Below, piece by piece: positions 1-64,000 of a DNA stretch of 64,000 bases (within the stretch, counting starts at the first letter, position 1; each line of letters starts with the position of its first letter). The stretch spans positions 1-64,000 of IMG/VR virus record IMGVR_UViG_3300026197_000002. One strand, given 5' to 3'. The notes under the pieces were generated by a model that was not told the origin of the DNA, searched no databases, and saw nothing but the letters and a program-made list of their open reading frames with translations. Position numbers and translations under genes: made by a program. Origin of the DNA: a virus.

Positions 1-7
1 GAATAAA

Positions 8-25
8 ACGGCTTATAAGAGCCGT
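8..25 (-). terminator. Possible minus-strand terminator hairpin at the left edge
   Basis: ACGGCT at 8-13 pairs with AGCCGT at 20-25 around a 6-nt loop. Only when read on the minus strand is the hairpin followed by a T-rich tail (TTTTATTC), so it would stop leftward transcription. No minus-strand gene lies just to its right in the window, so its role is unclear. Confidence 0.35.
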
Positions 26-83
26 AGGATAAATAGTAAAAAGAAATAATCAATAACTCTTATTTACGAATTAAAGTAGGATT

Positions 84-296
84 ATGGAAAATTTATTAGG
101 TAAAATGGTACAAGTGAGAGTTCCTCTTAGGAGTAATAACTTTCCTTGTAACCCTACAAACAGGTTCACCACCGTAGTAGGTGTGTGTAAATTCATAGGA
201 GTAAATGAATTACACGGCAACTTTCAAGTTACCATAGGTAGAACTCCTATATGGTATGAAGGGTTTACATTATCTGATGTAACTCTTGTGGTTTAA
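84..296 (+). CDS. Hypothetical small protein, 70 aa
   Basis: This gene is not recognised. The product is predicted to be mostly beta strand and has two cysteines (Cys22 and Cys35). It ends in a hydrophobic Phe-Thr-Leu-Ser-Asp-Val-type strand that recalls the end of small SH3-like barrels. The ATG follows an A-rich leader (ggatt-ATG), as elsewhere here. It is the first gene of the plus-strand accessory cluster and lies 21 nt before the next gene in the same direction. Confidence 0.6.
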   Translation: MENLLGKMVQVRVPLRSNNFPCNPTNRFTTVVGVCKFIGVNELHGNFQVTIGRTPIWYEGFTLSDVTLVV

Positions 297-317
297 ATTT
301 AAAACATTATAAATTAT

Positions 318-701
318 ATGAAAATATTTGAAGAACTGATAGGTAAAACTATTAAAGAAATCAATATTAATAAAGGTTTTAATGATATTGAAGAAATAGA
401 ATTTGTTACAACTTGTGGAAACATTTATAAGATGTTTCACGAATTTGAGTGTTGTGAAGAAGTATTTATAGAAGATATATGTGGTGATTTAGAGGACTTA
501 CTATATTCACCACTCCTAACTGCAGAAATGGTGTCTAATAAAGACTTAGAATCTTATGCTTCTACAACATATACATTTTATAAGTTTGCAACAATTAATG
601 GATATGTGGACATTAGATGGTTTGGAGAGTCTAATGGTGCATATTCTGAAGAAGTGAGCTTCTACAATGTAACTGACCCTGAAAATTATTATATTATATA
701 A
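318..701 (+). CDS. Hypothetical acidic protein, 127 aa
   Basis: I do not recognise a family. The product is acidic and rich in aromatic residues. It opens with an amphipathic start (residues 1-20) followed by a strand-rich region, and four cysteines lie between residues 34 and 55 without a clean zinc-knuckle spacing. A full open frame, a start preceded by ATTAT-ATG and the same orientation as its neighbours support a real gene. It is likely cotranscribed with the small genes on either side. Confidence 0.6.
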   Translation: MKIFEELIGKTIKEININKGFNDIEEIEFVTTCGNIYKMFHEFECCEEVFIEDICGDLEDLLYSPLLTAEMVSNKDLESYASTTYTFYKFATINGYVDIRWFGESNGAYSEEVSFYNVTDPENYYII

Positions 702-713
702 CAAATTAAAACA

Positions 714-893
714 ATGAATACATCAATTTTAACATTAAGAGAAAAGCGTCAGTTTAACAAACTAATGCAAAAAGGCTACAGTCCTACTGTGGCTTTTAAA
801 ATGGTAACAAATAGGGTAGATAACTCTATTGCTACTAGACAAACCCGTAAGATTGTAGAGAGTCGTAAGAATAAGGCTACTTACAACTATTAA
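714..893 (+). CDS. Small basic protein, 59 aa
   Basis: A 60-codon frame opens at an ATG preceded by AAAACA and ends in TAA at 891-893. The product is strongly basic and helical: about ten Lys/Arg in the last 25 residues, and a central Tyr-Ser-Pro-Thr-Val-Ala-Phe-Lys-Met segment that resembles the turn of a helix-turn-helix. A DNA- or RNA-binding role is only an inference from charge. It is followed by a hairpin at 902-937. Confidence 0.55.
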   Translation: MNTSILTLREKRQFNKLMQKGYSPTVAFKMVTNRVDNSIATRQTRKIVESRKNKATYNY

Positions 894-901
894 TATTATA
901 G

Positions 902-937
902 AAACTCCTAGTTTTACCTAGTATATACTAGGGGTTT
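902..937 (+). terminator. Hairpin with nested 16-bp palindrome, probable weak terminator
   Basis: AAACTCCTAG (902-911) pairs with CTAGGGGTTT (928-937) with one G-T pair. Inside it, CCTAGTATATACTAGG (917-932) is a perfect 16-nt palindrome, so two alternative structures are possible. The following T-run is broken (TTTATGGTTT). The palindrome carries the AGTATATA sequence that recurs at other gene junctions here, so an operator role is also possible. Confidence 0.45.
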
Positions 938-964
938 ATGGTTTAACAATTAAATATATACATT

Positions 965-1210
965 GTGAAAGTAACAATTCGTAAAAACTTAAAAGATGAT
1001 GCTACAAAGTTTACCATCATAAAAGGGGATGTAAATAAAATTAATGTAGACTTTAATGATGTCTATATTAATATTAATGGTGAAGAAATATTAGTTAAAA
1101 CTAATAGACCTTCACAATTATTAACTATATTAGAATCTTATAAAGGTAATAAAGACCTCTATATCATTTGTGAGAATGATATGTTTAAAGAATTTATATT
1201 AAACAATTAA
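965..1210 (+). CDS. Hypothetical protein, 81 aa
   Basis: The frame opens with GTG at 965; no in-frame ATG offers a better start. The product alternates strands and charged turns, with a basic first ten residues and a Leu/Ile-rich second half. No domain is recognised. It is the first gene after the 902-937 hairpin and may begin a new transcript. Confidence 0.55.
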   Translation: MKVTIRKNLKDDATKFTIIKGDVNKINVDFNDVYININGEEILVKTNRPSQLLTILESYKGNKDLYIICENDMFKEFILNN

Positions 1211-1252
1211 ATATTAAAATTATAAATTTAAAACTCTTGAAAAAATATTAAA

Positions 1253-1528
1253 ATGAAAAATACAGATATAGAATTTTCAACAATTAACAAAAAGGTAAAC
1301 AAACCTTTTTATAAGGTTGCCTCTGAAATAGTTGGAGCACCAATTCAAAATATTGACATCAGAAGACATGTAGCAGATGATGTTAATTATGGTACTCTAA
1401 CTGTGTATGTATATGCAGATTTAGAGGATTGCAGATATTGGTCATTAGGTAAAGATGACAAGGCTTATAGAAATTTACCTAGTAGATTGAGTGAGTTTGA
1501 AACAATTTTAAAAGAAAAAAAAATATGA
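1253..1528 (+). CDS. Hypothetical protein, 91 aa
   Basis: The ATG follows AAATATTAAA, the A/T-rich leader typical of this genome. The middle (residues 30-60) is strand-rich with an aspartate cluster; the C-terminal 20 residues are a charged helix. It ends ATATGA, so its stop overlaps the next start by 4 nt (ATGA), which implies translational coupling. Function is unknown. Confidence 0.6.
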   Translation: MKNTDIEFSTINKKVNKPFYKVASEIVGAPIQNIDIRRHVADDVNYGTLTVYVYADLEDCRYWSLGKDDKAYRNLPSRLSEFETILKEKKI

Positions 1529-1884
1529 TAGGAGAACCAAAAAATACTAGACTAACGTTACTAGAACAATGGGGGGATGTTTCTCCATTTTCTCTTCAAA
1601 AAATTCATAAGTTTTTTAACACTTTAAATAATCTATCAATCATAGAAACCAGAAAAAGTACACTTTCTAGTACATCTATCTATGAAATGATAATAGAGTA
1701 TAAAGGTGTAAAAATAGTACTTACTCAACATCATGCCCACGTGGTAATATCAAAATTGACAAAAGATGGAGAACAATCTTTTGTTACTTCAGTTGATAAT
1801 ATGAAAGATGCGTTGATTGAAGTAGAAGAGATAGCGGCAGAAATTGAAATAGCGTATATGCAAAATTTAAAAGAAGCTATATGA
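1525..1884 (+). CDS. Hypothetical protein, 119 aa
   Basis: It overlaps the preceding and following genes by 4 nt each (ATGA), so three genes form a tightly coupled set. The product has a helical N-terminus, a central beta segment with a Gln-His-His-Ala-His patch near residues 72-76, and an acidic C-terminal helix of about 35 residues. The histidine patch could bind metal, but no family is recognised. Confidence 0.6.
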   Translation: MIGEPKNTRLTLLEQWGDVSPFSLQKIHKFFNTLNNLSIIETRKSTLSSTSIYEMIIEYKGVKIVLTQHHAHVVISKLTKDGEQSFVTSVDNMKDALIEVEEIAAEIEIAYMQNLKEAI

Positions 1885-2387
1885 AAGTATATAAGCAAAT
1901 GCTCTTAAACGGTGGAGAAGATAGAACTGCCGTAATAAATTTAAGAGAGGAGGTAAAAGAAATTGGTGAGTTTTTAAAAAATATAGAAACTTACTTAAAA
2001 ACTCTTTATATTAAGCAGCAACCTTTCCGTGGAAATAAATATTCACTAGATGAGTATTTTGGTACTTTAGATAGGTACAATCAAGTAAATACAATAGATG
2101 AATATTATTGGTGGGAGAAAAAGTTTCCCCTTTGGTGTAATTATGAAAATATAAAGAAGGTAAACTATAACAAAATTGAATTTGTAATGTTTCCTACAGA
2201 TACTCTTAAAAAATTTACAGAAAGTGATATAGTATTACCCTTTGTAAAAAGGGTACAGCTTGTGACTATTTTTTCTAAACCTCATATTGATAGAATATAT
2301 AAGGAAAATAAGGAAAAAATAGTAAAAAAGGTAGCACCCAATGCAGTAATAGAAGTGCTTGAGTTTGATATGTATATAAATAAATAA
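1881..2387 (+). CDS. Hypothetical protein, 168 aa
   Basis: This is the last gene of the ATGA-coupled trio starting at 1253. Residues 15-45 look like an amphipathic helix, the centre is rich in aromatics (Tyr-Tyr-Trp-Trp), and the C-terminal third has Lys-rich and hydrophobic stretches. I recognise no domain. The gene is followed by degraded sequence (2388-2496) rather than another coupled gene. Confidence 0.6.
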   Translation: MKVYKQMLLNGGEDRTAVINLREEVKEIGEFLKNIETYLKTLYIKQQPFRGNKYSLDEYFGTLDRYNQVNTIDEYYWWEKKFPLWCNYENIKKVNYNKIEFVMFPTDTLKKFTESDIVLPFVKRVQLVTIFSKPHIDRIYKENKEKIVKKVAPNAVIEVLEFDMYINK

Positions 2388-2396
2388 AAAACAAAA

Positions 2397-2492
2397 GACA
2401 GTGGGAAAATAGTTACCCACAATGGCAAATTCCATTTAGACGAGGTAATGGCAGTAGCTATTCTTTTTAGGTATGTGGACAATAAACAATAG
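2397..2492 (+). pseudogene. Fragment of a MYG1-like (DHH superfamily) gene
   Basis: The frame 2397-2492 translates to about 31 residues containing Ile-Val-Thr-His-Asn-Gly-Lys-Phe-His-Leu-Asp-Glu-Val, then Ala-Val-Ala-Ile-Leu. This matches the N-terminal signature of the MYG1/UPF0160 family (THNGxFHxDExxA), putative DHH-type phosphoesterases or exonucleases. The frame has no in-frame start codon upstream (the expected Met position reads Gly) and stops at TAG after 29-31 codons, while the family is usually about 300 residues. It is therefore a decayed remnant. Confidence 0.6.
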
Positions 2493-2496
2493 AAAA

Positions 2497-2700
2497 ATGA
2501 GCAAAAAATTAAATGAGTTACAAGAATCAATACCTGATGAAGCACTTATAAAAGAAGCAGAAAAGCAGATATTTGAACTTGCACGCACAGGCGGAAAAAG
2601 CCATAAAATGTGCGTACCCCCAATGCCTGATGATACAGATATGATATTGAGTGAACTTGTTAGAAGATATAAAAAAGCAATAGACCTAGCATCTGTATGA
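2497..2700 (+). CDS. Hypothetical small protein, 67 aa
   Basis: I chose the ATG at 2497 rather than 2473, because the extra eight codons lie inside the MYG1-like remnant and the 2497 ATG has the A-rich leader AGAAAA. The product is helical with a central Gly-Gly-Lys-Ser-His-Lys-Met-Cys-Val-Pro-Pro loop followed by a Pro-Asp-Asp-Thr-Asp motif. Similar short proteins occur in many phages without known function. A strong terminator follows 5 nt after the stop. Confidence 0.6.
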   Translation: MSKKLNELQESIPDEALIKEAEKQIFELARTGGKSHKMCVPPMPDDTDMILSELVRRYKKAIDLASV

Positions 2701-2705
2701 ACGCA

Positions 2706-2737
2706 AACCTCTACAATTAATTTTGTAGAGGTTTTTT
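2706..2737 (+). terminator. Rho-independent terminator
   Basis: AACCTCTACAA (2706-2716) pairs perfectly with TTGTAGAGGTT (2723-2733) over 11 bp with a 6-nt loop, followed directly by a T-run to 2737. It closes the 84-2700 gene set. Confidence 0.8.
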
Positions 2738-2742
2738 AACAT

Positions 2743-2838
2743 TTAAAAAATGGTGAATATTATGATGCTTACCGTGAAGATGACATACAACAGGATGTTC
2801 ATTGTAACGTTGATGAGTCTAATGTAGAAGAGATGTAA
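2743..2838 (+). pseudogene. 5'-truncated copy of the gene at 5213-5401
   Basis: The frame encodes Leu-Lys-Asn-Gly-Glu-Tyr-Tyr-Asp, then Asp-Val-His-Cys, closely matching the last 30 residues of the intact 62-residue protein at 5213-5401 at both DNA and protein level. The rest of the gene is missing: homology starts just after the terminator at 2706-2737, with no start codon. It is a duplicated remnant. Confidence 0.75.
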
Positions 2839-2878
2839 TAACTTATTAAACAAAAAAAGGTAGATTAAGTGGAATAAA

Positions 2879-2923
2879 GGCTAACACAGCACTTACTCTT
2901 CTATATTTTATACTGTGTTAGCC
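2879..2923 (+). promoter_or_regulatory. Long-loop hairpin in the leader of the 2936 gene
   Basis: GGCTAACACAG (2879-2889) and CTGTGTTAGCC (2913-2923) form a perfect 11-bp stem around a 23-nt loop. It ends 12 nt before the ATG at 2936 and has no T-run suited to termination. Its position suggests a leader element controlling translation or RNA stability. Confidence 0.45.
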
Positions 2924-2935
2924 AAAATTTTAATT

Positions 2936-3151
2936 ATGAGAAAAATTATTGAACAACTAAAAGAACAAAAAGAAAAAGTAGAAAAAACTTTTATAAAGAA
3001 TTGCTTAATTAAAAGGGCATCTCCTGTAATTTCTTCAATACCTGACACGGATTCATATTTAGAAGAAATACATGAATTAAACCAAGCTATAAGTATTTTA
3101 GAAAAAGAAGACCACCGAGCTTGCAAAGATGTTGTTTCAAATAATGGTTAA
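2936..3151 (+). CDS. Hypothetical coiled-coil protein, 71 aa
   Basis: I chose the ATG at 2936, which has the genome's usual TTTTAATT-ATG leader. A GTG at 2915 is in frame but lies inside the stem of the 2879-2923 hairpin. The product is highly charged, with a Lys/Glu-rich helix over residues 1-25 and another near residues 40-58, so a short antiparallel coiled coil is likely. No family is recognised. Confidence 0.55.
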   Translation: MRKIIEQLKEQKEKVEKTFIKNCLIKRASPVISSIPDTDSYLEEIHELNQAISILEKEDHRACKDVVSNNG

Positions 3152-3192
3152 GTGTATGAACTGATTTTTAATATTTAAAAAATATAAAACTT

Positions 3193-3495
3193 ATGGAAGT
3201 AATATATTTAATTACATCACAAAGTATTACAGATAAATCTAGGGAAAACCTGAAACACGTAGGTACTCCTAGATATTTGGAGGAAGATTACGTAGAACTA
3301 TATCTAAGAATTTATAAAAATTCTATGAAACCATCAGATATAGTTAAGTTACATAAAATTATTAATAATAATAAGATTGTTATTATTGATAAAATTATGT
3401 TAGATATATTATGTAAATTATCAGGTAGCTTCTATGCTATTGAGTATGATGATTATCTTATGTTAAATTATAATACTAATAAATTGATATTATGA
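3193..3495 (+). CDS. Hypothetical protein, 100 aa
   Basis: An intact frame with the leader AAAACTT-ATG. The product mixes beta strands and helices, with an Asn-Asn-Asn-Lys-Ile-Val-Ile-Ile-Asp segment near residues 54-62. No motif ties it to a family. It ends TTATGA, overlapping a 14-codon mini-ORF by 4 nt. Confidence 0.55.
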   Translation: MEVIYLITSQSITDKSRENLKHVGTPRYLEEDYVELYLRIYKNSMKPSDIVKLHKIINNNKIVIIDKIMLDILCKLSGSFYAIEYDDYLMLNYNTNKLIL

Positions 3496-3536
3496 AACTG
3501 ACAATTAAAAAGTTTAACGAAGTAAAAAAGAAATAA
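3492..3536 (+). pseudogene. Tiny ORF, 14 aa, possibly a frameshifted remnant
   Basis: ATG at 3492 overlaps the previous stop (ATGA). The 14-codon frame passes through A AAA AAG (3524-3530). In the -1 frame, coding-like sequence continues (Glu-Ile-Asn-Glu-Val-Ile-Lys-Thr-Phe-Asn-Glu) to a TAA ending at 3571, after the next gene has started. It is either a small gene broken by a 1-nt change or a short peptide that uses frameshifting. The evidence is thin. Confidence 0.3.
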
Positions 3537-3557
3537 ATGAAGTAATAAAAACCTTTA

Positions 3558-4379
3558 ATGAAAAATATTAAAATGATTGAAAAAATAAAAGACCTGCTTT
3601 TTTCAGGAGATTCACAAAATATAGAACTCGCTAAACAGCTTGCTGAGAAATTGCCTGATATAAAAAAATACATTGGTAAACTTGAAAAGTTGGCTAAACA
3701 ACTGAATATAAACTTTATTCAGTTATCTCAAGATGACTTAAGGTTATCAAAAAAAAACTTAACCACTTTACCAAGTGAAATTGGTTTACTTAAACATTTA
3801 AAAATTATTTATTTAGGACACAATCGGATAACAAGTTTACCCAAAGAAATCGGAGATTTAAAGAATTTGGAGTATTTGTGTTTAAAAAATAACCATATCA
3901 CAACTTTACCTAAAGAAATTGGCGATTTAACAAAACTAGAAAAGCTAAATTTGAAACATAACCAACTTTCAGCATTACCTGAAGAAATAGGCAACTTAAA
4001 AAATTTAAAAGTTTTAAGGCTAAATAAAAACAAAATTGCAAGCCTACCAAAAGAAATTGGTAAATTACTGAATTTGGAGTGGTTACTTTTAAATAATAAT
4101 CAACTTTCAAAATTACCAAAAGAAATATGCAATTTAAAAAGTTTAAAAGGTTTAGATTTATTTAGTAATCAAATTACAAACTTCCCCAAAGGAATTGACA
4201 AATTAAGTAATTTAGAAAAGCTAGATTTTGAAAAGAATGAATTTACAAGTTTGCCTAAGGAAATTGAAAAGTTAGAGAAATTGAGAATATTTTTATTTCA
4301 ACAAAATTACTTAGATTGGAAAGAAGAAGATTGGAAAAAGCACCTTTGGCTAACCTGGCAAAGAGGGAGAATAAAATAA
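3558..4379 (+). CDS. Leucine-rich repeat protein, 273 aa
   Basis: From about residue 60 the protein consists of eight or nine repeats of 23 residues with the pattern LPxEIGxLxxLxxLxLxxNxI, the bacterial leucine-rich-repeat type that folds into a solenoid used for protein binding. Residues 10-35 form a separate module (Leu-Phe-Ser-Gly-Asp-Ser-Gln-Asn-Ile-Glu-Leu) that I recall at the start of many Bacteroidota repeat proteins. The same module begins the Gly/Tyr-repeat protein at 25937. There is no signal peptide, so it probably acts in the cytoplasm. The target is unknown; acquisition from a host is plausible. Confidence 0.85.
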   Translation: MKNIKMIEKIKDLLFSGDSQNIELAKQLAEKLPDIKKYIGKLEKLAKQLNINFIQLSQDDLRLSKKNLTTLPSEIGLLKHLKIIYLGHNRITSLPKEIGDLKNLEYLCLKNNHITTLPKEIGDLTKLEKLNLKHNQLSALPEEIGNLKNLKVLRLNKNKIASLPKEIGKLLNLEWLLLNNNQLSKLPKEICNLKSLKGLDLFSNQITNFPKGIDKLSNLEKLDFEKNEFTSLPKEIEKLEKLRIFLFQQNYLDWKEEDWKKHLWLTWQRGRIK

Positions 4380-4391
4380 ATTAAACATATT

Positions 4392-4643
4392 ATGAAAAGA
4401 AGGACTTATATAATCTGTTATGATTATAGGAATCTTAACAGAATGTTAAAAATACTTAAAGATATTGAAAAAAGTATTAGAAATAATACTTTTCAAATAG
4501 AAGAAGAATTGTTTTTAAAAAACATTTTTTGGGATAGAGATGTATATCAAGAGTATCCTAAAAGAGAACGACAAGAAATGTGTAAAGAAATTGCACACAA
4601 CTTGTTAAAATTACGTAAAAACTTAAACACAAAAGCAAAATGA
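4392..4643 (+). CDS. Hypothetical basic protein, 83 aa
   Basis: The product is lysine/arginine-rich and largely helical after a short strand (Tyr-Ile-Ile-Cys-Tyr-Asp-Tyr). It starts 12 nt after the leucine-rich-repeat gene and overlaps the next gene by 4 nt (ATGA). No family is recognised. Confidence 0.55.
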   Translation: MKRRTYIICYDYRNLNRMLKILKDIEKSIRNNTFQIEEELFLKNIFWDRDVYQEYPKRERQEMCKEIAHNLLKLRKNLNTKAK

Positions 4644-4957
4644 TAATATATATTGTAATAATTGTATCATTTACCATAGTATTAATAGGAATACTTAATG
4701 GTATTAAACAAGATATAGATGAAAAGAAAAATTTGTATCTTATAAGCAAGACTTTTTTAGATAATAATTGGGATGGTGATAAATATAGGTGGACTAAACC
4801 TCATATTATTCTTCTCATTACTAAAATTGAAAATGACACTATAACATATAATGTCATTACTCCATTAGGGAGGTTAATAGATGAGAAAATACACATTAAA
4901 GATATTAAATCTTTACATAATTATATTAATAATAGATTCAAAAATATAATTATATGA
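4640..4957 (+). CDS. Hypothetical single-pass membrane protein, 105 aa
   Basis: Residues 1-18 are almost purely hydrophobic (Ile/Val/Phe/Leu), followed by charged residues (Lys-Gln-Asp-Ile-Asp-Glu-Lys-Lys). This suggests an N-terminal membrane anchor or uncleaved signal with a soluble C-terminal domain of about 80 residues. The gene is coupled by ATGA overlaps to the genes before and after. Function is unknown. Confidence 0.55.
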   Translation: MIIYIVIIVSFTIVLIGILNGIKQDIDEKKNLYLISKTFLDNNWDGDKYRWTKPHIILLITKIENDTITYNVITPLGRLIDEKIHIKDIKSLHNYINNRFKNIII

Positions 4958-5220
4958 GTAAGCCTAAAATCTTAAAGGAAAAGGAGTTTATAGATTTGTG
5001 TAATGTTGCAGATTCAGAATGGTATAATAATAATTGTGGTAACTGTAATCACAATCTTGCTATTTTTCCTATATCTGAATATAGAGAATACTTAAAATAT
5101 GGAGATTGTGGCTCATACATGAGTTATGGCATATTTAAACTAAAAGATTTGGATAGAGTTAGTTTTAAAAATGGTAGAATAACTAATTGTACTAAAATAA
5201 ACAAAAGAAATAATGGGTAA
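4954..5220 (+). CDS. Hypothetical Cys-rich protein, 88 aa
   Basis: Residues 29-33 read Cys-Gly-Asn-Cys-Asn and further cysteines lie at about residues 16 and 52, which could form a metal site, although the spacing is not a standard ribbon. The C-terminal segment (Phe-Lys-Leu-Lys-Asp-Leu-Asp-Arg-Val-Ser-Phe-Lys-Asn-Gly) is nearly identical to the end of the unrelated coiled-coil protein at 6406-6807. It overlaps its neighbours by 4 and 8 nt. Confidence 0.55.
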   Translation: MSKPKILKEKEFIDLCNVADSEWYNNNCGNCNHNLAIFPISEYREYLKYGDCGSYMSYGIFKLKDLDRVSFKNGRITNCTKINKRNNG

Positions 5221-5401
5221 CTACAAAATAACAAGATGGGAACAAGTATGGGTAAAATACTCATATTATGTAAACGCCCCAAATTTAGAAACGGCAAAAA
5301 ACAAGTTAAAAAATGGTGAGTATTATGATTCTCAACGTGAAGAAGATACAGAGCAGGATGTTCATTGTAAAATAGATGAACCTAATGTAAAAGAATTATG
5401 A
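5213..5401 (+). CDS. Small protein, 62 aa, possibly DpnD/PcfM-like
   Basis: The layout, a beta strand with Trp-Glu-Gln-Val-Trp, a second strand, an Ala-x-x-Leu-Glu-x-Ala-Lys helix, then an acidic tail, resembles the short DpnD/PcfM-like proteins seen on mobile elements. This is recall rather than a match I could test. A 5'-truncated copy of this gene lies at 2743-2838. Its stop overlaps the next start (ATGA at 5398). Confidence 0.55.
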   Translation: MGNYKITRWEQVWVKYSYYVNAPNLETAKNKLKNGEYYDSQREEDTEQDVHCKIDEPNVKEL

Positions 5402-5469
5402 TAATAATATTAATTATCTATGGATATGTTACATATATGTTCATTAGATATAACTTATTAAAAAAATGA
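5398..5469 (+). CDS. Membrane miniprotein, 23 aa
   Basis: ATG at 5398 overlaps the stop of the gene before it by 4 nt (ATGA), and its TGA overlaps the ATG of the gene after it by 4 nt (ATGA at 5466). The 23 residues are one hydrophobic segment (Met-Ile-Ile-Ile-Leu-Ile-Ile-Tyr) with a basic end (Leu-Leu-Lys-Lys), fitting a one-pass membrane peptide with an inside C-terminus. The exact fit between two coupled genes argues for translation. Function is unknown. Confidence 0.5.
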   Translation: MIIILIIYGYVTYMFIRYNLLKK

Positions 5470-6080
5470 AAATGAAAATAGTATTAAACAAATTAAAAAA
5501 GTTATATGATACACTAAATTATATAACAGACTACTGTAATCTCCCAGATAAAATAGGAGAACATAGACCTATTTGGATAGCAGGTGGTAGTATTGTAGAT
5601 TCTCTAAATAATATAAAATTTAGAGATGTTGATATTTACTGTATCAATAAAGATATATATGACAAGATTAATAAAAGATTAAAAAATAACTTTAAAAAAT
5701 ACGAAACTTCTTATTGCACAGGTTACAGTATAAATAATATTTTTATTGATATAATATATAATGAAAATAATAGCATAGAAGAATTATTTGAAACATTTGA
5801 TTTTAATTGTTGTAAAATAGCACTTACTTTAGATGAGATAATAACAGGAGATACTAATGTTTTATATCAAATAGAGAATAAGATATTAGAAGTTGATATG
5901 GCTCACATCAATAAGTGGATAAATCGTAATACTTGCAATAGAATTAAAAAGTATTATAATAAAGGTTTTCAATTTATGAAAATTGAAGAATTGCAAAAAA
6001 TAATGTTAGAAATAACAGATAAAATACATTACAATAGTTTTATCACCAATCATAGTGATTACACAAATTATAAAATATAA
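5466..6080 (+). CDS. Nucleotidyltransferase-fold protein, 204 aa
   Basis: Residues 35-60 carry the signature of the Pol-beta-like nucleotidyltransferase superfamily: Ala-Gly-Gly-Ser, about 12 residues, then Asp-Val-Asp-Ile-Tyr, where the two aspartates bind metal. A third acidic position may be Ile-Asp-Ile-Ile near residue 94. Related small proteins occur widely in phages, but their substrates (tRNA ends, nucleotides or antitoxin-like targets) are unknown. A second protein with the same type of motif is at 12276. Confidence 0.6.
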   Translation: MKMKIVLNKLKKLYDTLNYITDYCNLPDKIGEHRPIWIAGGSIVDSLNNIKFRDVDIYCINKDIYDKINKRLKNNFKKYETSYCTGYSINNIFIDIIYNENNSIEELFETFDFNCCKIALTLDEIITGDTNVLYQIENKILEVDMAHINKWINRNTCNRIKKYYNKGFQFMKIEELQKIMLEITDKIHYNSFITNHSDYTNYKI

Positions 6081-6086
6081 ATAATT

Positions 6087-6254
6087 ATGGAGTACTTAAT
6101 AATAGCAGCAACAATAGGTCTTATAGCAGGAGCTATACAAAAAGACCATTTAGATAAATTGAAAAAAGATAGATTAGAATCATTAAGGTTCTACTATGAT
6201 GACCTATCTTATAAAGAAATGGAACAAGAATACTATTTATCATGTATATATTAA
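6087..6254 (+). CDS. Small membrane protein, 55 aa
   Basis: The frame starts at an ATG with the leader ATAATT. Residues 3-17 form a hydrophobic helix with Gly/Ala (Leu-Ile-Ile-Ala-Ala-Thr-Ile-Gly-Leu-Ile-Ala-Gly), followed by a charged helix and an acidic, Tyr-rich end. This suggests an N-terminally anchored peptide. It overlaps the next gene by 13 nt. Confidence 0.5.
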   Translation: MEYLIIAATIGLIAGAIQKDHLDKLKKDRLESLRFYYDDLSYKEMEQEYYLSCIY

Positions 6255-6409
6255 CAATTAAGAACGTAATAGCAGGCTTCTATAAAACTAAGCCTAACAT
6301 TAAAGATATTAGGAATACCTTGTTAAATACAGGTATTCCTCTGGAAGATTCTAAATTAGTTAGTATATTACAAGGGATAAATAACAAATATAATATTGAA
6401 GAATTATGA
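6242..6409 (+). CDS. Hypothetical small protein, 55 aa
   Basis: ATG at 6242 lies inside the end of the preceding gene, and the stop overlaps the next start by 4 nt (ATGA at 6406). The product is basic at its N-terminus (Ile-Lys-Asn-Val-Ile-Ala-Gly-Phe-Tyr-Lys) and otherwise helical. No family is recognised. Overlap with both neighbours supports translation. Confidence 0.5.
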   Translation: MYILTIKNVIAGFYKTKPNIKDIRNTLLNTGIPLEDSKLVSILQGINNKYNIEEL

Positions 6410-6807
6410 TATACAATATATTAGAAGAAACATTCAATGACCTTATTGAAGACTATACATTTAGAAGTTGTATAGCTGTAAAATATAATACCTTAAAAGA
6501 TAGACTTGAATTAGAAGAATTATTAAGTAATTCAGGTCTTGATATAAGTTTCTTTGAAATTCAATGGCAAATAGATTCTAAAATAGAAGAATCTTGGGAA
6601 GAATTTAAAAATGAAGAAATAGAAGAATTAAATAATACAATAGATGATTTAGAAAACACTATTGAAAGTTTAGAAGATAAAATTTCTTCACTACAAGATA
6701 AAAATTATGATTTAAAATATGAATTAGAAGATGCGAATTACGAATTAAAAAAGTTTAAATTAAAAGATTTAGATAAAATTAGTTTTAAAAACGGTAAAAT
6801 AAATTAA
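6406..6807 (+). CDS. Coiled-coil protein, 133 aa
   Basis: Residues 65-115 repeat Leu/Ile at heptad positions among Glu, Asp, Asn and Lys (Ile-Glu-Glu-Leu-Asn-Asn-Thr-Ile-Asp-Asp-Leu), a clear coiled coil of about 50 residues. The end (Phe-Lys-Leu-Lys-Asp-Leu-Asp-Lys-Ile-Ser-Phe) is shared with the unrelated protein at 4954. It is probably oligomeric; function unknown. Confidence 0.6.
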   Translation: MIYNILEETFNDLIEDYTFRSCIAVKYNTLKDRLELEELLSNSGLDISFFEIQWQIDSKIEESWEEFKNEEIEELNNTIDDLENTIESLEDKISSLQDKNYDLKYELEDANYELKKFKLKDLDKISFKNGKIN

Positions 6808-6813
6808 ATAAAT

Positions 6814-7290
6814 ATGAAACAGATAATTAACACAATCCTACTATTATTAGTAGTCCTATCATCTTGTAGTAACTTGCAAGATGTAGAAGAACATGTTGAG
6901 CAATTTAATGAAGACATGTTAGGTGTACGTATAACTTACAGTTATCCAAAAGATATAGCTGTAAGAAACAATGACTACCTAGTTGTACCTACAAAACTCA
7001 TGTTAGATGTAAACGACTACATTATAGCTGAATGTGATACTATATATGCTATTGATATAAATAGTGAGTACACTAATACTATTGAACTACTTGTACCAAA
7101 AGCTGATATTACACATGCACGTTTATTGTCTAAGTTTATACCTATGACATTAGGTGGTGCATATATAACATCACAACAAGTAATAAGAAGTAAGAGTAAA
7201 GAGTGGAAAACAGATAATGAGTTTTTAGAAATAATAAACCATTTATCTGATAATGGTTATGGCATATACATAGAAAGTAATAATTATTAA
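6814..7290 (+). CDS. Phage lipoprotein, 158 aa
   Basis: Lys3 is followed by a hydrophobic segment (residues 4-15) and the lipobox Leu-Ser-Ser-Cys with Cys18, so the product should be cleaved and lipid-modified by the host signal peptidase II pathway. The mature part is about 140 residues with a negatively charged start and several beta strands. It sits directly before the endolysin-like gene, so it may help lysis or act in superinfection exclusion as many phage lipoproteins do; the sequence does not decide. The start ATG has the leader AAATAA-AT-ATG. Confidence 0.65.
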   Translation: MKQIINTILLLLVVLSSCSNLQDVEEHVEQFNEDMLGVRITYSYPKDIAVRNNDYLVVPTKLMLDVNDYIIAECDTIYAIDINSEYTNTIELLVPKADITHARLLSKFIPMTLGGAYITSQQVIRSKSKEWKTDNEFLEIINHLSDNGYGIYIESNNY

Positions 7291-7314
7291 TTATATTTGT
7301 TAAAAAAATTAATT

Positions 7315-8016
7315 ATGAAAGAGAAAATAACACAACAAGCATTGAATCAGATTATTAATTCTGATTTAGTGCTAGATGGTATAATTGGAACTAAGTCAAT
7401 AAATGCTATAAGAACTTTAATAAAAAAGCTAGATACTAGATATAACAATCTAGGATATTCTTGGTACTCTCATGAGATTATAGGATTACGTATGACTAAG
7501 ACATACACTAATAAGTTTACTGATTGGTATATACTACTAAATAGAGATACTCCTAGTAAAACTAGGATATTACCTTGTAGTACATTACCAGGATTATACG
7601 GTTTTGGTGGAGTATTAAACCCTAAAACTGTATATGGTAGACACGGTGTAGCAGTAATGAAGCCTGGTCAATACAAAAAGTGTTACAGATTACAAGGTAT
7701 TAAAAAACCTATGGGTAATACATATTTTGATAATTGGTCAGGTAAAACTTACTTGATGCAAGTAGGTGAAGTAAGTGTTTACCGTGATGGTACAAAAGAT
7801 TGGCTCATTGATTATGATGAAAATACTGTTCAAACAGGTTATTTTGGTATTAATCAACATAGTTGGAGAGGACATTTAAGTAATATAGTGAACAGCCTAT
7901 CACAGGGTTGTCAAGTATATCGTAGTGATATACATGATATGATAGTACCTTTCTGGTTTAACCTAGAAAAGGTACAAGGTAATTTATTAACATATACATT
8001 GTTAGATTTAGCATAG
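7315..8016 (+). CDS. Endolysin-like peptidoglycan enzyme, 233 aa
   Basis: Residues 8-35 match a short peptidoglycan-binding domain (Leu-Asp-Gly-Ile-Ile-Gly-Thr-Lys-Ser-Ile-Asn-Ala-Ile). The catalytic part contains Phe-Gly-Ile-Asn-Gln-His (to His182) and Ser-Gln-Gly-Cys-Gln-Val (Cys199), a His...Gly-Cys arrangement reminiscent of L,D-transpeptidase-like and related phage cell-wall enzymes common in Bacteroidota phages. I chose ATG 7315 over the in-frame TTG at 7297, because 7315 has the TTAATT leader. A TATATTTG (7292-7299) matching the Bacteroidota -7 element lies 15 nt upstream. The likely role is host lysis in the periplasm; no secretion signal is visible. Confidence 0.65.
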   Translation: MKEKITQQALNQIINSDLVLDGIIGTKSINAIRTLIKKLDTRYNNLGYSWYSHEIIGLRMTKTYTNKFTDWYILLNRDTPSKTRILPCSTLPGLYGFGGVLNPKTVYGRHGVAVMKPGQYKKCYRLQGIKKPMGNTYFDNWSGKTYLMQVGEVSVYRDGTKDWLIDYDENTVQTGYFGINQHSWRGHLSNIVNSLSQGCQVYRSDIHDMIVPFWFNLEKVQGNLLTYTLLDLA

Positions 8017-8044
8017 TATATACAGTTAATAGATATATAGTTAT

Positions 8045-8075
8045 AGCTTCTTAGAAATAAGAGGCTTTTTTTTTT
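8045..8075 (+). terminator. Terminator ending exactly at a start codon
   Basis: AGCTTCTTA (8045-8053) pairs with TAAGAGGCT (8058-8066) with one wobble pair and a GAAA loop, followed by ten T (8066-8075). The next base begins the ATG of the 8076 gene. It closes the endolysin transcript and could act as an attenuator for the gene that follows. Confidence 0.75.
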
Positions 8076-8603
8076 ATGAACAATTTTAATAATACACAGA
8101 TGAATAATCAAAATAATGTAAACACTCAAAATAAAAAAGGGGATAATCAACAAACTGAAACTTTTGTAAGTAATTACCCAATCATTCCATTAGATAAATT
8201 TAAGAATGAATATAAAGTTATTACAGAAGAAGGTAAGTGGGAATTACAAGTGCAAACTGTAAGTGACAAGACTTTTACCAATACTATCTTAGATAGAGAA
8301 GAACGCATCATTAATCTCAAAGCTATTAACTTTGCAGATGTAGATGCTATCAGACAAATTGTAGAAAGTAATAACAGTAAAGGTATTTACTATGAACAAC
8401 TTAACAATTTTGCAATGCGTGTAAACGTAGATAGTGATAGACCAACACCTATTAAAGGAGAAATTATTGATGCACACGTACATAGTTATACTAGAAAGCA
8501 CGATAGAGGTGAAGGTAAAGAAGCAGGTACTGATGTCTTAGTGGTAAGAGATATTAGCTTAAAGCCTGGTAAAAAGCCTATGAACCTTGCAGAATTACTA
8601 TAA
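8076..8603 (+). CDS. Hypothetical protein with Asn/Gln-rich start, 175 aa
   Basis: Residues 1-30 are low-complexity Asn/Gln (Asn-Asn-Phe-Asn-Asn-Thr-Gln), then a mostly beta domain with a basic Tyr-Thr-Arg-Lys-His-Asp-Arg loop near residues 137-143, ending in Leu-Ala-Glu-Leu-Leu. The ATG abuts the T-run of a terminator with no room for a ribosome-binding leader, so the gene depends on readthrough or the T-run serves as the leader. No family is recognised. A nucleic-acid-binding role is only a guess from the basic loop. Confidence 0.6.
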   Translation: MNNFNNTQMNNQNNVNTQNKKGDNQQTETFVSNYPIIPLDKFKNEYKVITEEGKWELQVQTVSDKTFTNTILDREERIINLKAINFADVDAIRQIVESNNSKGIYYEQLNNFAMRVNVDSDRPTPIKGEIIDAHVHSYTRKHDRGEGKEAGTDVLVVRDISLKPGKKPMNLAELL

Positions 8604-8854
8604 TGAAATGTATCAAGTTAAGTTATAAAAGTTATATCCTCTATTTTAATACAATAGAGGATATAAATAATGGTGATGTTATACAGATAGGTTCTATATT
8701 ATATAGAGTTTCTTATGTATATCTATCATCTTTTAGGTATCACAGGATTAGTGATGATGTACCTACAATGTATATCAATCCTAATAATAGATATAATTAT
8801 AAAGTTATATCTGAACTAAGGTTAAGAAACTCCCCTTACAATGAGTTTCAATAA
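8603..8854 (+). CDS. Hypothetical protein, 83 aa
   Basis: The start overlaps the previous stop (TAATG). The product is beta-rich and aromatic (Tyr-Arg-Val-Ser-Tyr-Val-Tyr-Leu), fitting a small barrel. A perfect 14-bp inverted repeat lies at codons 10-21 of the gene (8632-8666). No family is recognised. Confidence 0.55.
   Translation: MKCIKLSYKSYILYFNTIEDINNGDVIQIGSILYRVSYVYLSSFRYHRISDDVPTMYINPNNRYNYKVISELRLRNSPYNEFQ
8632..8666 (+). repeat. Perfect 14-bp hairpin inside early coding sequence
   Basis: TTATATCCTCTATT (8632-8645) pairs perfectly with AATAGAGGATATAA (8653-8666) with a 7-nt loop, starting 29 nt after the ATG of the 8603 gene. No T-run follows, so it is not a terminator. Confidence 0.6.
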
Positions 8855-8873
8855 AATTATAAATATTAAAATT

Positions 8874-9617
8874 ATGACAGTATCTAATGAATCACTCACA
8901 AAAGATTTTACAGTAGAAGAACTACAAGCTCTACTAAATACAAATCAAACAACTCTTAATAACTACCGTAAAGAGTTATCCAAATCATTGAACAACTATT
9001 ATAAGAGTAATGGTGTAGGTAGTAAAATTATTAAAAGAGGTGGTATCAAGTACTTTAAAGAAGGTAATGTATACTACAATGGTCATAAAATTGACTTTGC
9101 ATTTATTAAAATTAACAATAGGGTTGCTTTTGCAACAGCTAATACTTTTGTATGCAAGAGGTCAGTAATTATTGAAAATGCTGACCTTAATATTACAACA
9201 GGTGTATCATTCAAAGAACAACTTGTTAAAAAGCTAGAAGACAATGGGAAACACGTGGATTATCATAATCTAGTGCTATTGGAAGATAGAACTATTATTC
9301 ATAAGTACTTCAAAAAAATGCCAATGATAGTAGATTTTAAAGAGATTGATAATGCGAAAATTGAAAAACTTTTTGCAGAACAGCAAAAATCTTATAGATT
9401 TGCAAAAAGGCTATCTAATGAAATAGCTACAGCTAAGTTAAATAAGTTTAATTTACCTAATGTTGTGGCTAATAATTTAGAGAAAAACAATATTGTTTCT
9501 AATAATATTACTAAGGAACAATATGATAAGGCAGTAATTGCTGCTGAAAAAGATGGTCTATCAGAAGATTTAATGATGAATAATCTTCATCATTATTTAA
9601 TGATGGCAATGGTTTAA
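8874..9617 (+). CDS. Hypothetical protein, 247 aa, possible helix-turn-helix start
   Basis: I chose ATG 8874 (leader ATTAAAATT-ATG) over 8841, which would overlap the previous gene. Residues 12-35 (Thr-Val-Glu-Glu-Leu-Gln-Ala-Leu-Leu-Asn, then Thr-Leu-Asn-Asn-Tyr-Arg) resemble a helix-turn-helix, followed by a basic Lys-Ile-Ile-Lys-Arg-Gly-Gly strand segment. The C-terminal 100 residues are helical and charged and end in a Met/His-rich stretch. A DNA-binding role is tentative. Confidence 0.5.
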   Translation: MTVSNESLTKDFTVEELQALLNTNQTTLNNYRKELSKSLNNYYKSNGVGSKIIKRGGIKYFKEGNVYYNGHKIDFAFIKINNRVAFATANTFVCKRSVIIENADLNITTGVSFKEQLVKKLEDNGKHVDYHNLVLLEDRTIIHKYFKKMPMIVDFKEIDNAKIEKLFAEQQKSYRFAKRLSNEIATAKLNKFNLPNVVANNLEKNNIVSNNITKEQYDKAVIAAEKDGLSEDLMMNNLHHYLMMAMV

Positions 9618-9631
9618 CCAAAATTAATTTT

Positions 9632-10222
9632 ATGAATTATCATATTAAATGGATAAGGGTATTAGTACTCTTATCCATAAGTTTTATTAATGTGCCTTAT
9701 TTATATGCACCTAATAAATCAGATTATACATTTCAGCTATTGGCTGAAACACCTAGAACACCCTCTGTTAGAGTGGTAGAAGTTGTAGAACCTCCTGTAA
9801 TCTATAAGATGTCTAAGGTAATTGTTCCTATAAAAGGGAATCAACATCAAAGAAATCTTATAGCTACTTATGGTGATACATTACTTCATAGTACTGACAC
9901 CTACAGCTATACTATTATAAAAGATTTACAGTATAATAGAGAATCGTCTTTAAAAGGTGGTTATAATGCTATAAATTATAATACTAATGGTACAATAGAT
10001 TATGGTAAGTATCAAATAAATACTATATGGTTTAATAAATTTGGTATTATACCACAAATATTATCACCTATTGAACAAGAAAGTATGTTTGATAGAGTTA
10101 TTAAATCTCATGAAGTTGTATTACAACAACATGATATACCATTGACTAATTATAACTTATGGATGTCAATGCACGGTATTGGATATTTTATAAATATGTA
10201 TAAATGGAAAGTAAAACAATAA
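9632..10222 (+). CDS. Lytic transglycosylase/lysozyme-like protein, 196 aa
   Basis: Residues 7-24 form a hydrophobic segment after a short basic start, a signal peptide or membrane anchor. Residues 102-130 (Asn-Arg-Glu-Ser-Ser, then Tyr-Asn-Ala-Ile-Asn-Tyr and Asp-Tyr-Gly-Lys-Tyr-Gln-Ile-Asn) follow the soluble lytic transglycosylase pattern. In that pattern a glutamate (here Glu104) starts an Glu-Ser motif and a Gly-x-x-Gln-Ile motif follows. It would cleave peptidoglycan glycan strands in the periplasm, alongside the endolysin-like protein at 7315. A 12-bp hairpin lies at codons 7-16 of the gene. Its end overlaps the next gene by 19 nt. Confidence 0.6.
   Translation: MNYHIKWIRVLVLLSISFINVPYLYAPNKSDYTFQLLAETPRTPSVRVVEVVEPPVIYKMSKVIVPIKGNQHQRNLIATYGDTLLHSTDTYSYTIIKDLQYNRESSLKGGYNAINYNTNGTIDYGKYQINTIWFNKFGIIPQILSPIEQESMFDRVIKSHEVVLQQHDIPLTNYNLWMSMHGIGYFINMYKWKVKQ
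9650..9677 (+). repeat. 12-bp hairpin inside early coding sequence
   Basis: TGGATAAGGGTA (9650-9661) pairs with TACTCTTATCCA (9666-9677), 12 pairs including one wobble, with a 4-nt loop, 18 nt after the ATG of the transglycosylase-like gene. There is no T-run. Confidence 0.5.
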
Positions 10223-10647
10223 TAAAAGCAATAATCAAAATATTCAATTATAAAGAACCTTTATTGGTTAATAATTATAATGAATTTTTTGAAAGTAGTA
10301 ATATATCTGATTATCAAAAAGAAATATATGATTTATTAGGAAAAAGTAATTCTGTTCTTGAAAAAGAAGGGAAACTTTCAGATGTAACAATATACAAAAA
10401 GTATATTATATCTTTTGAAAAATTACCTATATATTTTAGATTAATTGAATATTCAGATATTACTGAAACTAACGTTTTAGAACAAGTAGTTTTAAAACTT
10501 AAATGCTCTTACGAATCTTTAAATGTAAAAAATCATATATCTCATGGTATAGGTATTACAACAGAAATAGATACAACGATAAAGGAGATTGTTAAACAAA
10601 AAGATATTGAAGATTTTATAAAAACCCTTAATGACAAACTATTATGA
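10204..10647 (+). CDS. Hypothetical protein, 147 aa
   Basis: The ATG lies inside the end of the preceding gene (19-nt overlap), and the stop overlaps the next ATG (ATGA). The product has a helical first third, then alternating strands with Lys-Tyr-Ile-Ile-Ser-Phe-Glu and Val-Leu-Glu-Gln-Val-Val-Leu-Lys-Leu, and a helical C-terminus. It resembles no family I know. Confidence 0.55.
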   Translation: MESKTIIKAIIKIFNYKEPLLVNNYNEFFESSNISDYQKEIYDLLGKSNSVLEKEGKLSDVTIYKKYIISFEKLPIYFRLIEYSDITETNVLEQVVLKLKCSYESLNVKNHISHGIGITTEIDTTIKEIVKQKDIEDFIKTLNDKLL

Positions 10648-11141
10648 CAGAAGAAGAATATCATAAAATACTAGGAGTAAAAAGAATATCTCCTGATAAT
10701 TATATTGTAGATATAGTAGATGGTGAAGAAACTTTAATAAATACAGGAGAATCTAAACCTGTATTTATAGAAGATATACCTTTTTATTGGTATAAGGTAA
10801 AAGGTACTAAAAAATACAAGCTATTTGATGCTGTTACAGGAACGTTTATTGAATATGCTCCTAAAAGTAAAAAGAAATGTTTAAAAGTAACTGAACAAAA
10901 ATTAAAAGATATTGGTTTTGATAAAGCTATATCTATATTATTTGATACAATAGAAGAGTACAACATAACACCTTCTTTTAAAAAGAATGGTGATGATATA
11001 GTTACTATACCTATTAAATTACATATAAGTTATTTTTCTGATAAAAATATACGCAGTATAACTTGGAATGGTGTAGATGTGAGAGATATATTATCAAATA
11101 TAGATTATGAATCTATTGATTTAGTTTTAAAAAATTTATAA
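10644..11141 (+). CDS. Hypothetical protein, 165 aa
   Basis: It overlaps the gene before it by 4 nt and is 1 nt from the gene after it. The N-terminal half looks like a small beta domain (Tyr-Ile-Val-Asp-Ile-Val-Asp-Gly); a Lys-rich loop (Lys-Ser-Lys-Lys-Lys) separates it from a mixed C-terminal half. Function is unknown. Confidence 0.55.
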   Translation: MTEEEYHKILGVKRISPDNYIVDIVDGEETLINTGESKPVFIEDIPFYWYKVKGTKKYKLFDAVTGTFIEYAPKSKKKCLKVTEQKLKDIGFDKAISILFDTIEEYNITPSFKKNGDDIVTIPIKLHISYFSDKNIRSITWNGVDVRDILSNIDYESIDLVLKNL

Positions 11142-11142
11142 A

Positions 11143-11352
11143 ATGAGAGAGAATATAATAGAATTATTAAAAGAGTTATCAAAAGGAGAAAAACCATTTT
11201 TTGGACAAGATACCTTACCTAAAAAATATCAAGATATGTGTGCTAATAAATTACAACAAACAAAAGATTTAAAAAGTCTAAATTCTTTTTTTGAAGATGT
11301 AATTAGTCCTATAATTTTTCATAGTCATAATATGTATTTAGCATATAAATAA
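11143..11352 (+). CDS. Hypothetical helical protein, 69 aa
   Basis: A short charged protein predicted to be mostly helical, with Gly-Glu-Lys-Pro-Phe-Phe-Gly near residues 15-21. It abuts its neighbours (TAATG junction at 11350-11354). No family is recognised. Confidence 0.5.
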   Translation: MRENIIELLKELSKGEKPFFGQDTLPKKYQDMCANKLQQTKDLKSLNSFFEDVISPIIFHSHNMYLAYK

Positions 11353-11723
11353 TGAAAAAATTAACAATAAAGCATTCTGAATCATTAAGATATACAGAGT
11401 TCATAACTAAAGAATGGTTTTTAGAAAATATAAATATGTATAAATCAGAATCTTTCCGTTATTTTTATAATGAAGACATTAATAGACTTGCTATAATATT
11501 TAGAGATTTTGCATATTTAGGTAATTATACTTTTAACAAAAGTTGGAGAAGTAAAAGTTTTCTAACAGTTTTAAGGATTGTATTTACTAGCTTTAACATA
11601 GATGAAAAAGATGTTGAAACACTTGTAGAAATGGTAAATAGTCAAGACAAAGGAACAATAAACTTAGCATTTCAAATAATTAAAGGTTTAAAAAAAATTA
11701 ACTTAGTATATTTTAACAATTAA
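11352..11723 (+). CDS. Hypothetical protein, 123 aa
   Basis: The start overlaps the previous stop by one base (TAATG). The product is helical, basic and aromatic; residues 60-110 contain Arg-Ser-Lys-Ser-Phe-Leu, then a Val-Glu-Thr-Leu-Val-Glu-Met helix. No motif identifies it. Confidence 0.5.
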   Translation: MKKLTIKHSESLRYTEFITKEWFLENINMYKSESFRYFYNEDINRLAIIFRDFAYLGNYTFNKSWRSKSFLTVLRIVFTSFNIDEKDVETLVEMVNSQDKGTINLAFQIIKGLKKINLVYFNN

Positions 11724-11734
11724 ATAATAAAATT

Positions 11735-12304
11735 ATGAAAGAATTATCATTTGTAACAATTTTAATATTGCTAGAAGAATTAGGGTTGAACTTTGATACG
11801 AATAATACTTTAGAACAATGGGATTATCAAGATTTATGGGAATTTTATATTAATAAAGATAAAAGAGCTTATCTAACTGACACGGATAACTATTTTAAGT
11901 ATACAGAAGATAAAACAGGTTTAGAAATTAGTGAAAAAGGTAAGGAATCAGGTCTTACAGAAGAAAGAGTTGTTGAGATATTAAATACATTAGGAGAGTT
12001 AGTATTTGTTGAAATAGTAGGTGGTGGTGAAGGTGATGGGGAACATTATCATGAAATATTCAAATTTGATAATGCTGATGTATATTTTCGTAGAGAAGGA
12101 TATTATGATAGTTGGGAAGGAATTACTGTTGAGCCTGACGTAGCAGAAGTACATAAATCAATAGTAGTAAGAGAGGAATATTATTCAACAAAAGATAATT
12201 ATATTCAAACAGATATTAATGAAGAATTATTAAAAATTCTTGAACAATTTGTTGATAACGTTAAAGATGAATTAAATGCTACTGACAGGGTCAAGAAGGA
12301 TTAA
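11735..12304 (+). CDS. Hypothetical acidic protein, 189 aa
   Basis: The ATG has the characteristic leader ATAATAAAATT. The protein is strongly acidic, with a central Gly-Gly-Gly-Glu-Gly-Asp-Gly-Glu loop (near residues 96-103) followed by His-Tyr-His-Glu-Ile-Phe and an aromatic Tyr-Tyr-Asp-Ser-Trp-Glu-Gly segment. The layout could be an SMI1/SUKH-like or small mimic protein, but I cannot show this. It overlaps the next gene by 29 nt. Confidence 0.5.
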   Translation: MKELSFVTILILLEELGLNFDTNNTLEQWDYQDLWEFYINKDKRAYLTDTDNYFKYTEDKTGLEISEKGKESGLTEERVVEILNTLGELVFVEIVGGGEGDGEHYHEIFKFDNADVYFRREGYYDSWEGITVEPDVAEVHKSIVVREEYYSTKDNYIQTDINEELLKILEQFVDNVKDELNATDRVKKD

Positions 12305-13034
12305 AGAAATATACCCTGATTTTTATAGGAATATTGATAATTCAGATTATGATTATTTAGTTAAAAAAGATAGTATTACAAAAGAGCTATTAGATTTTCT
12401 TAAACTTAATCATAATCTTGATATTCATCAATTTCCTATAAATCTTATACAACATAAGTTAGAAGATGGTAAAATATCTATGAATCTAATGCTAACTATT
12501 AAAGTATCTCATATAATATATGAAACTAATAAAAATAGGTTTAATAAAACTTTAAATGATATTAGATTTCTATTACAGAAAGGTCATAGCCTTTACTATG
12601 AAATACTAGGAGTTCTTAGATTATATTGGGATAAGATAAGGCAACCATTTTCTATGAATGTTGATAATAAAGATTTCTTTAAAGATTATGTAGATAGGAA
12701 ATATGACCATGATGATTTACATAAAATATTAAAGAATCCACCTACATATAATAAAATTAAGAAAGATATTACAAAAGCTAAGGTAAATGAAGATTTATGG
12801 AATACTTTATCTATATTAGATAAGGATAATATTATATTAGAAGAATTTGCAGTGCTTATGAATGAAAGATATAAAGAAAATCATTCATATAAAATGTATA
12901 AAGATGTTAGTAGGAAGATGATAATTAGGTTATTACCTGATTATATAGCAATATATTTTGTATTAAATTATAATAAATTATTAAATAAAGGAATAAAAAC
13001 ATGCAAAACATTGAAGAAACTTATATCCTATTAG
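12276..13034 (+). CDS. Nucleotidyltransferase-like protein, 252 aa
   Basis: The N-terminus reads Leu-Thr-Gly-Ser-Arg-Arg, then 15 residues later Asn-Ser-Asp-Tyr-Asp-Tyr-Leu-Val. This is the Gly-Ser...Asp-x-Asp signature of the Pol-beta-like nucleotidyltransferase fold, as in several phage proteins of unknown substrate. Residues 40-55 contain Asn-Leu-Asp-Ile-His-Gln-Phe, a possible third acidic site. The remaining 180 residues are helical. It sits immediately before the DNA polymerase cluster. Confidence 0.55.
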   Translation: MLLTGSRRIKEIYPDFYRNIDNSDYDYLVKKDSITKELLDFLKLNHNLDIHQFPINLIQHKLEDGKISMNLMLTIKVSHIIYETNKNRFNKTLNDIRFLLQKGHSLYYEILGVLRLYWDKIRQPFSMNVDNKDFFKDYVDRKYDHDDLHKILKNPPTYNKIKKDITKAKVNEDLWNTLSILDKDNIILEEFAVLMNERYKENHSYKMYKDVSRKMIIRLLPDYIAIYFVLNYNKLLNKGIKTCKTLKKLISY

Positions 13035-13171
13035 GATATAAAAATATTAATAGTAATGGTACAGTGTTAAAAGAATTTAGCACATATCTCACAGCATATA
13101 AATATATGATAAGTATGAATACTACATCATATAAGTATTACATTATTAACAAAGGATATAAAACACTATAA
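13001..13171 (+). CDS. Small protein, 56 aa
   Basis: The ATG at 13001 (leader AATAAAAAC) lies in the end of the preceding gene (34-nt overlap). The frame ends at TAA 13169-13171, 2 nt before the DNA polymerase start. The product is Tyr-rich with two basic Tyr-Lys segments. No family is recognised. The tight packing suggests it is translated. Confidence 0.5.
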   Translation: MQNIEETYILLGYKNINSNGTVLKEFSTYLTAYKYMISMNTTSYKYYIINKGYKTL

Positions 13172-13173
13172 GT

Positions 13174-15237
13174 ATGAAATACATTTATGATATAGAAGTA
13201 TATCCTAATTTCTATTCCATAGTATTTTATGATGTTGATAGAAATACGTGGTTATATTTCTATTATCTAAATGGTATATGGGAAGGAAATATAGAATACA
13301 AAGATTTACTTATAGTTAAACAAGGATTTCTTATAGGATATAATAGTAATAACTATGATATACATATTCTAAATGAAATTACTAAGAGTTCTAATGTACC
13401 ACAGTCTAATAGTAGAGTTTACAGGCTAAGCTGTGATATTATAGAAAATTCTAAAAGATTATGGAATAATAATCCCAAATCTATTGACTTAGCTACTCAC
13501 ATATTCAATGGTGTACCTGATAGTCTTAAACTTATGGGATGTAAAGTTAATCACCCTAAATTACAAGAATTACCTATTGACCCACATAATAATATATCTG
13601 AAAATGATATAGAACTTATTATGTCTTATAATAAAAATGATGTTGAAATAACACATTCAATATATGAAAAGGTAAAATCTAAACTTAACAGTAGACTTGG
13701 ACAAGGTAAGTTATTTGGTAATTCTGAATTAGATTATTTATCAGATAATGATAGTTGGTTAGCAGGTAAAGCTATTAAAAATGCCTATATGAATATTACA
13801 GGATGTGATTATCAATATCTTAAATCATTGGCTAATAACGATAGACTTATATTATTAGAAGAATGTATCCTAGAACATAATAGGGAACTATGGGATAAAG
13901 TAGGTAATCAATGGGATATACAAGATTGGTATAGATATTACAGTACTCTTGAATATCCAACAGTATCATCTAGTAAGATATTACCTATAAAATTGAATAA
14001 TACAAGTTATCAATTAGGTTATGGTGGAATACATAGTGAAGATGATGCTAGGTTTATAATACCTGATTCAGGTTATAAATTAATAGATGCTGATGTAGCA
14101 TCACAATACCCTAATAAGATTGTTAATAGAAGTATTATAAATCCTAAATTGGATAAAAGATTATTAAAATGGTATGAAACTATAATATCTGACAGATTAG
14201 AATACAAGGCTTTGTATTCTAAGTATAAGAAATCTAATGCTGAATTAGCTAATAAATATAAAAAGGAATCAGATGATAGAAAAATTGTTATCAACAGTTT
14301 CTTTGGTAAATATAAGCAAAAAGGTTTCTTATTATATGACCCTAAATCATTATTACAAGTTACAGTTAATAATCAATTAGAAATACTGTATCTAATATAT
14401 ATGATGGAAATAAATGGTTTTGAAGTATTTACAGCTAATACTGATGGTTTTACTACAAAAGTACCTATATCTAGGGAACAAGAGTACTATGATATATGTA
14501 AGGAATGGGAATCTATTATGCAAATGGATTTAGAATATGCTGAATATCACAGCATGTATCAAACATCTGTTAATAGTTATATAGCTGTTCCACAATACGC
14601 TGTAAATGATACCATCAACTTAGATTATTGTAAATATAAAAATGATTTTCTAACAGATATATCATTAACCAAAGGATATTTTAGTAGAGCTATACCGTTA
14701 GCTTTACAAGCCTATTTTCTAAAAGATACTTCTATAGAAGACTATTTGAATGTAGGAAATCCTAGTCTTACAATATATGACTTTTGTAATTCACAGAAAG
14801 TTGGTAAACAGTTTAAAGTATATTATGGAGATAATGAAGTTCAACATATTAATAGATTTTATATCAGTACTGATGGTAAAACATTGGTTAAAAAAAATGA
14901 TGATAGAACTACATCTATTGTGGCAAATGAATATGTTACTTTAATGAATGATATAGATAATGAAGAATTGAGATATTATGGTAATCTTAAATATGATTAT
15001 TATATTAAAAAATGTTATGAAATAATAGATAAAATTATGAATAAATTTTTAATAACTATTAGAGTACAAAAAGAATCAGATATACAATCTTATGTCAGAC
15101 GTACTAAGAAGAGTAAGAAAGAAGTATATAAAGAAGTTGAAAAAGCATTAAATAAAATATATGGAGAATATACTTTTACACTCCAAGTATCAGATTTTGA
15201 TGAAATTCCTAGATATAATAAAAAAAATTTAAAATAA
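13174..15237 (+). CDS. Family B DNA polymerase, 687 aa
   Basis: The genome replicase with proofreading. The 3'-5' exonuclease motifs are visible: Exo I Asp-Ile-Glu (residues 6-8), Exo II Gly-Tyr-Asn-Ser-Asn-Asn-Tyr-Asp (55-62) and Exo III Tyr-Asn-Lys-Asn-Asp (near 151-155). Polymerase motif A is Asp307-Val-Ala-Ser-Gln-Tyr-Pro, motif B spans Arg369 to Gly378 (Asn-Ser-Phe-Phe-Gly), and motif C is Asn-Thr-Asp424-Gly, all in the right order. The length is at the short end for the family and fits viral PolB. It is followed by the putative frameshift cassette, two helicases and the primase. Many crAss-like phages carry PolB; others carry PolA instead. Confidence 0.93.
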   Translation: MKYIYDIEVYPNFYSIVFYDVDRNTWLYFYYLNGIWEGNIEYKDLLIVKQGFLIGYNSNNYDIHILNEITKSSNVPQSNSRVYRLSCDIIENSKRLWNNNPKSIDLATHIFNGVPDSLKLMGCKVNHPKLQELPIDPHNNISENDIELIMSYNKNDVEITHSIYEKVKSKLNSRLGQGKLFGNSELDYLSDNDSWLAGKAIKNAYMNITGCDYQYLKSLANNDRLILLEECILEHNRELWDKVGNQWDIQDWYRYYSTLEYPTVSSSKILPIKLNNTSYQLGYGGIHSEDDARFIIPDSGYKLIDADVASQYPNKIVNRSIINPKLDKRLLKWYETIISDRLEYKALYSKYKKSNAELANKYKKESDDRKIVINSFFGKYKQKGFLLYDPKSLLQVTVNNQLEILYLIYMMEINGFEVFTANTDGFTTKVPISREQEYYDICKEWESIMQMDLEYAEYHSMYQTSVNSYIAVPQYAVNDTINLDYCKYKNDFLTDISLTKGYFSRAIPLALQAYFLKDTSIEDYLNVGNPSLTIYDFCNSQKVGKQFKVYYGDNEVQHINRFYISTDGKTLVKKNDDRTTSIVANEYVTLMNDIDNEELRYYGNLKYDYYIKKCYEIIDKIMNKFLITIRVQKESDIQSYVRRTKKSKKEVYKEVEKALNKIYGEYTFTLQVSDFDEIPRYNKKNLK

Positions 15238-15245
15238 CTACAACA

Positions 15246-15821
15246 ATGAATAAAAAGTCTTTGGAAAAAGTAGAATCAATAGGTACAGCACCTATTATAT
15301 ATGTTATAGCTGCTAGTACAGCATTATTATTAGCATTAAACTTATTGTTGATATATAATGTATCATCATATTTAGCAACAGCTAATAATAATACTAGCAT
15401 ATTACAATGGTTAGGTATGTCTGCCATAGCATCTATTATGGGAATGTCAATACCTAATATTAAATATATGGATAGTCAAGAAAACACTTCTAAGATAGAG
15501 AGTGTTATTATTATGGTTATGGGAGGATTAATTATATCTATACAAGGATTTATAATTTATAATCTTATAACAACTAATTTAGATAGTCAAGCACAAGTAT
15601 TAGCTATATTTAATGTAGCATTAGGTATTGCAGTAGATGTAATACTAGGATTATTGGCTACTAAAAAAGTAAAAGAGATAATGGGAGTAGTAGATAATAC
15701 TTCTACTAAATCCACAAATACAGCTAGTACTTCCAATAATAATACAGTAAATTCTAGTAGTTCTACTACTAAATCTAGTGTTCCTGTTAAAGTTAAAAAA
15801 AAGGATAAGGAAAAAAAGTAA
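15246..15821 (+). CDS. Four-helix membrane protein, 191 aa, upstream part of a probable -1 frameshift gene
   Basis: Four hydrophobic segments are clear at about residues 16-38, 53-70, 84-109 and 115-138. They are followed by a Ser/Thr/Asn-rich flexible stretch (150-178) and a Lys-rich end (Val-Lys-Lys-Lys-Asp-Lys-Glu-Lys-Lys). The last two sense codons before TAA, with the base before them, form A AAA AAG (15812-15818), a canonical -1 slippery site. The -1 frame stays open for 315 more codons. I infer two products: this 191-residue protein and a 506-residue fusion with the coiled-coil domain encoded next. The place beside the DNA polymerase suggests a link between replication and membrane. 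No family is recognised. Confidence 0.7.
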   Translation: MNKKSLEKVESIGTAPIIYVIAASTALLLALNLLLIYNVSSYLATANNNTSILQWLGMSAIASIMGMSIPNIKYMDSQENTSKIESVIIMVMGGLIISIQGFIIYNLITTNLDSQAQVLAIFNVALGIAVDVILGLLATKKVKEIMGVVDNTSTKSTNTASTSNNNTVNSSSSTTKSSVPVKVKKKDKEKK

Positions 15822-15902
15822 CTGACCAAGTTCAAGAACAACATTATAAAACTCTATTAGATGAAGTATTAGATTATACAATAGAGCATTTGAACTTGGT
15901 CA
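15812..15902 (+). promoter_or_regulatory. Probable programmed -1 ribosomal frameshift signal
   Basis: The slippery heptamer A AAA AAG (15812-15818) is in the correct zero-frame phase, immediately before TAA (15819-15821). After a 4-nt spacer, TGACCAAGTTCAA (15823-15835) pairs perfectly over 13 bp with TTGAACTTGGTCA (15890-15902). Inside the loop, CTCTATT (15852-15858) pairs with AATAGAG (15880-15886). Heptamer, short spacer and strong stem are the known parts of -1 frameshift sites such as bacterial dnaX, which uses the same heptamer. A homopolymer sequencing error is the main alternative, but it would not explain the stem. Confidence 0.65.
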
Positions 15903-16765
15903 AAAAAGATGATTTTAAAGAGGATGTATTTGATAGTTATCATACTTTAACAAGAAATGATACTGAAATTAAATGGTTTTATGAAGAATTATTAGAAATA
16001 TCTGATAAATTAGGAGATGTTGTTAATAAAGTAGATGAATTACATTTAGGTATTGATAAACACATAAACACCTTAAAATCTATGCAATCTTCAAAACAAA
16101 TGTTAGAAGAAGGTGGTAAAGGTAGTCATAATACTGTTGAAAGACAGAATAAAATAGAGGAATTAGAAGAATCTATTAATAAACATCAGGTAACTATAGA
16201 ACTATTGAAGAAACAACTAGAAGTATCTAATGATGACTATGATAACGTAATAGATTCTATTATTGAAATATTAGAACAATATTTTAAGATATATATTTCA
16301 GACTATAATAATGAATTAGTAGTATCTGTAAAAGATATGGACTTTACATCTACTGATAAAGAAGATGTTAGAAGATTAGCTACTAATACTGCTGATTTTA
16401 TAACTCCTTATAGAAAATTCTCTACTACTGAATTAGAAGAATTAGAATATTATTATATGAATAAGAATGTTGAAGAATATTCTAATAAAGTAGCTTATGT
16501 AGAAATGCTTATTAATTCTGCTATTGCTGATAAAAGTAATACTAATAGACATGGTAATATAAGAGGTAGGTTAGAAGGTACTATTACTTATGATACTGCG
16601 GAAGCTACTAATTTTATGATAATATCTAATAAGGTATTTGATGTAGAAAAAGCAGAAGATGAAGATGTTGATGAATTATTACAATGGTTAGTTAGTGTAG
16701 ATGTAATTAATTTTAAAGATATATCAAATTTCTATAATAATGAAATAATAAACGACAATATATGA
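15818..16765 (+). CDS. Coiled-coil domain in the -1 frame, 315 codons, probable frameshift extension
   Basis: The frame is open from the slippery site, and coding-like sequence begins at once (Val-Thr-Asp-Gln-Val-Gln-Glu-Gln-His). No ATG or GTG occurs in this stretch; the first possible start is a TTG at 15890, which lies within the 3' arm of the stem and would delete about 24 well-formed residues. Roughly residues 45-145 of the extension form long charged helices typical of a coiled coil (Leu-Glu-Glu-Ser-Ile-Asn-Lys-His), followed by a mixed domain of about 150 residues. The end overlaps the SF2 helicase start (ATGA). I interpret it as the cytoplasmic part of a membrane-anchored fusion; a separate TTG-initiated protein is the alternative. 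Confidence 0.6.
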   Translation, partial: VTDQVQEQHYKTLLDEVLDYTIEHLNLVKKDDFKEDVFDSYHTLTRNDTEIKWFYEELLEISDKLGDVVNKVDELHLGIDKHINTLKSMQSSKQMLEEGGKGSHNTVERQNKIEELEESINKHQVTIELLKKQLEVSNDDYDNVIDSIIEILEQYFKIYISDYNNELVVSVKDMDFTSTDKEDVRRLATNTADFITPYRKFSTTELEELEYYYMNKNVEEYSNKVAYVEMLINSAIADKSNTNRHGNIRGRLEGTITYDTAEATNFMIISNKVFDVEKAEDEDVDELLQWLVSVDVINFKDISNFYNNEIINDNI

Positions 16766-17973
16766 AAAGAAGAGATATAGAAAAACAAGCGTCTAGTATA
16801 TTTAATGAGTATCATAATATATTATTAGAACTTGCAACAGGTTTTGGTAAAACATCATTAGCTCTTAAATTACTAGATGGTAGAAAAAAGAATCTCATTG
16901 TTGTACCCTATGATTCTATTAAAGACTCTTGGAAAAATGAGGATAAGAAATGGTTTAACGGTAAGAAGTTAGGTAAATCTGATATTATTACTTATCAATC
17001 ATTACATAAAGTTAAAGATATATATGATGCTGTAGTATTAGATGAATGTCATCATATTACAAGTAATAATTTAGGATATGTTAAAGATTTGAATAGTAAT
17101 ATTATAGCTCTTAGTGCTACTGTTGATACTGATAAAAAAGTATTATTATTTGAATTAGGTATTAATAAGATTAATACTATTAGAGTTACAACAGATTCTG
17201 CTATTGATAACGAGGTATTACCAGATTATCGTATGGTAGTATGGAAATTAAATATGGATTATCAGAATAAAAATATACCTATTAAATATAGTAAGAATGG
17301 TAAAAAACAAACATTTTATACTACAGAAGGAGATAATTATAGTTATATTAATGATAACTTTTCTAAAATACAACAATTATTTTATGCAAATGATTTAGAC
17401 CCTTTTAAAATGGCATTTAATAAAGCGTATGTAAAAAAGGTTAATACAGGTAATTCTGATAAAGATAAATTTCTTAAAAGTAGAGGGTTTCTATTCTCTA
17501 ATTATATGAGAAAAAGAAAAGATTTAATATATCAATCTCCTACTAAAAAGACTTATATTAATAAGATTATTAATGAAATGAGAAGGTTAAATAAAAGATT
17601 TATATGTTTTGTAGGAACTATTAATATGTGTAATGAGTTATCTTCTAGCACATACCATAGCAAGATGACTGATGATGCTAAAATTAAAGCATTAGATGAT
17701 TTCAATAATGGTGTAACTAATGAATTATTTGCAGTTAATGCTTTAGATGAAGGAGTTAATTTAAAAGATGTAGAGGTTGGTATTATTGGTCAAATTAATA
17801 GTAAAGAGAGGAGATTAGTTCAACGTCTAGGTAGATTACTTAGAGGTGATAGTGAGCAAATGAATACTTTATACATTACAGTATTAAAAGATACTCAAGA
17901 TGAAAAATGGTTTCATTCTGCTACACAAGATATAGATAAAAACAAAATACAATATGAAGAATATGAAGGATAG
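16762..17973 (+). CDS. Superfamily 2 helicase, 403 aa
   Basis: An ATP-dependent DNA or RNA helicase. Walker A is Ala-Thr-Gly-Phe-Gly-Lys-Thr (residues 25-31), motif II is Asp-Glu-Cys-His-His (94-98), motif III Ser-Ala-Thr (118-120), and motif VI Gln-Arg-Leu-Gly-Arg-Leu-Leu-Arg-Gly (354-362) with arginine fingers. Asp-Glu-Gly-Val-Asn lies before motif VI as in UvsW/RAD25-like SF2 enzymes. At about 400 residues it is a minimal two-RecA-domain form. Its start overlaps the -1 frame extension by 4 nt and its end overlaps the next gene. It likely acts in branch migration or origin handling during replication. Confidence 0.9.
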   Translation: MKRRDIEKQASSIFNEYHNILLELATGFGKTSLALKLLDGRKKNLIVVPYDSIKDSWKNEDKKWFNGKKLGKSDIITYQSLHKVKDIYDAVVLDECHHITSNNLGYVKDLNSNIIALSATVDTDKKVLLFELGINKINTIRVTTDSAIDNEVLPDYRMVVWKLNMDYQNKNIPIKYSKNGKKQTFYTTEGDNYSYINDNFSKIQQLFYANDLDPFKMAFNKAYVKKVNTGNSDKDKFLKSRGFLFSNYMRKRKDLIYQSPTKKTYINKIINEMRRLNKRFICFVGTINMCNELSSSTYHSKMTDDAKIKALDDFNNGVTNELFAVNALDEGVNLKDVEVGIIGQINSKERRLVQRLGRLLRGDSEQMNTLYITVLKDTQDEKWFHSATQDIDKNKIQYEEYEG

Positions 17974-18475
17974 TGAAAAAAGAAGATTATTAGCATCTAC
18001 TTTTAATAGTAGACAAGAGGTTTTTGACTTTTTATCAGAGCTTATTATTGAAATAAATGGAAAATATAAAATAGATGGAACATTATCAGAACTATATAAT
18101 ACAATTCCAACTGTTGATACACAATTATCAGAAACAGAAATGGATAATGAATTGTCAGTTGTACCTAAATTAAGTTTTACTGAAACTGTTAAAAGATTTA
18201 GAACTTGTATAGGAAACCCTATGAGGTATAATAAAGATACTAAAAAATCTTATAGTATTGATGGAATAAATAGTAATACTATGAGGTCATTACGCAGTTT
18301 ATATAATAAAGGTATATTTAATCAAGAATTTATAGAAAATGCTAGGAACTACTATGGTGATATAGAATACCCTGTTGGACTCAATAGGTATATAACAGAT
18401 AAACTATATGATTCAAATTGGTCTATCAGTAAAAAAGATAATACTACAGGCTTAACAGGTTGGAGTAAAAGATGA
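17954..18475 (+). CDS. Hypothetical replication-cluster protein, 173 aa
   Basis: The protein sits between the SF2 helicase and the DnaB-like helicase and overlaps both (20 and 4 nt). The N-terminal 35 residues are helical and basic, the middle is acidic, and residues 70-150 contain Arg-Phe-Arg-Thr-Cys-Ile-Gly and Asn-Thr-Met-Arg-Ser-Leu-Arg. Position suggests a helicase accessory or loader, but no loader motif (there is no Walker A) is seen. Confidence 0.55.
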   Translation: MKNMKDSEKRRLLASTFNSRQEVFDFLSELIIEINGKYKIDGTLSELYNTIPTVDTQLSETEMDNELSVVPKLSFTETVKRFRTCIGNPMRYNKDTKKSYSIDGINSNTMRSLRSLYNKGIFNQEFIENARNYYGDIEYPVGLNRYITDKLYDSNWSISKKDNTTGLTGWSKR

Positions 18476-19614
18476 ATGCAGATACATTAAGAGATATAAT
18501 TATAGAATCTAAAACTAGAAGTGAAACAGGGTTTAATAGTATTATGTTACCTGATGAATTTCCTAGTCTTATGAATACATATCCTGGATGGGTAAAAGGT
18601 GAATATTATTGTATTACTGCTAGTACTAATGTAGGTAAAACTAAGTTCACTAAATTTATTACAGTATATGGTATTTATAAGTTTTGTAAAGATAATAATA
18701 TACCATTTCATTTGAGGTGGTATGCTTTAGAAGAAGATGAAGAAGAGTTTTGGCTATCTATAACTTGTATGTTGATGTATAAGGTATGTGATATAAATAT
18801 ATCTATAAAGACCTTGAAATCACTAGGTACTAATAGGTTATCTAAGGAACAACTAGAAGCTTATGATAGAATAAAGCCTATATTAGATGATATGATGAAA
18901 TCTATTATAGTTATAGATTATATATATCATCCAACAGGTATATATTATGACTTTTTACAATATGCTGACATAAAAGGTAAATTTGCTAAGTTAGATAATG
19001 ATGGTGATATTAAAGCATTACCTAAGATGTTTAATAATGGTGAAAAGACATCACAATCTTATGATTATTATTATCCAGAGAATGAAGATGAATATGTATT
19101 TATAATAATAGACCATATATCTTTATTGAAACCTGAAAATAAACAAAATCTTAGAGAAGCAATAGAGATGATGTCTAGGGAATATTTACTTAAAAAAGCT
19201 CAAAAAGTATTAAAGTATATACCTATTGTAGTACACCAACAAGCATTAGATAGTGCTAAGGAACAATATACCTATAAGGGTGAAACAGTTATACAAAAAG
19301 TTATGCCTTCCTTAGCAGAATTAGGTGAGAATAGAACTGTTAGTAGAGATTATAGAGTAGTTATGGGATTATTTATGCCACACAAACATCAAATATCGGA
19401 ATTTCTAGGATATGATATTACTAAGCTAAAAGAACAATGTGTTTTCTTATTCTTCTTAAAAGATAGATTATATGGAAATGCTACATCTTTTGTACCATTA
19501 TTATTTAATGGTGCTAATAATACATATAAAGAAATGCCTACTTATGATAGTGATGCTATGCAGATAATATATGATGGTATAGATGAAGCTAGACAAATTA
19601 TAGAAAATTCATAG
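18472..19614 (+). CDS. DnaB-like replicative helicase (SF4), 380 aa
   Basis: A RecA-fold ATPase of the DnaB/SF4 type. Walker A reads Ala-Ser-Thr-Asn-Val-Gly-Lys-Thr (residues 50-57) after Gly-Glu-Tyr-Tyr-Cys-Ile-Thr, Walker B ends in Ile-Ile-Ile-Asp214-His-Ile-Ser, and a later Val-Val-His-Gln-Gln segment (about residue 257) fits the DnaB sensor-like strand. The usual N-terminal primase-interaction domain is missing, as in other phage versions. It should unwind the template ahead of PolB together with the primase at 22216. Confidence 0.8.
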   Translation: MNADTLRDIIIESKTRSETGFNSIMLPDEFPSLMNTYPGWVKGEYYCITASTNVGKTKFTKFITVYGIYKFCKDNNIPFHLRWYALEEDEEEFWLSITCMLMYKVCDINISIKTLKSLGTNRLSKEQLEAYDRIKPILDDMMKSIIVIDYIYHPTGIYYDFLQYADIKGKFAKLDNDGDIKALPKMFNNGEKTSQSYDYYYPENEDEYVFIIIDHISLLKPENKQNLREAIEMMSREYLLKKAQKVLKYIPIVVHQQALDSAKEQYTYKGETVIQKVMPSLAELGENRTVSRDYRVVMGLFMPHKHQISEFLGYDITKLKEQCVFLFFLKDRLYGNATSFVPLLFNGANNTYKEMPTYDSDAMQIIYDGIDEARQIIENS

Positions 19615-19620
19615 TATATT
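19612..19620 (+). promoter_or_regulatory. AGTATATA-type junction motif
   Basis: TAGTATATT begins at the TAG stop of the helicase gene, 29 nt before the next ATG. Close variants lie at 917-932, 8014-8023, 20429-20440 and 21221-21234, all at gene junctions. It is a candidate phage promoter or operator; the function is inferred from position only. Confidence 0.3.
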
Positions 19621-19648
19621 ATATATAAATCAATAAATTAATAAAATT

Positions 19649-20407
19649 ATGGGATTAATTCCACAAGTAGGAGATGTTACTGAAAAGAAATATACATCAC
19701 CTAAATCAATAGTAATTTATGGTAAACCAAAAACAGGTAAAACTACTGTTGCTTCACAATTGCCACAAGATAAATATCTTATGGTAGATTTAGATAATGG
19801 AGCATACTTTTTAGATGTAGTAAAAACGGGTGCTATTAATACACTATCTGATTTTGAACAAGCTGTTGGTGAATTAATGATGTTAAATAAAGATAATGGT
19901 GGTAAACCATTATTCAAATATGGTGTCATTGATACTATTAGTAAATTAGAAGATTTAGCAATATCAGCAGGTGCTAGATTGTATAAGAATAGCTCAATAG
20001 GTAAAAATTGGGAAGGTGAAGATAGTGATTTACTAAATTTACCAAGAGGTGCAGGATATGGTTACCTTAGAACAGCCTTTATTAAAATGGTAGATGTATT
20101 AAATACATTATTTGAACATATTATTTATATAGGTCATGTAAAAGATTCTAGTATTAGTAAGAATGGTAAAGAAGTTAATGTTACTGATATAGACCTTATA
20201 GGTAAGAATAAGCAACTTATTAATAGTAATGTAGATGCTATTGCATATATGTATCGTGAAGATGATGGATTACATATAACATTCAAATCATCTGATGAAA
20301 TATTGTGTGGTAGTAGAACACCTAATTTAAGAGGTAAAGATATACTATTTGCTGATACAGATGGTAGTAATGCCAAATGGGATTTAATATTTGGTAAAGA
20401 TTTATAG
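19649..20407 (+). CDS. Sak4-like/AAA_24 phage ATPase, 252 aa
   Basis: Walker A is Tyr-Gly-Lys-Pro-Lys-Thr-Gly-Lys-Thr (residues 24-32), followed by Lys-Tyr-Leu-Met-Val-Asp-Leu-Asp (about 42-49) and the Walker B-like strand Tyr-Gly-Val-Ile-Asp-Thr (to Asp95). This arrangement is that of the phage nucleotide-binding family AAA_24, whose Sak4 members are RecA-like single-strand annealing proteins. The likely role is recombination-linked replication. It starts with the leader AATAAAATT-ATG and follows the DnaB-like gene after a 34-nt gap with an AGTATATT motif. Confidence 0.8.
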   Translation: MGLIPQVGDVTEKKYTSPKSIVIYGKPKTGKTTVASQLPQDKYLMVDLDNGAYFLDVVKTGAINTLSDFEQAVGELMMLNKDNGGKPLFKYGVIDTISKLEDLAISAGARLYKNSSIGKNWEGEDSDLLNLPRGAGYGYLRTAFIKMVDVLNTLFEHIIYIGHVKDSSISKNGKEVNVTDIDLIGKNKQLINSNVDAIAYMYREDDGLHITFKSSDEILCGSRTPNLRGKDILFADTDGSNAKWDLIFGKDL

Positions 20408-20428
20408 TAATAAATCATTTAGTTATAC

Positions 20429-20440
20429 TTAGTATATATT
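20429..20440 (+). promoter_or_regulatory. AGTATATA-type junction motif
   Basis: TTAGTATATATT lies in the 58-nt gap between the Sak4-like gene and the 20466 gene, 25 nt before the ATG. It is one of five similar sites. Confidence 0.3.
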
Positions 20441-20465
20441 TCAAAAATAAAACGATAATAAAATT

Positions 20466-21143
20466 ATGGATTTCAAATCATTAAAAACTGCTGCTGTAAA
20501 AAAATCATCTAGTAAACTTACTACAAAAGGTAAATCATACTTTAAAATAGAAAATCGTACTAGAACCTTGATTATTCCTGAAAATACTACAATAGATGAC
20601 GCTCTTGAACTATATTCCGAAAAGTATCCTAATATACGTAAAGAGATGTATACATATAAGAGAGGTGCTAAAAAAGGTGTTACAAAACAAGTATTAAGAT
20701 ATGATGTAGAAACTTTTGTAATTTCAAAAGATAGATTTGATAACTTAGAATTATCAGAGTATGGGTTTATTGTAATAGATGATGATAATGTTACAGATAG
20801 AGGGGTTCTATTAATTAAAGCTCCTAAAAGTGAATCATTAGTTACATTCTTTAGAGGTAGTGAAAGTAATGCAGCATATCATGAACATTTATTAGAACTT
20901 GTTGAGAAAAAAGATATTAATAAAAAAGATATTGATATTAAGCCATTGGCTAAAACTACTTTTGATTTACCTGAAGTATATGAAGAATTTAAAGATAATT
21001 GTTATTTCTTAACAGATTCAGATATTACGGATATTGATGAAAATGGTTCAGTAAATGAATATTTTAAAGATGAAAATTATGAAGGTGAATTTTCTAAACC
21101 TGAAATGATAGATGATACTATGCCAATTGATAGTATTCGTTAA
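20466..21143 (+). CDS. Hypothetical replication-cluster protein, 225 aa
   Basis: Residues 1-25 are basic (Lys-Lys-Ser-Ser-Ser-Lys), the central 120 residues mix strands and helices with a Lys-Arg-Gly-Ala-Lys-Lys-Gly loop near residues 64-70, and the last 45 residues are strongly acidic. A basic domain plus acidic tail is a general feature of ssDNA-associated proteins, but no OB-fold motif can be claimed. It lies between the Sak4-like ATPase and the 21262 gene and is followed by a hairpin. Confidence 0.5.
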   Translation: MDFKSLKTAAVKKSSSKLTTKGKSYFKIENRTRTLIIPENTTIDDALELYSEKYPNIRKEMYTYKRGAKKGVTKQVLRYDVETFVISKDRFDNLELSEYGFIVIDDDNVTDRGVLLIKAPKSESLVTFFRGSESNAAYHEHLLELVEKKDINKKDIDIKPLAKTTFDLPEVYEEFKDNCYFLTDSDITDIDENGSVNEYFKDENYEGEFSKPEMIDDTMPIDSIR

Positions 21144-21164
21144 ATAAAACTGTTCATTAACAAA

Positions 21165-21202
21165 AAAGATGTATTATAATATTGCTATTATGATACATCT
21201 TT
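21165..21202 (+). terminator. Probable terminator hairpin
   Basis: AAAGATGTAT (21165-21174) pairs perfectly with ATACATCTTT (21193-21202), with further pairing ATAAT/ATTAT inside. T-rich sequence (TTATTAATTTAGATTTTTT) follows, though the clean T-run is about 10 nt away. It lies in the 118-nt gap before the 21262 gene. Confidence 0.6.
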
Positions 21203-21220
21203 ATTAATTTAGATTTTTTT

Positions 21221-21234
21221 CTAGTATATATTTT
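21221..21234 (+). promoter_or_regulatory. AGTATATA-type junction motif
   Basis: CTAGTATATATTTT lies just after the T-run following the 21165 hairpin and 28 nt before the next ATG, the position expected for a promoter of the downstream gene. Confidence 0.35.
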
Positions 21235-21261
21235 AATTAATTAATAAAACAAGATAAAATT

Positions 21262-22152
21262 ATGTTTAATAATCTTAAAGTTCAAAGTTCAGACAAAAAA
21301 GTTGTAAATACTAAAAGTCTATACACAGGCTTAATGAATGTAAAAGTAGTAGCTCTTAACCCAACCTTGAAAGAGCTTAAAGCTCTTGGGTACAATATTA
21401 AAGAAGATAGCCAAGAACCTCAATATTATAAGGTTAATACTTATGGTGGAGATGATACATTTACAGAATTACATTTCTTAGTAGAAGGAACTGAAATTAT
21501 TGACCAAAAACCTGTTACGGTTAAGAATAGAATTAAAGTTGTTATTTCTGATAGAGATAGGAAAGATAGTTCTACAGGTAAAAAGCAGTATATCTATGGT
21601 GGTTTCAAAGCTAATGAAGTTAAAACTTTATGGTTAGAGAATCCAGAGGATATTCATAATAGTAAATATCCTCCTACAAAAGAGGAGATTTCTAAAATGA
21701 GAGTAATTAAAGAAGGAGAAGAAGTATTGATGAATCTTCTTATTAATTGGCTAAATCTACCTACCAGAGATATTGATGGTAATCCTGGACATTTCATGTT
21801 AAATGAAGATGAATGGAAGAAATTACAGTCAAAAGAAGGTGTTAAAGATTTTGAAAAATCTTTAAAAGATGCAAAGGCTTTTGATAATGATGTGCAAGTA
21901 CTATTTACAGTAACACATTCACAAGATGGTAGTAAACACTATCAAAATATTGATACTAAAATGTTTGGTAGAGCTACTGATAAGCAACAAGTGTTTATAG
22001 ATTATCATAATAAGAGTGACTATAATGTTCCAAAAGGAGATTATAGTTATGAGTTTAAGGAATGGGAAGCAACTCCTGTACTTAATATACCTACATCTGA
22101 AAAAGAGTTAAATGCTCCATCAGGTGATGCAAAAATGAAATTTAAGTTTTAA
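21262..22152 (+). CDS. Conserved-type replication protein, 296 aa, possible ssDNA binding
   Basis: The gene stands alone between two hairpins with its own candidate promoter motif, which suggests high or separate expression, as for a single-stranded DNA-binding protein. The product starts with a basic Lys-Ser-Leu-Tyr-Thr-Gly-Leu-Met-Asn-Val-Lys-Val beta segment and contains several strands (Leu-His-Phe-Leu-Val-Glu-Gly). It ends in Lys-Met-Lys-Phe-Lys-Phe rather than the acidic tip of bacterial SSB. Similar proteins in crAss-like replication modules are, as far as I recall, uncharacterised. SSB is an inference from context. Confidence 0.5.
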   Translation: MFNNLKVQSSDKKVVNTKSLYTGLMNVKVVALNPTLKELKALGYNIKEDSQEPQYYKVNTYGGDDTFTELHFLVEGTEIIDQKPVTVKNRIKVVISDRDRKDSSTGKKQYIYGGFKANEVKTLWLENPEDIHNSKYPPTKEEISKMRVIKEGEEVLMNLLINWLNLPTRDIDGNPGHFMLNEDEWKKLQSKEGVKDFEKSLKDAKAFDNDVQVLFTVTHSQDGSKHYQNIDTKMFGRATDKQQVFIDYHNKSDYNVPKGDYSYEFKEWEATPVLNIPTSEKELNAPSGDAKMKFKF

Positions 22153-22163
22153 TATTCTAATAG

Positions 22164-22195
22164 AAAAAGATAGTATTTATAGTACTATCTTTTTT
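22164..22195 (+). terminator. Rho-independent terminator
   Basis: AAAAAGATAGTA (22164-22175) pairs perfectly with TACTATCTTTTT (22183-22194) around a 7-nt loop, and the T-run is part of the arm. It closes the 21262 gene, 20 nt before the primase start. Confidence 0.75.
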
Positions 22196-22215
22196 ACTTT
22201 AACTATCATAACAAC

Positions 22216-23265
22216 ATGTTTAATATATCTACTACACCAAGTGATGTAATTACTAACCCTATACAATTAATTAGAGAAATTGAAAGTAAATATTCTCAAA
22301 TAGAATTAATGGAGTACTTTCTACAATGTGAGGTATCTGATAAATTAATACCATTAGATGCTTACAGAGAAGATGAATCTCCTAGTTGTGGGTTTACATT
22401 AGTAGGAAATAGATTATTCTTTTCTGATTATGGTACATATATTTATGGAGATTGGAAGGTAGCAGCATCATTATATTATCAATATATTTCTATTGATGAT
22501 AGTAGTACTAATATACCTCAAAAAGATTATACAGAACTTATTAGAAGATGCTATGATGACCTAGTTCTATCTAGTAATATAATAGAAATACCTAGGGATA
22601 TATTAAATAGTAAAATTAAATGTTTAGATAATAAATTTAAAAGTGATACTTTGATTGAAGTATCAGTAAGGTCTTATAATAATAAGGATTTACAATATTG
22701 GTATCCTATATCAAAAGAGTTATTAATAGATGAAGGTGTTTATGCTATAAATAAAGTGTGGATTAATAAAGCTATTATGCCTAAATTATCTAACACTAAT
22801 AATAATCCAACTTATGGATATAGATATGCTAATATTAATGTATCTAAGTGGAAAATATATAAACCTTTGGATTCACAGTATAAATGGAGAAATAATACAT
22901 TACGTAATAGGATAGATAAATCACCTAATAAAGATTATAATAATGATACTCCTAAAATACTATTTACATCTAAAAAAGATAGGTTAGTATTTAGGCAAAT
23001 GTTATTAAAATATAACTTAGATGATGAATATTATACGTATAATTATCAAAGTGAATCTTATATTCCAGATAATCTGCTAGGAAATACTAGGTATATGTTG
23101 AGGGATATGGATTATCCAGGATTACAATATAGTAGACAATTAAAAGAACTATTTAATATTAACATCTTAGAACTTCCTGATTGTAAAGATGTGTATGAAT
23201 ATGTTAAAGTATATTCTATTGATGAATTGTATAAATTATGGAAGAAATGGATGAGCAAGATTTAA
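22216..23265 (+). CDS. DnaG-type primase, divergent, 349 aa
   Basis: The N-terminal region (residues 37-80) is laid out like the DnaG zinc-binding domain: Glu-Ser-Pro-Ser followed by Leu-Phe-Phe-Ser-Asp and Tyr-Gly-Asp-Trp. However, the cysteine pairs are largely lost (only Cys38 and Cys58 remain). A TOPRIM domain follows: Ile-Leu-Phe-Thr-Ser-Lys-Lys-Asp (about residues 247-255), then Arg-Asp297-Met-Asp299-Tyr-Pro-Gly302 and Asp-Val-Tyr-Glu-Tyr-Val. TOPRIM aspartates bind the metals for primer synthesis. It sits downstream of PolB and the DnaB-like helicase, completing the replisome. Its end overlaps the next gene by 28 nt. Confidence 0.7.
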   Translation: MFNISTTPSDVITNPIQLIREIESKYSQIELMEYFLQCEVSDKLIPLDAYREDESPSCGFTLVGNRLFFSDYGTYIYGDWKVAASLYYQYISIDDSSTNIPQKDYTELIRRCYDDLVLSSNIIEIPRDILNSKIKCLDNKFKSDTLIEVSVRSYNNKDLQYWYPISKELLIDEGVYAINKVWINKAIMPKLSNTNNNPTYGYRYANINVSKWKIYKPLDSQYKWRNNTLRNRIDKSPNKDYNNDTPKILFTSKKDRLVFRQMLLKYNLDDEYYTYNYQSESYIPDNLLGNTRYMLRDMDYPGLQYSRQLKELFNINILELPDCKDVYEYVKVYSIDELYKLWKKWMSKI

Positions 23266-23474
23266 AAGTAGATGACCTATTATTAGTAGAAGTAGGTTCA
23301 TCTGATATAGTTATGAGGGTTGAAGAAACCATTATAGGTATTACTGATGGTGTTAATATAACAGTATTAGAGGCTGTTCAAATTAATGCTAATGACCCTG
23401 TTATAATATTAGTAGATGATTTAGAAGATTATGATTGGGAATTATATATAAGGTTAAATATAAATAATAATTAA
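23238..23474 (+). CDS. Hypothetical acidic beta protein, 78 aa
   Basis: The start lies within the end of the primase gene. The product is very acidic and strand-rich (Val-Glu-Val-Gly-Ser-Ser-Asp-Ile-Val-Met-Arg-Val), fitting a small barrel. It might partner the primase given the overlap, but nothing in the sequence shows this. Confidence 0.5.
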   Translation: MEEMDEQDLKVDDLLLVEVGSSDIVMRVEETIIGITDGVNITVLEAVQINANDPVIILVDDLEDYDWELYIRLNINNN

Positions 23475-23654
23475 ATGAAAAAGGCATCTGAAACAGATTA
23501 CCTCCCTAAAAATTATCATATTTATAGAGTATTGAAGTATGATTTATTTTGGTTAAAAAATAAATTAAATAAAACTGATGAATATTTTATGCAGAATTTA
23601 TTAAAAGATTTAATAAAACAAACTGAAGATAAAATAAAAAAAATAGGATATTAA
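23475..23654 (+). CDS. Small basic helical protein, 59 aa
   Basis: The ATG abuts the previous stop (TAA-ATG). The 59 residues are basic and helical (Leu-Phe-Trp-Leu-Lys-Asn-Lys-Leu, then Leu-Leu-Lys-Asp-Leu-Ile-Lys), ending Lys-Lys-Ile-Gly-Tyr. No family is recognised. Confidence 0.5.
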   Translation: MKKASETDYLPKNYHIYRVLKYDLFWLKNKLNKTDEYFMQNLLKDLIKQTEDKIKKIGY

Positions 23655-23685
23655 TATAAAAAAATTAAATATAAATAATAACTAG

Positions 23686-23991
23686 ATGAAAATAAAAAAA
23701 TTAAATATTTTTGAAGAAATATCTCAAAAATTGATTGGTAAAAAAATAGTATATTATGAATTACTTGAAAAATATGATAATAATAAGTATGATAAAATAT
23801 CTAGGGTTTTTGAACTAACTGATAACCAAATAGAATTAGCATTAAAAAATAATTATCATATTGTTGTAAAGACTGATACTATTGTAAATGTTAGAGAAAC
23901 TACATTAGAAGAGTTTTTAGCATTTATAGAATTAGAATCTTCTACTTCTTTATTTTTAAGATTAGATGATACAATAACTATAATTAAATAA
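23686..23991 (+). CDS. Hypothetical protein, 101 aa
   Basis: The product has a basic N-terminus, a central helix and a strand-rich second half; no motif is recognised. Its stop overlaps the next start by one base (TAATG). Confidence 0.5.
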   Translation: MKIKKLNIFEEISQKLIGKKIVYYELLEKYDNNKYDKISRVFELTDNQIELALKNNYHIVVKTDTIVNVRETTLEEFLAFIELESSTSLFLRLDDTITIIK

Positions 23992-24329
23992 TGGATATAC
24001 AAGAACAATCTAAAATATCATCTGTACTAACATTGTTACAGTTTTCATATAATATAGACTATATAAAAGATTCATTATTAAATAATACGTTCAAACATGA
24101 AGTTAAAAGGGCTTTTAATCAATTAATAAAAGCCAATGATGTATTTTTGAATAAGATAATGAAACACTTTAATAGTGATACTGCTAATGTAATAAATGAA
24201 GATTCTGACCTATTACTAGATATAACTTTGTTAATTGTAGGAAATCCTAGATTTGTCAAGGATAGACTACAAGAATTAATAGAAAACTTTGTAGAAGAGT
24301 TAAAGTCAGAACAAAAATTGGATAATTAA
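23991..24329 (+). CDS. Hypothetical helical protein, 112 aa
   Basis: The product is predicted all-helical with Leu/Phe-rich helices and an acidic C-terminus. It is coupled to the gene before it by a one-base overlap. A promoter-like sequence (24318-24348) overlaps its last codons. Confidence 0.5.
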   Translation: MDIQEQSKISSVLTLLQFSYNIDYIKDSLLNNTFKHEVKRAFNQLIKANDVFLNKIMKHFNSDTANVINEDSDLLLDITLLIVGNPRFVKDRLQELIENFVEELKSEQKLDN

Positions 24330-24348
24330 TAAGTATTATATATATTTG
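24318..24348 (+). promoter_or_regulatory. Candidate Bacteroidota-type promoter
   Basis: TTG at 24318-24320 and TATATTTG at 24341-24348 are separated by 20 nt. This matches the known Bacteroides housekeeping promoter (TTG or TTTG, about 19-21 nt, TAnnTTTG). It sits immediately after a coding gene and would drive the 144-nt gap before the 24474 gene. Confidence 0.45.
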
Positions 24349-24354
24349 TATAGT

Positions 24355-24437
24355 TGTGATAGTTAAATAGAGTTTAAGAAATCGTTTTTTGAGTGTATTC
24401 TTTGTATTAGCAGAAGGAAGTCCTAGACTTCCTTTTT
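24355..24437 (+). ncRNA. Candidate small RNA of about 80-85 nt
   Basis: The interval between the promoter at 24318-24348 and the terminator at 24413-24437 has no open frame with a usable start. A transcript starting about 7 nt after the -7 element would be about 83 nt and end in the terminator stem. This is inferred from the promoter/terminator pairing; the alternative is simply the 3' end of the upstream operon. Confidence 0.3.
24413..24437 (+). terminator. Rho-independent terminator
   Basis: AAGGAAGT (24414-24421) pairs with ACTTCCTT (24427-24434) around CCTAG, followed by TTT. The same stem is used at the convergent junction at 31828-31858. Confidence 0.75.
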
Positions 24438-24473
24438 GCTTTATATAGCTATTATAAAATTAACTTAGATATT

Positions 24474-24617
24474 ATGAAAACAATAAAATATTATCCAGAA
24501 TTTTGGTATAAATTAGAATATGAAGTAGAAGAATTAAAAATTACATTTAAAGCATGGAAAATTATTCTATTAAATGAGGATAATTTAAAGCATATAATAC
24601 AGTTTTTAATACATTAA
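24474..24617 (+). CDS. Small protein, 47 aa
   Basis: The frame begins at an ATG with the leader AGATATT and ends at TAA 24615-24617. The product is aromatic at its start (Tyr-Tyr-Pro-Glu-Phe-Trp-Tyr) with an amphipathic helical end. It lies just after a terminator and 14 nt before the next gene. No family is recognised. Confidence 0.45.
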   Translation: MKTIKYYPEFWYKLEYEVEELKITFKAWKIILLNEDNLKHIIQFLIH

Positions 24618-24631
24618 AAAAATAAAATTAA

Positions 24632-25354
24632 ATGGATATTATAACCAATTTACAAGAATTACAAGCATCTGACCAATATATTAAATTAAAGAATGGTAAA
24701 CATCATAGAATGCCACATCCACAAGATATATTGTCAGATTTTAGTAACAACTTAGGTATTAATAAAGAAGATATAGATGTTACTCTAGGTAATAAACAAG
24801 TTAATGGAACTGACAAAGGTGACTCTATTAGCTACAAGTCTTACCTATTAGAATATACAGTACCCGATTATGATTATGAAGGTCATGAAGGTAAAGTAGG
24901 AGCTGTAATCTCTAATACTAAGGATATTATTACAGTATATGCAGGAGCAAGAGCAACTGCCTGTTTAAACCTTATGGTATTTGGAGCTGATGCTTTAAAT
25001 ACTGCTGATATTAGTACTGCTGATATATCTAAAATGTTATCATTTATTAAGATTAAGTTAGAAACTAATAAAAATAAATGGTTAGATGATATACAGCGTA
25101 TGAAAGATACAACGTATACTGTTACAGAAGATTTTAATATGAGAAAAGGTGAAATTCTTAGTAATATGAATACTACCATGCTACCTTATGTAGTACATGC
25201 AGAAAAACAATTACGCAACAAGGATAGTCTATATTATCCTATGCCTGACAGTGATTGGAAATTGTTTAGTGCTATAACTGATTATAATCGTAATAGAGGT
25301 GTAGATAATCAACCTAATGAGATATTGAAGATTCAAGACTTATTCTTAAATTAA
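24632..25354 (+). CDS. Hypothetical protein, 240 aa, possibly DUF932-like
   Basis: A central segment (Gly-Ala-Val-Ile-Ser-Asn-Thr, then Tyr-Ala-Gly-Ala-Arg-Ala-Thr-Ala-Cys-Leu-Asn-Leu-Met) recalls the conserved core of DUF932 phage/plasmid proteins, where an Arg-x-x-Cys-x-Asn-Gly motif occurs. The resemblance is weak and was not tested. The N-terminus has a His-His-Arg-Met-Pro-His-Pro cluster. Function is unknown. Confidence 0.5.
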   Translation: MDIITNLQELQASDQYIKLKNGKHHRMPHPQDILSDFSNNLGINKEDIDVTLGNKQVNGTDKGDSISYKSYLLEYTVPDYDYEGHEGKVGAVISNTKDIITVYAGARATACLNLMVFGADALNTADISTADISKMLSFIKIKLETNKNKWLDDIQRMKDTTYTVTEDFNMRKGEILSNMNTTMLPYVVHAEKQLRNKDSLYYPMPDSDWKLFSAITDYNRNRGVDNQPNEILKIQDLFLN

Positions 25355-25355
25355 T

Positions 25356-25547
25356 ATGGAAGTTCACTTAAAGAAATTAATATGTGGAGAATGTGGAGAA
25401 GAAAAACATTTATTGTTTCAACGTTCAAATGGTGAAATATTGGTGAAATGTATAAAATGTAAAAATGTAAGTGATATAAAAATAACTAAACCTAAGATAG
25501 TTATTGGTAATGTTTCAGGGTTAGGAATTTTATGTCCAGAATCTTAA
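25356..25547 (+). CDS. Zinc-ribbon protein, 63 aa
   Basis: Cys9-Gly-Glu-Cys12 and Cys32-Ile-Lys-Cys35 are spaced like a zinc ribbon (CxxC, 19 residues, CxxC), with a short beta hairpin between. It starts 1 nt after the preceding gene and is followed by a strong terminator. Zinc ribbons of this size usually bind nucleic acid or protein; the partner is unknown. Confidence 0.7.
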   Translation: MEVHLKKLICGECGEEKHLLFQRSNGEILVKCIKCKNVSDIKITKPKIVIGNVSGLGILCPES

Positions 25548-25597
25548 AGTATATAAACAGTAACCGAGTGTTGTAGCCAGCATTCATATAGTGTTTA

Positions 25598-25634
25598 GGG
25601 TAAGGTATGAATATAACCTTACCCTTTTTTTTTT
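25598..25634 (+). terminator. Strong rho-independent terminator
   Basis: GGGTAAGGT (25598-25606) pairs perfectly with ACCTTACCC (25616-25624), followed by ten T (25625-25634). It is the strongest terminator in the window and divides the replication block from the following small-gene block. Confidence 0.88.
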
Positions 25635-25658
25635 ACAAGTTAAAATAAAAAATAAATA

Positions 25659-25934
25659 ATGAAAATAGAAAATAAAAAAAGATATATTATAGTACAAGAA
25701 TCTGGTTTTGTAAGAATTGGTGAAGTAGTAAGAAACAATCATCAAATTTTTGGAGAAGTTTATACAATTACTAATAATTATATTATTAGAGTTTGGGGAA
25801 CTAAAAATGGATTAGGTCAATTAGCTACCCAAGGCAAAACGTCAGCAACTGTCCTTGATTACGAAGGTACTACACATATTCCTGTGAAAAAAGTATTACA
25901 CTTTATAGAAATTAAGGAAGGAGTGAAACTGTGA
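25659..25934 (+). CDS. Small beta-barrel protein, 91 aa
   Basis: The first gene after the 25598-25634 terminator. The sequence is strand-rich (Tyr-Ile-Ile-Val-Gln, then Val-Arg-Ile-Gly-Glu-Val-Val and Tyr-Ile-Ile-Arg-Val-Trp-Gly), consistent with an SH3/KOW-like barrel. No exact family is recognised. It ends 2 nt before the start chosen for the Gly/Tyr-repeat gene. Confidence 0.55.
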   Translation: MKIENKKRYIIVQESGFVRIGEVVRNNHQIFGEVYTITNNYIIRVWGTKNGLGQLATQGKTSATVLDYEGTTHIPVKKVLHFIEIKEGVKL

Positions 25935-25936
25935 AT

Positions 25937-26287
25937 ATGAGTAATAGTAGCGTTTACGATATGGTATTTTCTGATGAAAAGCAAAACAAAGAGCTTGGTT
26001 TAATGCTCCTAGAATCACAAGGAATTAAAAATGTTTTCTTTGGTACAAAGTATGATGCAGGGGGTGATGGATATGGTGATGGGTATGGTGAAGGATATGG
26101 TGATGGCAACGAGTATGGCTTTGGTGACTACTATGATGAAGGTAATGGCAAAGGGTATGGCTACGGTATAGGTTATGAAGACGGTGATGGTGGAGGTTAT
26201 GGTTATGACTACGGTTATGGTTATGGCTATGGTTATGGTTATAATAATAGTGATGGTGATGGATATGTTATGGGGGAGGATTGGTAA
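25937..26287 (+). CDS. Gly/Tyr/Asp-repeat protein, 116 aa
   Basis: From about residue 38 to the end the protein is a low-complexity run of Gly-Tyr, Asp-Gly and Glu-Gly units (for example Gly-Tyr-Gly-Tyr-Gly-Tyr-Gly-Tyr), encoded by imperfect tandem GGTTAT hexamers at 26060-26245. The N-terminal 30 residues (Met-Val-Phe-Ser-Asp-Glu-Lys-Gln-Asn-Lys-Glu-Leu) match the N-terminal module of the leucine-rich-repeat protein at 3558. I prefer ATG 25937; a GTG at 25931 overlapping the previous stop is possible. Such Gly/Tyr-rich tails can be sticky or phase-separating, but a role is not known. Confidence 0.65.
   Translation: MSNSSVYDMVFSDEKQNKELGLMLLESQGIKNVFFGTKYDAGGDGYGDGYGEGYGDGNEYGFGDYYDEGNGKGYGYGIGYEDGDGGGYGYDYGYGYGYGYGYNNSDGDGYVMGEDW
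26060..26245 (+). repeat. Imperfect GGTTAT hexamer array
   Basis: Tandem GG(T/C)TA(T/C) and GATGG-type units encode the Gly-Tyr and Asp-Gly repeats. The array is nearly uniform at 26191-26243. It may change length by slippage. Confidence 0.7.
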
Positions 26288-26997
26288 TGGATATACTAAT
26301 AGAAGAAGCCAATATTCAAACTTATAAGTTTGAATATGAAGGGATAGACTTTAATGTAGATATTACAGATGTTGATACAGAATCTGTAGGAGCTTATGAA
26401 TTATGTGTACCTACCATATTTGTATTAATGATGTGTAATTTTTATGATAATCCAAACATAAACGAAATAGAGGAAGAATTATCTGATAACTATTATAAAG
26501 AATATTATACCGATAATGCCGATAATATAATACTTATTTTAAATTACTTAATTTTATATTATGATGAGCTAGTAGCTTTACATTTTAATTTAGAAGTAAA
26601 GATTAAAACTGAACACTTAACTTGGGTATTACATGATATATTGCATGCAGAATATGATGTTTCAGAAAGTGGTATATATACTTCTAATTACGGTGAAGTA
26701 GATAGAATAGTAGATTCTTGGGATGAATATTTATTCATACTTGATGACTATAATATTCCATTTACAAAAAAGGATTTAAAGACTTTTTTAGAAGTATATG
26801 AGGCTAAATCTTTTAGAATAAAAGATGATGTTAGAGATAATTTAAGAAGTAGATTATATGATTTAATAAGTGAAACATCTGTTAAATCAGAATATATAGA
26901 TGCTTTTATAGAAAATAGATATTCAGTAGAAATAGATACTGAATATAGTAATAAAGTAACAAACTTAGAAATATATGAATATGATGAAGAAATTTAA
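26287..26997 (+). CDS. Hypothetical acidic protein, 236 aa
   Basis: I chose ATG 26287, which overlaps the previous TAA by one base (TAATG); an in-frame TTG at 26281 is less likely. The protein is acidic, with an N-terminal beta segment and a largely helical centre and C-terminus. No family is recognised. Confidence 0.55.
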   Translation: MDILIEEANIQTYKFEYEGIDFNVDITDVDTESVGAYELCVPTIFVLMMCNFYDNPNINEIEEELSDNYYKEYYTDNADNIILILNYLILYYDELVALHFNLEVKIKTEHLTWVLHDILHAEYDVSESGIYTSNYGEVDRIVDSWDEYLFILDDYNIPFTKKDLKTFLEVYEAKSFRIKDDVRDNLRSRLYDLISETSVKSEYIDAFIENRYSVEIDTEYSNKVTNLEIYEYDEEI

Positions 26998-27187
26998 AAG
27001 AAATGATACAGTGGTATATATACCACCATACTTAGATACTACAGATATTAAACATAAATTAGCTGAAATATCTAAGGTAATAGAAGTGTTGAGTAAAGAA
27101 TATCTTTATATAGAAAATATAAAGAATGGTACACAAAGAGTAATACACATAAATAATATATATTATGACAATAGAGGAAGTAAATAA
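26975..27187 (+). CDS. Hypothetical protein, 70 aa
   Basis: The start is embedded in the end of the preceding gene; ATGs at 26975, 26981 and 26984 are all possible. The basic start (Lys-Lys-Phe-Lys-Arg) is followed by Val-Val-Tyr-Ile-Pro-Pro-Tyr and an Ile/Val-rich end, like a small barrel. It overlaps the nuclease gene by 23 nt. Confidence 0.5.
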   Translation: MNMMKKFKRNDTVVYIPPYLDTTDIKHKLAEISKVIEVLSKEYLYIENIKNGTQRVIHINNIYYDNRGSK

Positions 27188-28442
27188 TAAATTTAAAAAT
27201 CTTTCTGAACAAGATAGGAAATACTTTAATACTATTGGATTATCTAATAGTTTCTTGAAACATATCAATAATCATTGTTATAAAAGAACTTTTGATAAAG
27301 TTATTGAATCATCAGAAGGAGTAAAAGAAGGGTATGCTATATGGAGGGGTAATCAAATACATAATGTATTATATGACCCAGAATATATTAAAAAGTTTTG
27401 GTATATTAAAGTTCCTGAAATGAATAATAGAACTAAAATACCTAACATATATTATGATTTATGGTCAATAGCTGCAACAGATTTTAGATTTAAAGTTAAT
27501 TATGATGATTTAGTATTAGAGAGATATTGTATTCACTATAAGTTAAAGAATGATTATAAAGATGCAAAAACTTTATATGAGCTACTTATAGAAATGAATG
27601 AGAAAGGTGTTGATAATTTTAAAGAGTTATATGCAGCTTATACAGATAGTTGTAAAAAAGAAGTTAGAAAAATATATGATTTAAACTTAATGTTTAAAGA
27701 TAGTTTATTTGAATATTATGATAAAAAGAATCAACCTGGTACTATATGTCTTAATGAAGTAGGTAATGATAAAGGTAGGTATTTTAAAGATTTAAGTGAG
27801 ATACACGATTTTCTTATATTACTAGAATCTACAGTAACTATGCTAAATAGTAATGAGGAATACCTAGAACTTACAAGTAAACCTGATGGTGATGGTAAAT
27901 TTGTTAAATTGATAGAACAACCTATTGTAGTTGATATGGAAGATGAAGTTTTTAAGATTAAACCTGATTTCTTATCTTTATATTACACTGATAATAAAAT
28001 AGTAATAACTTTATTAGATTATAAAACTTATGTTGGTAATATTTTAGAAAAGATAATTGATAATAGATATATTGACCAACTATCATTATACTTAGAAGTT
28101 ATATTAAAATCTTATAGAAGTTTATTAAAAGGTCGTACAGTAGAAATAAGAACGGCTATTGTAGGAATACACGATAGTGGTTATAGTGAAGTTATTAATA
28201 TACATCAATACTCTTGTATGGCTTGTATGAATGACTATACTTTACAAGAATGTATGTTGAAAGATGGTATGTTTAATCCATATAAACCTGTTGAAAAAGA
28301 GTATAATGCAATAGATAATCCTTTTATTGTAGCCTACTTAAATATAGATTATAGATATGGTTTGAAAACCTTAATTGAGATATATAAGAAACATTTAAAA
28401 GATAAATATTATTATGAACTTGACGGAAGAATTTTTAACTAG
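27165..28442 (+). CDS. PD-(D/E)XK nuclease, 425 aa
   Basis: The C-terminal half carries the restriction-endonuclease-like core. Lys-Pro267-Asp268-Phe is followed 17 residues on by Leu-Asp285-Tyr-Lys287-Thr, then Asp-Gln-Leu-Ser-Leu-Tyr near residues 303-308, the Gln-x-x-x-Tyr helix seen in RecB/Cas4-type and phage exonucleases. Asp268, Asp285 and Lys287 would bind metal. Cysteines near residues 347-360 (Cys-Met-Ala-Cys) hint at a metal cluster, but the full Cas4 set is not evident. It probably resects DNA ends in concert with the Sak4-like protein. Confidence 0.75.
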   Translation: MTIEEVNNKFKNLSEQDRKYFNTIGLSNSFLKHINNHCYKRTFDKVIESSEGVKEGYAIWRGNQIHNVLYDPEYIKKFWYIKVPEMNNRTKIPNIYYDLWSIAATDFRFKVNYDDLVLERYCIHYKLKNDYKDAKTLYELLIEMNEKGVDNFKELYAAYTDSCKKEVRKIYDLNLMFKDSLFEYYDKKNQPGTICLNEVGNDKGRYFKDLSEIHDFLILLESTVTMLNSNEEYLELTSKPDGDGKFVKLIEQPIVVDMEDEVFKIKPDFLSLYYTDNKIVITLLDYKTYVGNILEKIIDNRYIDQLSLYLEVILKSYRSLLKGRTVEIRTAIVGIHDSGYSEVINIHQYSCMACMNDYTLQECMLKDGMFNPYKPVEKEYNAIDNPFIVAYLNIDYRYGLKTLIEIYKKHLKDKYYYELDGRIFN

Positions 28443-28710
28443 CATTGCTAATGGTGGTACAAGAGCTGTAATACTTTATACATTATTACATAATATGTTA
28501 AAAGAAACTGAATCTAAAAAACCTGTTGAATCTAAGAACCCCAAAAAGGAGATTAAATCTATGGGATATACTATGATTAATAAAATAGAAGAAGTTATTA
28601 ATGAAGAAAGAGATACGTTGAATCTAAATTCAGAAGATGAAAGTTATTTATTTAAGATATTCAGAGAACCTTTAATAAAAATAATAAATGAATATTCATC
28701 TGCCAAATAA
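28414..28710 (+). CDS. Hypothetical helical protein, 98 aa
   Basis: It overlaps the nuclease gene by 29 nt and the next gene by 23 nt. The product is charged and helical, with a Glu-Ser-Lys-Lys-Pro-Val-Glu-Ser-Lys linker near residues 33-42. No family is recognised. Confidence 0.5.
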   Translation: MNLTEEFLTSIANGGTRAVILYTLLHNMLKETESKKPVESKNPKKEIKSMGYTMINKIEEVINEERDTLNLNSEDESYLFKIFREPLIKIINEYSSAK

Positions 28711-29230
28711 AAACAATTATCCTCACACTATGTCTACATATTTATTATTACCTTTAGCAGGTCTTAGTAAAACCATGTTTAAGGGATTATATAACGTATA
28801 TGTAGACCCTGTTGAATTACAATTACATGTATTTTGTAAAGTGGAGAATAGTAAATATGATAATTATGTTAGAAAGTATAATCATATTATTGATAATACA
28901 ACATACATTTGTTATATTTATTCAATAAGGCAAAAGAATCATAAATACGCATTAAAACTTTTATCAGGTGAAGGAAGTAAGATACCATTAGCTATAAGAG
29001 ATTATATAGCACAAAATAGTGGACTTACTTATAAGAAATATACAAAGAATGGTTATATATCAGATTATATAGTTTATTGTCTTATAGATAATAAAGAGTA
29101 TTTAACAATAATATATGAGAAGTTTTTTCTACCAATGTATGATACAATAGAAGAAGCTGAAAATGAATTTTATAATTCAGAACTAATCCCTTATATTGAG
29201 GGTGATGAATATATAAGTAATATACTATAA
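28688..29230 (+). CDS. Hypothetical protein, 180 aa
   Basis: The product has an aromatic, strand-rich N-terminal half (Tyr-Leu-Leu-Leu-Pro-Leu-Ala) and a Leu-Leu-Ser-Gly-Glu-Gly-Ser-Lys-Ile segment near residues 92-100, ending in an acidic tail. No known domain is recognised. It is 1 nt from the next gene. Confidence 0.5.
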   Translation: MNIHLPNKNNYPHTMSTYLLLPLAGLSKTMFKGLYNVYVDPVELQLHVFCKVENSKYDNYVRKYNHIIDNTTYICYIYSIRQKNHKYALKLLSGEGSKIPLAIRDYIAQNSGLTYKKYTKNGYISDYIVYCLIDNKEYLTIIYEKFFLPMYDTIEEAENEFYNSELIPYIEGDEYISNIL

Positions 29231-29231
29231 A

Positions 29232-29510
29232 ATGAATAAACAACTTTATGTTTCAGATGTTATTATTAAAAATGATAATGATGAAATAATATTAAAATTA
29301 GAAACCTCTATAATAAAAGGAGGTTTCTTTACTATACTAGATGATGGTAATAGTAAACCTGCACAAGGGTTTACTACCAATATAGATGTAGCTAATAAAT
29401 ACGCTTATGGATTTATTGATAGAGGTAGAGAATATGGCTATGTAGAATATACACATTTACCATGTTTTAATCATAAAGATATATGGTTTAGATTAAATGA
29501 TACAAATTAA
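29232..29510 (+). CDS. Hypothetical protein, 92 aa
   Basis: The product is mainly beta with a Gly-Gly-Phe-Phe-Thr-Ile segment and ends in Trp-Phe-Arg-Leu-Asn-Asp. A 9-bp hairpin (AGAAACCTC 29300-29308 with GAGGTTTCT 29320-29328) lies in the early coding region. Its stop overlaps the next start (TAATG). Function is unknown. Confidence 0.5.
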   Translation: MNKQLYVSDVIIKNDNDEIILKLETSIIKGGFFTILDDGNSKPAQGFTTNIDVANKYAYGFIDRGREYGYVEYTHLPCFNHKDIWFRLNDTN

Positions 29511-29734
29511 TGAAAAATAACACACACTATTCTCAAAAAGATAGTAATTATGAGCCTTATAAAGTCATATCTAAATGGAATTTGAATTTTAATTTAGGAA
29601 ATGTTATTAAATATGTTGTAAGAGCTGGTAAAAAGAAGAATAATTCTTTGGAAGAAGATTTATTAAAAGCTAAACAGTATATTGATTTTGAATTAGAAAT
29701 GTATTATAATAATAAAGATAATGAAAAACAATAA
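29510..29734 (+). CDS. DUF3310 family protein, 74 aa
   Basis: The order His-Tyr, Tyr-Glu-Pro-Tyr-Lys-Val-Ile, Trp-Asn-Leu-Asn-Phe, Leu-Gly-Asn-Val-Ile-Lys-Tyr-Val-Val-Arg-Ala-Gly and a Leu-x-Lys-Ala-x-x-Tyr helix is the DUF3310 (SaV-like) pattern, frequent in phage genomes. The family is often annotated as a nucleotide-kinase-related protein without solid evidence. The length (70-75) is typical for the core domain. Confidence 0.75.
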   Translation: MKNNTHYSQKDSNYEPYKVISKWNLNFNLGNVIKYVVRAGKKKNNSLEEDLLKAKQYIDFELEMYYNNKDNEKQ

Positions 29735-29903
29735 ATGTTTAAATTGTGGTAATGAAATTTATTCATTACTACCTAAAAAGTATTGTAATTCTAAATGTGG
29801 TTATAAATATAGAAATAGAAATGTAAAAAAGAATAAAAAGTTAAGAGCTTATTCTTGGAAAAAACAATTTAATTATAAAAGTGAAAAGCAATGGAACAAT
29901 TAA
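29721..29903 (+). CDS. Zinc-finger protein, 60 aa
   Basis: Cys5-Leu-Asn-Cys8 and Cys22-Asn-Ser-Lys-Cys26 form a CxxC...CxxxC finger, followed by a strongly basic tail (Lys-Lys-Asn-Lys-Lys-Leu-Arg). It probably binds nucleic acid. It overlaps both neighbours by 13-14 nt. Confidence 0.65.
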   Translation: MKNNKCLNCGNEIYSLLPKKYCNSKCGYKYRNRNVKKNKKLRAYSWKKQFNYKSEKQWNN

Positions 29904-30397
29904 TTTATTTGGTACTAGGATTATTGGGATTTTCTATAATATCACTGTATCAAAAAATTAAAAATGCAGTATTTTATTTTAGAAATTATATAAATTCTAA
30001 TAGTAACTTTACTGATGAAGAATATCTAAATATTAGAGAAGATTTAATAGCTAATTATAATAATATACATATAATACAGATAGAACAAGATATTCTTATG
30101 AATATCTCGGTTATTCTAGTATCTCTAGCAGTATATCCTTTTGGTCAGTATAGTTGGTATAGTTTATTAATATTACCTTTTGGATTTTGTGTTATAAGTA
30201 TATTTAATTATATATCTCAAAGATATATTAATGTTGGTAACAACTTAGATATAAATTATGAACCTAAATATACTGAATATTTAGAAGGTAAATGGAGAGT
30301 TAAACTATTTAGAGGTAAATACGGTAGATTATTACTTGGTATATTATCTACTATATATCTTATAGTTATATTATTAATTTTTAATGTAATATTATAA
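29891..30397 (+). CDS. Multi-pass membrane protein, 168 aa
   Basis: Hydrophobic segments lie at about residues 3-19, 71-84, 91-108 and 146-168, so three or four membrane helices are likely, with a soluble loop of about 50 residues after the first. No family is recognised. Its stop overlaps the next ATG (TAATG). A role at the host membrane is inferred. Confidence 0.6.
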   Translation: MEQLIYLVLGLLGFSIISLYQKIKNAVFYFRNYINSNSNFTDEEYLNIREDLIANYNNIHIIQIEQDILMNISVILVSLAVYPFGQYSWYSLLILPFGFCVISIFNYISQRYINVGNNLDINYEPKYTEYLEGKWRVKLFRGKYGRLLLGILSTIYLIVILLIFNVIL

Positions 30398-30663
30398 TGT
30401 GTAATCATAAATATATTCCTACATATAAGAAATGGATACCTACAAAAGATGGAAACTATATTAAGAAATATAGAGTACTTATATGTGAGAAATGTGGTAA
30501 AGATAAAATAAGTAAATCTCCTGAATCTAAATATAAAATTTTAGATGAAGGACTTAAAAAGATATACGATAAAGTATCTGAAAAACAAGAAGCCGAGTAT
30601 GTAAGAAATACTCATAAATTATTAGATAAATTCAACAATAAAATAGGAGATTTAAAATTATGA
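30397..30663 (+). CDS. Zinc-ribbon-like protein, 88 aa
   Basis: Cys2-Asn-His4 and Cys30-Glu-Lys-Cys33 could form a single zinc site (Cys/His plus CxxC), followed by a charged helical C-terminus. It overlaps the MazG-like gene by 4 nt (ATGA). Confidence 0.55.
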   Translation: MCNHKYIPTYKKWIPTKDGNYIKKYRVLICEKCGKDKISKSPESKYKILDEGLKKIYDKVSEKQEAEYVRNTHKLLDKFNNKIGDLKL

Positions 30664-31103
30664 TAGTAAAAAAAGTAGAAGAATGGATGACTAAGTTTAA
30701 TAGACCTTTCAATACAGATTCATCTAAAAAATTACAAGCAGCTTTTGAAATGTTTAAAGAAGAATATGAAGAATTATGTGAAGCAATAGCTAGGAATGAT
30801 GAAATTGAAATAATGGATGGTATAGCTGATTTATTATGGACAGTAATACAATATAGTTTTACCAAAGGTTATAACCCCACAGATTTAATAGATGCTGTAT
30901 ATGAAAGTAATATGAGTAAACTTATTACTGATAAAGAGCAGGGGGAACTAGAAGTATCTAAGTACAACTTGAATAATCCAGAAGTTGAACAGGTATTTCT
31001 TGAATATGATAATGATAAAGGTTATGGATACCTTAAACGTATTAGAGATGGTAAAATTAGAAAAACCTCTACATTTAAAGAACCTAAATTTATTACACCT
31101 TAA
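30660..31103 (+). CDS. MazG-like nucleotide pyrophosphohydrolase, 147 aa
   Basis: The sequence shows the all-alpha NTP pyrophosphatase pattern: Glu-Glu-Tyr-Glu-Glu-Leu (about residues 37-42), then Glu-Ile-Met-Asp-Gly-Ile-Ala-Asp-Leu (54-62), whose Glu and Asp side chains bind magnesium, and a Val-Tyr-Glu-Ser-Asn-Met-Ser-Lys end motif. Phage members hydrolyse nucleoside triphosphates or alarmones to adjust host nucleotide pools. The length is typical of single-domain members. Confidence 0.75.
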   Translation: MIVKKVEEWMTKFNRPFNTDSSKKLQAAFEMFKEEYEELCEAIARNDEIEIMDGIADLLWTVIQYSFTKGYNPTDLIDAVYESNMSKLITDKEQGELEVSKYNLNNPEVEQVFLEYDNDKGYGYLKRIRDGKIRKTSTFKEPKFITP

Positions 31104-31104
31104 T

Positions 31105-31305
31105 ATGAGAATTAGTAAAGTAATATTAGATAATCAAGATACTCCTGTTACTTGGGAGTATCTTAGATTTAAAGGTATTCCTGAAATGGACAGTGATTCC
31201 TTAGAAGGAATCATGTTTAATCAAGGATTGGTGTTTAAGACAGGAATTATAATAGATAGTGAGTATATAGAAACTTGGAGAATCCACATAATAAACAATA
31301 TATAA
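31105..31305 (+). CDS. Hypothetical protein, 66 aa
   Basis: I chose ATG 31105, just after the previous stop; a longer in-frame start at 30985 would overlap the MazG-like gene by 119 nt and is not credible. A perfect 10-bp hairpin (31136-31164) and a 7-bp hairpin (31195-31214) lie in the coding region. The product is a small mixed protein with no family match. Confidence 0.5.
   Translation: MRISKVILDNQDTPVTWEYLRFKGIPEMDSDSLEGIMFNQGLVFKTGIIIDSEYIETWRIHIINNI
31136..31164 (+). repeat. 10-bp hairpin inside early coding sequence
   Basis: AAGATACTCC (31136-31145) pairs perfectly with GGAGTATCTT (31155-31164), 31 nt after the ATG of the 31105 gene. No T-run follows. Confidence 0.5.
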
Positions 31306-31306
31306 T

Positions 31307-31822
31307 ATGATATTAGTAATATATGATAAGTTAAATGATTCAGCTGTTGGTGATAGAAAGTATATATTAGACGCTTTAAATAAACAGAACTATTATTTTG
31401 ATGATAGTCGTGTAATTGATGTTGAAGAATTATTCAGAAGTATGTTAGGAGATATTTCATACTCATATTTTTATTTTAATGAGTTTGCAAGACATATAAT
31501 AGAACATTACCCTGAAGTTATATACAATAGAATACTTGAAAAATATACAGTATTTAAAGATTCTAAATTAATTACTAATGTAAGCAGTAGTTATGATTTT
31601 ATAAATGATAAAATTGTAAAGGATAAAGTAGATTCTTCTTATAAAGAACCTCTTGTAATTCACCCTATTGTTGTTATAGATAGATATAATTATTTAAAAG
31701 ATATATTTAAGTCTGAATATATATTAACATGTAAAATTGATTGCATAACTAATGGTAAATTAGTTATAGCTGAATTTAATAATAATTTGTTAAAATACTT
31801 TAATAAAAAATTAGATGTATAA
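31307..31822 (+). CDS. Hypothetical protein, 171 aa
   Basis: This is the last plus-strand gene before the convergent junction. It begins with a hydrophobic strand (Ile-Leu-Val-Ile-Tyr-Asp) followed by an acidic loop and helices, a layout often seen in nucleotide-binding alpha/beta proteins. There is no Walker motif, so no function is assigned. A terminator follows 6 nt after the stop. Confidence 0.55.
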   Translation: MILVIYDKLNDSAVGDRKYILDALNKQNYYFDDSRVIDVEELFRSMLGDISYSYFYFNEFARHIIEHYPEVIYNRILEKYTVFKDSKLITNVSSSYDFINDKIVKDKVDSSYKEPLVIHPIVVIDRYNYLKDIFKSEYILTCKIDCITNGKLVIAEFNNNLLKYFNKKLDV

Positions 31823-31827
31823 AATAT

Positions 31828-31858
31828 AAAAGGAAGTTTAATAGACTTCCTTTTTTTT
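31828..31858. terminator. Bidirectional terminator between converging operons
   Basis: AAAAGGAAGT (31828-31837) pairs perfectly with ACTTCCTTTT (31845-31854). Eight T follow on the plus strand; on the minus strand the reverse copy is followed by TTTTATATTTT. It lies between the last plus-strand gene (ends 31822) and the last minus-strand gene (ends 31886), so it can stop both. Confidence 0.8.
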
Positions 31859-31885
31859 AGACCATAGCTCTACTGTATATTAATA

Positions 31886-34800
31886 TTATCTTTTAATATA
31901 TGATAAAGTTTCATCTACTTTAAATAATCTATCTACCTGATTTAATACAGGAATTAAATCTCCTGTTTCTTTCCATAACTTTAATTGACCAGCATATCTA
32001 CCTCTTTCATAAGTTTCAAAGATGTATCCAGGTGTATGAAAAGGATTTATAGTTCTATCTAGTAAATCCATAGTATCATCTAGTACGGTTATTGCAGCTG
32101 ATGGAGTCTTTAATATTTTAAGAGCTTCCATAGGATTAGTAAATGCTGAAAATTCAGAATTTAATCTACGTACTTGATATTCTAAGAATTGTAAGAATTT
32201 CTTATCTTCATCATCTCCCACACCTTCTGCTAATCCTGCTATTAACATACCTGCTAATATTGCAAATGTTGCATATTTTAATTCTGCTACAGTTTGCATA
32301 ACTTTACGTTTTTTCCAAGTAGGTAATTCTTGCCAAGCCTTAGTTTTAGTTCTACCAAAAAACATTTTAAGTATTTCACCATCTTTTTTAACACTTTTTA
32401 AGAACTCTAAGGTTGCTATATACATACCACCTTCTTCTGACCTAAGATTTTGATTATATCTATCTTCACCATTATAGGTTAATTTAGCCCAACGTTTATC
32501 CCATCCAGGTTTTACCCACTTACGGAATAACATACCAAGTCTACCTAGAGAATACTGTTGCATTACAGTAAGGTCTTGGTATGAATAGTTACCATGATTC
32601 TGTCTATATAATTCTTTTACACGTCTAGTAAATAAAGTCATTTGATAAGGGTCTACTTTTTCACCAGCTTCTACTTTCTCATATACTGATGGTAAACTAT
32701 TAAATTCTTCTTTAATTCTAGCTTTACCTTCTTTACTAAATGGGTCAATACCTTGTATATCTGCCCATTCATCTGCTGATACTATTTTACCATTTTCTAA
32801 TACTTTATGAGAGTTCATCATAGCCATTGCCATAGTTACTTGTATCTTATTCTCTCCCATAGATGATAAGAAATATAAAGTATCTGTTGATGTAAGAGAT
32901 TTAGATACTCTATCTTCTGACATAGCTGTGCCAAATTCATTAAATTGTTGAATAATATCATGTTCCATCATCCATTTAGTAAAATTACTTTTAGGTACTC
33001 TTGTAAATTTATCTTTAAACAAAGTTTTCATTTTACCAGCATATTGTTTATATGCTTTACGTAAATCTTTTTTATTATAAAATCTACCACCACTAGCTTC
33101 CATTCTATTCATTAATGTACCCATTAATAGGTTATTAACTCCTGAAAACATATTAAACCCTAACCCTATAATAGATGTAAATTTAGCTACACCATCACCA
33201 ATTTTAGGTAATGATGTGAGTAATGGTTCTTTTTTATATACATATAGCCCAGAAGAACTATATATCATATTACCATCTGAATCATAACTTATAACTTTTT
33301 TATCTAAATCTTTTTTAATAGTATCAGGTAATTCAGATAAATTATCCTCCTTATTCCACACTACTCCTTTTTTTAAAGTAATAGTTTTACCAACTTTTTT
33401 ACGTTCTCCATACATCATCATATCAATAGCTTTAACTAGACGCTTGTAGGCTTTACTCTCAATACCTTGCATCTGTATAGGATTCCCAGATTGGTCAGTT
33501 TTACCATTGTATTCCCTAGTAGACATTATATCTTTTAGAGTTTCCATTTCAGAATATACATTTAACATTTCTGAATAATTCTCACTCATTTGAGAAAATG
33601 ATATTAATGACTGAAATAAATCTAATGATACATCATTAGGACTTATATTATGCTTTTTATTGCCTATTGTAGATGTATATTTAATAGGTATAAATTTATG
33701 TTCTGTACCATCAGCATTTACAAATACAAAATCTTTTTCATTATCTTTTCTAAATGTAAAGTTATCTAAGGCTGATTCTTTTATAGCTCCTAATTTCTTA
33801 GCACCTGATTCATCATATATACGGTCTGTTGAGTTTTTATATATAGGTATTAATTGGAAACCTCTTTTATATTGATTGGGTAAATGGTATTCTGCTAAAC
33901 CTTTATTGACTTTATATGCTACATAAAATCTAGCTTGTCCAGAGAATTTACCATCTTCTAATATTTCATCTATTGTTATACCTTTTTTTAAAGATTCCTC
34001 ATTAGATTCGTATACCTTAGTTAATTCTTCTACTTCTTTTTTTAAATCATCATCTAATTCATTAGGTTTTTTAATAGCTCCTGTAAGTTTACCATCAGAA
34101 TCTCTTGCTAACATAAAATCATATAACTTTTCATGTTTTCTAACCCTAGTACTTTTACGTAAAGCATTATAAGCATCCCCTAATTCTCCATTAATAAGAG
34201 TTGTTACAACTTTTTGATTAACTCTTTCTTTCTTAGACTGCATTATATTATTAACTATTTGTAATACTTGGTCAGGTGCAGTACCTAAACTATTACTCAT
34301 ATATGTTGCATAGCTAATATCTTCTGTTGTAGATACCAATAATTGTTTAATATCTTTTTTATTAAGATTAGGGTTAAGATTATATGAATTAAGAAATGAT
34401 GATATATGTTTAATTGCTAAACTCTTATAAATAGTACTCATCTTATTACTAAATTTAGCAGTATTCATTATAGCTTCTTCAGCAGTATTTTCCATATCAC
34501 CTTTACCAAACCCTTCTTTTTCATCCATTAACTCAAATAATTGCCCTGTATCTTGAAATAATACATTAGATTTATAAATATGAAACATCTTAGTAAATAA
34601 TTGTCGTCTTTCATTATCTGTTAAATCTTCTCTCTTATATCTCTCATTAATTTCCATCAATTTCTCCATAGCAGATGCCGTGTATGTTTCAGCTAGTAAT
34701 ATATAGGAATATATAGCTTCATCTATGGATGCTGAATCTAATGCTTCTTCTGATTTTTCTACTAATTCTACTAATTCTTTTGGTGCATCACCTGAACTTT

Positions 34801-35260
34801 TTTCTACAATTTTAATTTGGTTCTTTATTTTATTAATTCTAGTAAGTAATGAGTTTCGTTTTTCATTAAACCCTTCTAAATTATCTACTAACTTACTCAC
34901 TGATGATTCAGTTATATTCTCTAATTCAACACCCGTAGCTAATAATGAAAAGTTTAATACATCTCCATAGTTGTTATATATAAGACCTTTTTCATAAGTA
35001 GGTAATTCAAATTCTCCTTTATCACCTTTCCATTTTTGAAAAGCATGAGTTTCTACCAATGCAGCAGCTTTAGATATTACAGCATTAGTATCTATTAAAT
35101 CTTTATAATCAGGTTTTGGTGTATCAGTAATACCAGCGGTCTTTAAGTCTTGATATTCTTGTTTAACTTCTCTATTATAATCTTCAATTTCTTTATTCTT
35201 TTTATCAAAATCCTCTTTAATTGCTTTATAAAAAGGATGACTCATATTAGGACATTTCAT
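31886..35260 (-). CDS. Virion cargo protein at the end of the RNA polymerase operon, 1124 aa
   Basis: The last gene of the late operon, directly downstream of the giant polymerase gene (17-nt gap). The protein is largely helical and charged up to about residue 990, then has a hydrophobic Gly/Ala segment (Thr-Phe-Ala-Ile-Leu-Ala-Gly-Met-Leu-Ile-Ala-Gly, about 997-1010) and a conserved-looking helical tail. In crAss-like phages, large proteins next to the polymerase are packaged in the capsid and ejected with DNA; in other crAss-like genomes similar sequence is part of one polyprotein. The hydrophobic segment may help membrane passage. Either Met1 or Met6 could be the start. Confidence 0.65.
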   Translation of the reverse strand: MKCPNMSHPFYKAIKEDFDKKNKEIEDYNREVKQEYQDLKTAGITDTPKPDYKDLIDTNAVISKAAALVETHAFQKWKGDKGEFELPTYEKGLIYNNYGDVLNFSLLATGVELENITESSVSKLVDNLEGFNEKRNSLLTRINKIKNQIKIVEKSSGDAPKELVELVEKSEEALDSASIDEAIYSYILLAETYTASAMEKLMEINERYKREDLTDNERRQLFTKMFHIYKSNVLFQDTGQLFELMDEKEGFGKGDMENTAEEAIMNTAKFSNKMSTIYKSLAIKHISSFLNSYNLNPNLNKKDIKQLLVSTTEDISYATYMSNSLGTAPDQVLQIVNNIMQSKKERVNQKVVTTLINGELGDAYNALRKSTRVRKHEKLYDFMLARDSDGKLTGAIKKPNELDDDLKKEVEELTKVYESNEESLKKGITIDEILEDGKFSGQARFYVAYKVNKGLAEYHLPNQYKRGFQLIPIYKNSTDRIYDESGAKKLGAIKESALDNFTFRKDNEKDFVFVNADGTEHKFIPIKYTSTIGNKKHNISPNDVSLDLFQSLISFSQMSENYSEMLNVYSEMETLKDIMSTREYNGKTDQSGNPIQMQGIESKAYKRLVKAIDMMMYGERKKVGKTITLKKGVVWNKEDNLSELPDTIKKDLDKKVISYDSDGNMIYSSSGLYVYKKEPLLTSLPKIGDGVAKFTSIIGLGFNMFSGVNNLLMGTLMNRMEASGGRFYNKKDLRKAYKQYAGKMKTLFKDKFTRVPKSNFTKWMMEHDIIQQFNEFGTAMSEDRVSKSLTSTDTLYFLSSMGENKIQVTMAMAMMNSHKVLENGKIVSADEWADIQGIDPFSKEGKARIKEEFNSLPSVYEKVEAGEKVDPYQMTLFTRRVKELYRQNHGNYSYQDLTVMQQYSLGRLGMLFRKWVKPGWDKRWAKLTYNGEDRYNQNLRSEEGGMYIATLEFLKSVKKDGEILKMFFGRTKTKAWQELPTWKKRKVMQTVAELKYATFAILAGMLIAGLAEGVGDDEDKKFLQFLEYQVRRLNSEFSAFTNPMEALKILKTPSAAITVLDDTMDLLDRTINPFHTPGYIFETYERGRYAGQLKLWKETGDLIPVLNQVDRLFKVDETLSYIKR

Positions 35261-35277
35261 ACATTTAATTTATTAAG

Positions 35278-38200
35278 TTAAAAACAATTCTTTAATATTT
35301 CATCAGCTTTATTATTCAGGTTATTCCAGCCTTTTTCAGATAAATCTAGGGTACTCCTGCTGTTTATATAATTCTTCAAGTATGTTACAGGAGATAAATT
35401 ATTAGATTCTATATAGGTATCATAACTAGGTAATTCTTTTGGATTTAATCCTTCAAAACTATTAGCTACTTCTTGTACTACTTTATTATATGATTTCTCA
35501 TCAGCTTGTACTTCTGATGATTGTGGAGGTGTATAATTTTCAGGTACAGATGTACTATAATTTTTAACTTGTGATGTACCTAATGGTTGTACTGTGGTAT
35601 ATTTAAGTTTTAAAGAATCCATAGCTTGCAAAGAATATTCAGGCATACCTGTAAAGTTAGCTACTGTATAATATACTATTGGTAATTCCTTTGGTAAATT
35701 ATTAAAATCATAGAGTTCAACAAATTCTCTATTCTTTTTTTGTCTAAGGAATTGTTCAGGAAAATTACCAATAATTGATTCTATATCATTAATACTATCT
35801 GACATAAGTCCTATAAAATCTTCAGCAGGTATTAATTCAATAAATGACCTAAATGTATTACCTACACCATTTTGTGATAAATTAACTGCTATTAAATCTT
35901 TATATAATTCAGGATTAATTTCAGATAATTCTCTCATAGAATCTATTAATTTGTTGGCTTCAATAGAGTCTAATTTCCTATTAGTAAACTTAATTAAATC
36001 CTTACCTTCTTTATTATAATTAAGTTGAACATCTAATGAGTTAAAGAAGTCATTATTTTTATATGTATCATTTTGTCGTAATGCTATAATACGTTTTCCT
36101 AAAGAATCTTCATTAGCACTATCCAATAAGACTTTCCCCCTAGTCATAAAATCTCTCTTATTATATTCTAATAAGTACTGTTTAAAATCATCATTAATAG
36201 TTTTAACTAATTTCTCTGCATTATATCCTTTTTGAAATTTAGCATTATCTTCTATAAATTTAATAGTATTACGATATGCTGATTTATTAAACATCTTGTA
36301 ATACCCTGCCAATGCTTTTTTACCCTCATAAACTATAGAATTAGCTTTACTAACTGTTGAATAGTTTTGAACGTCTTTTAACCCTGAAAAGTTTTCAAAA
36401 GCAGGGTCTAACATATCCTCCGTAGCTTTATGTAAAGTATACATATCTTTTCTAAATCCTTTTGTATCAGCATTTATACCACTCATAACTTTTGATAAAT
36501 TAGAACTTATCCTATTCATATTATCATAAATATATATCATAGTTCTAGCATCAGATGAATCAATTTCAGAACCTTTTAACATAGAATCTAAAACAGAATC
36601 CATATCATTATAATCTTTTATAGGAGTTTTAAGATTAGCATTATATTTACTCAATACTTTATTTCTAACAGCAGATGGTACTAAGCTAGTAAGTTCTGAT
36701 TCAGCATCTCTTTTAGCTTTTGCATAATCTCTAATAACAGGATTTCTCATAAACTTAGCAGCTACTAATGGAGATATTCCCATTCTTATCATACTATAAA
36801 ATACACCAGCTGTTGTAGGAGATACATTTAGGTAAAAGATATAAGGGTCTTTTGCAACATCTACTGCTGAATTAAGTAATGCCGATAATGTTTCAGATAT
36901 AAGATTACCATCTACATCTATTGCTCCTGAAAATATAGGATTACCTTCTTCATCTTTATTATAATTAAAAGGTATTGTAAATAGTTTTTTAGTCTTTTTA
37001 TTTCTAAGACTTTCAATATCAAACTTAATATCATAATTACTAAACAATGCGTGAGATGTACCGTGTAATGCACCAATACCTATAAGCTCTTTACCCGCTA
37101 AGAAATTACTAAATAATCCATCTTGTGTAGATACACTGAATAATTGATTCATTGAAATTTTATCATAAGCACCGTCTATCTCACTCTTTGGTTTACCTAA
37201 TTCAAGACTTCTAATTTCTTTAACTATATCTTTCATATTATCATCTGATATAGGTGACATAAGTTGTCTTACATTTTCAGGTAATTCCATAATTTCTTTT
37301 TGCAATTCTAACATTCTATTTTGTGCAGATTTCCTATTCATTTTAGGATTAATAGGATTTCTTTTAGATATTTCACTAAGAGAATCTCTTATAGCTTTAT
37401 TATATTTTTCTTGATTAAGTTGAGCAGGACTAAGAGGTTTTGATTCATTTTTAGTCCAAACTCCCAATACTTGCCCATCAACTGTTTGCTCTGAATAGTT
37501 ATATCCTTCAAATTTTAAATTTTCATATAATCGTTTTTCACCTGAATTGTATAAACCATATTCTTTTTCAAATTCATCAGAAGATAAATCAATAGGTCTT
37601 TGTTGTTTAGTTCTAGGATTGTAATGAATATAATCTTCATTATCAGTTATCAAAGTAGCCCCTGCTTCTAAGGCTTTTAATGCTTCTGTTATAGTTTTAT
37701 ATTGTTGTTCTTTTCTAATCTGATTGTTACCTCTTTTACCACCAATAGATACAAATATTACATCATTAGAAGAATAATTACCTGTATTAGCATATTTACC
37801 TGCTTGTTGCCTGTATAACTCTGTAGAACTATTTGGGATACCTTCTCCAAAACCTATAAATTGTGTAGCTACACTTGCTTTTATAGCAGCTTTATTATCA
37901 GCATATTGTTTTGGTTTTACAGTAAATAAATTCTTTTTTGTTAAAGGTTTTTGTTGATTTTTAGAAGAGTTATTATTATACTCTTGATTACTCTGGTCAG
38001 AACTAGGAGATTCTTTTTTAATTTGTAAATCATTCAAATCTTGTCTTGTTAAAAAAGCATCAGTTAGTACCTTAGTTAATTGTTCTTTTTCTAATTTAGA
38101 TAACTTTTTTAAATCTCCTAATAACCAATTAACAAACTTTGTCCACCAAGACCATGCTTCACCTTTTTGTTTAACAGCTTGTTCACCTATAGCTTGGACT

Positions 38201-41200
38201 AAAGATTCTTCACTACCCCATTTTTTTATAGCTTCTTGAACAATAGGTGTTTCTCTGTACCATGCAATATAATGATGTGCGTATTCATTAAGCAAAGTAT
38301 TATTTTTTTGATTAATTGCATCAATAAGAACTGTACTAGCTTTAGCAGCATTAACCTCATCAGTAAAACTATTATCAGCTAATAAAGATGTAATAATTTC
38401 TTCTCGTATGTTACTGTTTTTACTAAGCGTATTTGTTACTACGTTGGGTATATAATTTTCATCATAATTAGACATTGCATCATAGACTAAACTTGATGCA
38501 GGATTATCTGTAAAATAATATGCGTCATCAATATCGCCATCATAACCTTCATACTTATCTAAAATTTCTTGCGTACTTTCTATATTTTTTTTAGCAATAT
38601 AGTGAAGTAAACCTTTACCATCAGTGTTTAATTTTTTTAATATTACGTCTAAAATAACTTCTGTAGGAGAATAGTTTATACCTTCTAATGCTGACACCTC
38701 TCCTCCAAAAACCATTTCATCCATAGAATTTTCTAATCCATCATTATAAATGTAAGTTTTGATTAAATCATCTACATCTTTATTTTCATATTCTGAATAA
38801 GATGGGGTTATTACATTATATTGTCCTTTAGGTATTTTAATTTGTTGCTTTCCTACAATTCTTTTTTCTCCCTCAACATCTTCCTCATTAATATTAAAAT
38901 TATTATTATTTATATAATCTTCGTTAATTTCAATAAAATATGGATTAGTAGAATATCTACTACCATAAGATTCTGCCATAAACCTTTGTGTAGTAAAAGA
39001 TTTACCATAGTCTTTTGATAATTGTTCATAAGAAGGGTTTAAAATTAAATTACCGTCATTGTCAATTTTAGGTTTATTAGCTTGCCCTCTCCATAGAGAG
39101 TTTTTAAACTTTTGTTCAGATTCTTGTTCAAAAACTTTATCTTTATACTCATCTAATATAATTTTTTTCTGCTCTTTAGGTATTTGAAGTTCTGTAAGAA
39201 TTTTGTTTAAATCCCAATTATTCTTCTCTCCTTTACTAAATATTTGAATAGCCTTAGGAGATGCTAAAGAATCTGCAGCTTTTAATCTATAATTAATTTG
39301 ATTATTATCCTCTTGTTCCAATTTAGGGTCATTGGTAATATCTAAAGATATTTTAGGATATAATTTTGTAAGTTTGTCTTGTAATGTTTCTCTTAAAGTT
39401 TTATCATCTAAAGAATCATTAGAAGTATCAACATCATCTGTTACAGGAGCATAAGTTTCAATAGGTTCATAATATGTTAATGCTAATTCAGTATCAAAAT
39501 CTTCTTTATTATCGTGATATTCTTTTAAATCATTTGTAGCATCTTTAATTTTTTGAACAGCTAATTGCATTTCTTTTGTTTCATTAGCATTTAATATTTC
39601 ATAGAAGTTATTTTTAGCATCATTATATAAACCTTCTGCCATAGATATATCAGACTCAATACCTTCTAACATTTCTACATCATTAATATTATCAGCAATA
39701 TAATTCTTTAATTCTGTTTTATGTTCAGTTAATTCTTGTTCAAATATCCTCATTTCATCATAAGCTACCTTCATAGCATCATAAGATTGCTTATTAATAT
39801 CAGGCATAGATTTAACAGATTCCACAGCATCAGATAACTTATCTTTTAACTTTTTCTGTGTAGCATCAATAGTTAATACATTAGGTAAATATGTAGTAAG
39901 TTTATCAACATCATAATCTGACCCTGCAATACCTACTATCTCTGATGGCAACTGTATTACATTCCCTGTACTAGATGGTAGAAACTCCACAATTCTCATA
40001 TTAGCTGCACTATTAATACCTTGTGTTGGAATCCTAAATCCTACTATGGTTAATAACCTCTCATCTACTTCACCATTACGTATCATCCTATTAAACTCCT
40101 GTAAACCTCCTTTTAGACTATTAACATAGTTCTTATAACTAGGTGGTAAACTTAATCTAATTTCCATAGCCTTAGTCTTACCATCTTCTAAGGTATATAC
40201 TGATAAATCATTACTTTCTAAAAACTGCCCTTTTACCCTAGCAGCATTTTCATCTTCAAAAGTAGTAGATGCTACCTGAATAGCAGACATACCTGGTCTT
40301 TTCTCTTGTATAACCTTGTTCATTATAGCAAATAAGATATTCTCTACCTTCTTACTATTCAATAACATATCTATAGTTATACCACCTCTACGTAACTGTC
40401 TAATAGAATCTATTATATTATCATGAGAACCTCTACTATGTGCTTCATCTTCTAGTACTTTAACAAGTTTATCTTTATTATCTACCTTATACCCTAGTAC
40501 AGTACCATCTTCATCTTTAATATCTTCTATACCTAACTTCTCTAAAGTTCTATTATAAGCCTCCTCATATAAGTAATCTTGTATAGTATTGTATTCTTTA
40601 ATAAGTTCTATAGCTTTATCATTAATAGGTACACCATCTCTAATAAGATTAGATAATGCCATTTTTCTAAACTGTGTACCAGCAGTAACTTCTTTTTTAA
40701 CCTTAGGATTAATATCTACCTGTATTCCAAAGTAATTATAATTAACACCTTGTGTGGCTGATGTATAATCTTTTAATACTACATTACCTAAATCATCATA
40801 TAATTTAGCACCCTCTTTCTTATTATCTAACTTTCTACCTACTTTATTAGCAGATTCAAACTGTAACATACCTACACCAGAATCTGCCATCTGCTTCATC
40901 ATAGTAAATGACTTCTTATATCTTATACTAGGATTACCTTCACTATCCATATCTACACTATACATAGCTGATGGTAATAATGGTGCTACGGAATGCTTAT
41001 ACATAGTGGGTTTATACAATCTCTGATTCTCATTAGCATCAGTATTATATGTATTATCATTACCAAAATATTGTGTCTTTAATACCTGAACATTAAAGTC
41101 TACGCTAGGTTTCCATTCAACAATCTCTTTAATAGCTTGTTTATGCTCCTTACTATTAGGAGAACTTTCTCTAAGTTCTCTCTCATTTAACATCTTAGTA

Positions 41201-44200
41201 TATAAGTCATACTCATCCTCATATAACTTCTGATGTGTATCTAACCAATCTCCTGCTCTCCACATAGTAGACCTTACCATATCTAGTGTACCAAAGGCTT
41301 GACCATCTGCTTCTTCCATACCTAAATAAGCACTCATATAAGCAGATACTTTCTTATCTATATCTCCCTTATATCCATCTTTTTCAAACTCATCTCTAAA
41401 CATACTTTCTAAGAACTCCCTAGTAGCTTGTTTAGTATCAACTTCTATATCATCTACAATTAGTGTTTTCTCTATATCAGTATTAGCTTCACCATCAAAC
41501 ATTCTAGGGAAATGTCTATCTAAGAATGTATTAACTTCTTCACCTGTTGCAGAAGTCTTTTTAGTACCATTAGTAGCACTACCACGTTTAGTAAAATCAT
41601 CAGTACTCTTATAATATGCTAAATCCCCGTGTATTAACTTAGACATCTCTAATGAGTATGCTTCCCTATTAATTACATATTTAGCTATTAAAGCAGCTTT
41701 TGCTTCACCTGCTGTAAGGGTTATTCCAATATCTTTTCTAGCTTTAATGTATTCATCTATAAACTGCTTACTTACTACAGTATCTACTATATCCAACTCT
41801 CTAATCCTAGCAACTTCTTGTTTTACCTCCTTTAACATATAATTAGTTAGAGCTTTTCTTAAAATATTAGCAGTATTAGTATCTTGTTCTTCACCTGTAA
41901 TGAACTCTCTTATGAAAGCCATATCAGCTTCTGTATTTATTTTACCTGTATCATTTAGCTTAAATACATTATTAGTAACCTTACCATTCTCATTTATTCT
42001 AGGTAATATATTACCACCAGCATCACTACTCAAATATTCTTGTATAGTCATATTCTTTATATCCTCTACAAGTGATTCATGAGTTTCATCACTAAACAAT
42101 TGCCCTATCTTAATATCTTTAAAGAATCTTAACTCTTTACCTTTCTTATTATAATGTTTAACATCATCACCTATTTTATTAAAATGTAATTGTCTGGCTG
42201 AATGTATCTCATTGATAAGATGGTCTTTATATATATTAAATATTGAATGTTCTAAATTCTTATCATTTTCAGTTTTATTTTTCTCTCTTTTTGCTATAAG
42301 ACTTACAACATTCTCATAACTAATAGGTAATAAATTATCCTTACCAACATATACAGAATACTCTACACCTCTATCAGCAGCTCGTAGGTAGGGAATATAA
42401 CCGTGTAGAGTAGCATTTAAGTTTACAGCATATTTATCTATATCTGATAACTTTCTAGTCTTTTTACCCACATTATTAGAATCTTGATAACCATTTAATA
42501 ATGCAACATCTACTTTAACACCTTCACCAATAAGTTTTAATATCTTATTATTATTAGTTTGCATATTAAATAATTGTGGTACATCTTCTTTCAACTTATC
42601 TAATATCTTATTTTTATCAGCCTTATTAGATGTATGTTTTATCTTATTAAATACTAATGATAAATAACTGTTAAGACCAACAGCATATTCTGTTTCACCT
42701 TCACTATTGAATGCTTGTAATTCTATTTCATCTTCATACTCTTGTTGAATATCTGCTAAACGTAGTAGTAGTTTGGTTACTACAGTGCCTTTTAATTCTT
42801 TTTCTAAATCTTCTTTTGATTTAATATCAGGTAATATATTAACTAATGATTTTGTTACAGAAGAAACTTCTTCTTCTTGTTCAAGATTTTCATAATAAGC
42901 ACTATTGATATTAATACCTATGTTAGATAATTTAGTAAAATCTAATGTTCCATTTTTACTAAAATGTTGTTCTATATTAGCTTTCCAACTATCTACTAAT
43001 CTCTTAGCTACTCTTTGACCAACAGCATCAATCATTTGGAATGAACCATCTTCTGTCCTATTAAGTATTCTAAATTCTAATTTATTCTTACCAAATGATT
43101 GCATAAACTGTATCTGTAATCTAGCGTGTTCAGCATCTACAACATCTTCTGTAACTCTATTACCATTTTCATCTACACCTTTTACTACAGTTTTAACACC
43201 TAATTTACTACCTAATCTCTCTTTCAATAATTCTAATGAATATCTATCAGAATCATTTTTATCAATAAGTTCATCTATTTTTTCAATGAAGTTACTAAAA
43301 TTATTACTAGGTGTATCAGCTAAACTATTTATAATCTTATTAAAGAATGCAGAAGGATTCACTAATTCAGGAGTACCTAAAACGTTATTCCTATCTACTA
43401 CTATCTTACCATCTTGTTTTACCATTTTAGGAATACCGTATACCAACATCTTGATAGGTCTAGGTAATCCATCTTTTGAACTGAAATATATATGTGCTTT
43501 ACCTAATGGGTCATTTATCTCATCATAATCATCAGGATTTTTCTCTTTATTATCTGTTACTTCCTCATTCTTTTCATCTATATTATCATCTACTTTAAAT
43601 TCTATACCATATTGTTTTACTCTATTAGTATGTTCTTTTACTATTTCTCTCCAAGAGTCTTCTTGCATTAATATGTTTGCTATATTTTTTAAACGCTCTT
43701 TTGTTTCAGCATCATTAGTAGCTTGAAATTTTTGAACAATTTGACTAATAGTAATATTTCTTAAATCTTCTTTTGCTAAATTCAATCTACCATCTTTAAT
43801 ATCTATGGCATTATAACCATATAATTCAGATAAATTAAAATCCCTATTACCTGAAAATAAATCTTCTGCTGTACCTTCACTAAATATCTTTTTCATTAAA
43901 ACAGCACTCATACCATTCATAAGAGCTTCTGTTTCAGCAATAGTTAATTTAATATCATCTAATTCAATAGCTCTATAATCTTCTTGTGATGTAGGATTTT
44001 GACTATGTGGGGTGGTATCTTTATATTTACCAGCATCAATATTCTTATATATATCTTCTCTTGTAACAGTCTTTTTAACAAAAATGCTTTTTATCATATT
44101 CCATAATTGCTGAAATATATTTTTACGAGTTTTAGCCGTTGGCTGAATTGAACCATCAGATAACATGTATTCTCTAAACTTTTCAGCAAGATATTCTTTA

Positions 44201-47200
44201 TCAGCTAAGGTTTCTCCATAAGATTGTAGAATATCCTTGTATAACCTAGATTGTCTTTCAGTATCTGTTATCTCATCTACTAATGTTTGTTTTTCTTTAT
44301 TAGTTAAAGCATTTCTCCACACAACTTCAAAGGCTTCATGGTATGTAGTACCACCTTCTTCCATATTAGATACTACAACTTCACCTGTTGAAGTAAATAG
44401 TCCTAAACCTTTATTTCTAATTAAAGTATCAACTCTACTATATGGTACATTAGGGAATTTTTCTTTAAACCAAGAGGTTTCTTTTTCTATTTGCTTAGGT
44501 GATATTTTTACATTAGTCTTTTTAAATATAGGTAATCTAAAAGTCACATTACCTAAATCTATATTATTAATATCAGGTTTTGTTGTGTCAGATGATTTCT
44601 CTAATTCTGCTAATTTTTCATTATAGTCTTTATCAATTGCATCTTTAGCATCTTGTTCAGTTTTAAAACCCATTTTAAAACCAGGTACTTTATACACCTT
44701 TTCACCTGAAATAGTTTCTTCTTTAATATTATTTAAAGCATTATCTTTTTCTTTATTTAGTTCATCTTTTGTAGTAGCAACATTTTTAGAATCTTCAACA
44801 ACCTCTTGTTTAACAGAAGTATCAACTGTTGTAGAAGGTTTTTTCTTACTATCTTCCACAACATCTTTTTTAACCTGTTGTTTCTGGGGTTCACTAGAAG
44901 GTTCTTTCCTAGATTCTTCTATAATCTCCTGTTTTACATTAGGTATTTCAGTAGATTCATATTCATTATATACAGCAGATTTATTTTCTGCTACCTTTTC
45001 TATATTATATTTCCTCAAAGGTATACCATTATAAACCCTAGTATTAAGTACTTTATCAAATAAGTAATCTTTATATGTTGGAGATTGTTCTAACTTCAAT
45101 GTTCCATTTTTTAATACAGGATATAAGAATGGTTTATTTAACATATCTTTATTAACCATATCTACACTAACATTCTTATATTTATTAGCTAAAAAGTTTT
45201 TTAATCTGTTATATAATTTCCCTTTATTATTTTTTAAATCAGATAATCTAATAACTATTGGACTACCATCTTCAATAAAATCACCTAATTCTCCTGAATC
45301 TGTTGTGTTATCATAATTAGGGATTGTAATAGTAGGATTCTTAGGGTCAGTAAAATTAAATGATATTTGAGATTTGGGATTTTTATTACCTACTTCATAA
45401 GAAATACCATCCTTTGTAACTATAGCACCTGTACCATAGTTTAATAAACTATTAATAAGTCCTATATTATTTTTATCACTAAAAAATTTAATAGTTTTAT
45501 CATTACCATCAACAGTAGGTAATGTTATAGTAGTATTAGAAACCTCTTTTTTAGGATTTAATACATGTTTTACTAATTCAATTATAGTTTTTAAATCTTG
45601 CTCATCATCTCCCCAACGTTTTTCTGTAACAGGTATCAACCTACCATCTGCTTGTAACAATACATTCCTACCTGTTTTTTTATCTACTTCAAATTCAAAG
45701 CTATATTCATCTATTGGTATGCTATCTTTATTTTTATCTAATTTTGGGGCTATAATAACAGGTACTAACTTTCTTGACTTAGGAATATTTTTATCATCCA
45801 ATGCTTTTCTAACACTAACAGGAGAATCCATTTTAATATACTCTCCACTAGACATTGCCGTAATAGTATATACATCTCCATCATTAACATTTTTATCAGT
45901 TATTGCTTCAAATAATGGAATATATCTATTACCATTAACATCTTTTTTATTTCTAGTAGTATTAATAACAGGATTACCATCTTTATCTAAAAATACAGCT
46001 ATATGAGTAACATTCTTATTATCAATAGCTTTTTTTATTATATTTTCAGCATATACAGATTTGTTATTTTTACCTTTACTTCTTTGTAAATAATCATCTA
46101 ATAATCCTTCTTTTCTAAGAGATTCAACACTTCTTATTTTTACTTTTAATTTACCACCACCTTTTGATATATGGTCAGATATATGTTTATCTATTTGTTT
46201 TAATCTTACAGGATTGACACTTTTAGATTGTCTACTTGTATCTGATGTTAATATACTATTATCATGACTTCTAACAGCTTCTTTATATGTATTCCTAGTC
46301 CAAGACATAAATGATATAGAATCTGCTGTATTCTCTAACTTAGATACTTCTTTTACATTATCTGAACGTTTATCTAGTGAATCTTTTTCATTAGTATATG
46401 ATTCAGCTGTTTTTTTATCATTATTAGCTTTTCTCTTTTTCTCATTATCTAATTCTTCTTGTGTTTTCTCCTGTTGCTCATTAGTATCATCTAGGTTATC
46501 CTGTTTGGTACTAGGTTTTTCTTGTGTAAATTTATTATTTTCTGGCTTATAGTATTTAATTAAATCTTTATTATATTTTCCATCATTAATATCTTCTTTA
46601 GCTTCATTTTTACTAAACCAAGTTAATGGTATACCATCAATTTTTAAAGATTTTAAACCTTCTATATAATAAACTTCTTGAGTTCCTGCTGCATTAGTAG
46701 TACTTTTTAAATTCTTAATAGCTGCTGTTTTTAAATCTTCATATTCTTTATCACCTTTTTCTTGTGTAGGAGGTTTAACTTTTGGAGGAGTTTGATTCTT
46801 AACTTCAGCTATTTTAGCATCATATTTAGCATTAATCCTATCATAAGCAATTTGAAAATCTGCTTCTACCCCTAATTCAAATTTTAAATCTAACGCAAGC
46901 TGTTTTTTTATAGCTTTTACTACTTCCAAAGATTGGGTAGTTTTAGAATTTCCATTTAGTATTGATTTTATTACATCTTCTATTCTATCTGCATTTTGAT
47001 TTTTTTTCGTTACAAGTATATTTCCATCTTTATCAAATCTAGCTTCTAATACTATTTTATCTCCTACTTTTCCAATAATTTTAAGATTCTCTATATTTGA
47101 AGAATTTATATTTATATTATTGACATTTTGATAAACCATATCTGGTTTAGCATCATAGGCATCTAATTCAGCTTCTCTTTCAGATTCTAACTTCTCTATC

Positions 47201-50200
47201 TCATTTTGTTGTTGTTCTTTTAAATTAGAATCTTGATTACTTTCTTTTAAAGTTTTTCTATTCTTAACTTCAGCTATTTTAGCATTGTATTTAGCATTGA
47301 TTTCATCTTCAAATAACAGGTCATTCAAATTACTATCTATAAGCTCTTGAACAAAGTTTAATCCTTCAGAAAAAGCTATAACTTTACTACCATCTTTCCT
47401 GTTTAAATATAAATGTGCAATTATTTTCTTTAATTTTTCATCAGAAGTTCCTTTGTTTTTTTCTCTTTTTATTAAAGTTAAAATTTCTCTAATTTCATTT
47501 CTTAACTGTTTTTCTAAATCTTCTTTTGCTCTACCTTCAAAAACAGACTCGTCTATAGCTTTTAAATGAGCCATTCTTATAAGCCCTTTTGCTTTTACTT
47601 TTGAACTATTTTCTAATTCAGATTCTTTTTCAGCTTCTAATTTTTTTATCTCATCTTGTTGTTCTTGTGTAAGTTCTCCTTCTTGTGTAGTTGTAGTATC
47701 TTTTACATTAGGTTGAGTAGATGTAGATTCTAACGCTTCTAATTCTGCATCATATTTAGCATCAATTTGTTTTATAAGGGCTTCTTTAGTATCAGTATTT
47801 TTAAACCTATGTTCATCTATAGGTATAGAAATTCCCCAAGAAGTTCCTAATTTCCCTCTACGATACCAACTTATTCCTTTAATATTAGCTTTTGCTTTTT
47901 TTCTATTATCTTCTATTCTAGTTCTTTGTGAATCTATTGATTGATTATTATTAACAACATCATCTCCTTCTATTGTACCATCTTCATTAGTTAATACAGT
48001 TTCAGTACCATCATTATTTTCAGTAGGTACTTCTCTACTTTTTACAGCAACAGGTGTATGTTCCCATTCATTATTAATAGCTAAGTTATTAACATCAATT
48101 ATAAATTTATTTACAATATTTGGTACAATATCATCTTTGGTAGTAGTAGTTTCTCCCTTTTTATTTGGTTTATTAAGTTCTTCTTTACCTGCAAAAACTT
48201 GTGTTAAATTAGAAGATTTTAATATTTTATCAAATATATTATCTGCTAATTTAGATAAAGATTCAAAAGTTGATACATCTATATCTTTAAAGTTGATGCC
48301 ATTAGTAGCTTTTTCTACATAAGTTTTAAAATCTTCATTTTCAATACCTTCTACTTTACCATTTGCTTCTATAAGTTTCTTTAAAAAACTTTCACGTAAT
48401 ACATCTTTTAACTCTTTTACCGAAACTATTTTTTCCTTTAACAGACCCATAAAAGCATTTTTCTTTCCTTTAGTTTCTGCATCAGTTAATTTACTTAAAA
48501 ATTTAGATAACTGCTGTATAGCAAATACTTGTTTCTTAGATAATTGGTCATACTGTTCTTTTCCAAAATTACCATCTTTATCTAATATAGAATCTTCTGT
48601 TGCATCTGTTATATCAAACTCTTTCTGTATACCTACATTTTCAGGTTCAGTTGGTGGATTATTTTGAGCATTATCAATTTTAGCTTTTGTAGTACTTTTA
48701 GCAGATTGCACAGCAAGAGAATTTGTATTAGCTTCTGTTAAATTAGTTTCAGCTTTTTTAGCTTCTTCTTTTAATTCTTCTGCTGTTTTACTATTTTTTA
48801 TATTAGTAGTAGCTTCATTAACTGCTAACTCCTTAATTTCTTTATCTCTTTTTTTATTAGCTTTATCTATCTTTTTAGCAGTCTTTTTACCTTCTTTTCT
48901 AAAACCTTCTATAATAGATTCTTTATTCTTTTGGAAATCTTTAATCTTATCCAAGGTGTTACTATAACTTTCTAGGATACCCTTGTGATACCTAACTTCT
49001 TTACTGTCGTCTTTATTTAATGCAATATCAACAGCTCTTTTAGTAACATCTTTATCTACTAATCCTTGTAAATATTCAGTTGCTTCTTCTGGTTTAATTT
49101 CATCTATTAAACTTTGTAACTCATCTTTAATAGAATCTAATTCTTTATCTATTTTATTAATCTCTTCATCTTTTGTTGCATTAGCAAGTTCTGCATTTTT
49201 ACTTTGAGCTTTTCCTTTAAGAGTTTCTATTTTATCAGTAATACCTTCTCTTTTCTTATTAATCTTTTCTAATTCTTTAGCAGCATCTTCTCCAAATACA
49301 TTAGATACTTCTTTTGGGTCATTTAATATATCATTAACCGTATTATTAAATTCTTCCTTTTGTGTATAATCTTCTAAGAACTTTTGAGATTTTACAACAT
49401 CTTCTTGCATAATATTAGCCCTTGTAATAAATGCAGATAAATGTCCTGTATATAAAGCATTAGCTATATCATCTGATTGTTGCATAGCTTGTAAATCAGA
49501 TAATACCTTAATACCTTCTTTTACATGCTTAGCTTTTTTCTTAGCTATATCTTTATAATTCTCACCACCAAATTTCTCCAATTCAGCATCTGTATAATCA
49601 GTTAATCCTTTTAATTGTGCCTCTGTATAGTCAGGTACATTTTCTAAATTATTATAATCACTAACATATTTATCAAGAGCTTCTCTATCTTTTTCAGGTA
49701 CTCTCTCTAATACTTTTGAAATTCTAGCTTCATCTTTTTGGTCTAAAATAATCTGAAAATCTTTTTCAGACATATTTACCCCAAATTTTAAAGTATCATA
49801 ATCTTTTGAAAGTTGTTCAAGATATTTAGCTTTTTCTGTAACACTATTATCAGCTTTTTGAGCTTCTTCAAATGATGCTAGTAAATGCTCCCCCACCCCT
49901 GTAGAAAAAGCTCTTTTCATAGTTAATTCAAATAAGTCATCTTGTAGATTCTTCAAACCTTTCCTAGATTTCTCCATATCTTCCAAGTTACCACTATCAT
50001 TAACTTTATCATACAAGTTAGATATTTTATTAGTAATATTTTCATAAGCCTGCATATCAGAAATCATACTATTACGTAGAGTTCCATATTGCTCTTTAAG
50101 GTCTTCTGTGCTAGTATCAGGTTTTGAAATAGCATTCATAATAACCTTTTGACCACCACCACCTAATGCACCTAATGTAAAAGCTAATGCTCCTTCTTCA

Positions 50201-51456
50201 TCAAAAGTTCTATCAGCATAATGTTCCATCTCTGTCAATAAAGCATCTATTGCAAATATACTAGATACTCCTTTTTTACCATCAATACCTGCTTGAACAC
50301 CTGTTTTTTCAGCAAACTGATTATTTAATTCCTCTAAACCTTCTTGACCCATTTCAGATAAAACTGCTTTTTTAAAGTTTTCAGGTTTGATAGTTTCTTC
50401 TACTTTATCAAGAGATTTTGTCAAAGTAGCTGTAGGAGCAGCTTTAAAAGCCGCTTTATCTGCAACAGCGTTTTTAGCAGCCCTTCTAGCTTTAGCTATA
50501 TGTTTAGGAGATTTGAATAACATGCCAACAGATGTTAGGTTTAAAGGCATATTCATCATCATATTAATATTAGTAGCTGTACTATAACCATTAATACGTT
50601 GCTCTTTAATAAATTCTTCTTCTGTTAAACCTCTCTTTTTACTTAATTTCTGTAACTTATCTCTATTTTTAGAATCTTTCCAATACTTCTCTACTTGGTC
50701 TGCTGCTGCTACACCACCCATTACACCTTCTGTATAAGACAATGCTGCAGATGTTGCTACATGTGGTGCTAATTGATTAGGAGCTTTCATAATAGCATAA
50801 TTAATACCTTTGCCAACTTTATTAGCTTGCATTAAATTAGCTATTTTTTTAGAATTAGCGTATGCTTGACCCATAGCTCTAAACCCTGAACCTAATAATT
50901 TACCAACTCCTGCACCTGTTACAGCAAATTCTCCGATACTCTCAAGTAATCCTGAAAATTGTTGCATATACCAAGCACTATCTCCTAAATCCCATGTAGC
51001 ATTAGGATTAGCTCTATGTAATTTACCAAAAGGATTATGCACAGCTTCAAAAGTTTCTTGAATATCTTTCTGCATCTCCATTGTAGTACCAGGGTCTACA
51101 ACACCTAATAACTCACCAACACCACCACCTATACCTGCTCCTATATGACCCACATTTTGCACTATACCCATAGGTATATCTGCTATTAAATTAGCACCAA
51201 CAGTTAATAACTCACTAAAAAATCCTTGATTTCTAGCTCTTGCAGCATCTATATCAGCTCTATCATTAAATACACTACGTGTAGGGTCATCATAAGCGTG
51301 TTTCCATAATCCTGTATCTTCATAATATGTAGATTTACCATGATTATATTCTGTATTTATTGTATAATCTGCTGCACCACCACCCAATGTAGTATTTATA
51401 GCTCTATCTAAAGCATCTGATGATGGATTATATTCCTTTTTTATAGGGTCAGGCAT
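35278..51456 (-). CDS. Giant virion RNA polymerase polyprotein, 5392 aa
   Basis: One uninterrupted 16.2-kb frame. N-terminal 300 residues: Gly-rich hydrophobic segments (Gly-Ala-Gly-Ile-Gly-Gly-Gly-Val-Gly) like ejection proteins. About 450-950: long coiled coils. About 1230-1560: tandem modules with a 152-157-residue period. Residues 2373-2377 His-Glu-Ala-Phe-Glu: a zinc-protease-like site lacking the second His. About 3490-3850: RNA polymerase core with Ser-Ala-Asn-Lys-Val-Gly (about 3536), Arg-Ile-Pro-Thr-Gln-Gly (about 3808) and the metal-binding Asp3847-Tyr-Asp-Val-Asp3851. This DxDxD is the catalytic signature of crAss-like virion RNA polymerases, known from the phi14:2 enzyme. About 4120-4215: possible ADP-ribosyltransferase-like region. 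About 4530-4667: a Rossmann-like conserved module. The polyprotein is likely packaged and injected to transcribe early genes; it may be processed. Confidence 0.85.
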   Translation of the reverse strand: MPDPIKKEYNPSSDALDRAINTTLGGGAADYTINTEYNHGKSTYYEDTGLWKHAYDDPTRSVFNDRADIDAARARNQGFFSELLTVGANLIADIPMGIVQNVGHIGAGIGGGVGELLGVVDPGTTMEMQKDIQETFEAVHNPFGKLHRANPNATWDLGDSAWYMQQFSGLLESIGEFAVTGAGVGKLLGSGFRAMGQAYANSKKIANLMQANKVGKGINYAIMKAPNQLAPHVATSAALSYTEGVMGGVAAADQVEKYWKDSKNRDKLQKLSKKRGLTEEEFIKEQRINGYSTATNINMMMNMPLNLTSVGMLFKSPKHIAKARRAAKNAVADKAAFKAAPTATLTKSLDKVEETIKPENFKKAVLSEMGQEGLEELNNQFAEKTGVQAGIDGKKGVSSIFAIDALLTEMEHYADRTFDEEGALAFTLGALGGGGQKVIMNAISKPDTSTEDLKEQYGTLRNSMISDMQAYENITNKISNLYDKVNDSGNLEDMEKSRKGLKNLQDDLFELTMKRAFSTGVGEHLLASFEEAQKADNSVTEKAKYLEQLSKDYDTLKFGVNMSEKDFQIILDQKDEARISKVLERVPEKDREALDKYVSDYNNLENVPDYTEAQLKGLTDYTDAELEKFGGENYKDIAKKKAKHVKEGIKVLSDLQAMQQSDDIANALYTGHLSAFITRANIMQEDVVKSQKFLEDYTQKEEFNNTVNDILNDPKEVSNVFGEDAAKELEKINKKREGITDKIETLKGKAQSKNAELANATKDEEINKIDKELDSIKDELQSLIDEIKPEEATEYLQGLVDKDVTKRAVDIALNKDDSKEVRYHKGILESYSNTLDKIKDFQKNKESIIEGFRKEGKKTAKKIDKANKKRDKEIKELAVNEATTNIKNSKTAEELKEEAKKAETNLTEANTNSLAVQSAKSTTKAKIDNAQNNPPTEPENVGIQKEFDITDATEDSILDKDGNFGKEQYDQLSKKQVFAIQQLSKFLSKLTDAETKGKKNAFMGLLKEKIVSVKELKDVLRESFLKKLIEANGKVEGIENEDFKTYVEKATNGINFKDIDVSTFESLSKLADNIFDKILKSSNLTQVFAGKEELNKPNKKGETTTTKDDIVPNIVNKFIIDVNNLAINNEWEHTPVAVKSREVPTENNDGTETVLTNEDGTIEGDDVVNNNQSIDSQRTRIEDNRKKAKANIKGISWYRRGKLGTSWGISIPIDEHRFKNTDTKEALIKQIDAKYDAELEALESTSTQPNVKDTTTTQEGELTQEQQDEIKKLEAEKESELENSSKVKAKGLIRMAHLKAIDESVFEGRAKEDLEKQLRNEIREILTLIKREKNKGTSDEKLKKIIAHLYLNRKDGSKVIAFSEGLNFVQELIDSNLNDLLFEDEINAKYNAKIAEVKNRKTLKESNQDSNLKEQQQNEIEKLESEREAELDAYDAKPDMVYQNVNNININSSNIENLKIIGKVGDKIVLEARFDKDGNILVTKKNQNADRIEDVIKSILNGNSKTTQSLEVVKAIKKQLALDLKFELGVEADFQIAYDRINAKYDAKIAEVKNQTPPKVKPPTQEKGDKEYEDLKTAAIKNLKSTTNAAGTQEVYYIEGLKSLKIDGIPLTWFSKNEAKEDINDGKYNKDLIKYYKPENNKFTQEKPSTKQDNLDDTNEQQEKTQEELDNEKKRKANNDKKTAESYTNEKDSLDKRSDNVKEVSKLENTADSISFMSWTRNTYKEAVRSHDNSILTSDTSRQSKSVNPVRLKQIDKHISDHISKGGGKLKVKIRSVESLRKEGLLDDYLQRSKGKNNKSVYAENIIKKAIDNKNVTHIAVFLDKDGNPVINTTRNKKDVNGNRYIPLFEAITDKNVNDGDVYTITAMSSGEYIKMDSPVSVRKALDDKNIPKSRKLVPVIIAPKLDKNKDSIPIDEYSFEFEVDKKTGRNVLLQADGRLIPVTEKRWGDDEQDLKTIIELVKHVLNPKKEVSNTTITLPTVDGNDKTIKFFSDKNNIGLINSLLNYGTGAIVTKDGISYEVGNKNPKSQISFNFTDPKNPTITIPNYDNTTDSGELGDFIEDGSPIVIRLSDLKNNKGKLYNRLKNFLANKYKNVSVDMVNKDMLNKPFLYPVLKNGTLKLEQSPTYKDYLFDKVLNTRVYNGIPLRKYNIEKVAENKSAVYNEYESTEIPNVKQEIIEESRKEPSSEPQKQQVKKDVVEDSKKKPSTTVDTSVKQEVVEDSKNVATTKDELNKEKDNALNNIKEETISGEKVYKVPGFKMGFKTEQDAKDAIDKDYNEKLAELEKSSDTTKPDINNIDLGNVTFRLPIFKKTNVKISPKQIEKETSWFKEKFPNVPYSRVDTLIRNKGLGLFTSTGEVVVSNMEEGGTTYHEAFEVVWRNALTNKEKQTLVDEITDTERQSRLYKDILQSYGETLADKEYLAEKFREYMLSDGSIQPTAKTRKNIFQQLWNMIKSIFVKKTVTREDIYKNIDAGKYKDTTPHSQNPTSQEDYRAIELDDIKLTIAETEALMNGMSAVLMKKIFSEGTAEDLFSGNRDFNLSELYGYNAIDIKDGRLNLAKEDLRNITISQIVQKFQATNDAETKERLKNIANILMQEDSWREIVKEHTNRVKQYGIEFKVDDNIDEKNEEVTDNKEKNPDDYDEINDPLGKAHIYFSSKDGLPRPIKMLVYGIPKMVKQDGKIVVDRNNVLGTPELVNPSAFFNKIINSLADTPSNNFSNFIEKIDELIDKNDSDRYSLELLKERLGSKLGVKTVVKGVDENGNRVTEDVVDAEHARLQIQFMQSFGKNKLEFRILNRTEDGSFQMIDAVGQRVAKRLVDSWKANIEQHFSKNGTLDFTKLSNIGININSAYYENLEQEEEVSSVTKSLVNILPDIKSKEDLEKELKGTVVTKLLLRLADIQQEYEDEIELQAFNSEGETEYAVGLNSYLSLVFNKIKHTSNKADKNKILDKLKEDVPQLFNMQTNNNKILKLIGEGVKVDVALLNGYQDSNNVGKKTRKLSDIDKYAVNLNATLHGYIPYLRAADRGVEYSVYVGKDNLLPISYENVVSLIAKREKNKTENDKNLEHSIFNIYKDHLINEIHSARQLHFNKIGDDVKHYNKKGKELRFFKDIKIGQLFSDETHESLVEDIKNMTIQEYLSSDAGGNILPRINENGKVTNNVFKLNDTGKINTEADMAFIREFITGEEQDTNTANILRKALTNYMLKEVKQEVARIRELDIVDTVVSKQFIDEYIKARKDIGITLTAGEAKAALIAKYVINREAYSLEMSKLIHGDLAYYKSTDDFTKRGSATNGTKKTSATGEEVNTFLDRHFPRMFDGEANTDIEKTLIVDDIEVDTKQATREFLESMFRDEFEKDGYKGDIDKKVSAYMSAYLGMEEADGQAFGTLDMVRSTMWRAGDWLDTHQKLYEDEYDLYTKMLNERELRESSPNSKEHKQAIKEIVEWKPSVDFNVQVLKTQYFGNDNTYNTDANENQRLYKPTMYKHSVAPLLPSAMYSVDMDSEGNPSIRYKKSFTMMKQMADSGVGMLQFESANKVGRKLDNKKEGAKLYDDLGNVVLKDYTSATQGVNYNYFGIQVDINPKVKKEVTAGTQFRKMALSNLIRDGVPINDKAIELIKEYNTIQDYLYEEAYNRTLEKLGIEDIKDEDGTVLGYKVDNKDKLVKVLEDEAHSRGSHDNIIDSIRQLRRGGITIDMLLNSKKVENILFAIMNKVIQEKRPGMSAIQVASTTFEDENAARVKGQFLESNDLSVYTLEDGKTKAMEIRLSLPPSYKNYVNSLKGGLQEFNRMIRNGEVDERLLTIVGFRIPTQGINSAANMRIVEFLPSSTGNVIQLPSEIVGIAGSDYDVDKLTTYLPNVLTIDATQKKLKDKLSDAVESVKSMPDINKQSYDAMKVAYDEMRIFEQELTEHKTELKNYIADNINDVEMLEGIESDISMAEGLYNDAKNNFYEILNANETKEMQLAVQKIKDATNDLKEYHDNKEDFDTELALTYYEPIETYAPVTDDVDTSNDSLDDKTLRETLQDKLTKLYPKISLDITNDPKLEQEDNNQINYRLKAADSLASPKAIQIFSKGEKNNWDLNKILTELQIPKEQKKIILDEYKDKVFEQESEQKFKNSLWRGQANKPKIDNDGNLILNPSYEQLSKDYGKSFTTQRFMAESYGSRYSTNPYFIEINEDYINNNNFNINEEDVEGEKRIVGKQQIKIPKGQYNVITPSYSEYENKDVDDLIKTYIYNDGLENSMDEMVFGGEVSALEGINYSPTEVILDVILKKLNTDGKGLLHYIAKKNIESTQEILDKYEGYDGDIDDAYYFTDNPASSLVYDAMSNYDENYIPNVVTNTLSKNSNIREEIITSLLADNSFTDEVNAAKASTVLIDAINQKNNTLLNEYAHHYIAWYRETPIVQEAIKKWGSEESLVQAIGEQAVKQKGEAWSWWTKFVNWLLGDLKKLSKLEKEQLTKVLTDAFLTRQDLNDLQIKKESPSSDQSNQEYNNNSSKNQQKPLTKKNLFTVKPKQYADNKAAIKASVATQFIGFGEGIPNSSTELYRQQAGKYANTGNYSSNDVIFVSIGGKRGNNQIRKEQQYKTITEALKALEAGATLITDNEDYIHYNPRTKQQRPIDLSSDEFEKEYGLYNSGEKRLYENLKFEGYNYSEQTVDGQVLGVWTKNESKPLSPAQLNQEKYNKAIRDSLSEISKRNPINPKMNRKSAQNRMLELQKEIMELPENVRQLMSPISDDNMKDIVKEIRSLELGKPKSEIDGAYDKISMNQLFSVSTQDGLFSNFLAGKELIGIGALHGTSHALFSNYDIKFDIESLRNKKTKKLFTIPFNYNKDEEGNPIFSGAIDVDGNLISETLSALLNSAVDVAKDPYIFYLNVSPTTAGVFYSMIRMGISPLVAAKFMRNPVIRDYAKAKRDAESELTSLVPSAVRNKVLSKYNANLKTPIKDYNDMDSVLDSMLKGSEIDSSDARTMIYIYDNMNRISSNLSKVMSGINADTKGFRKDMYTLHKATEDMLDPAFENFSGLKDVQNYSTVSKANSIVYEGKKALAGYYKMFNKSAYRNTIKFIEDNAKFQKGYNAEKLVKTINDDFKQYLLEYNKRDFMTRGKVLLDSANEDSLGKRIIALRQNDTYKNNDFFNSLDVQLNYNKEGKDLIKFTNRKLDSIEANKLIDSMRELSEINPELYKDLIAVNLSQNGVGNTFRSFIELIPAEDFIGLMSDSINDIESIIGNFPEQFLRQKKNREFVELYDFNNLPKELPIVYYTVANFTGMPEYSLQAMDSLKLKYTTVQPLGTSQVKNYSTSVPENYTPPQSSEVQADEKSYNKVVQEVANSFEGLNPKELPSYDTYIESNNLSPVTYLKNYINSRSTLDLSEKGWNNLNNKADEILKNCF
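46700..47790 (-). repeat. Tandem modules inside the polymerase gene
   Basis: The gene segment encodes three copies of a module ending in Ala-Lys-Tyr-(Asp/Asn)-Ala-(Lys/Glu)-(Ile/Leu), at about residues 1231, 1384 and 1541. A Gln-Gln-x-Glu-Ile-x-Lys-Leu-Glu helix follows the first two (about 1262 and 1414). At DNA level 46801-46826 and 47266-47291 share more than 20 identical bases, so the duplication is fairly recent. A more distant copy is near residue 2272. Confidence 0.65.
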
Positions 51457-51472
51457 ATTTTATTATGTTTTA

Positions 51473-53917
51473 TTATTTTAATATATTTTCAGAAACTACT
51501 TCTTTAGTAGTATTTAAGTTCAGTTCCATTTGAGTATCACCATGAACATACTTGTTAAGTAATATCGTTCCAACAGTAGCTTCAGGTACAAAACCTGTAT
51601 CTTGATTAAATGCAGCCCGTCTATTTTCATGGTCAGATATAGTATATAATAGTTGTGCATCACCATCTACATATTGTACTTTTCCATGTAGATATTTACC
51701 CGTACTACCAATAGGTTGTCCTTTTGTTTCTCTAATATCATCATCTACATTATATAATACATCTTGTTGAACCTTAGCTATTGGAGAGAATGTTTGATTA
51801 ATACCATCTTCTGCATATAATGCTACTTCATTACCTCCAAGACTGACTGTTATAGTTCCTACATTTTGAGAGAACTTACCATTTGATTCTAAATAGTTTT
51901 GAACACCTAATCCAAAACCACCTTTTGTAGATATATCTTTTTGCCATGCTGCAATAGGGTCATCTGCTTTACCATAAGTAGTAGGATAATCTTCTTTTAA
52001 TTTATTTTCAAATTGTTGAATAGTTAATCTATTTCCATTATAAAATACTTCTCCCATAGCTGCTATTTTAGCAAAGTTACCAAAGTTCTTTCTAAGTTTT
52101 TCATCAAATGCAGAACCTCCACTTAATTGCCAAGTAGCTCTCTCATTATTCTTTTTATCTATTTCTTGAACATAGGCTAATTTTTCAGCAGGTGTAGCAT
52201 CATATTTAAAATCAAGTCCACCCCATTTTTCATACATAGTATTTATTTGCTCATTAGGGTCTTTTTTTGTTGTAGTAGCAACACCAAATATATTAGTCAT
52301 AAGTTCAGAAGATTGTTTATGTGCATTATATGAAGATACCATTTCATTAACATCAGTTTTATCAAAACTTTCATCTTGTAATAATATTTTTTTTGCATTT
52401 TCTATATCTCCAGAATCCATAAATTCAAAAAACTTATTAACATTAGGATTTTTTAATAAAGCATTTGTTTCATAAAGATTTTTAGTATGATATTCAGGAG
52501 TATTTAATAATGGATGTTGTTTTCCTCTAGCTATTTTTAATACATTTCTTTTAAAATTATTACTGTCACTACCTTGTTGAATAATTCTACCATCTTTACC
52601 AATTTTAAGATTTTGTAATCTATTACCAGCACCTGTTTTTCTACCAACTGTTGCAGTAGATGTAGGATTTCTAGGTCTATTTTTCTCTCTTTCCCTAGCA
52701 AGTTTAGCTCTATAAATCCAAATAGAGTCAGCAGTACGATTTGCATCTCTATCTTGCCAAGTCTTTTTAAATGATGTTTTTTCAGCACCCAAATTAGCAC
52801 TATCATATATTTGTTGTTCAACCACATCCCTAGATATTTCTCTACGTAATTCTTTATCTGACATGTCTAATCTAGCTTTAGCTTTTGCCTTTCTTAAAGA
52901 TGCTTGTTCGTCTGTTTCATCTTTATCTATTTTATCAGTATTTGCTAAATTATTTAAGTTTTCTCTATAACTTTTTATGTCTGCATTCCTAGATACTATA
53001 AAACCTTCTTGATTTAAAAAGGCTTTGACCATAGGGTCATTTTCTAACATAGGTTTAATCCTATTATATACTTCTGCAAAAGGTATATATTCTGTTCTAT
53101 CAGAACCTTTATATGTAACAATATATCCATTTCCTGTTGAAGAAGCTGATGCAGAAGCTATTTCTTTTTGGTCAGATGCCCAATTCTTAACAGCATCATT
53201 AACTTTTTCTGTCATATCTACATAAGCAGCAGGAGTATTATGGTCATACATACCATAAGCACCTAAATCATTACCATCAGCACCTACACCTTCCTGTTTA
53301 GCATATTGTTGGTCATAAATCCTTTTTAAATTTTCAGCAGTATAAGAATCTAACCCACCATCTTTACCACCTTTTTTTACCATCTCATCTATCATACCAT
53401 GATATTCTGCCCTAGTACGTCTATTATTATACATTGACAATATCTTCTCATCAGATTTAAAATTCTTATGTAACTTATCAATAGCTATATATTTCTGCCT
53501 ATTAGTAAGTTCTTCATTTTCAGCAATTTTATCTATTTCTCCATTATAAAAATCTAAACGTTCTTTTTTATGTATTACATCAGGATTTAATACTTTACCA
53601 ATATTTACAGCATCTCCTATGGCTTGTTGTGCTGCATCATATTGTTGTTCTAAATTCATAATAGCTTTTTCTACATTAACAGTATCTCCCATATATTGAG
53701 ATAATGTAGGAGCATACGATAGACTACTAGAAAACCTAGAACCCATAGGAGAACTCTGTACTCCTGGGGAATCTTGGAAATACTGTTTAGGTGGAGTAAC
53801 AGATTGGAATATACCTGTCTGTGCAACTTTTACATCATTTTCAGCTTGTAAAGCTTTTTGTTCTGCCAACTGCAACTGTTGGTCAGACATACTTATATTT
53901 TTATCTTTCTTTGCCAT
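51473..53917 (-). CDS. Virion cargo protein, 814 aa
   Basis: Placed between the muzzle/cargo genes and the giant polymerase, where crAss-like phages encode proteins stored in the capsid. Residues 10-35 are a Gln/Glu/Ala-rich helix, residues 40-75 a Ser/Pro-rich linker, then a long helical region (80-160) and mixed sequence. The C-terminal 200 residues are strand-rich. No enzymatic motif is seen. Start ATG leader is TTTAGATT. Assignment as cargo rests on position and size. Confidence 0.6.
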   Translation of the reverse strand: MAKKDKNISMSDQQLQLAEQKALQAENDVKVAQTGIFQSVTPPKQYFQDSPGVQSSPMGSRFSSSLSYAPTLSQYMGDTVNVEKAIMNLEQQYDAAQQAIGDAVNIGKVLNPDVIHKKERLDFYNGEIDKIAENEELTNRQKYIAIDKLHKNFKSDEKILSMYNNRRTRAEYHGMIDEMVKKGGKDGGLDSYTAENLKRIYDQQYAKQEGVGADGNDLGAYGMYDHNTPAAYVDMTEKVNDAVKNWASDQKEIASASASSTGNGYIVTYKGSDRTEYIPFAEVYNRIKPMLENDPMVKAFLNQEGFIVSRNADIKSYRENLNNLANTDKIDKDETDEQASLRKAKAKARLDMSDKELRREISRDVVEQQIYDSANLGAEKTSFKKTWQDRDANRTADSIWIYRAKLAREREKNRPRNPTSTATVGRKTGAGNRLQNLKIGKDGRIIQQGSDSNNFKRNVLKIARGKQHPLLNTPEYHTKNLYETNALLKNPNVNKFFEFMDSGDIENAKKILLQDESFDKTDVNEMVSSYNAHKQSSELMTNIFGVATTTKKDPNEQINTMYEKWGGLDFKYDATPAEKLAYVQEIDKKNNERATWQLSGGSAFDEKLRKNFGNFAKIAAMGEVFYNGNRLTIQQFENKLKEDYPTTYGKADDPIAAWQKDISTKGGFGLGVQNYLESNGKFSQNVGTITVSLGGNEVALYAEDGINQTFSPIAKVQQDVLYNVDDDIRETKGQPIGSTGKYLHGKVQYVDGDAQLLYTISDHENRRAAFNQDTGFVPEATVGTILLNKYVHGDTQMELNLNTTKEVVSENILK

Positions 53918-53927
53918 AATCTAAATT

Positions 53928-55745
53928 TTAAATACTGTTAGTAACAAATGGATAATTATACTTTAATTTATTACCAATAGGAGATTTCATATTAGGTAAT
54001 ACTCCTCCCATTTTATAGTTTCTTAACAACTTATTTAATTTCTTTCTTTTATTCTTAGTAATAGTACCACCATATTTATTAGTTTGCACATTAGGGTTAT
54101 CAATATCTGTAACATCTACTGTACCATCATTAAAATACTTTTTAATCATGTCTAATTGTTCCCTAGATAAATTAGCAGCATTTTCATCTCTTAAGTTAGT
54201 TTGACCTCTTAAACTTAAATGTTTAAGAAAATCTTGTCTTTGAGTCTTTTTATCTTTATCAAATAAAAATTGTTCAGAAGCATTTTGATACCTAATAGCA
54301 TTATTCTGTGTACCTATTTGTTGATTCTGCATAGCAGCATTTAATCTATTTTGTTGTGTTTGACTATCTGCTCTAAATTTCTCCTTAGTTAAATCTTGTA
54401 ATTTACTAGAAGTAAGTGTTGCTAAATCAGAAGCATTACTACCTCTACGTCTATTTAACGCTTTCCTAGCAGTATTATAATTTTGTTCAATAGGTTGTGT
54501 AAACTCTTTTGCTTTTTCATAATTCATTAATTGAGAAGTATTAAGTTCTGGTACATCTCCTGTATTTCTATTAAAGAAATACCCCAATGTATCAGCATTT
54601 AATGTTAAATCTCTTAATACATTATTATCTTCACCAATTGTTTCCTTAGCACCTTTTTTAATTCTACCTAATATATTTCTTAAACCGTTACGCTTTTTTA
54701 AAGCAGGAGTATCCACCATTTCTAAATCTTCAGGTAATCCTGGTTTTGTTGCAGGTTTTCTAGTTAAATCAGCAATATCTATATTATCTAAATTTCTTTT
54801 TTTATCATAATTATAAAACTTGGGAAATATTTTTTCTACATCTTCACGGTTTAAATTTTTAATTGTTTCCATAATTTTAGGAGGTAATGGTTTACCACCT
54901 AATCTCATTTTCTGTAATTTACCACCATATCTAGCTACACCTGACTCTACAACATCTGTTGCAGCTTCTTGTGCAGGACTGCCTTCCATAGGATTACCTT
55001 CCCTCATAGATGGGTCAGTAACATTACCTTCAGGCAATGGTGCAGGAGGTTGTGGTTTAATCATCTCTTGATATTGACTAATAGCATCTTGTGCTTTATT
55101 AAATACTTTATCAAGATTATGACCATATTTACTAATCATATTAGAAGGCTTCTTTTCATACCTAGCTCTCATCTTTTCTATCCTTTCAGTAGCACTAGCT
55201 ATTGTATTACCTGATGGCATAATTAATGCAGCAGATGATATTTCAGTATCACCCGTTGAAGGATTTTCTCTAACAAATTCATTACCTTCTATTTCTACAT
55301 CCTCTTGACCATCCATATCAGTATCTGCTTTAATACCACCCATCTCATGACTTCTACCAACAGCCATACCTCCTTGTGAGCTAGTAGGGTCTACCATACC
55401 ACCTTCTGTAATATTAGCATTCATAGCATTACCACCCATCATAAACTTTTTAAGTTTACCACCATATTTCATACCTAATGGATTACTATTAAGATTCTGA
55501 TTCATATATGCTTGATTATTCATACCTACTAAATTAGCTTCATTAGCTAACTTAGCTTGTTTTTTCATCTCTTCTTTTTCTTTCATAGCCTGTATAAAAC
55601 TAATAGCAGCTCCTGTACCACCCATGACTAATGATGAAGGGTCAAAAGAACCTTCTTCTCCACCTTTACTTAATAAACCACTTAATGCACCAGCACCTGC
55701 TGTAATTGCTCCACCTGCTAAATATTTCTTTAATCTATTTTTCAT
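53928..55745 (-). CDS. Glycine-rich virion cargo protein, 605 aa
   Basis: I chose the ATG at 55745 over an upstream in-frame TTG (55751). After a basic start come Gly/Ala-rich hydrophobic stretches (residues 8-27 and 40-55), as in proteins that cross membranes during DNA ejection. A motif Tyr-Gly-Gly-Lys-Leu-x-Lys, five or so residues, Gly-Gly occurs near residues 94 and 272, with a relaxed third copy near 557. A His-Glu-Met-Gly-Gly-Ile segment near residues 135-140 is typical of the crAss-like protein encoded just downstream of the muzzle gene. The likely location is inside the virion. Confidence 0.65.
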   Translation of the reverse strand: MKNRLKKYLAGGAITAGAGALSGLLSKGGEEGSFDPSSLVMGGTGAAISFIQAMKEKEEMKKQAKLANEANLVGMNNQAYMNQNLNSNPLGMKYGGKLKKFMMGGNAMNANITEGGMVDPTSSQGGMAVGRSHEMGGIKADTDMDGQEDVEIEGNEFVRENPSTGDTEISSAALIMPSGNTIASATERIEKMRARYEKKPSNMISKYGHNLDKVFNKAQDAISQYQEMIKPQPPAPLPEGNVTDPSMREGNPMEGSPAQEAATDVVESGVARYGGKLQKMRLGGKPLPPKIMETIKNLNREDVEKIFPKFYNYDKKRNLDNIDIADLTRKPATKPGLPEDLEMVDTPALKKRNGLRNILGRIKKGAKETIGEDNNVLRDLTLNADTLGYFFNRNTGDVPELNTSQLMNYEKAKEFTQPIEQNYNTARKALNRRRGSNASDLATLTSSKLQDLTKEKFRADSQTQQNRLNAAMQNQQIGTQNNAIRYQNASEQFLFDKDKKTQRQDFLKHLSLRGQTNLRDENAANLSREQLDMIKKYFNDGTVDVTDIDNPNVQTNKYGGTITKNKRKKLNKLLRNYKMGGVLPNMKSPIGNKLKYNYPFVTNSI

Positions 55746-55762
55746 AATCAATATATTTTAAT

Positions 55763-58700
55763 CTATCTTTGTGTAGGTTTAACATTAGGCTTAACATTAT
55801 GTACTATAATTTGCTTATCAGCATCTTTATATGTAAGTCTAACAACTATCCAATCTGTATTAAACCTTTGTCTTTTATAAAACTTTTTATCTCCTAGAAC
55901 ACCCTCGTCTAATCTAAAATCATCTATTGGAGGTCTATTAAAATCTTTATTCCACAAGGTATTCTTAGTATCTTCTCTAATAATATTACAATGCCATTCA
56001 TCCATAGTTCTACGTAATGTAAGAGTATAATCTAACTTAATAGTTAATCTAGGATTTAATTGAACTGTTGGTGTAGTAAATTTCTCACACCACACTCTCA
56101 TAGTTTTAAAAGTATCATCATATTGTGGAATACCATTCTCATCTATAACTTGTGTATTCCAAAATATCTCTCTCCATTGTAACTTTTCAGGATTATAAAA
56201 TACATAATCTATAATACTATCATAAGTTATATCTCCAAAAGTATTATATTTTCCTCTATTATGCAAATATATTTTACTATCTTCTATTGCAAATAAGTTA
56301 GACTCTATATTATAATTATCATAAAAATACTTACCATTGTAGTCATGGAAAGATACTATCATATCTCTATCAGGATAATATGAACATATAAAACCTCCAC
56401 TGTTATACTCTGTTAATACTATTGGAGATACAGAAGTAACTTCTTTAATAGCATTATCTGATTCATCTAATACTATATCCCCTACTATAAGACTATTAAT
56501 AAAACTTGTATCTGCCAATCTATATACTCCTCGTATTTTTATATCATCATCTATATATGTATGATTAACACTATCATAGGTTTTAGCTAATATAATTCTA
56601 TTATTGTACTCATCATAAGCAACACTATATCCATTAGATGTAAAAGGATTATCTAAATCAATATTATTTACAATACGCTTATTACACCTAGTAACAGATG
56701 TAACACTTGTTGTTCCAGAAGAATCTCCTGATATATAATAATATTCATTGTCATAATCTGATACCCAACCCACAGGAGGTATATAATTAACAACACATCT
56801 TATACCATCTATATAAGATATACTTCTTTTGGGTATCGTAGTAATTCCTAGTACACTGTTGTATGTAGCAGTAACATTTACAGTTGCAACAGATATATCA
56901 GTTTCATAATGTGGTAAATATTTCTTCATATAATTACGCAAACCATTACCTGATATTTCTTTTAAATTATTACTACCAGCATACATAAACCATTTACCTT
57001 GTTGTGAATCAGGAAATACATATATCCCTTTGCTCAATAAACAACCTAATTGGTCTTGTGTGCCAGCATATCCATTTTGTGTAGTAATTATTTCTGTTGG
57101 TGGTATTGCAAATATATCTCCTGCTCCTAATTCTACTTTACCAGCACTTGTAGGTAATTCAGTTCTATCTTTAGTTATAAATAATCCCCTCTCTTGGTGT
57201 ATTAATAAATTAGGGAAATATTCTTGTATGTTGATAATCTCTCCCCTATTTCTAGCAGTCTGTTCATAAGAATCAGCGGATAACCACTTTTTCCAATTAA
57301 TTAAGGGAGATTCAGGTATTTGTTCTAAACTTCTTATTACTTTATATGGTAAAGATACTTCATTGAAATCTGATATAGGATTATATATGAAACTCTGTTT
57401 TAAATCATTTAAAAGATTCCAGAATGTATTATAACCTATATTATTAGGTTCTACTGTCCAATCATAATATGTATATATTTGTGAATCATAATCACCAAAT
57501 AATGTATCTAGTGATTGTTTGGGAAAATATCTACTACCCAAATCTCCACCTAATTCATAACGCAATTGTAAATTATAATTACTTTCAGCACAATGAGATA
57601 TTACATTTCTTAACCCTCCTAATGACCCGCTATCTTGTGTAGTTTGAGAAGGATAATTCTTAGAATATGTTATATAATTATATTGTCCTTGATAACAATC
57701 TCCACCTAATATATCTGTACCTGATGAACCTGAATTATAATATCCTGTACTTACAAGTGTTTGAGAATCATAAGTAGAATAACAATCTTCCCTAGCAGAT
57801 TTTAATACGCATAAATGATTTGGAACATTAATACTAGCATTAGTAGCATCATTTGTACCTACGCTAGGATATACCATAGTATCTTGAAATTCAAAATCTT
57901 CTGTATATACACCATCATTATATACTTGTAAATATAATGTAGATTCAGAAGATTCATTTCTAAATGTTGCAAAACCTACATCTGAATTACTATTAGTAGA
58001 CATGTATTGATAATTATCAATCCTTCTATTTTTTTGTGAATCTGTTATAGCAGAACTAGAGTTTAATAATGATTGAACAGGACTATATTCAACAGTTTTT
58101 CTATCAACAGTTCCTGTAGAACCTTCTTCAACAGTTGCTGTTGTTTCATACTTACAAACACCTTCTATATAAGGTTCTATTAATCCAGGTAATCCATATC
58201 TAGTATCAAAAGAGTTAAATCTTAAATATTCATGATTATTGGCACCTGATATAGCTTCATCAACTATAAACCTATCTTCATTACCTGATAATGCAGGAGT
58301 AGGTGTACCATTATAATCAATATTCCAATTACCTCCCGTAGTCCATAATTCAGATACATCATAACCACCAGATGTACCAGGCGTTGCTACCATATTACCT
58401 AACCCCATACCATATACAGTGCTATTACTACTATCTCTCTTACTATATAATATTTCCCAATACCTAACATCAGAAGGGATGTTAGTTACATTAGTTACAT
58501 TTATTCCTAATATTGGTAATTCAATTTTGTATATATCAGAATTAGTAGGTCTAAGATTATCATATAGGTATCTCTGTGAAGGAAACCTATGATGTCTAAC
58601 ATTATTTCCTGCTAAACTAGGAAAGCCTGGGGGATATTGTTCATTACTATTTTCCCAATATCCCATATCACCACCTGTAACACCTGTAACAGTATCTTGT

Positions 58701-59923
58701 ACTTGAAATCTTTTTTTATTAGACCATCCACCTGATTGAGCTTGTGTTAATACCGTAGTATCTGATGCAGTAGGAGTTCTACCAGGTATATGAAAAGCTC
58801 TTGAATATGTACCATCATTGTACCAGAATCTAATATAAAATGAATATACCTCTCCTGCCATAAACCCATTAAACTCTTGTAAAGCATTCATTTCTTCAGC
58901 AGAAGATGTATTTGATGGAAAATTTATTGACCTATAATCTACAATTGTCCAACCTATTGATATATTATTAGCAAATTGTTGATAATCTAATGTGTCTTTT
59001 TGTTCTAAATTAGCTCCATATAATCTATCATTTAAAAGAGCTAATGATTTAACTTTATTATATCTGATTTCAGGAACTAATAAATCTTCAACTGTGGTAT
59101 TATTATAGTTATTAAGAGATGTAATTAATATAGATTTAGTACTACTATTATAAGATATTAAATCTGATTTATAAGCTAATAATCCTGTACCACCATTAAA
59201 TAATACTCCTACTTTAATAAAATCATAACGAGTATCTAAATTAGTAAATGTAGCAGTTATAGCTTTATCAGTAATTTGATTACCTGCATCACCCTCATAT
59301 TGTTCACCACTTAAACCAGGTGCTGCAAAATCTCCTGATACTATATAAATAGGATTACTAACATTATATTCAGATGTTTCTGTATCAATAGTTGCATAAC
59401 TATATGTAATATAATATGTACCACTACGTAACAAACCTTCTTTTGATATACCTGTTGTAATATTAGCTATATTACTACTAGGAAACATCTCTATATCATT
59501 AGGGTCATCAGCATTAGTAACTATATTAGACGTAGGAGTACCAATATTTATAACCTTAGGTGTATTAAAATCATCTGTAAATGCTACAATAATTTCATTA
59601 TCATTATTAAATTCAGATTTACCTACCACAGGATAATCAGCATTAAAGTTTAATGAAGCTATTATACCACCTACGTCTGTAATTTGTGTTACAGTTAAAT
59701 CAGGTTTCTGCAAGTAGATACTAGGAGTAGTAGTAAAGATTATACTATATTGTCCTAGAGGTACTACTCCTATAATAGTACCTGTTACAGTAGATATAAG
59801 ATTATTACCTAATTCATTAGACGCTTCATCTAATGATTCAGATAATACTATATTTTTAGCAAAGTTTACTTCACCTTCTTGCCTTCTATGAGGACTCCTA
59901 TCTTGTTGAATACCTTTTACCAT
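55763..59923 (-). CDS. Tail muzzle protein, 1386 aa
   Basis: The size, the predominantly beta composition and the place between the adaptor-like gene and the cargo genes match the muzzle (tail tube end) protein of phiCrAss001. The N-terminal sequence (Arg-Ser-Pro-His-Arg-Arg-Gln-Glu-Gly-Glu-Val-Asn-Phe-Ala-Lys-Asn) is followed by repeated Gly/Asn/Thr-rich strands consistent with beta-propeller and barrel domains. Cysteines near residues 710-760 might form a local site. It probably closes the tail channel and opens upon host contact. It overlaps the upstream gene by 7 nt. Confidence 0.75.
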   Translation of the reverse strand: MVKGIQQDRSPHRRQEGEVNFAKNIVLSESLDEASNELGNNLISTVTGTIIGVVPLGQYSIIFTTTPSIYLQKPDLTVTQITDVGGIIASLNFNADYPVVGKSEFNNDNEIIVAFTDDFNTPKVINIGTPTSNIVTNADDPNDIEMFPSSNIANITTGISKEGLLRSGTYYITYSYATIDTETSEYNVSNPIYIVSGDFAAPGLSGEQYEGDAGNQITDKAITATFTNLDTRYDFIKVGVLFNGGTGLLAYKSDLISYNSSTKSILITSLNNYNNTTVEDLLVPEIRYNKVKSLALLNDRLYGANLEQKDTLDYQQFANNISIGWTIVDYRSINFPSNTSSAEEMNALQEFNGFMAGEVYSFYIRFWYNDGTYSRAFHIPGRTPTASDTTVLTQAQSGGWSNKKRFQVQDTVTGVTGGDMGYWENSNEQYPPGFPSLAGNNVRHHRFPSQRYLYDNLRPTNSDIYKIELPILGINVTNVTNIPSDVRYWEILYSKRDSSNSTVYGMGLGNMVATPGTSGGYDVSELWTTGGNWNIDYNGTPTPALSGNEDRFIVDEAISGANNHEYLRFNSFDTRYGLPGLIEPYIEGVCKYETTATVEEGSTGTVDRKTVEYSPVQSLLNSSSAITDSQKNRRIDNYQYMSTNSNSDVGFATFRNESSESTLYLQVYNDGVYTEDFEFQDTMVYPSVGTNDATNASINVPNHLCVLKSAREDCYSTYDSQTLVSTGYYNSGSSGTDILGGDCYQGQYNYITYSKNYPSQTTQDSGSLGGLRNVISHCAESNYNLQLRYELGGDLGSRYFPKQSLDTLFGDYDSQIYTYYDWTVEPNNIGYNTFWNLLNDLKQSFIYNPISDFNEVSLPYKVIRSLEQIPESPLINWKKWLSADSYEQTARNRGEIINIQEYFPNLLIHQERGLFITKDRTELPTSAGKVELGAGDIFAIPPTEIITTQNGYAGTQDQLGCLLSKGIYVFPDSQQGKWFMYAGSNNLKEISGNGLRNYMKKYLPHYETDISVATVNVTATYNSVLGITTIPKRSISYIDGIRCVVNYIPPVGWVSDYDNEYYYISGDSSGTTSVTSVTRCNKRIVNNIDLDNPFTSNGYSVAYDEYNNRIILAKTYDSVNHTYIDDDIKIRGVYRLADTSFINSLIVGDIVLDESDNAIKEVTSVSPIVLTEYNSGGFICSYYPDRDMIVSFHDYNGKYFYDNYNIESNLFAIEDSKIYLHNRGKYNTFGDITYDSIIDYVFYNPEKLQWREIFWNTQVIDENGIPQYDDTFKTMRVWCEKFTTPTVQLNPRLTIKLDYTLTLRRTMDEWHCNIIREDTKNTLWNKDFNRPPIDDFRLDEGVLGDKKFYKRQRFNTDWIVVRLTYKDADKQIIVHNVKPNVKPTQR

Positions 59924-60792
59924 TCTTGTTGTGTTCTAGTAATACTTCTTTCTGTATAAATACTTTCTGCATTATGTCTATAAAAATCTTCAATATTCCA
60001 ATCAGGTATGAGTTTAACAAACTCTGATGAGAAACTTCTAATTTGGTCTGATGATGGAAATGATATAGCTACCCTAGCAGCCAATACAGCTTCCTCATAT
60101 AATTGTTTTAATAACATAAATCCTTGACCACCTCTAAATACCGGATGTTCGTAACCCCTACCTACCATCTTTTGTAATACATAATAATACATAGCATCTC
60201 TAAGATGTGCTGAATCAGGTATCATTGGAAAATTATCACAATCTAAATACCAAGTCATAAAATCTATTTCAACAATTCCTTCTTCAAATGAGAACTTATA
60301 AGCATCTCCATCTATATAATAATATTCTGATATAGTAGTGCTAGGTTGAACACGTTGTAATGTTAATCCTGTATCTCTATTATCTACCAAACTTGTAGAT
60401 ATTTGATTACCATCTTCATCAAATTTAATAGTTCTATTTATATAAAGCCTGTCAGTCCAAGTTGTTGCTGTACTTTCCTGTGAATCCCTAGTATCTTCTG
60501 AAATACCCCAGCGTCTATTAGAATTATGATTACGTACATCAGCACCATAACGTAACCTACAACCTTTGTGAGTTACTGCAATAGTTCTATATACAGGACA
60601 TGGAATATATGCTGTATGGTCAGACACATTTAAACTAATATTACCTCTTATTAATGTAGGTTCACAATTAATCTTTTCCATAACTTCAGCTATCCAACCT
60701 TTCATAGCAGAAATGTCATAGTTTGCATCTTTACCTATATCTGTAATAATTTTAAATATTACAGTCTTAACTGATGTATAACGTTCTATCAT
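59917..60792 (-). CDS. Tail ring/adaptor protein, 291 aa
   Basis: Gene position directly upstream of the muzzle gene and a length near 290 fit the crAss-like ring protein related to the P22 gp4/tail-tubular A adaptor family. Residues 20-45 form helices (Lys-Gly-Trp-Ile-Ala-Glu-Val-Met-Glu-Lys-Ile), then a strand-rich core, a helical region (200-235) and an aromatic C-terminal tail, the usual order in such adaptors. It should sit between portal and muzzle in the tail. Confidence 0.7.
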   Translation of the reverse strand: MIERYTSVKTVIFKIITDIGKDANYDISAMKGWIAEVMEKINCEPTLIRGNISLNVSDHTAYIPCPVYRTIAVTHKGCRLRYGADVRNHNSNRRWGISEDTRDSQESTATTWTDRLYINRTIKFDEDGNQISTSLVDNRDTGLTLQRVQPSTTISEYYYIDGDAYKFSFEEGIVEIDFMTWYLDCDNFPMIPDSAHLRDAMYYYVLQKMVGRGYEHPVFRGGQGFMLLKQLYEEAVLAARVAISFPSSDQIRSFSSEFVKLIPDWNIEDFYRHNAESIYTERSITRTQQEW

Positions 60793-60804
60793 TGTTATCT
60801 ATAT

Positions 60805-61362
60805 TTAACGTACAAAATTCTTCCTTCTATTAATCTTTTTATATTTATGTATTAAATTAGAATTAGCATTATTAGCTTTAACTAATAAACCCTTAGCACC
60901 AAGTTTATCAGGAGTATTATTATTAGTAGGTTTAAAGTTATGCCACATTCTACCAAATTCCCCCTTATCCCAATTAAATCTTAAAAACCTATTATTATCA
61001 TATAATACTAACCACTTCTCACCATCAGGTGCTGTTTTTTTATTATAAGGAGTTCCTCCTCTAGCTATAATACTCCTTTTAATCTCATTAGATTTTCCCC
61101 AATTAACCTTAGCATTTTTAACTTTATTTTCATCATTTAAAGAAAATACCTTTTCACAATTAATTACATTAATAGACCCAACAGTTCTACCTAATGAAAA
61201 TGATTTACCTTGATAAATGATTTTATCTAATGCTTTTTTCATCATTCTTTCAGCAATTAATCTAAATAGATTATATTGCATAATATCTTTTACCTTATTT
61301 TTTTTAGCTTTATTTTTATACCATTTATAAATATCAGTAAAAGTAACACTTTTATTTCCCAT
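60805..61362 (-). CDS. Structural-cluster basic protein, 185 aa
   Basis: The protein is highly basic with a helical N-terminal 50 residues and a strand-rich middle containing Gly-Arg-Thr-Val-Gly-Ser-Ile-Asn-Val-Ile, Val-Asn-Trp-Gly-Lys-Ser and Phe-Leu-Arg-Phe-Asn-Trp-Asp-Lys. I recall similar proteins next to tail genes of many Bacteroidota phages, without assigned function. Charge suggests contact with DNA or the inner tail channel. Confidence 0.6.
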   Translation of the reverse strand: MGNKSVTFTDIYKWYKNKAKKNKVKDIMQYNLFRLIAERMMKKALDKIIYQGKSFSLGRTVGSINVINCEKVFSLNDENKVKNAKVNWGKSNEIKRSIIARGGTPYNKKTAPDGEKWLVLYDNNRFLRFNWDKGEFGRMWHNFKPTNNNTPDKLGAKGLLVKANNANSNLIHKYKKINRRKNFVR

Positions 61363-61380
61363 AATTTTATCTATTATTTA

Positions 61381-62001
61381 TTACCTTAAATCTTCATCAA
61401 TTTCAGCATGTTGTGTTTGTGGTTGTAATGGTGTTAGTAATCTATAAATATTACTAATAATTTGTGATGCCATATCATCTGAAACATGTAACTTATCAGG
61501 TTTACAATCAGAACAATCATATTCTTCAAGAGATAATGGGTCATCATATACCGCTACAATATTTATTTTAGTTAATAATTGATTATTCAATATATATACA
61601 TAATCATTAATTAATGTCCACCTTAAATCTTTAGATGTCCATTTACTGTGCTTAAAAAATGGTATCTCTTGTGGATTAATATAACCTATCCAATTAAGTA
61701 AATCTACAGTAGATACTTTATATTGAGGCATTCCCTCTATATTAATAGCTGTTGGTATTTGTAATTTAGTCTTTAATGCAGCACATATAGGTAAATTACA
61801 TTCATTAGCTAATGTAGAAGATTCTAATTCAAATGTAATAGATGATTCATACTTAGAAGGGTCATCCCCCTTCTTAATACGCTGCTTCAACATCCTAGCC
61901 CTTTCTTGAACAACCAATTTACCTATTGTATTAATAATAGATTCATCAGTATCTCTGCCTAAAATGTTTATAATCTCATATTCTATTTCTTTAATTGTCA
62001 T
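61381..62001 (-). CDS. Tail ring protein, 206 aa
   Basis: The layout fits a ring protein in the crAss-like tail cluster: an N-terminal helix pair with Val-Gln-Glu-Arg-Ala-Arg-Met-Leu-Lys-Gln-Arg, a beta core with Phe-Lys-His-Ser-Lys-Trp-Thr-Ser-Lys-Asp and Ile-Val-Ala-Val-Tyr-Asp-Asp-Pro (about 150-157), and a helical C-terminus. Similar proteins are predicted in most Crassvirales. It overlaps the preceding gene by 11 nt. Confidence 0.65.
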   Translation of the reverse strand: MTIKEIEYEIINILGRDTDESIINTIGKLVVQERARMLKQRIKKGDDPSKYESSITFELESSTLANECNLPICAALKTKLQIPTAINIEGMPQYKVSTVDLLNWIGYINPQEIPFFKHSKWTSKDLRWTLINDYVYILNNQLLTKINIVAVYDDPLSLEEYDCSDCKPDKLHVSDDMASQIISNIYRLLTPLQPQTQHAEIDEDLR

Positions 62002-62308
62002 CTTTTAAATCATATTTATCTGTATAATTAAACCCATATTCCTCTATATACTTACTAAAATCTACTGCAAAGAAATCACTACAAGTAGGAACTTCTGTAA
62101 TTTTACCACCTAATTCCATAAAGGCAAAAAATGCCCATTTTAATAATTCTAAATCAAAAGTTCTAACCCATAAAGGGTCTTTTGCAGTAATCTCTTCTAA
62201 TGACCAAAATTTATTAAATAAAACATCCATATCTATAACATCCCAAAATGTTTTATTAAAATGTTCTGTTAATATAGGAGCTTCATTATTTTCTATTAAT
62301 AATTCCAT
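61991..62308 (-). CDS. Hypothetical structural-cluster protein, 105 aa
   Basis: I chose ATG 62308 (leader TTAAAAAT), just after the preceding stop; the longer frame from 62356 would overlap the gene before it by 44 nt. The product is aromatic and acidic with helices. No family is recognised; its conserved position between ring genes suggests a virion or assembly role. Confidence 0.5.
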   Translation of the reverse strand: MELLIENNEAPILTEHFNKTFWDVIDMDVLFNKFWSLEEITAKDPLWVRTFDLELLKWAFFAFMELGGKITEVPTCSDFFAVDFSKYIEEYGFNYTDKYDLKDDN

Positions 62309-62312
62309 ATTT

Positions 62313-62873
62313 TTAACATCCACAAGGTTTATAACAATCATCACAATATGTCGCAATACGTGATACTAATTTTACTAAATTAGAAGAATCTTCACTATAT
62401 GCTGCTATCTCATCAATAGTAGTAATTACAGCAGATTCTGTCTGAACATCTGTCCAATAATGGTCTAACTTAACCATATAATTAAGAACTGTAAATAATA
62501 TTACTTTATCTTTATCATAACATTTATAACAATCATTACATAAATTATTCTCTATTAAATTCTTAGTAATCTTTAACATACAATTTAATAAAGATTGATA
62601 AGAACCAACAAGTATATAATATACATTACTAGCATGATAACCTGTAAATTCTATAAGATATAACCCTTCATCTAGTTCAAACTCATAACTTGTAGAAGTA
62701 TCTACATTAACATAGGTAGTACTAGATGTTACTGTTAAATCTAAATTTACTAATTTAGCTGTTATAGTTGGAGTAGTTGTACCCGTTAAATCAGCAGGAG
62801 TAATAATAGTATATTTAGAGGCTGTGTCTTTAGTTATTGTATGAACAAATGTATTTATTGTAATATTTGCCAT
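62313..62873 (-). CDS. Hypothetical structural-cluster protein, 186 aa
   Basis: The N-terminal 90 residues are a Thr/Val-rich beta domain resembling a small virion beta-sandwich. The C-terminal half is helical with Cys pairs (Cys-Asn-Asp-Cys-Tyr-Lys-Cys near 113-118 and Cys-Asp-Asp-Cys-Tyr-Lys-Pro-Cys-Gly-Cys at the end), suggesting metal or disulfide links. The leader is AATAAT-ATG. It is probably a minor tail or neck protein, by position only. Confidence 0.55.
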   Translation of the reverse strand: MANITINTFVHTITKDTASKYTIITPADLTGTTTPTITAKLVNLDLTVTSSTTYVNVDTSTSYEFELDEGLYLIEFTGYHASNVYYILVGSYQSLLNCMLKITKNLIENNLCNDCYKCYDKDKVILFTVLNYMVKLDHYWTDVQTESAVITTIDEIAAYSEDSSNLVKLVSRIATYCDDCYKPCGC

Positions 62874-62885
62874 TATTGTTTAATT

Positions 62886-64000
62886 TTATGGTTCTAATTG
62901 AGTACTAATAGCCTTAGCTTGCATATCTTGATATTGCATTTCTAATGCTGCAATATCTACTGCTCTATCTACTATATTCTGATGTAAGGCTTCATTGAGT
63001 TCCGAGTTCCACCCAGACCTTAAATTTATAGGTCTAGGTATTCTTATATAATCTAGGTAAACCTTGTTGATAGATACATTATCTGCAACATATAGTATAA
63101 TATTATTATTAGTCCTATTATATAAAGGTCTATCTTTACTAGGCTTATCTATTGGAGAATCTATATATTCATAAGTCTTTTTTATATCAATATTTCTACC
63201 TATACCTGTACCTTCAAAAGGAATATTTGCTAAATTTACATTTCTAGTAGTATATTGAACAGCATTAAATATACCCCTACTTCTATAATCATTTATAATA
63301 TAATAATTAGAATCAGTAGGTGTAACACTATATGAAGCACCTCCTGAATTAATTTCTAATTCCATAAACTTACCACTTGCATAAGTTTCATCATCTGATA
63401 CAAATATAAAACTATTAGGGTAATATAAATCATCAAATCTTTCCCAATATACTTCTAAGTTTAGAAATTCATCTAATAAGAATGTATCAGCAGGATTATT
63501 ACGTATAGCTGATGCAGTAGTAATATCTAATCTATTTTCTCTATTTAAGAAATCAAGTATATGATTAACTACATGGTAAGCATCATTCCAACTTTCAATA
63601 GTCCAATTATAATCTGATGAATCAAATAATGTTATAGGAGTACCTGATTGGTCATAGTTAATCTTAATAGTATAACTATTTAATGTAGCAAACATATCTT
63701 TATTCATTGGTACAATAGATATAAATTTATCTACATTTGAATCTGTTATATTATTACCTGATAAAGGATTACATTTATTTCCAGCATCAATATCAGGTTT
63801 AACGTTTACTGTATATAAATGATTACCAGGTAGTTGAAAATAAAAAGTGTTTACGTGAGGTTCAAATAAATGATGAGGTTCTTTAATAACATAACAATCT
63901 AACACTCTATTTTTAGTAAGAATATTAGAAAAATCTTCACTATTCTTATCTATCTTATTACCATGTAATTTCCATTGAGATTCTATAACCCCTAATTGAC
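62886..64000 (-). CDS. Tail ring protein, partial (371 codons seen)
   Basis: The reading frame stays open to the window edge. A GTG at 63903-63905 could serve as a start, but 31 coding-like codons precede it (Gln-Leu-Gly-Val-Ile-Glu-Ser-Gln), so the true start lies beyond 64000. The product is mostly beta with a conserved-looking C-terminal segment (Arg-Ile-Pro-Arg-Pro-Ile-Asn-Leu, then Glu-Ala-Leu-His-Gln-Asn-Ile-Val-Asp-Arg-Ala-Val). I recall that arrangement at the end of crAss-like ring proteins. It is the first gene of the visible part of the late operon. Confidence 0.65.
   Translation of the reverse strand, partial: QLGVIESQWKLHGNKIDKNSEDFSNILTKNRVLDCYVIKEPHHLFEPHVNTFYFQLPGNHLYTVNVKPDIDAGNKCNPLSGNNITDSNVDKFISIVPMNKDMFATLNSYTIKINYDQSGTPITLFDSSDYNWTIESWNDAYHVVNHILDFLNRENRLDITTASAIRNNPADTFLLDEFLNLEVYWERFDDLYYPNSFIFVSDDETYASGKFMELEINSGGASYSVTPTDSNYYIINDYRSRGIFNAVQYTTRNVNLANIPFEGTGIGRNIDIKKTYEYIDSPIDKPSKDRPLYNRTNNNIILYVADNVSINKVYLDYIRIPRPINLRSGWNSELNEALHQNIVDRAVDIAALEMQYQDMQAKAISTQLEP

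Follow-up and report, generated by a model that had tools for sequence, protein, structure and literature searches.

Programmed −1 ribosomal frameshifting in phages has been described for tail assembly chaperones and for coat (capsid) or tail proteins, and in tailed phages the G-T frameshift persists despite low sequence similarity (PMC5009743). The locus analyzed here lies in the replication operon of an environmental crAss-like phage and shares features with several described systems. With Escherichia coli dnaX (tau/gamma), it has in common the A_AAA_AAG heptamer, a downstream stem-loop and a replication-related gene. However, slippage in dnaX yields the shorter product whereas here it would yield the longer one, the proteins show no similarity, and the upstream Shine-Dalgarno element of dnaX is not clearly matched. 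Elements of the IS3 family such as IS911 also combine A_AAA_AAG with a branched RNA stimulator and produce OrfA together with a frameshifted fusion, but the present site has no transposase and is flanked by phage replication genes. The phage lambda G/GT pair is analogous in that two phage products have the same N-terminal part, the slip site is near the end of the first ORF, and the gene arrangement persists among phages whose sequences have little in common. The lambda motif, G_GGA_AAG, is also the one found in a second, distant crAss-like phage described below (L166). By contrast with G/GT, our site is outside the tail gene block, between the genes for a family-B DNA polymerase (PolB) and a helicase; the first product is a membrane protein, and the extensions exceed 200–300 residues and have no match to tail chaperone families. 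Finally, p16.7 of phage phi29 sits in the membrane, has a coiled-coil part in the cytoplasm and is tied to DNA replication, but it is encoded by a single ORF, has one membrane helix, and no sequence relation to it was found here.

The 64-kb stretch of DNA under analysis (the window) belongs to a 92.7-kb virus record. The capsid protein encoded in it shares approximately 29% identity with capsid proteins of Crassvirales (E 7e-38 to cr127_1), in agreement with the crAss-like assignment made in an earlier reading of the sequence alone. A capsid protein and a terminase identical to those of this phage are encoded on a 28-kb contig, IMGVR_UViG_3300007537_000012 (L010, L011), which does not include the frameshift site; the phage is thus present in another assembly. 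Genes around the site are tightly packed, in the order PolB, membrane ORF, −1 ORF, helicase (these four on the plus strand), a 173-codon ORF, a DnaB-like helicase and a Sak4-like ATPase. The upstream neighbor (13174–15237) is a DNA polymerase with family-B-like motifs (PHROG 1252), and the downstream neighbor (16762–17973) is a SNF2/ResIII-type helicase whose gene overlaps the end of the −1 extension by ATGA.

The membrane ORF (191 codons, 15246–15821) ends with GAA AAA AAG TAA and carries A_AAA_AAG at 15812–15818, on the plus strand and in phase with the zero frame. The TAA stop (15819–15821) abuts the 3' end of the heptamer. In the −1 frame, the previous in-frame stop is the TAA at 15806–15808, and the two frames are thus both open over only 13 nt (15809–15821), the interval within which any change of frame must occur and which the heptamer occupies. 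The −1 extension then runs for 315 codons and a stop (15818–16765), so that 191 plus 315 codons would give a fusion of 506 residues. Heptamer phase and ORF lengths, recomputed from the sequence, are those given by the sequence-only reading. Its further statement that no ATG or GTG precedes residue 24 of the extension needs a small correction: neither codon occurs until 16082 (residue 89), and the sole earlier start candidate is a TTG at 15890 (residue 25).

The A_AAA_AAG class is among the three most efficient slippery motifs in E. coli (PMC4066793). It occurs in frame 16 times in the approximately 20,000 codons of the window, where motifs of the type X_XXZ_ZZN of any kind are found at about 0.9% of codons; this gene alone has A_AAA_AAG within 10 codons of its stop. 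A second phased copy is present in the membrane ORF at 15797–15803, 15 nt upstream of the first, and slippage there would be non-productive because it reaches the TAA at 15806. Weak Shine-Dalgarno-like purines (AAGGATAAGGA, 15801–15811, plus strand) precede the heptamer at a spacing that is not ideal; they include an AAGGA at 15801 whose distance to the heptamer is short, and they may be incidental.

A putative stimulatory stem-loop (15823–15902, plus strand), identified by inverted-repeat search and folding, starts 4 nt after the heptamer. Its outer stem consists of 13 Watson-Crick pairs (15823–15835 with 15890–15902), or 14 pairs if a G·U is counted (15823–15836 with 15889–15902), and encloses a nested 7-bp stem (15852–15858 with 15880–15886). 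Both stems and the spacer are as previously noted. Folding of the 90 nt that follow the heptamer gives −23.3 kcal/mol, which is below 200 of 200 shuffles (z −6.5), and these 90 nt rank in the lowest 1% of windows once G+C content is corrected. The usual distance between heptamer and structure is 5–8 nt, and the 4-nt spacer, being slightly short, counts against the signal. The 64 kb contain two places with a perfect inverted repeat of 13 bp or more and a loop no longer than 80 nt. The other, at 8632–8666, is located between an ORF ending at 8603 and an ORF starting at 8841, and is perhaps a terminator or a regulatory hairpin. Rfam gave no match at the site in the window or at that in L166.

Codon log-odds, for which 33 other genes served as the training set, were used to follow coding potential across the junction. 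The change to the −1 frame coincides with the heptamer and not with the TTG. Between 15818 and the TTG at 15890 lie 24 codons with a score of 7.7 bits, compared with an average of 7.2 for true genes, and none of approximately 1,280 off-frame control stretches, which represent out-of-frame coding DNA rather than intergenic DNA, was both open and scored that high. Because these codons are coding-like, translation in the −1 frame appears to run from the slip site onward, ahead of any codon at which it could start.

The zero-frame product (191 residues) has hydrophobic segments near residues 11–35, 49–67, 81–105 and 115–139. The four-helix membrane protein of the sequence-only reading is thus supported, with three strong segments and one, the second, weak. 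Four segments with positively charged N- and C-terminal flanks imply that both ends should be cytoplasmic, and with them the added domain; membrane anchoring of a cytoplasmic domain may fairly be expected. The C-terminal tail is Ser/Thr/Asn-rich and then Lys-rich. It resembles a linker, and makes most sense with something after it. For the extension, the single-sequence AlphaFold model shows a long helical hairpin (residues 48–172) that is confident only at about residues 61–145, with a low overall confidence (mean pLDDT 53). The coiled-coil domain proposed earlier is consequently moderately supported, and the extension is best described as helical and partly coiled-coil.

A parallel case was found in L166, a distant crAss-like phage with the same layout and a sequence unrelated to that of the window. 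A helicase profile search gave 80 environmental loci. These were screened for a membrane ORF with several helices immediately before the helicase gene, and L166 alone among the 80 has a membrane gene with at least three helices directly at this place. The locus was chosen by its membrane ORF, and the frames were inspected only afterwards. PolB, helicase, DnaB and Sak4 surround the site in the same order as in the window, and a 109-kb member of the L166 group carries a crAss-like capsid match. The membrane ORF starts at ATG 4389 or, more likely, 4512, stops at 5286–5288, and encodes a four-helix protein with a basic, disordered tail rich in Gly, Ser and Lys. It contains G_GGA_AAG at 5237–5243, with a GGAGG 9 nt upstream that, unlike the purines in the window, recalls the dnaX arrangement. 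This heptamer is one of the three most efficient motifs in E. coli (PMC4066793). After 5210 the −1 frame stays open as far as 5932 (more than 200 codons), and it has no ATG until 5390, some 100 nt past the stop of the membrane ORF. A branched structure of −34 to −37 kcal/mol follows the heptamer after 5–6 nt, with a z of −2.7 that is to be read in light of the several fold windows tried. L166 also carries G_GGG_GGA at 5273–5279; no strong fold follows this motif, in contrast to G_GGA_AAG. Coding evidence between the slip site and the first start is modest, and the AlphaFold model of the second ORF was uninformative. No resemblance was seen between the soluble domains of the two phages, and their function is therefore not obviously common to both.

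We further scanned 4.04 Mb of related loci, on both strands and with some redundancy, for ORFs that end in a phased heptamer and are followed by a long start-less −1 frame. Five candidates were left: the site in the window, L166 and three others, two of which are antisense to real genes and one of which has a GTG start at the junction. Only the window site and L166 thus remain with coherent coding. Other searches for relatives were negative. No convincing homologs of either protein were found among named phages, Pfam, PHROGs and PDB sequences, or of the extension in IMG/VR; weak matches to PHROG 5105 and to Pfam coiled coils look compositional. Both membrane proteins, compared with whole related phage records, retrieved nothing but themselves. 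Among the PolB-profile loci listed, none has a membrane gene of at least three helices directly upstream of the helicase, and the PolB scan of genome contigs gave no match. L023, L028 and L046 have ORFs of 305–321 codons in this position, which resemble peptidases and not coiled coils, and the best PolB matches, L017 and L018, differ in gene order. With respect to conservation of heptamer and stem, no homologs of the window locus were found, and L166 presents the same layout with a different signal.

The signal anatomy, the two frames, the switch in coding potential at the heptamer and the independent L166 case with its different heptamer are all present in the sequences, and they uphold the original proposal: the site is very probably a programmed −1 ribosomal frameshift. 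The stop directly after the heptamer means that the unshifted product ends there, and most ribosomes would terminate at this TAA to give the 191-residue membrane protein. Some would pause at the stem-loop while Lys-tRNAs occupy AAA in the P site and AAG in the A site, slip back by one base to AAA AAA and read on into the 506-residue protein. The fusion would consist of the membrane module, a basic flexible linker and the 315-residue helical, partly coiled-coil domain, which is predicted to be cytoplasmic. We infer that the slip takes place in the host, and likewise its efficiency and the membrane topology. The membrane pool would then consist of bare subunits and a fraction displaying the soluble domain.

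One alternative is that the A7 run reflects a mistake in assembly or sequencing, or that it recently lost one base, the true or ancestral gene being a continuous 507-codon ORF. One added A does restore a continuous frame, and only one assembly contains the window site, a search of IMG/VR with a DNA pattern across the slip site having returned no second copy. However, the run coincides exactly with a phased heptamer, and the stem after it would serve no purpose in a plain fusion gene; moreover, 52 A/T runs of at least 7 are present in the window with no comparable broken genes evident. In L166 the motif is another one and the site is identical in four contigs from different samples, which speaks against assembly error in that phage. 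We consider an error or deletion quite improbable. The chance of two separate proteins appears slimmer still. The second ORF would start at the TTG at 15890 or at an unusual codon such as the ATA at 15881, perhaps by translational coupling, and the presence of the TTG and the tight gene packing are compatible with this; on the other hand, the 24 codons before the TTG have coding character in the −1 frame, no ATG or GTG occurs up to 16082, and L166 has the same start-less layout. Least probable is transcriptional slippage, in which the host or phage RNA polymerase adds one A to the mRNA and creates the same fusion. The A7 run is short for such slippage, the phased heptamer and stem fit ribosomes better, and the GGGAAAG site of L166 has no long run. 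The presence of an A-run in an AT-rich genome and the possession of their own RNA polymerase by crAss-like phages (PMC7886860) favor this last alternative.

In a survey of crAss-like genomes, the only frameshifts mentioned concern the zeta group and its RNA polymerase ORFs (PMC7886860). The sequence-only reading knew of no description of such a site in crAss-like phages, and a search of an open-access library for crAss-like phages and frameshifting likewise found none, which is not proof of novelty. The programmed frameshift would represent a new use of a known mechanism, the addition of a soluble domain to a membrane protein encoded among replication genes, and would offer a concrete handle on how crAss-like phages organize DNA replication, a subject that is little studied. 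With L166, the idea can be tested in more than one genome. A service to replication is suggested by the position between PolB and helicase; the earlier view of the soluble part as a replisome partner draws on this neighborhood and not on any homolog, fold or interaction. Gene callers would also be splitting one product in two in such phages, and the membrane link would thereby be hidden. As a tentative and rather speculative extension, several crAss-like lineages may have independently built a common device, in which a small membrane protein of the replication operon receives a cytoplasmic domain through ribosomal slippage in a set proportion of its copies, and so ties replication, or the phage genome, to the membrane of the host.

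Two additional observations concern the compared loci. Directly after its helicase, L166 encodes a second membrane and coiled-coil protein (7080–8162, 360 residues) in a single ORF, with a weak spanin-like PHROG match. Self-splicing introns have been reported for crAss-like phages, and GIY-YIG-like endonuclease ORFs split the PolB gene of L166 (2287–3108) and of L096 (3837–4502; Flavobacterium phage FpV21), where they probably mark introns of this kind.
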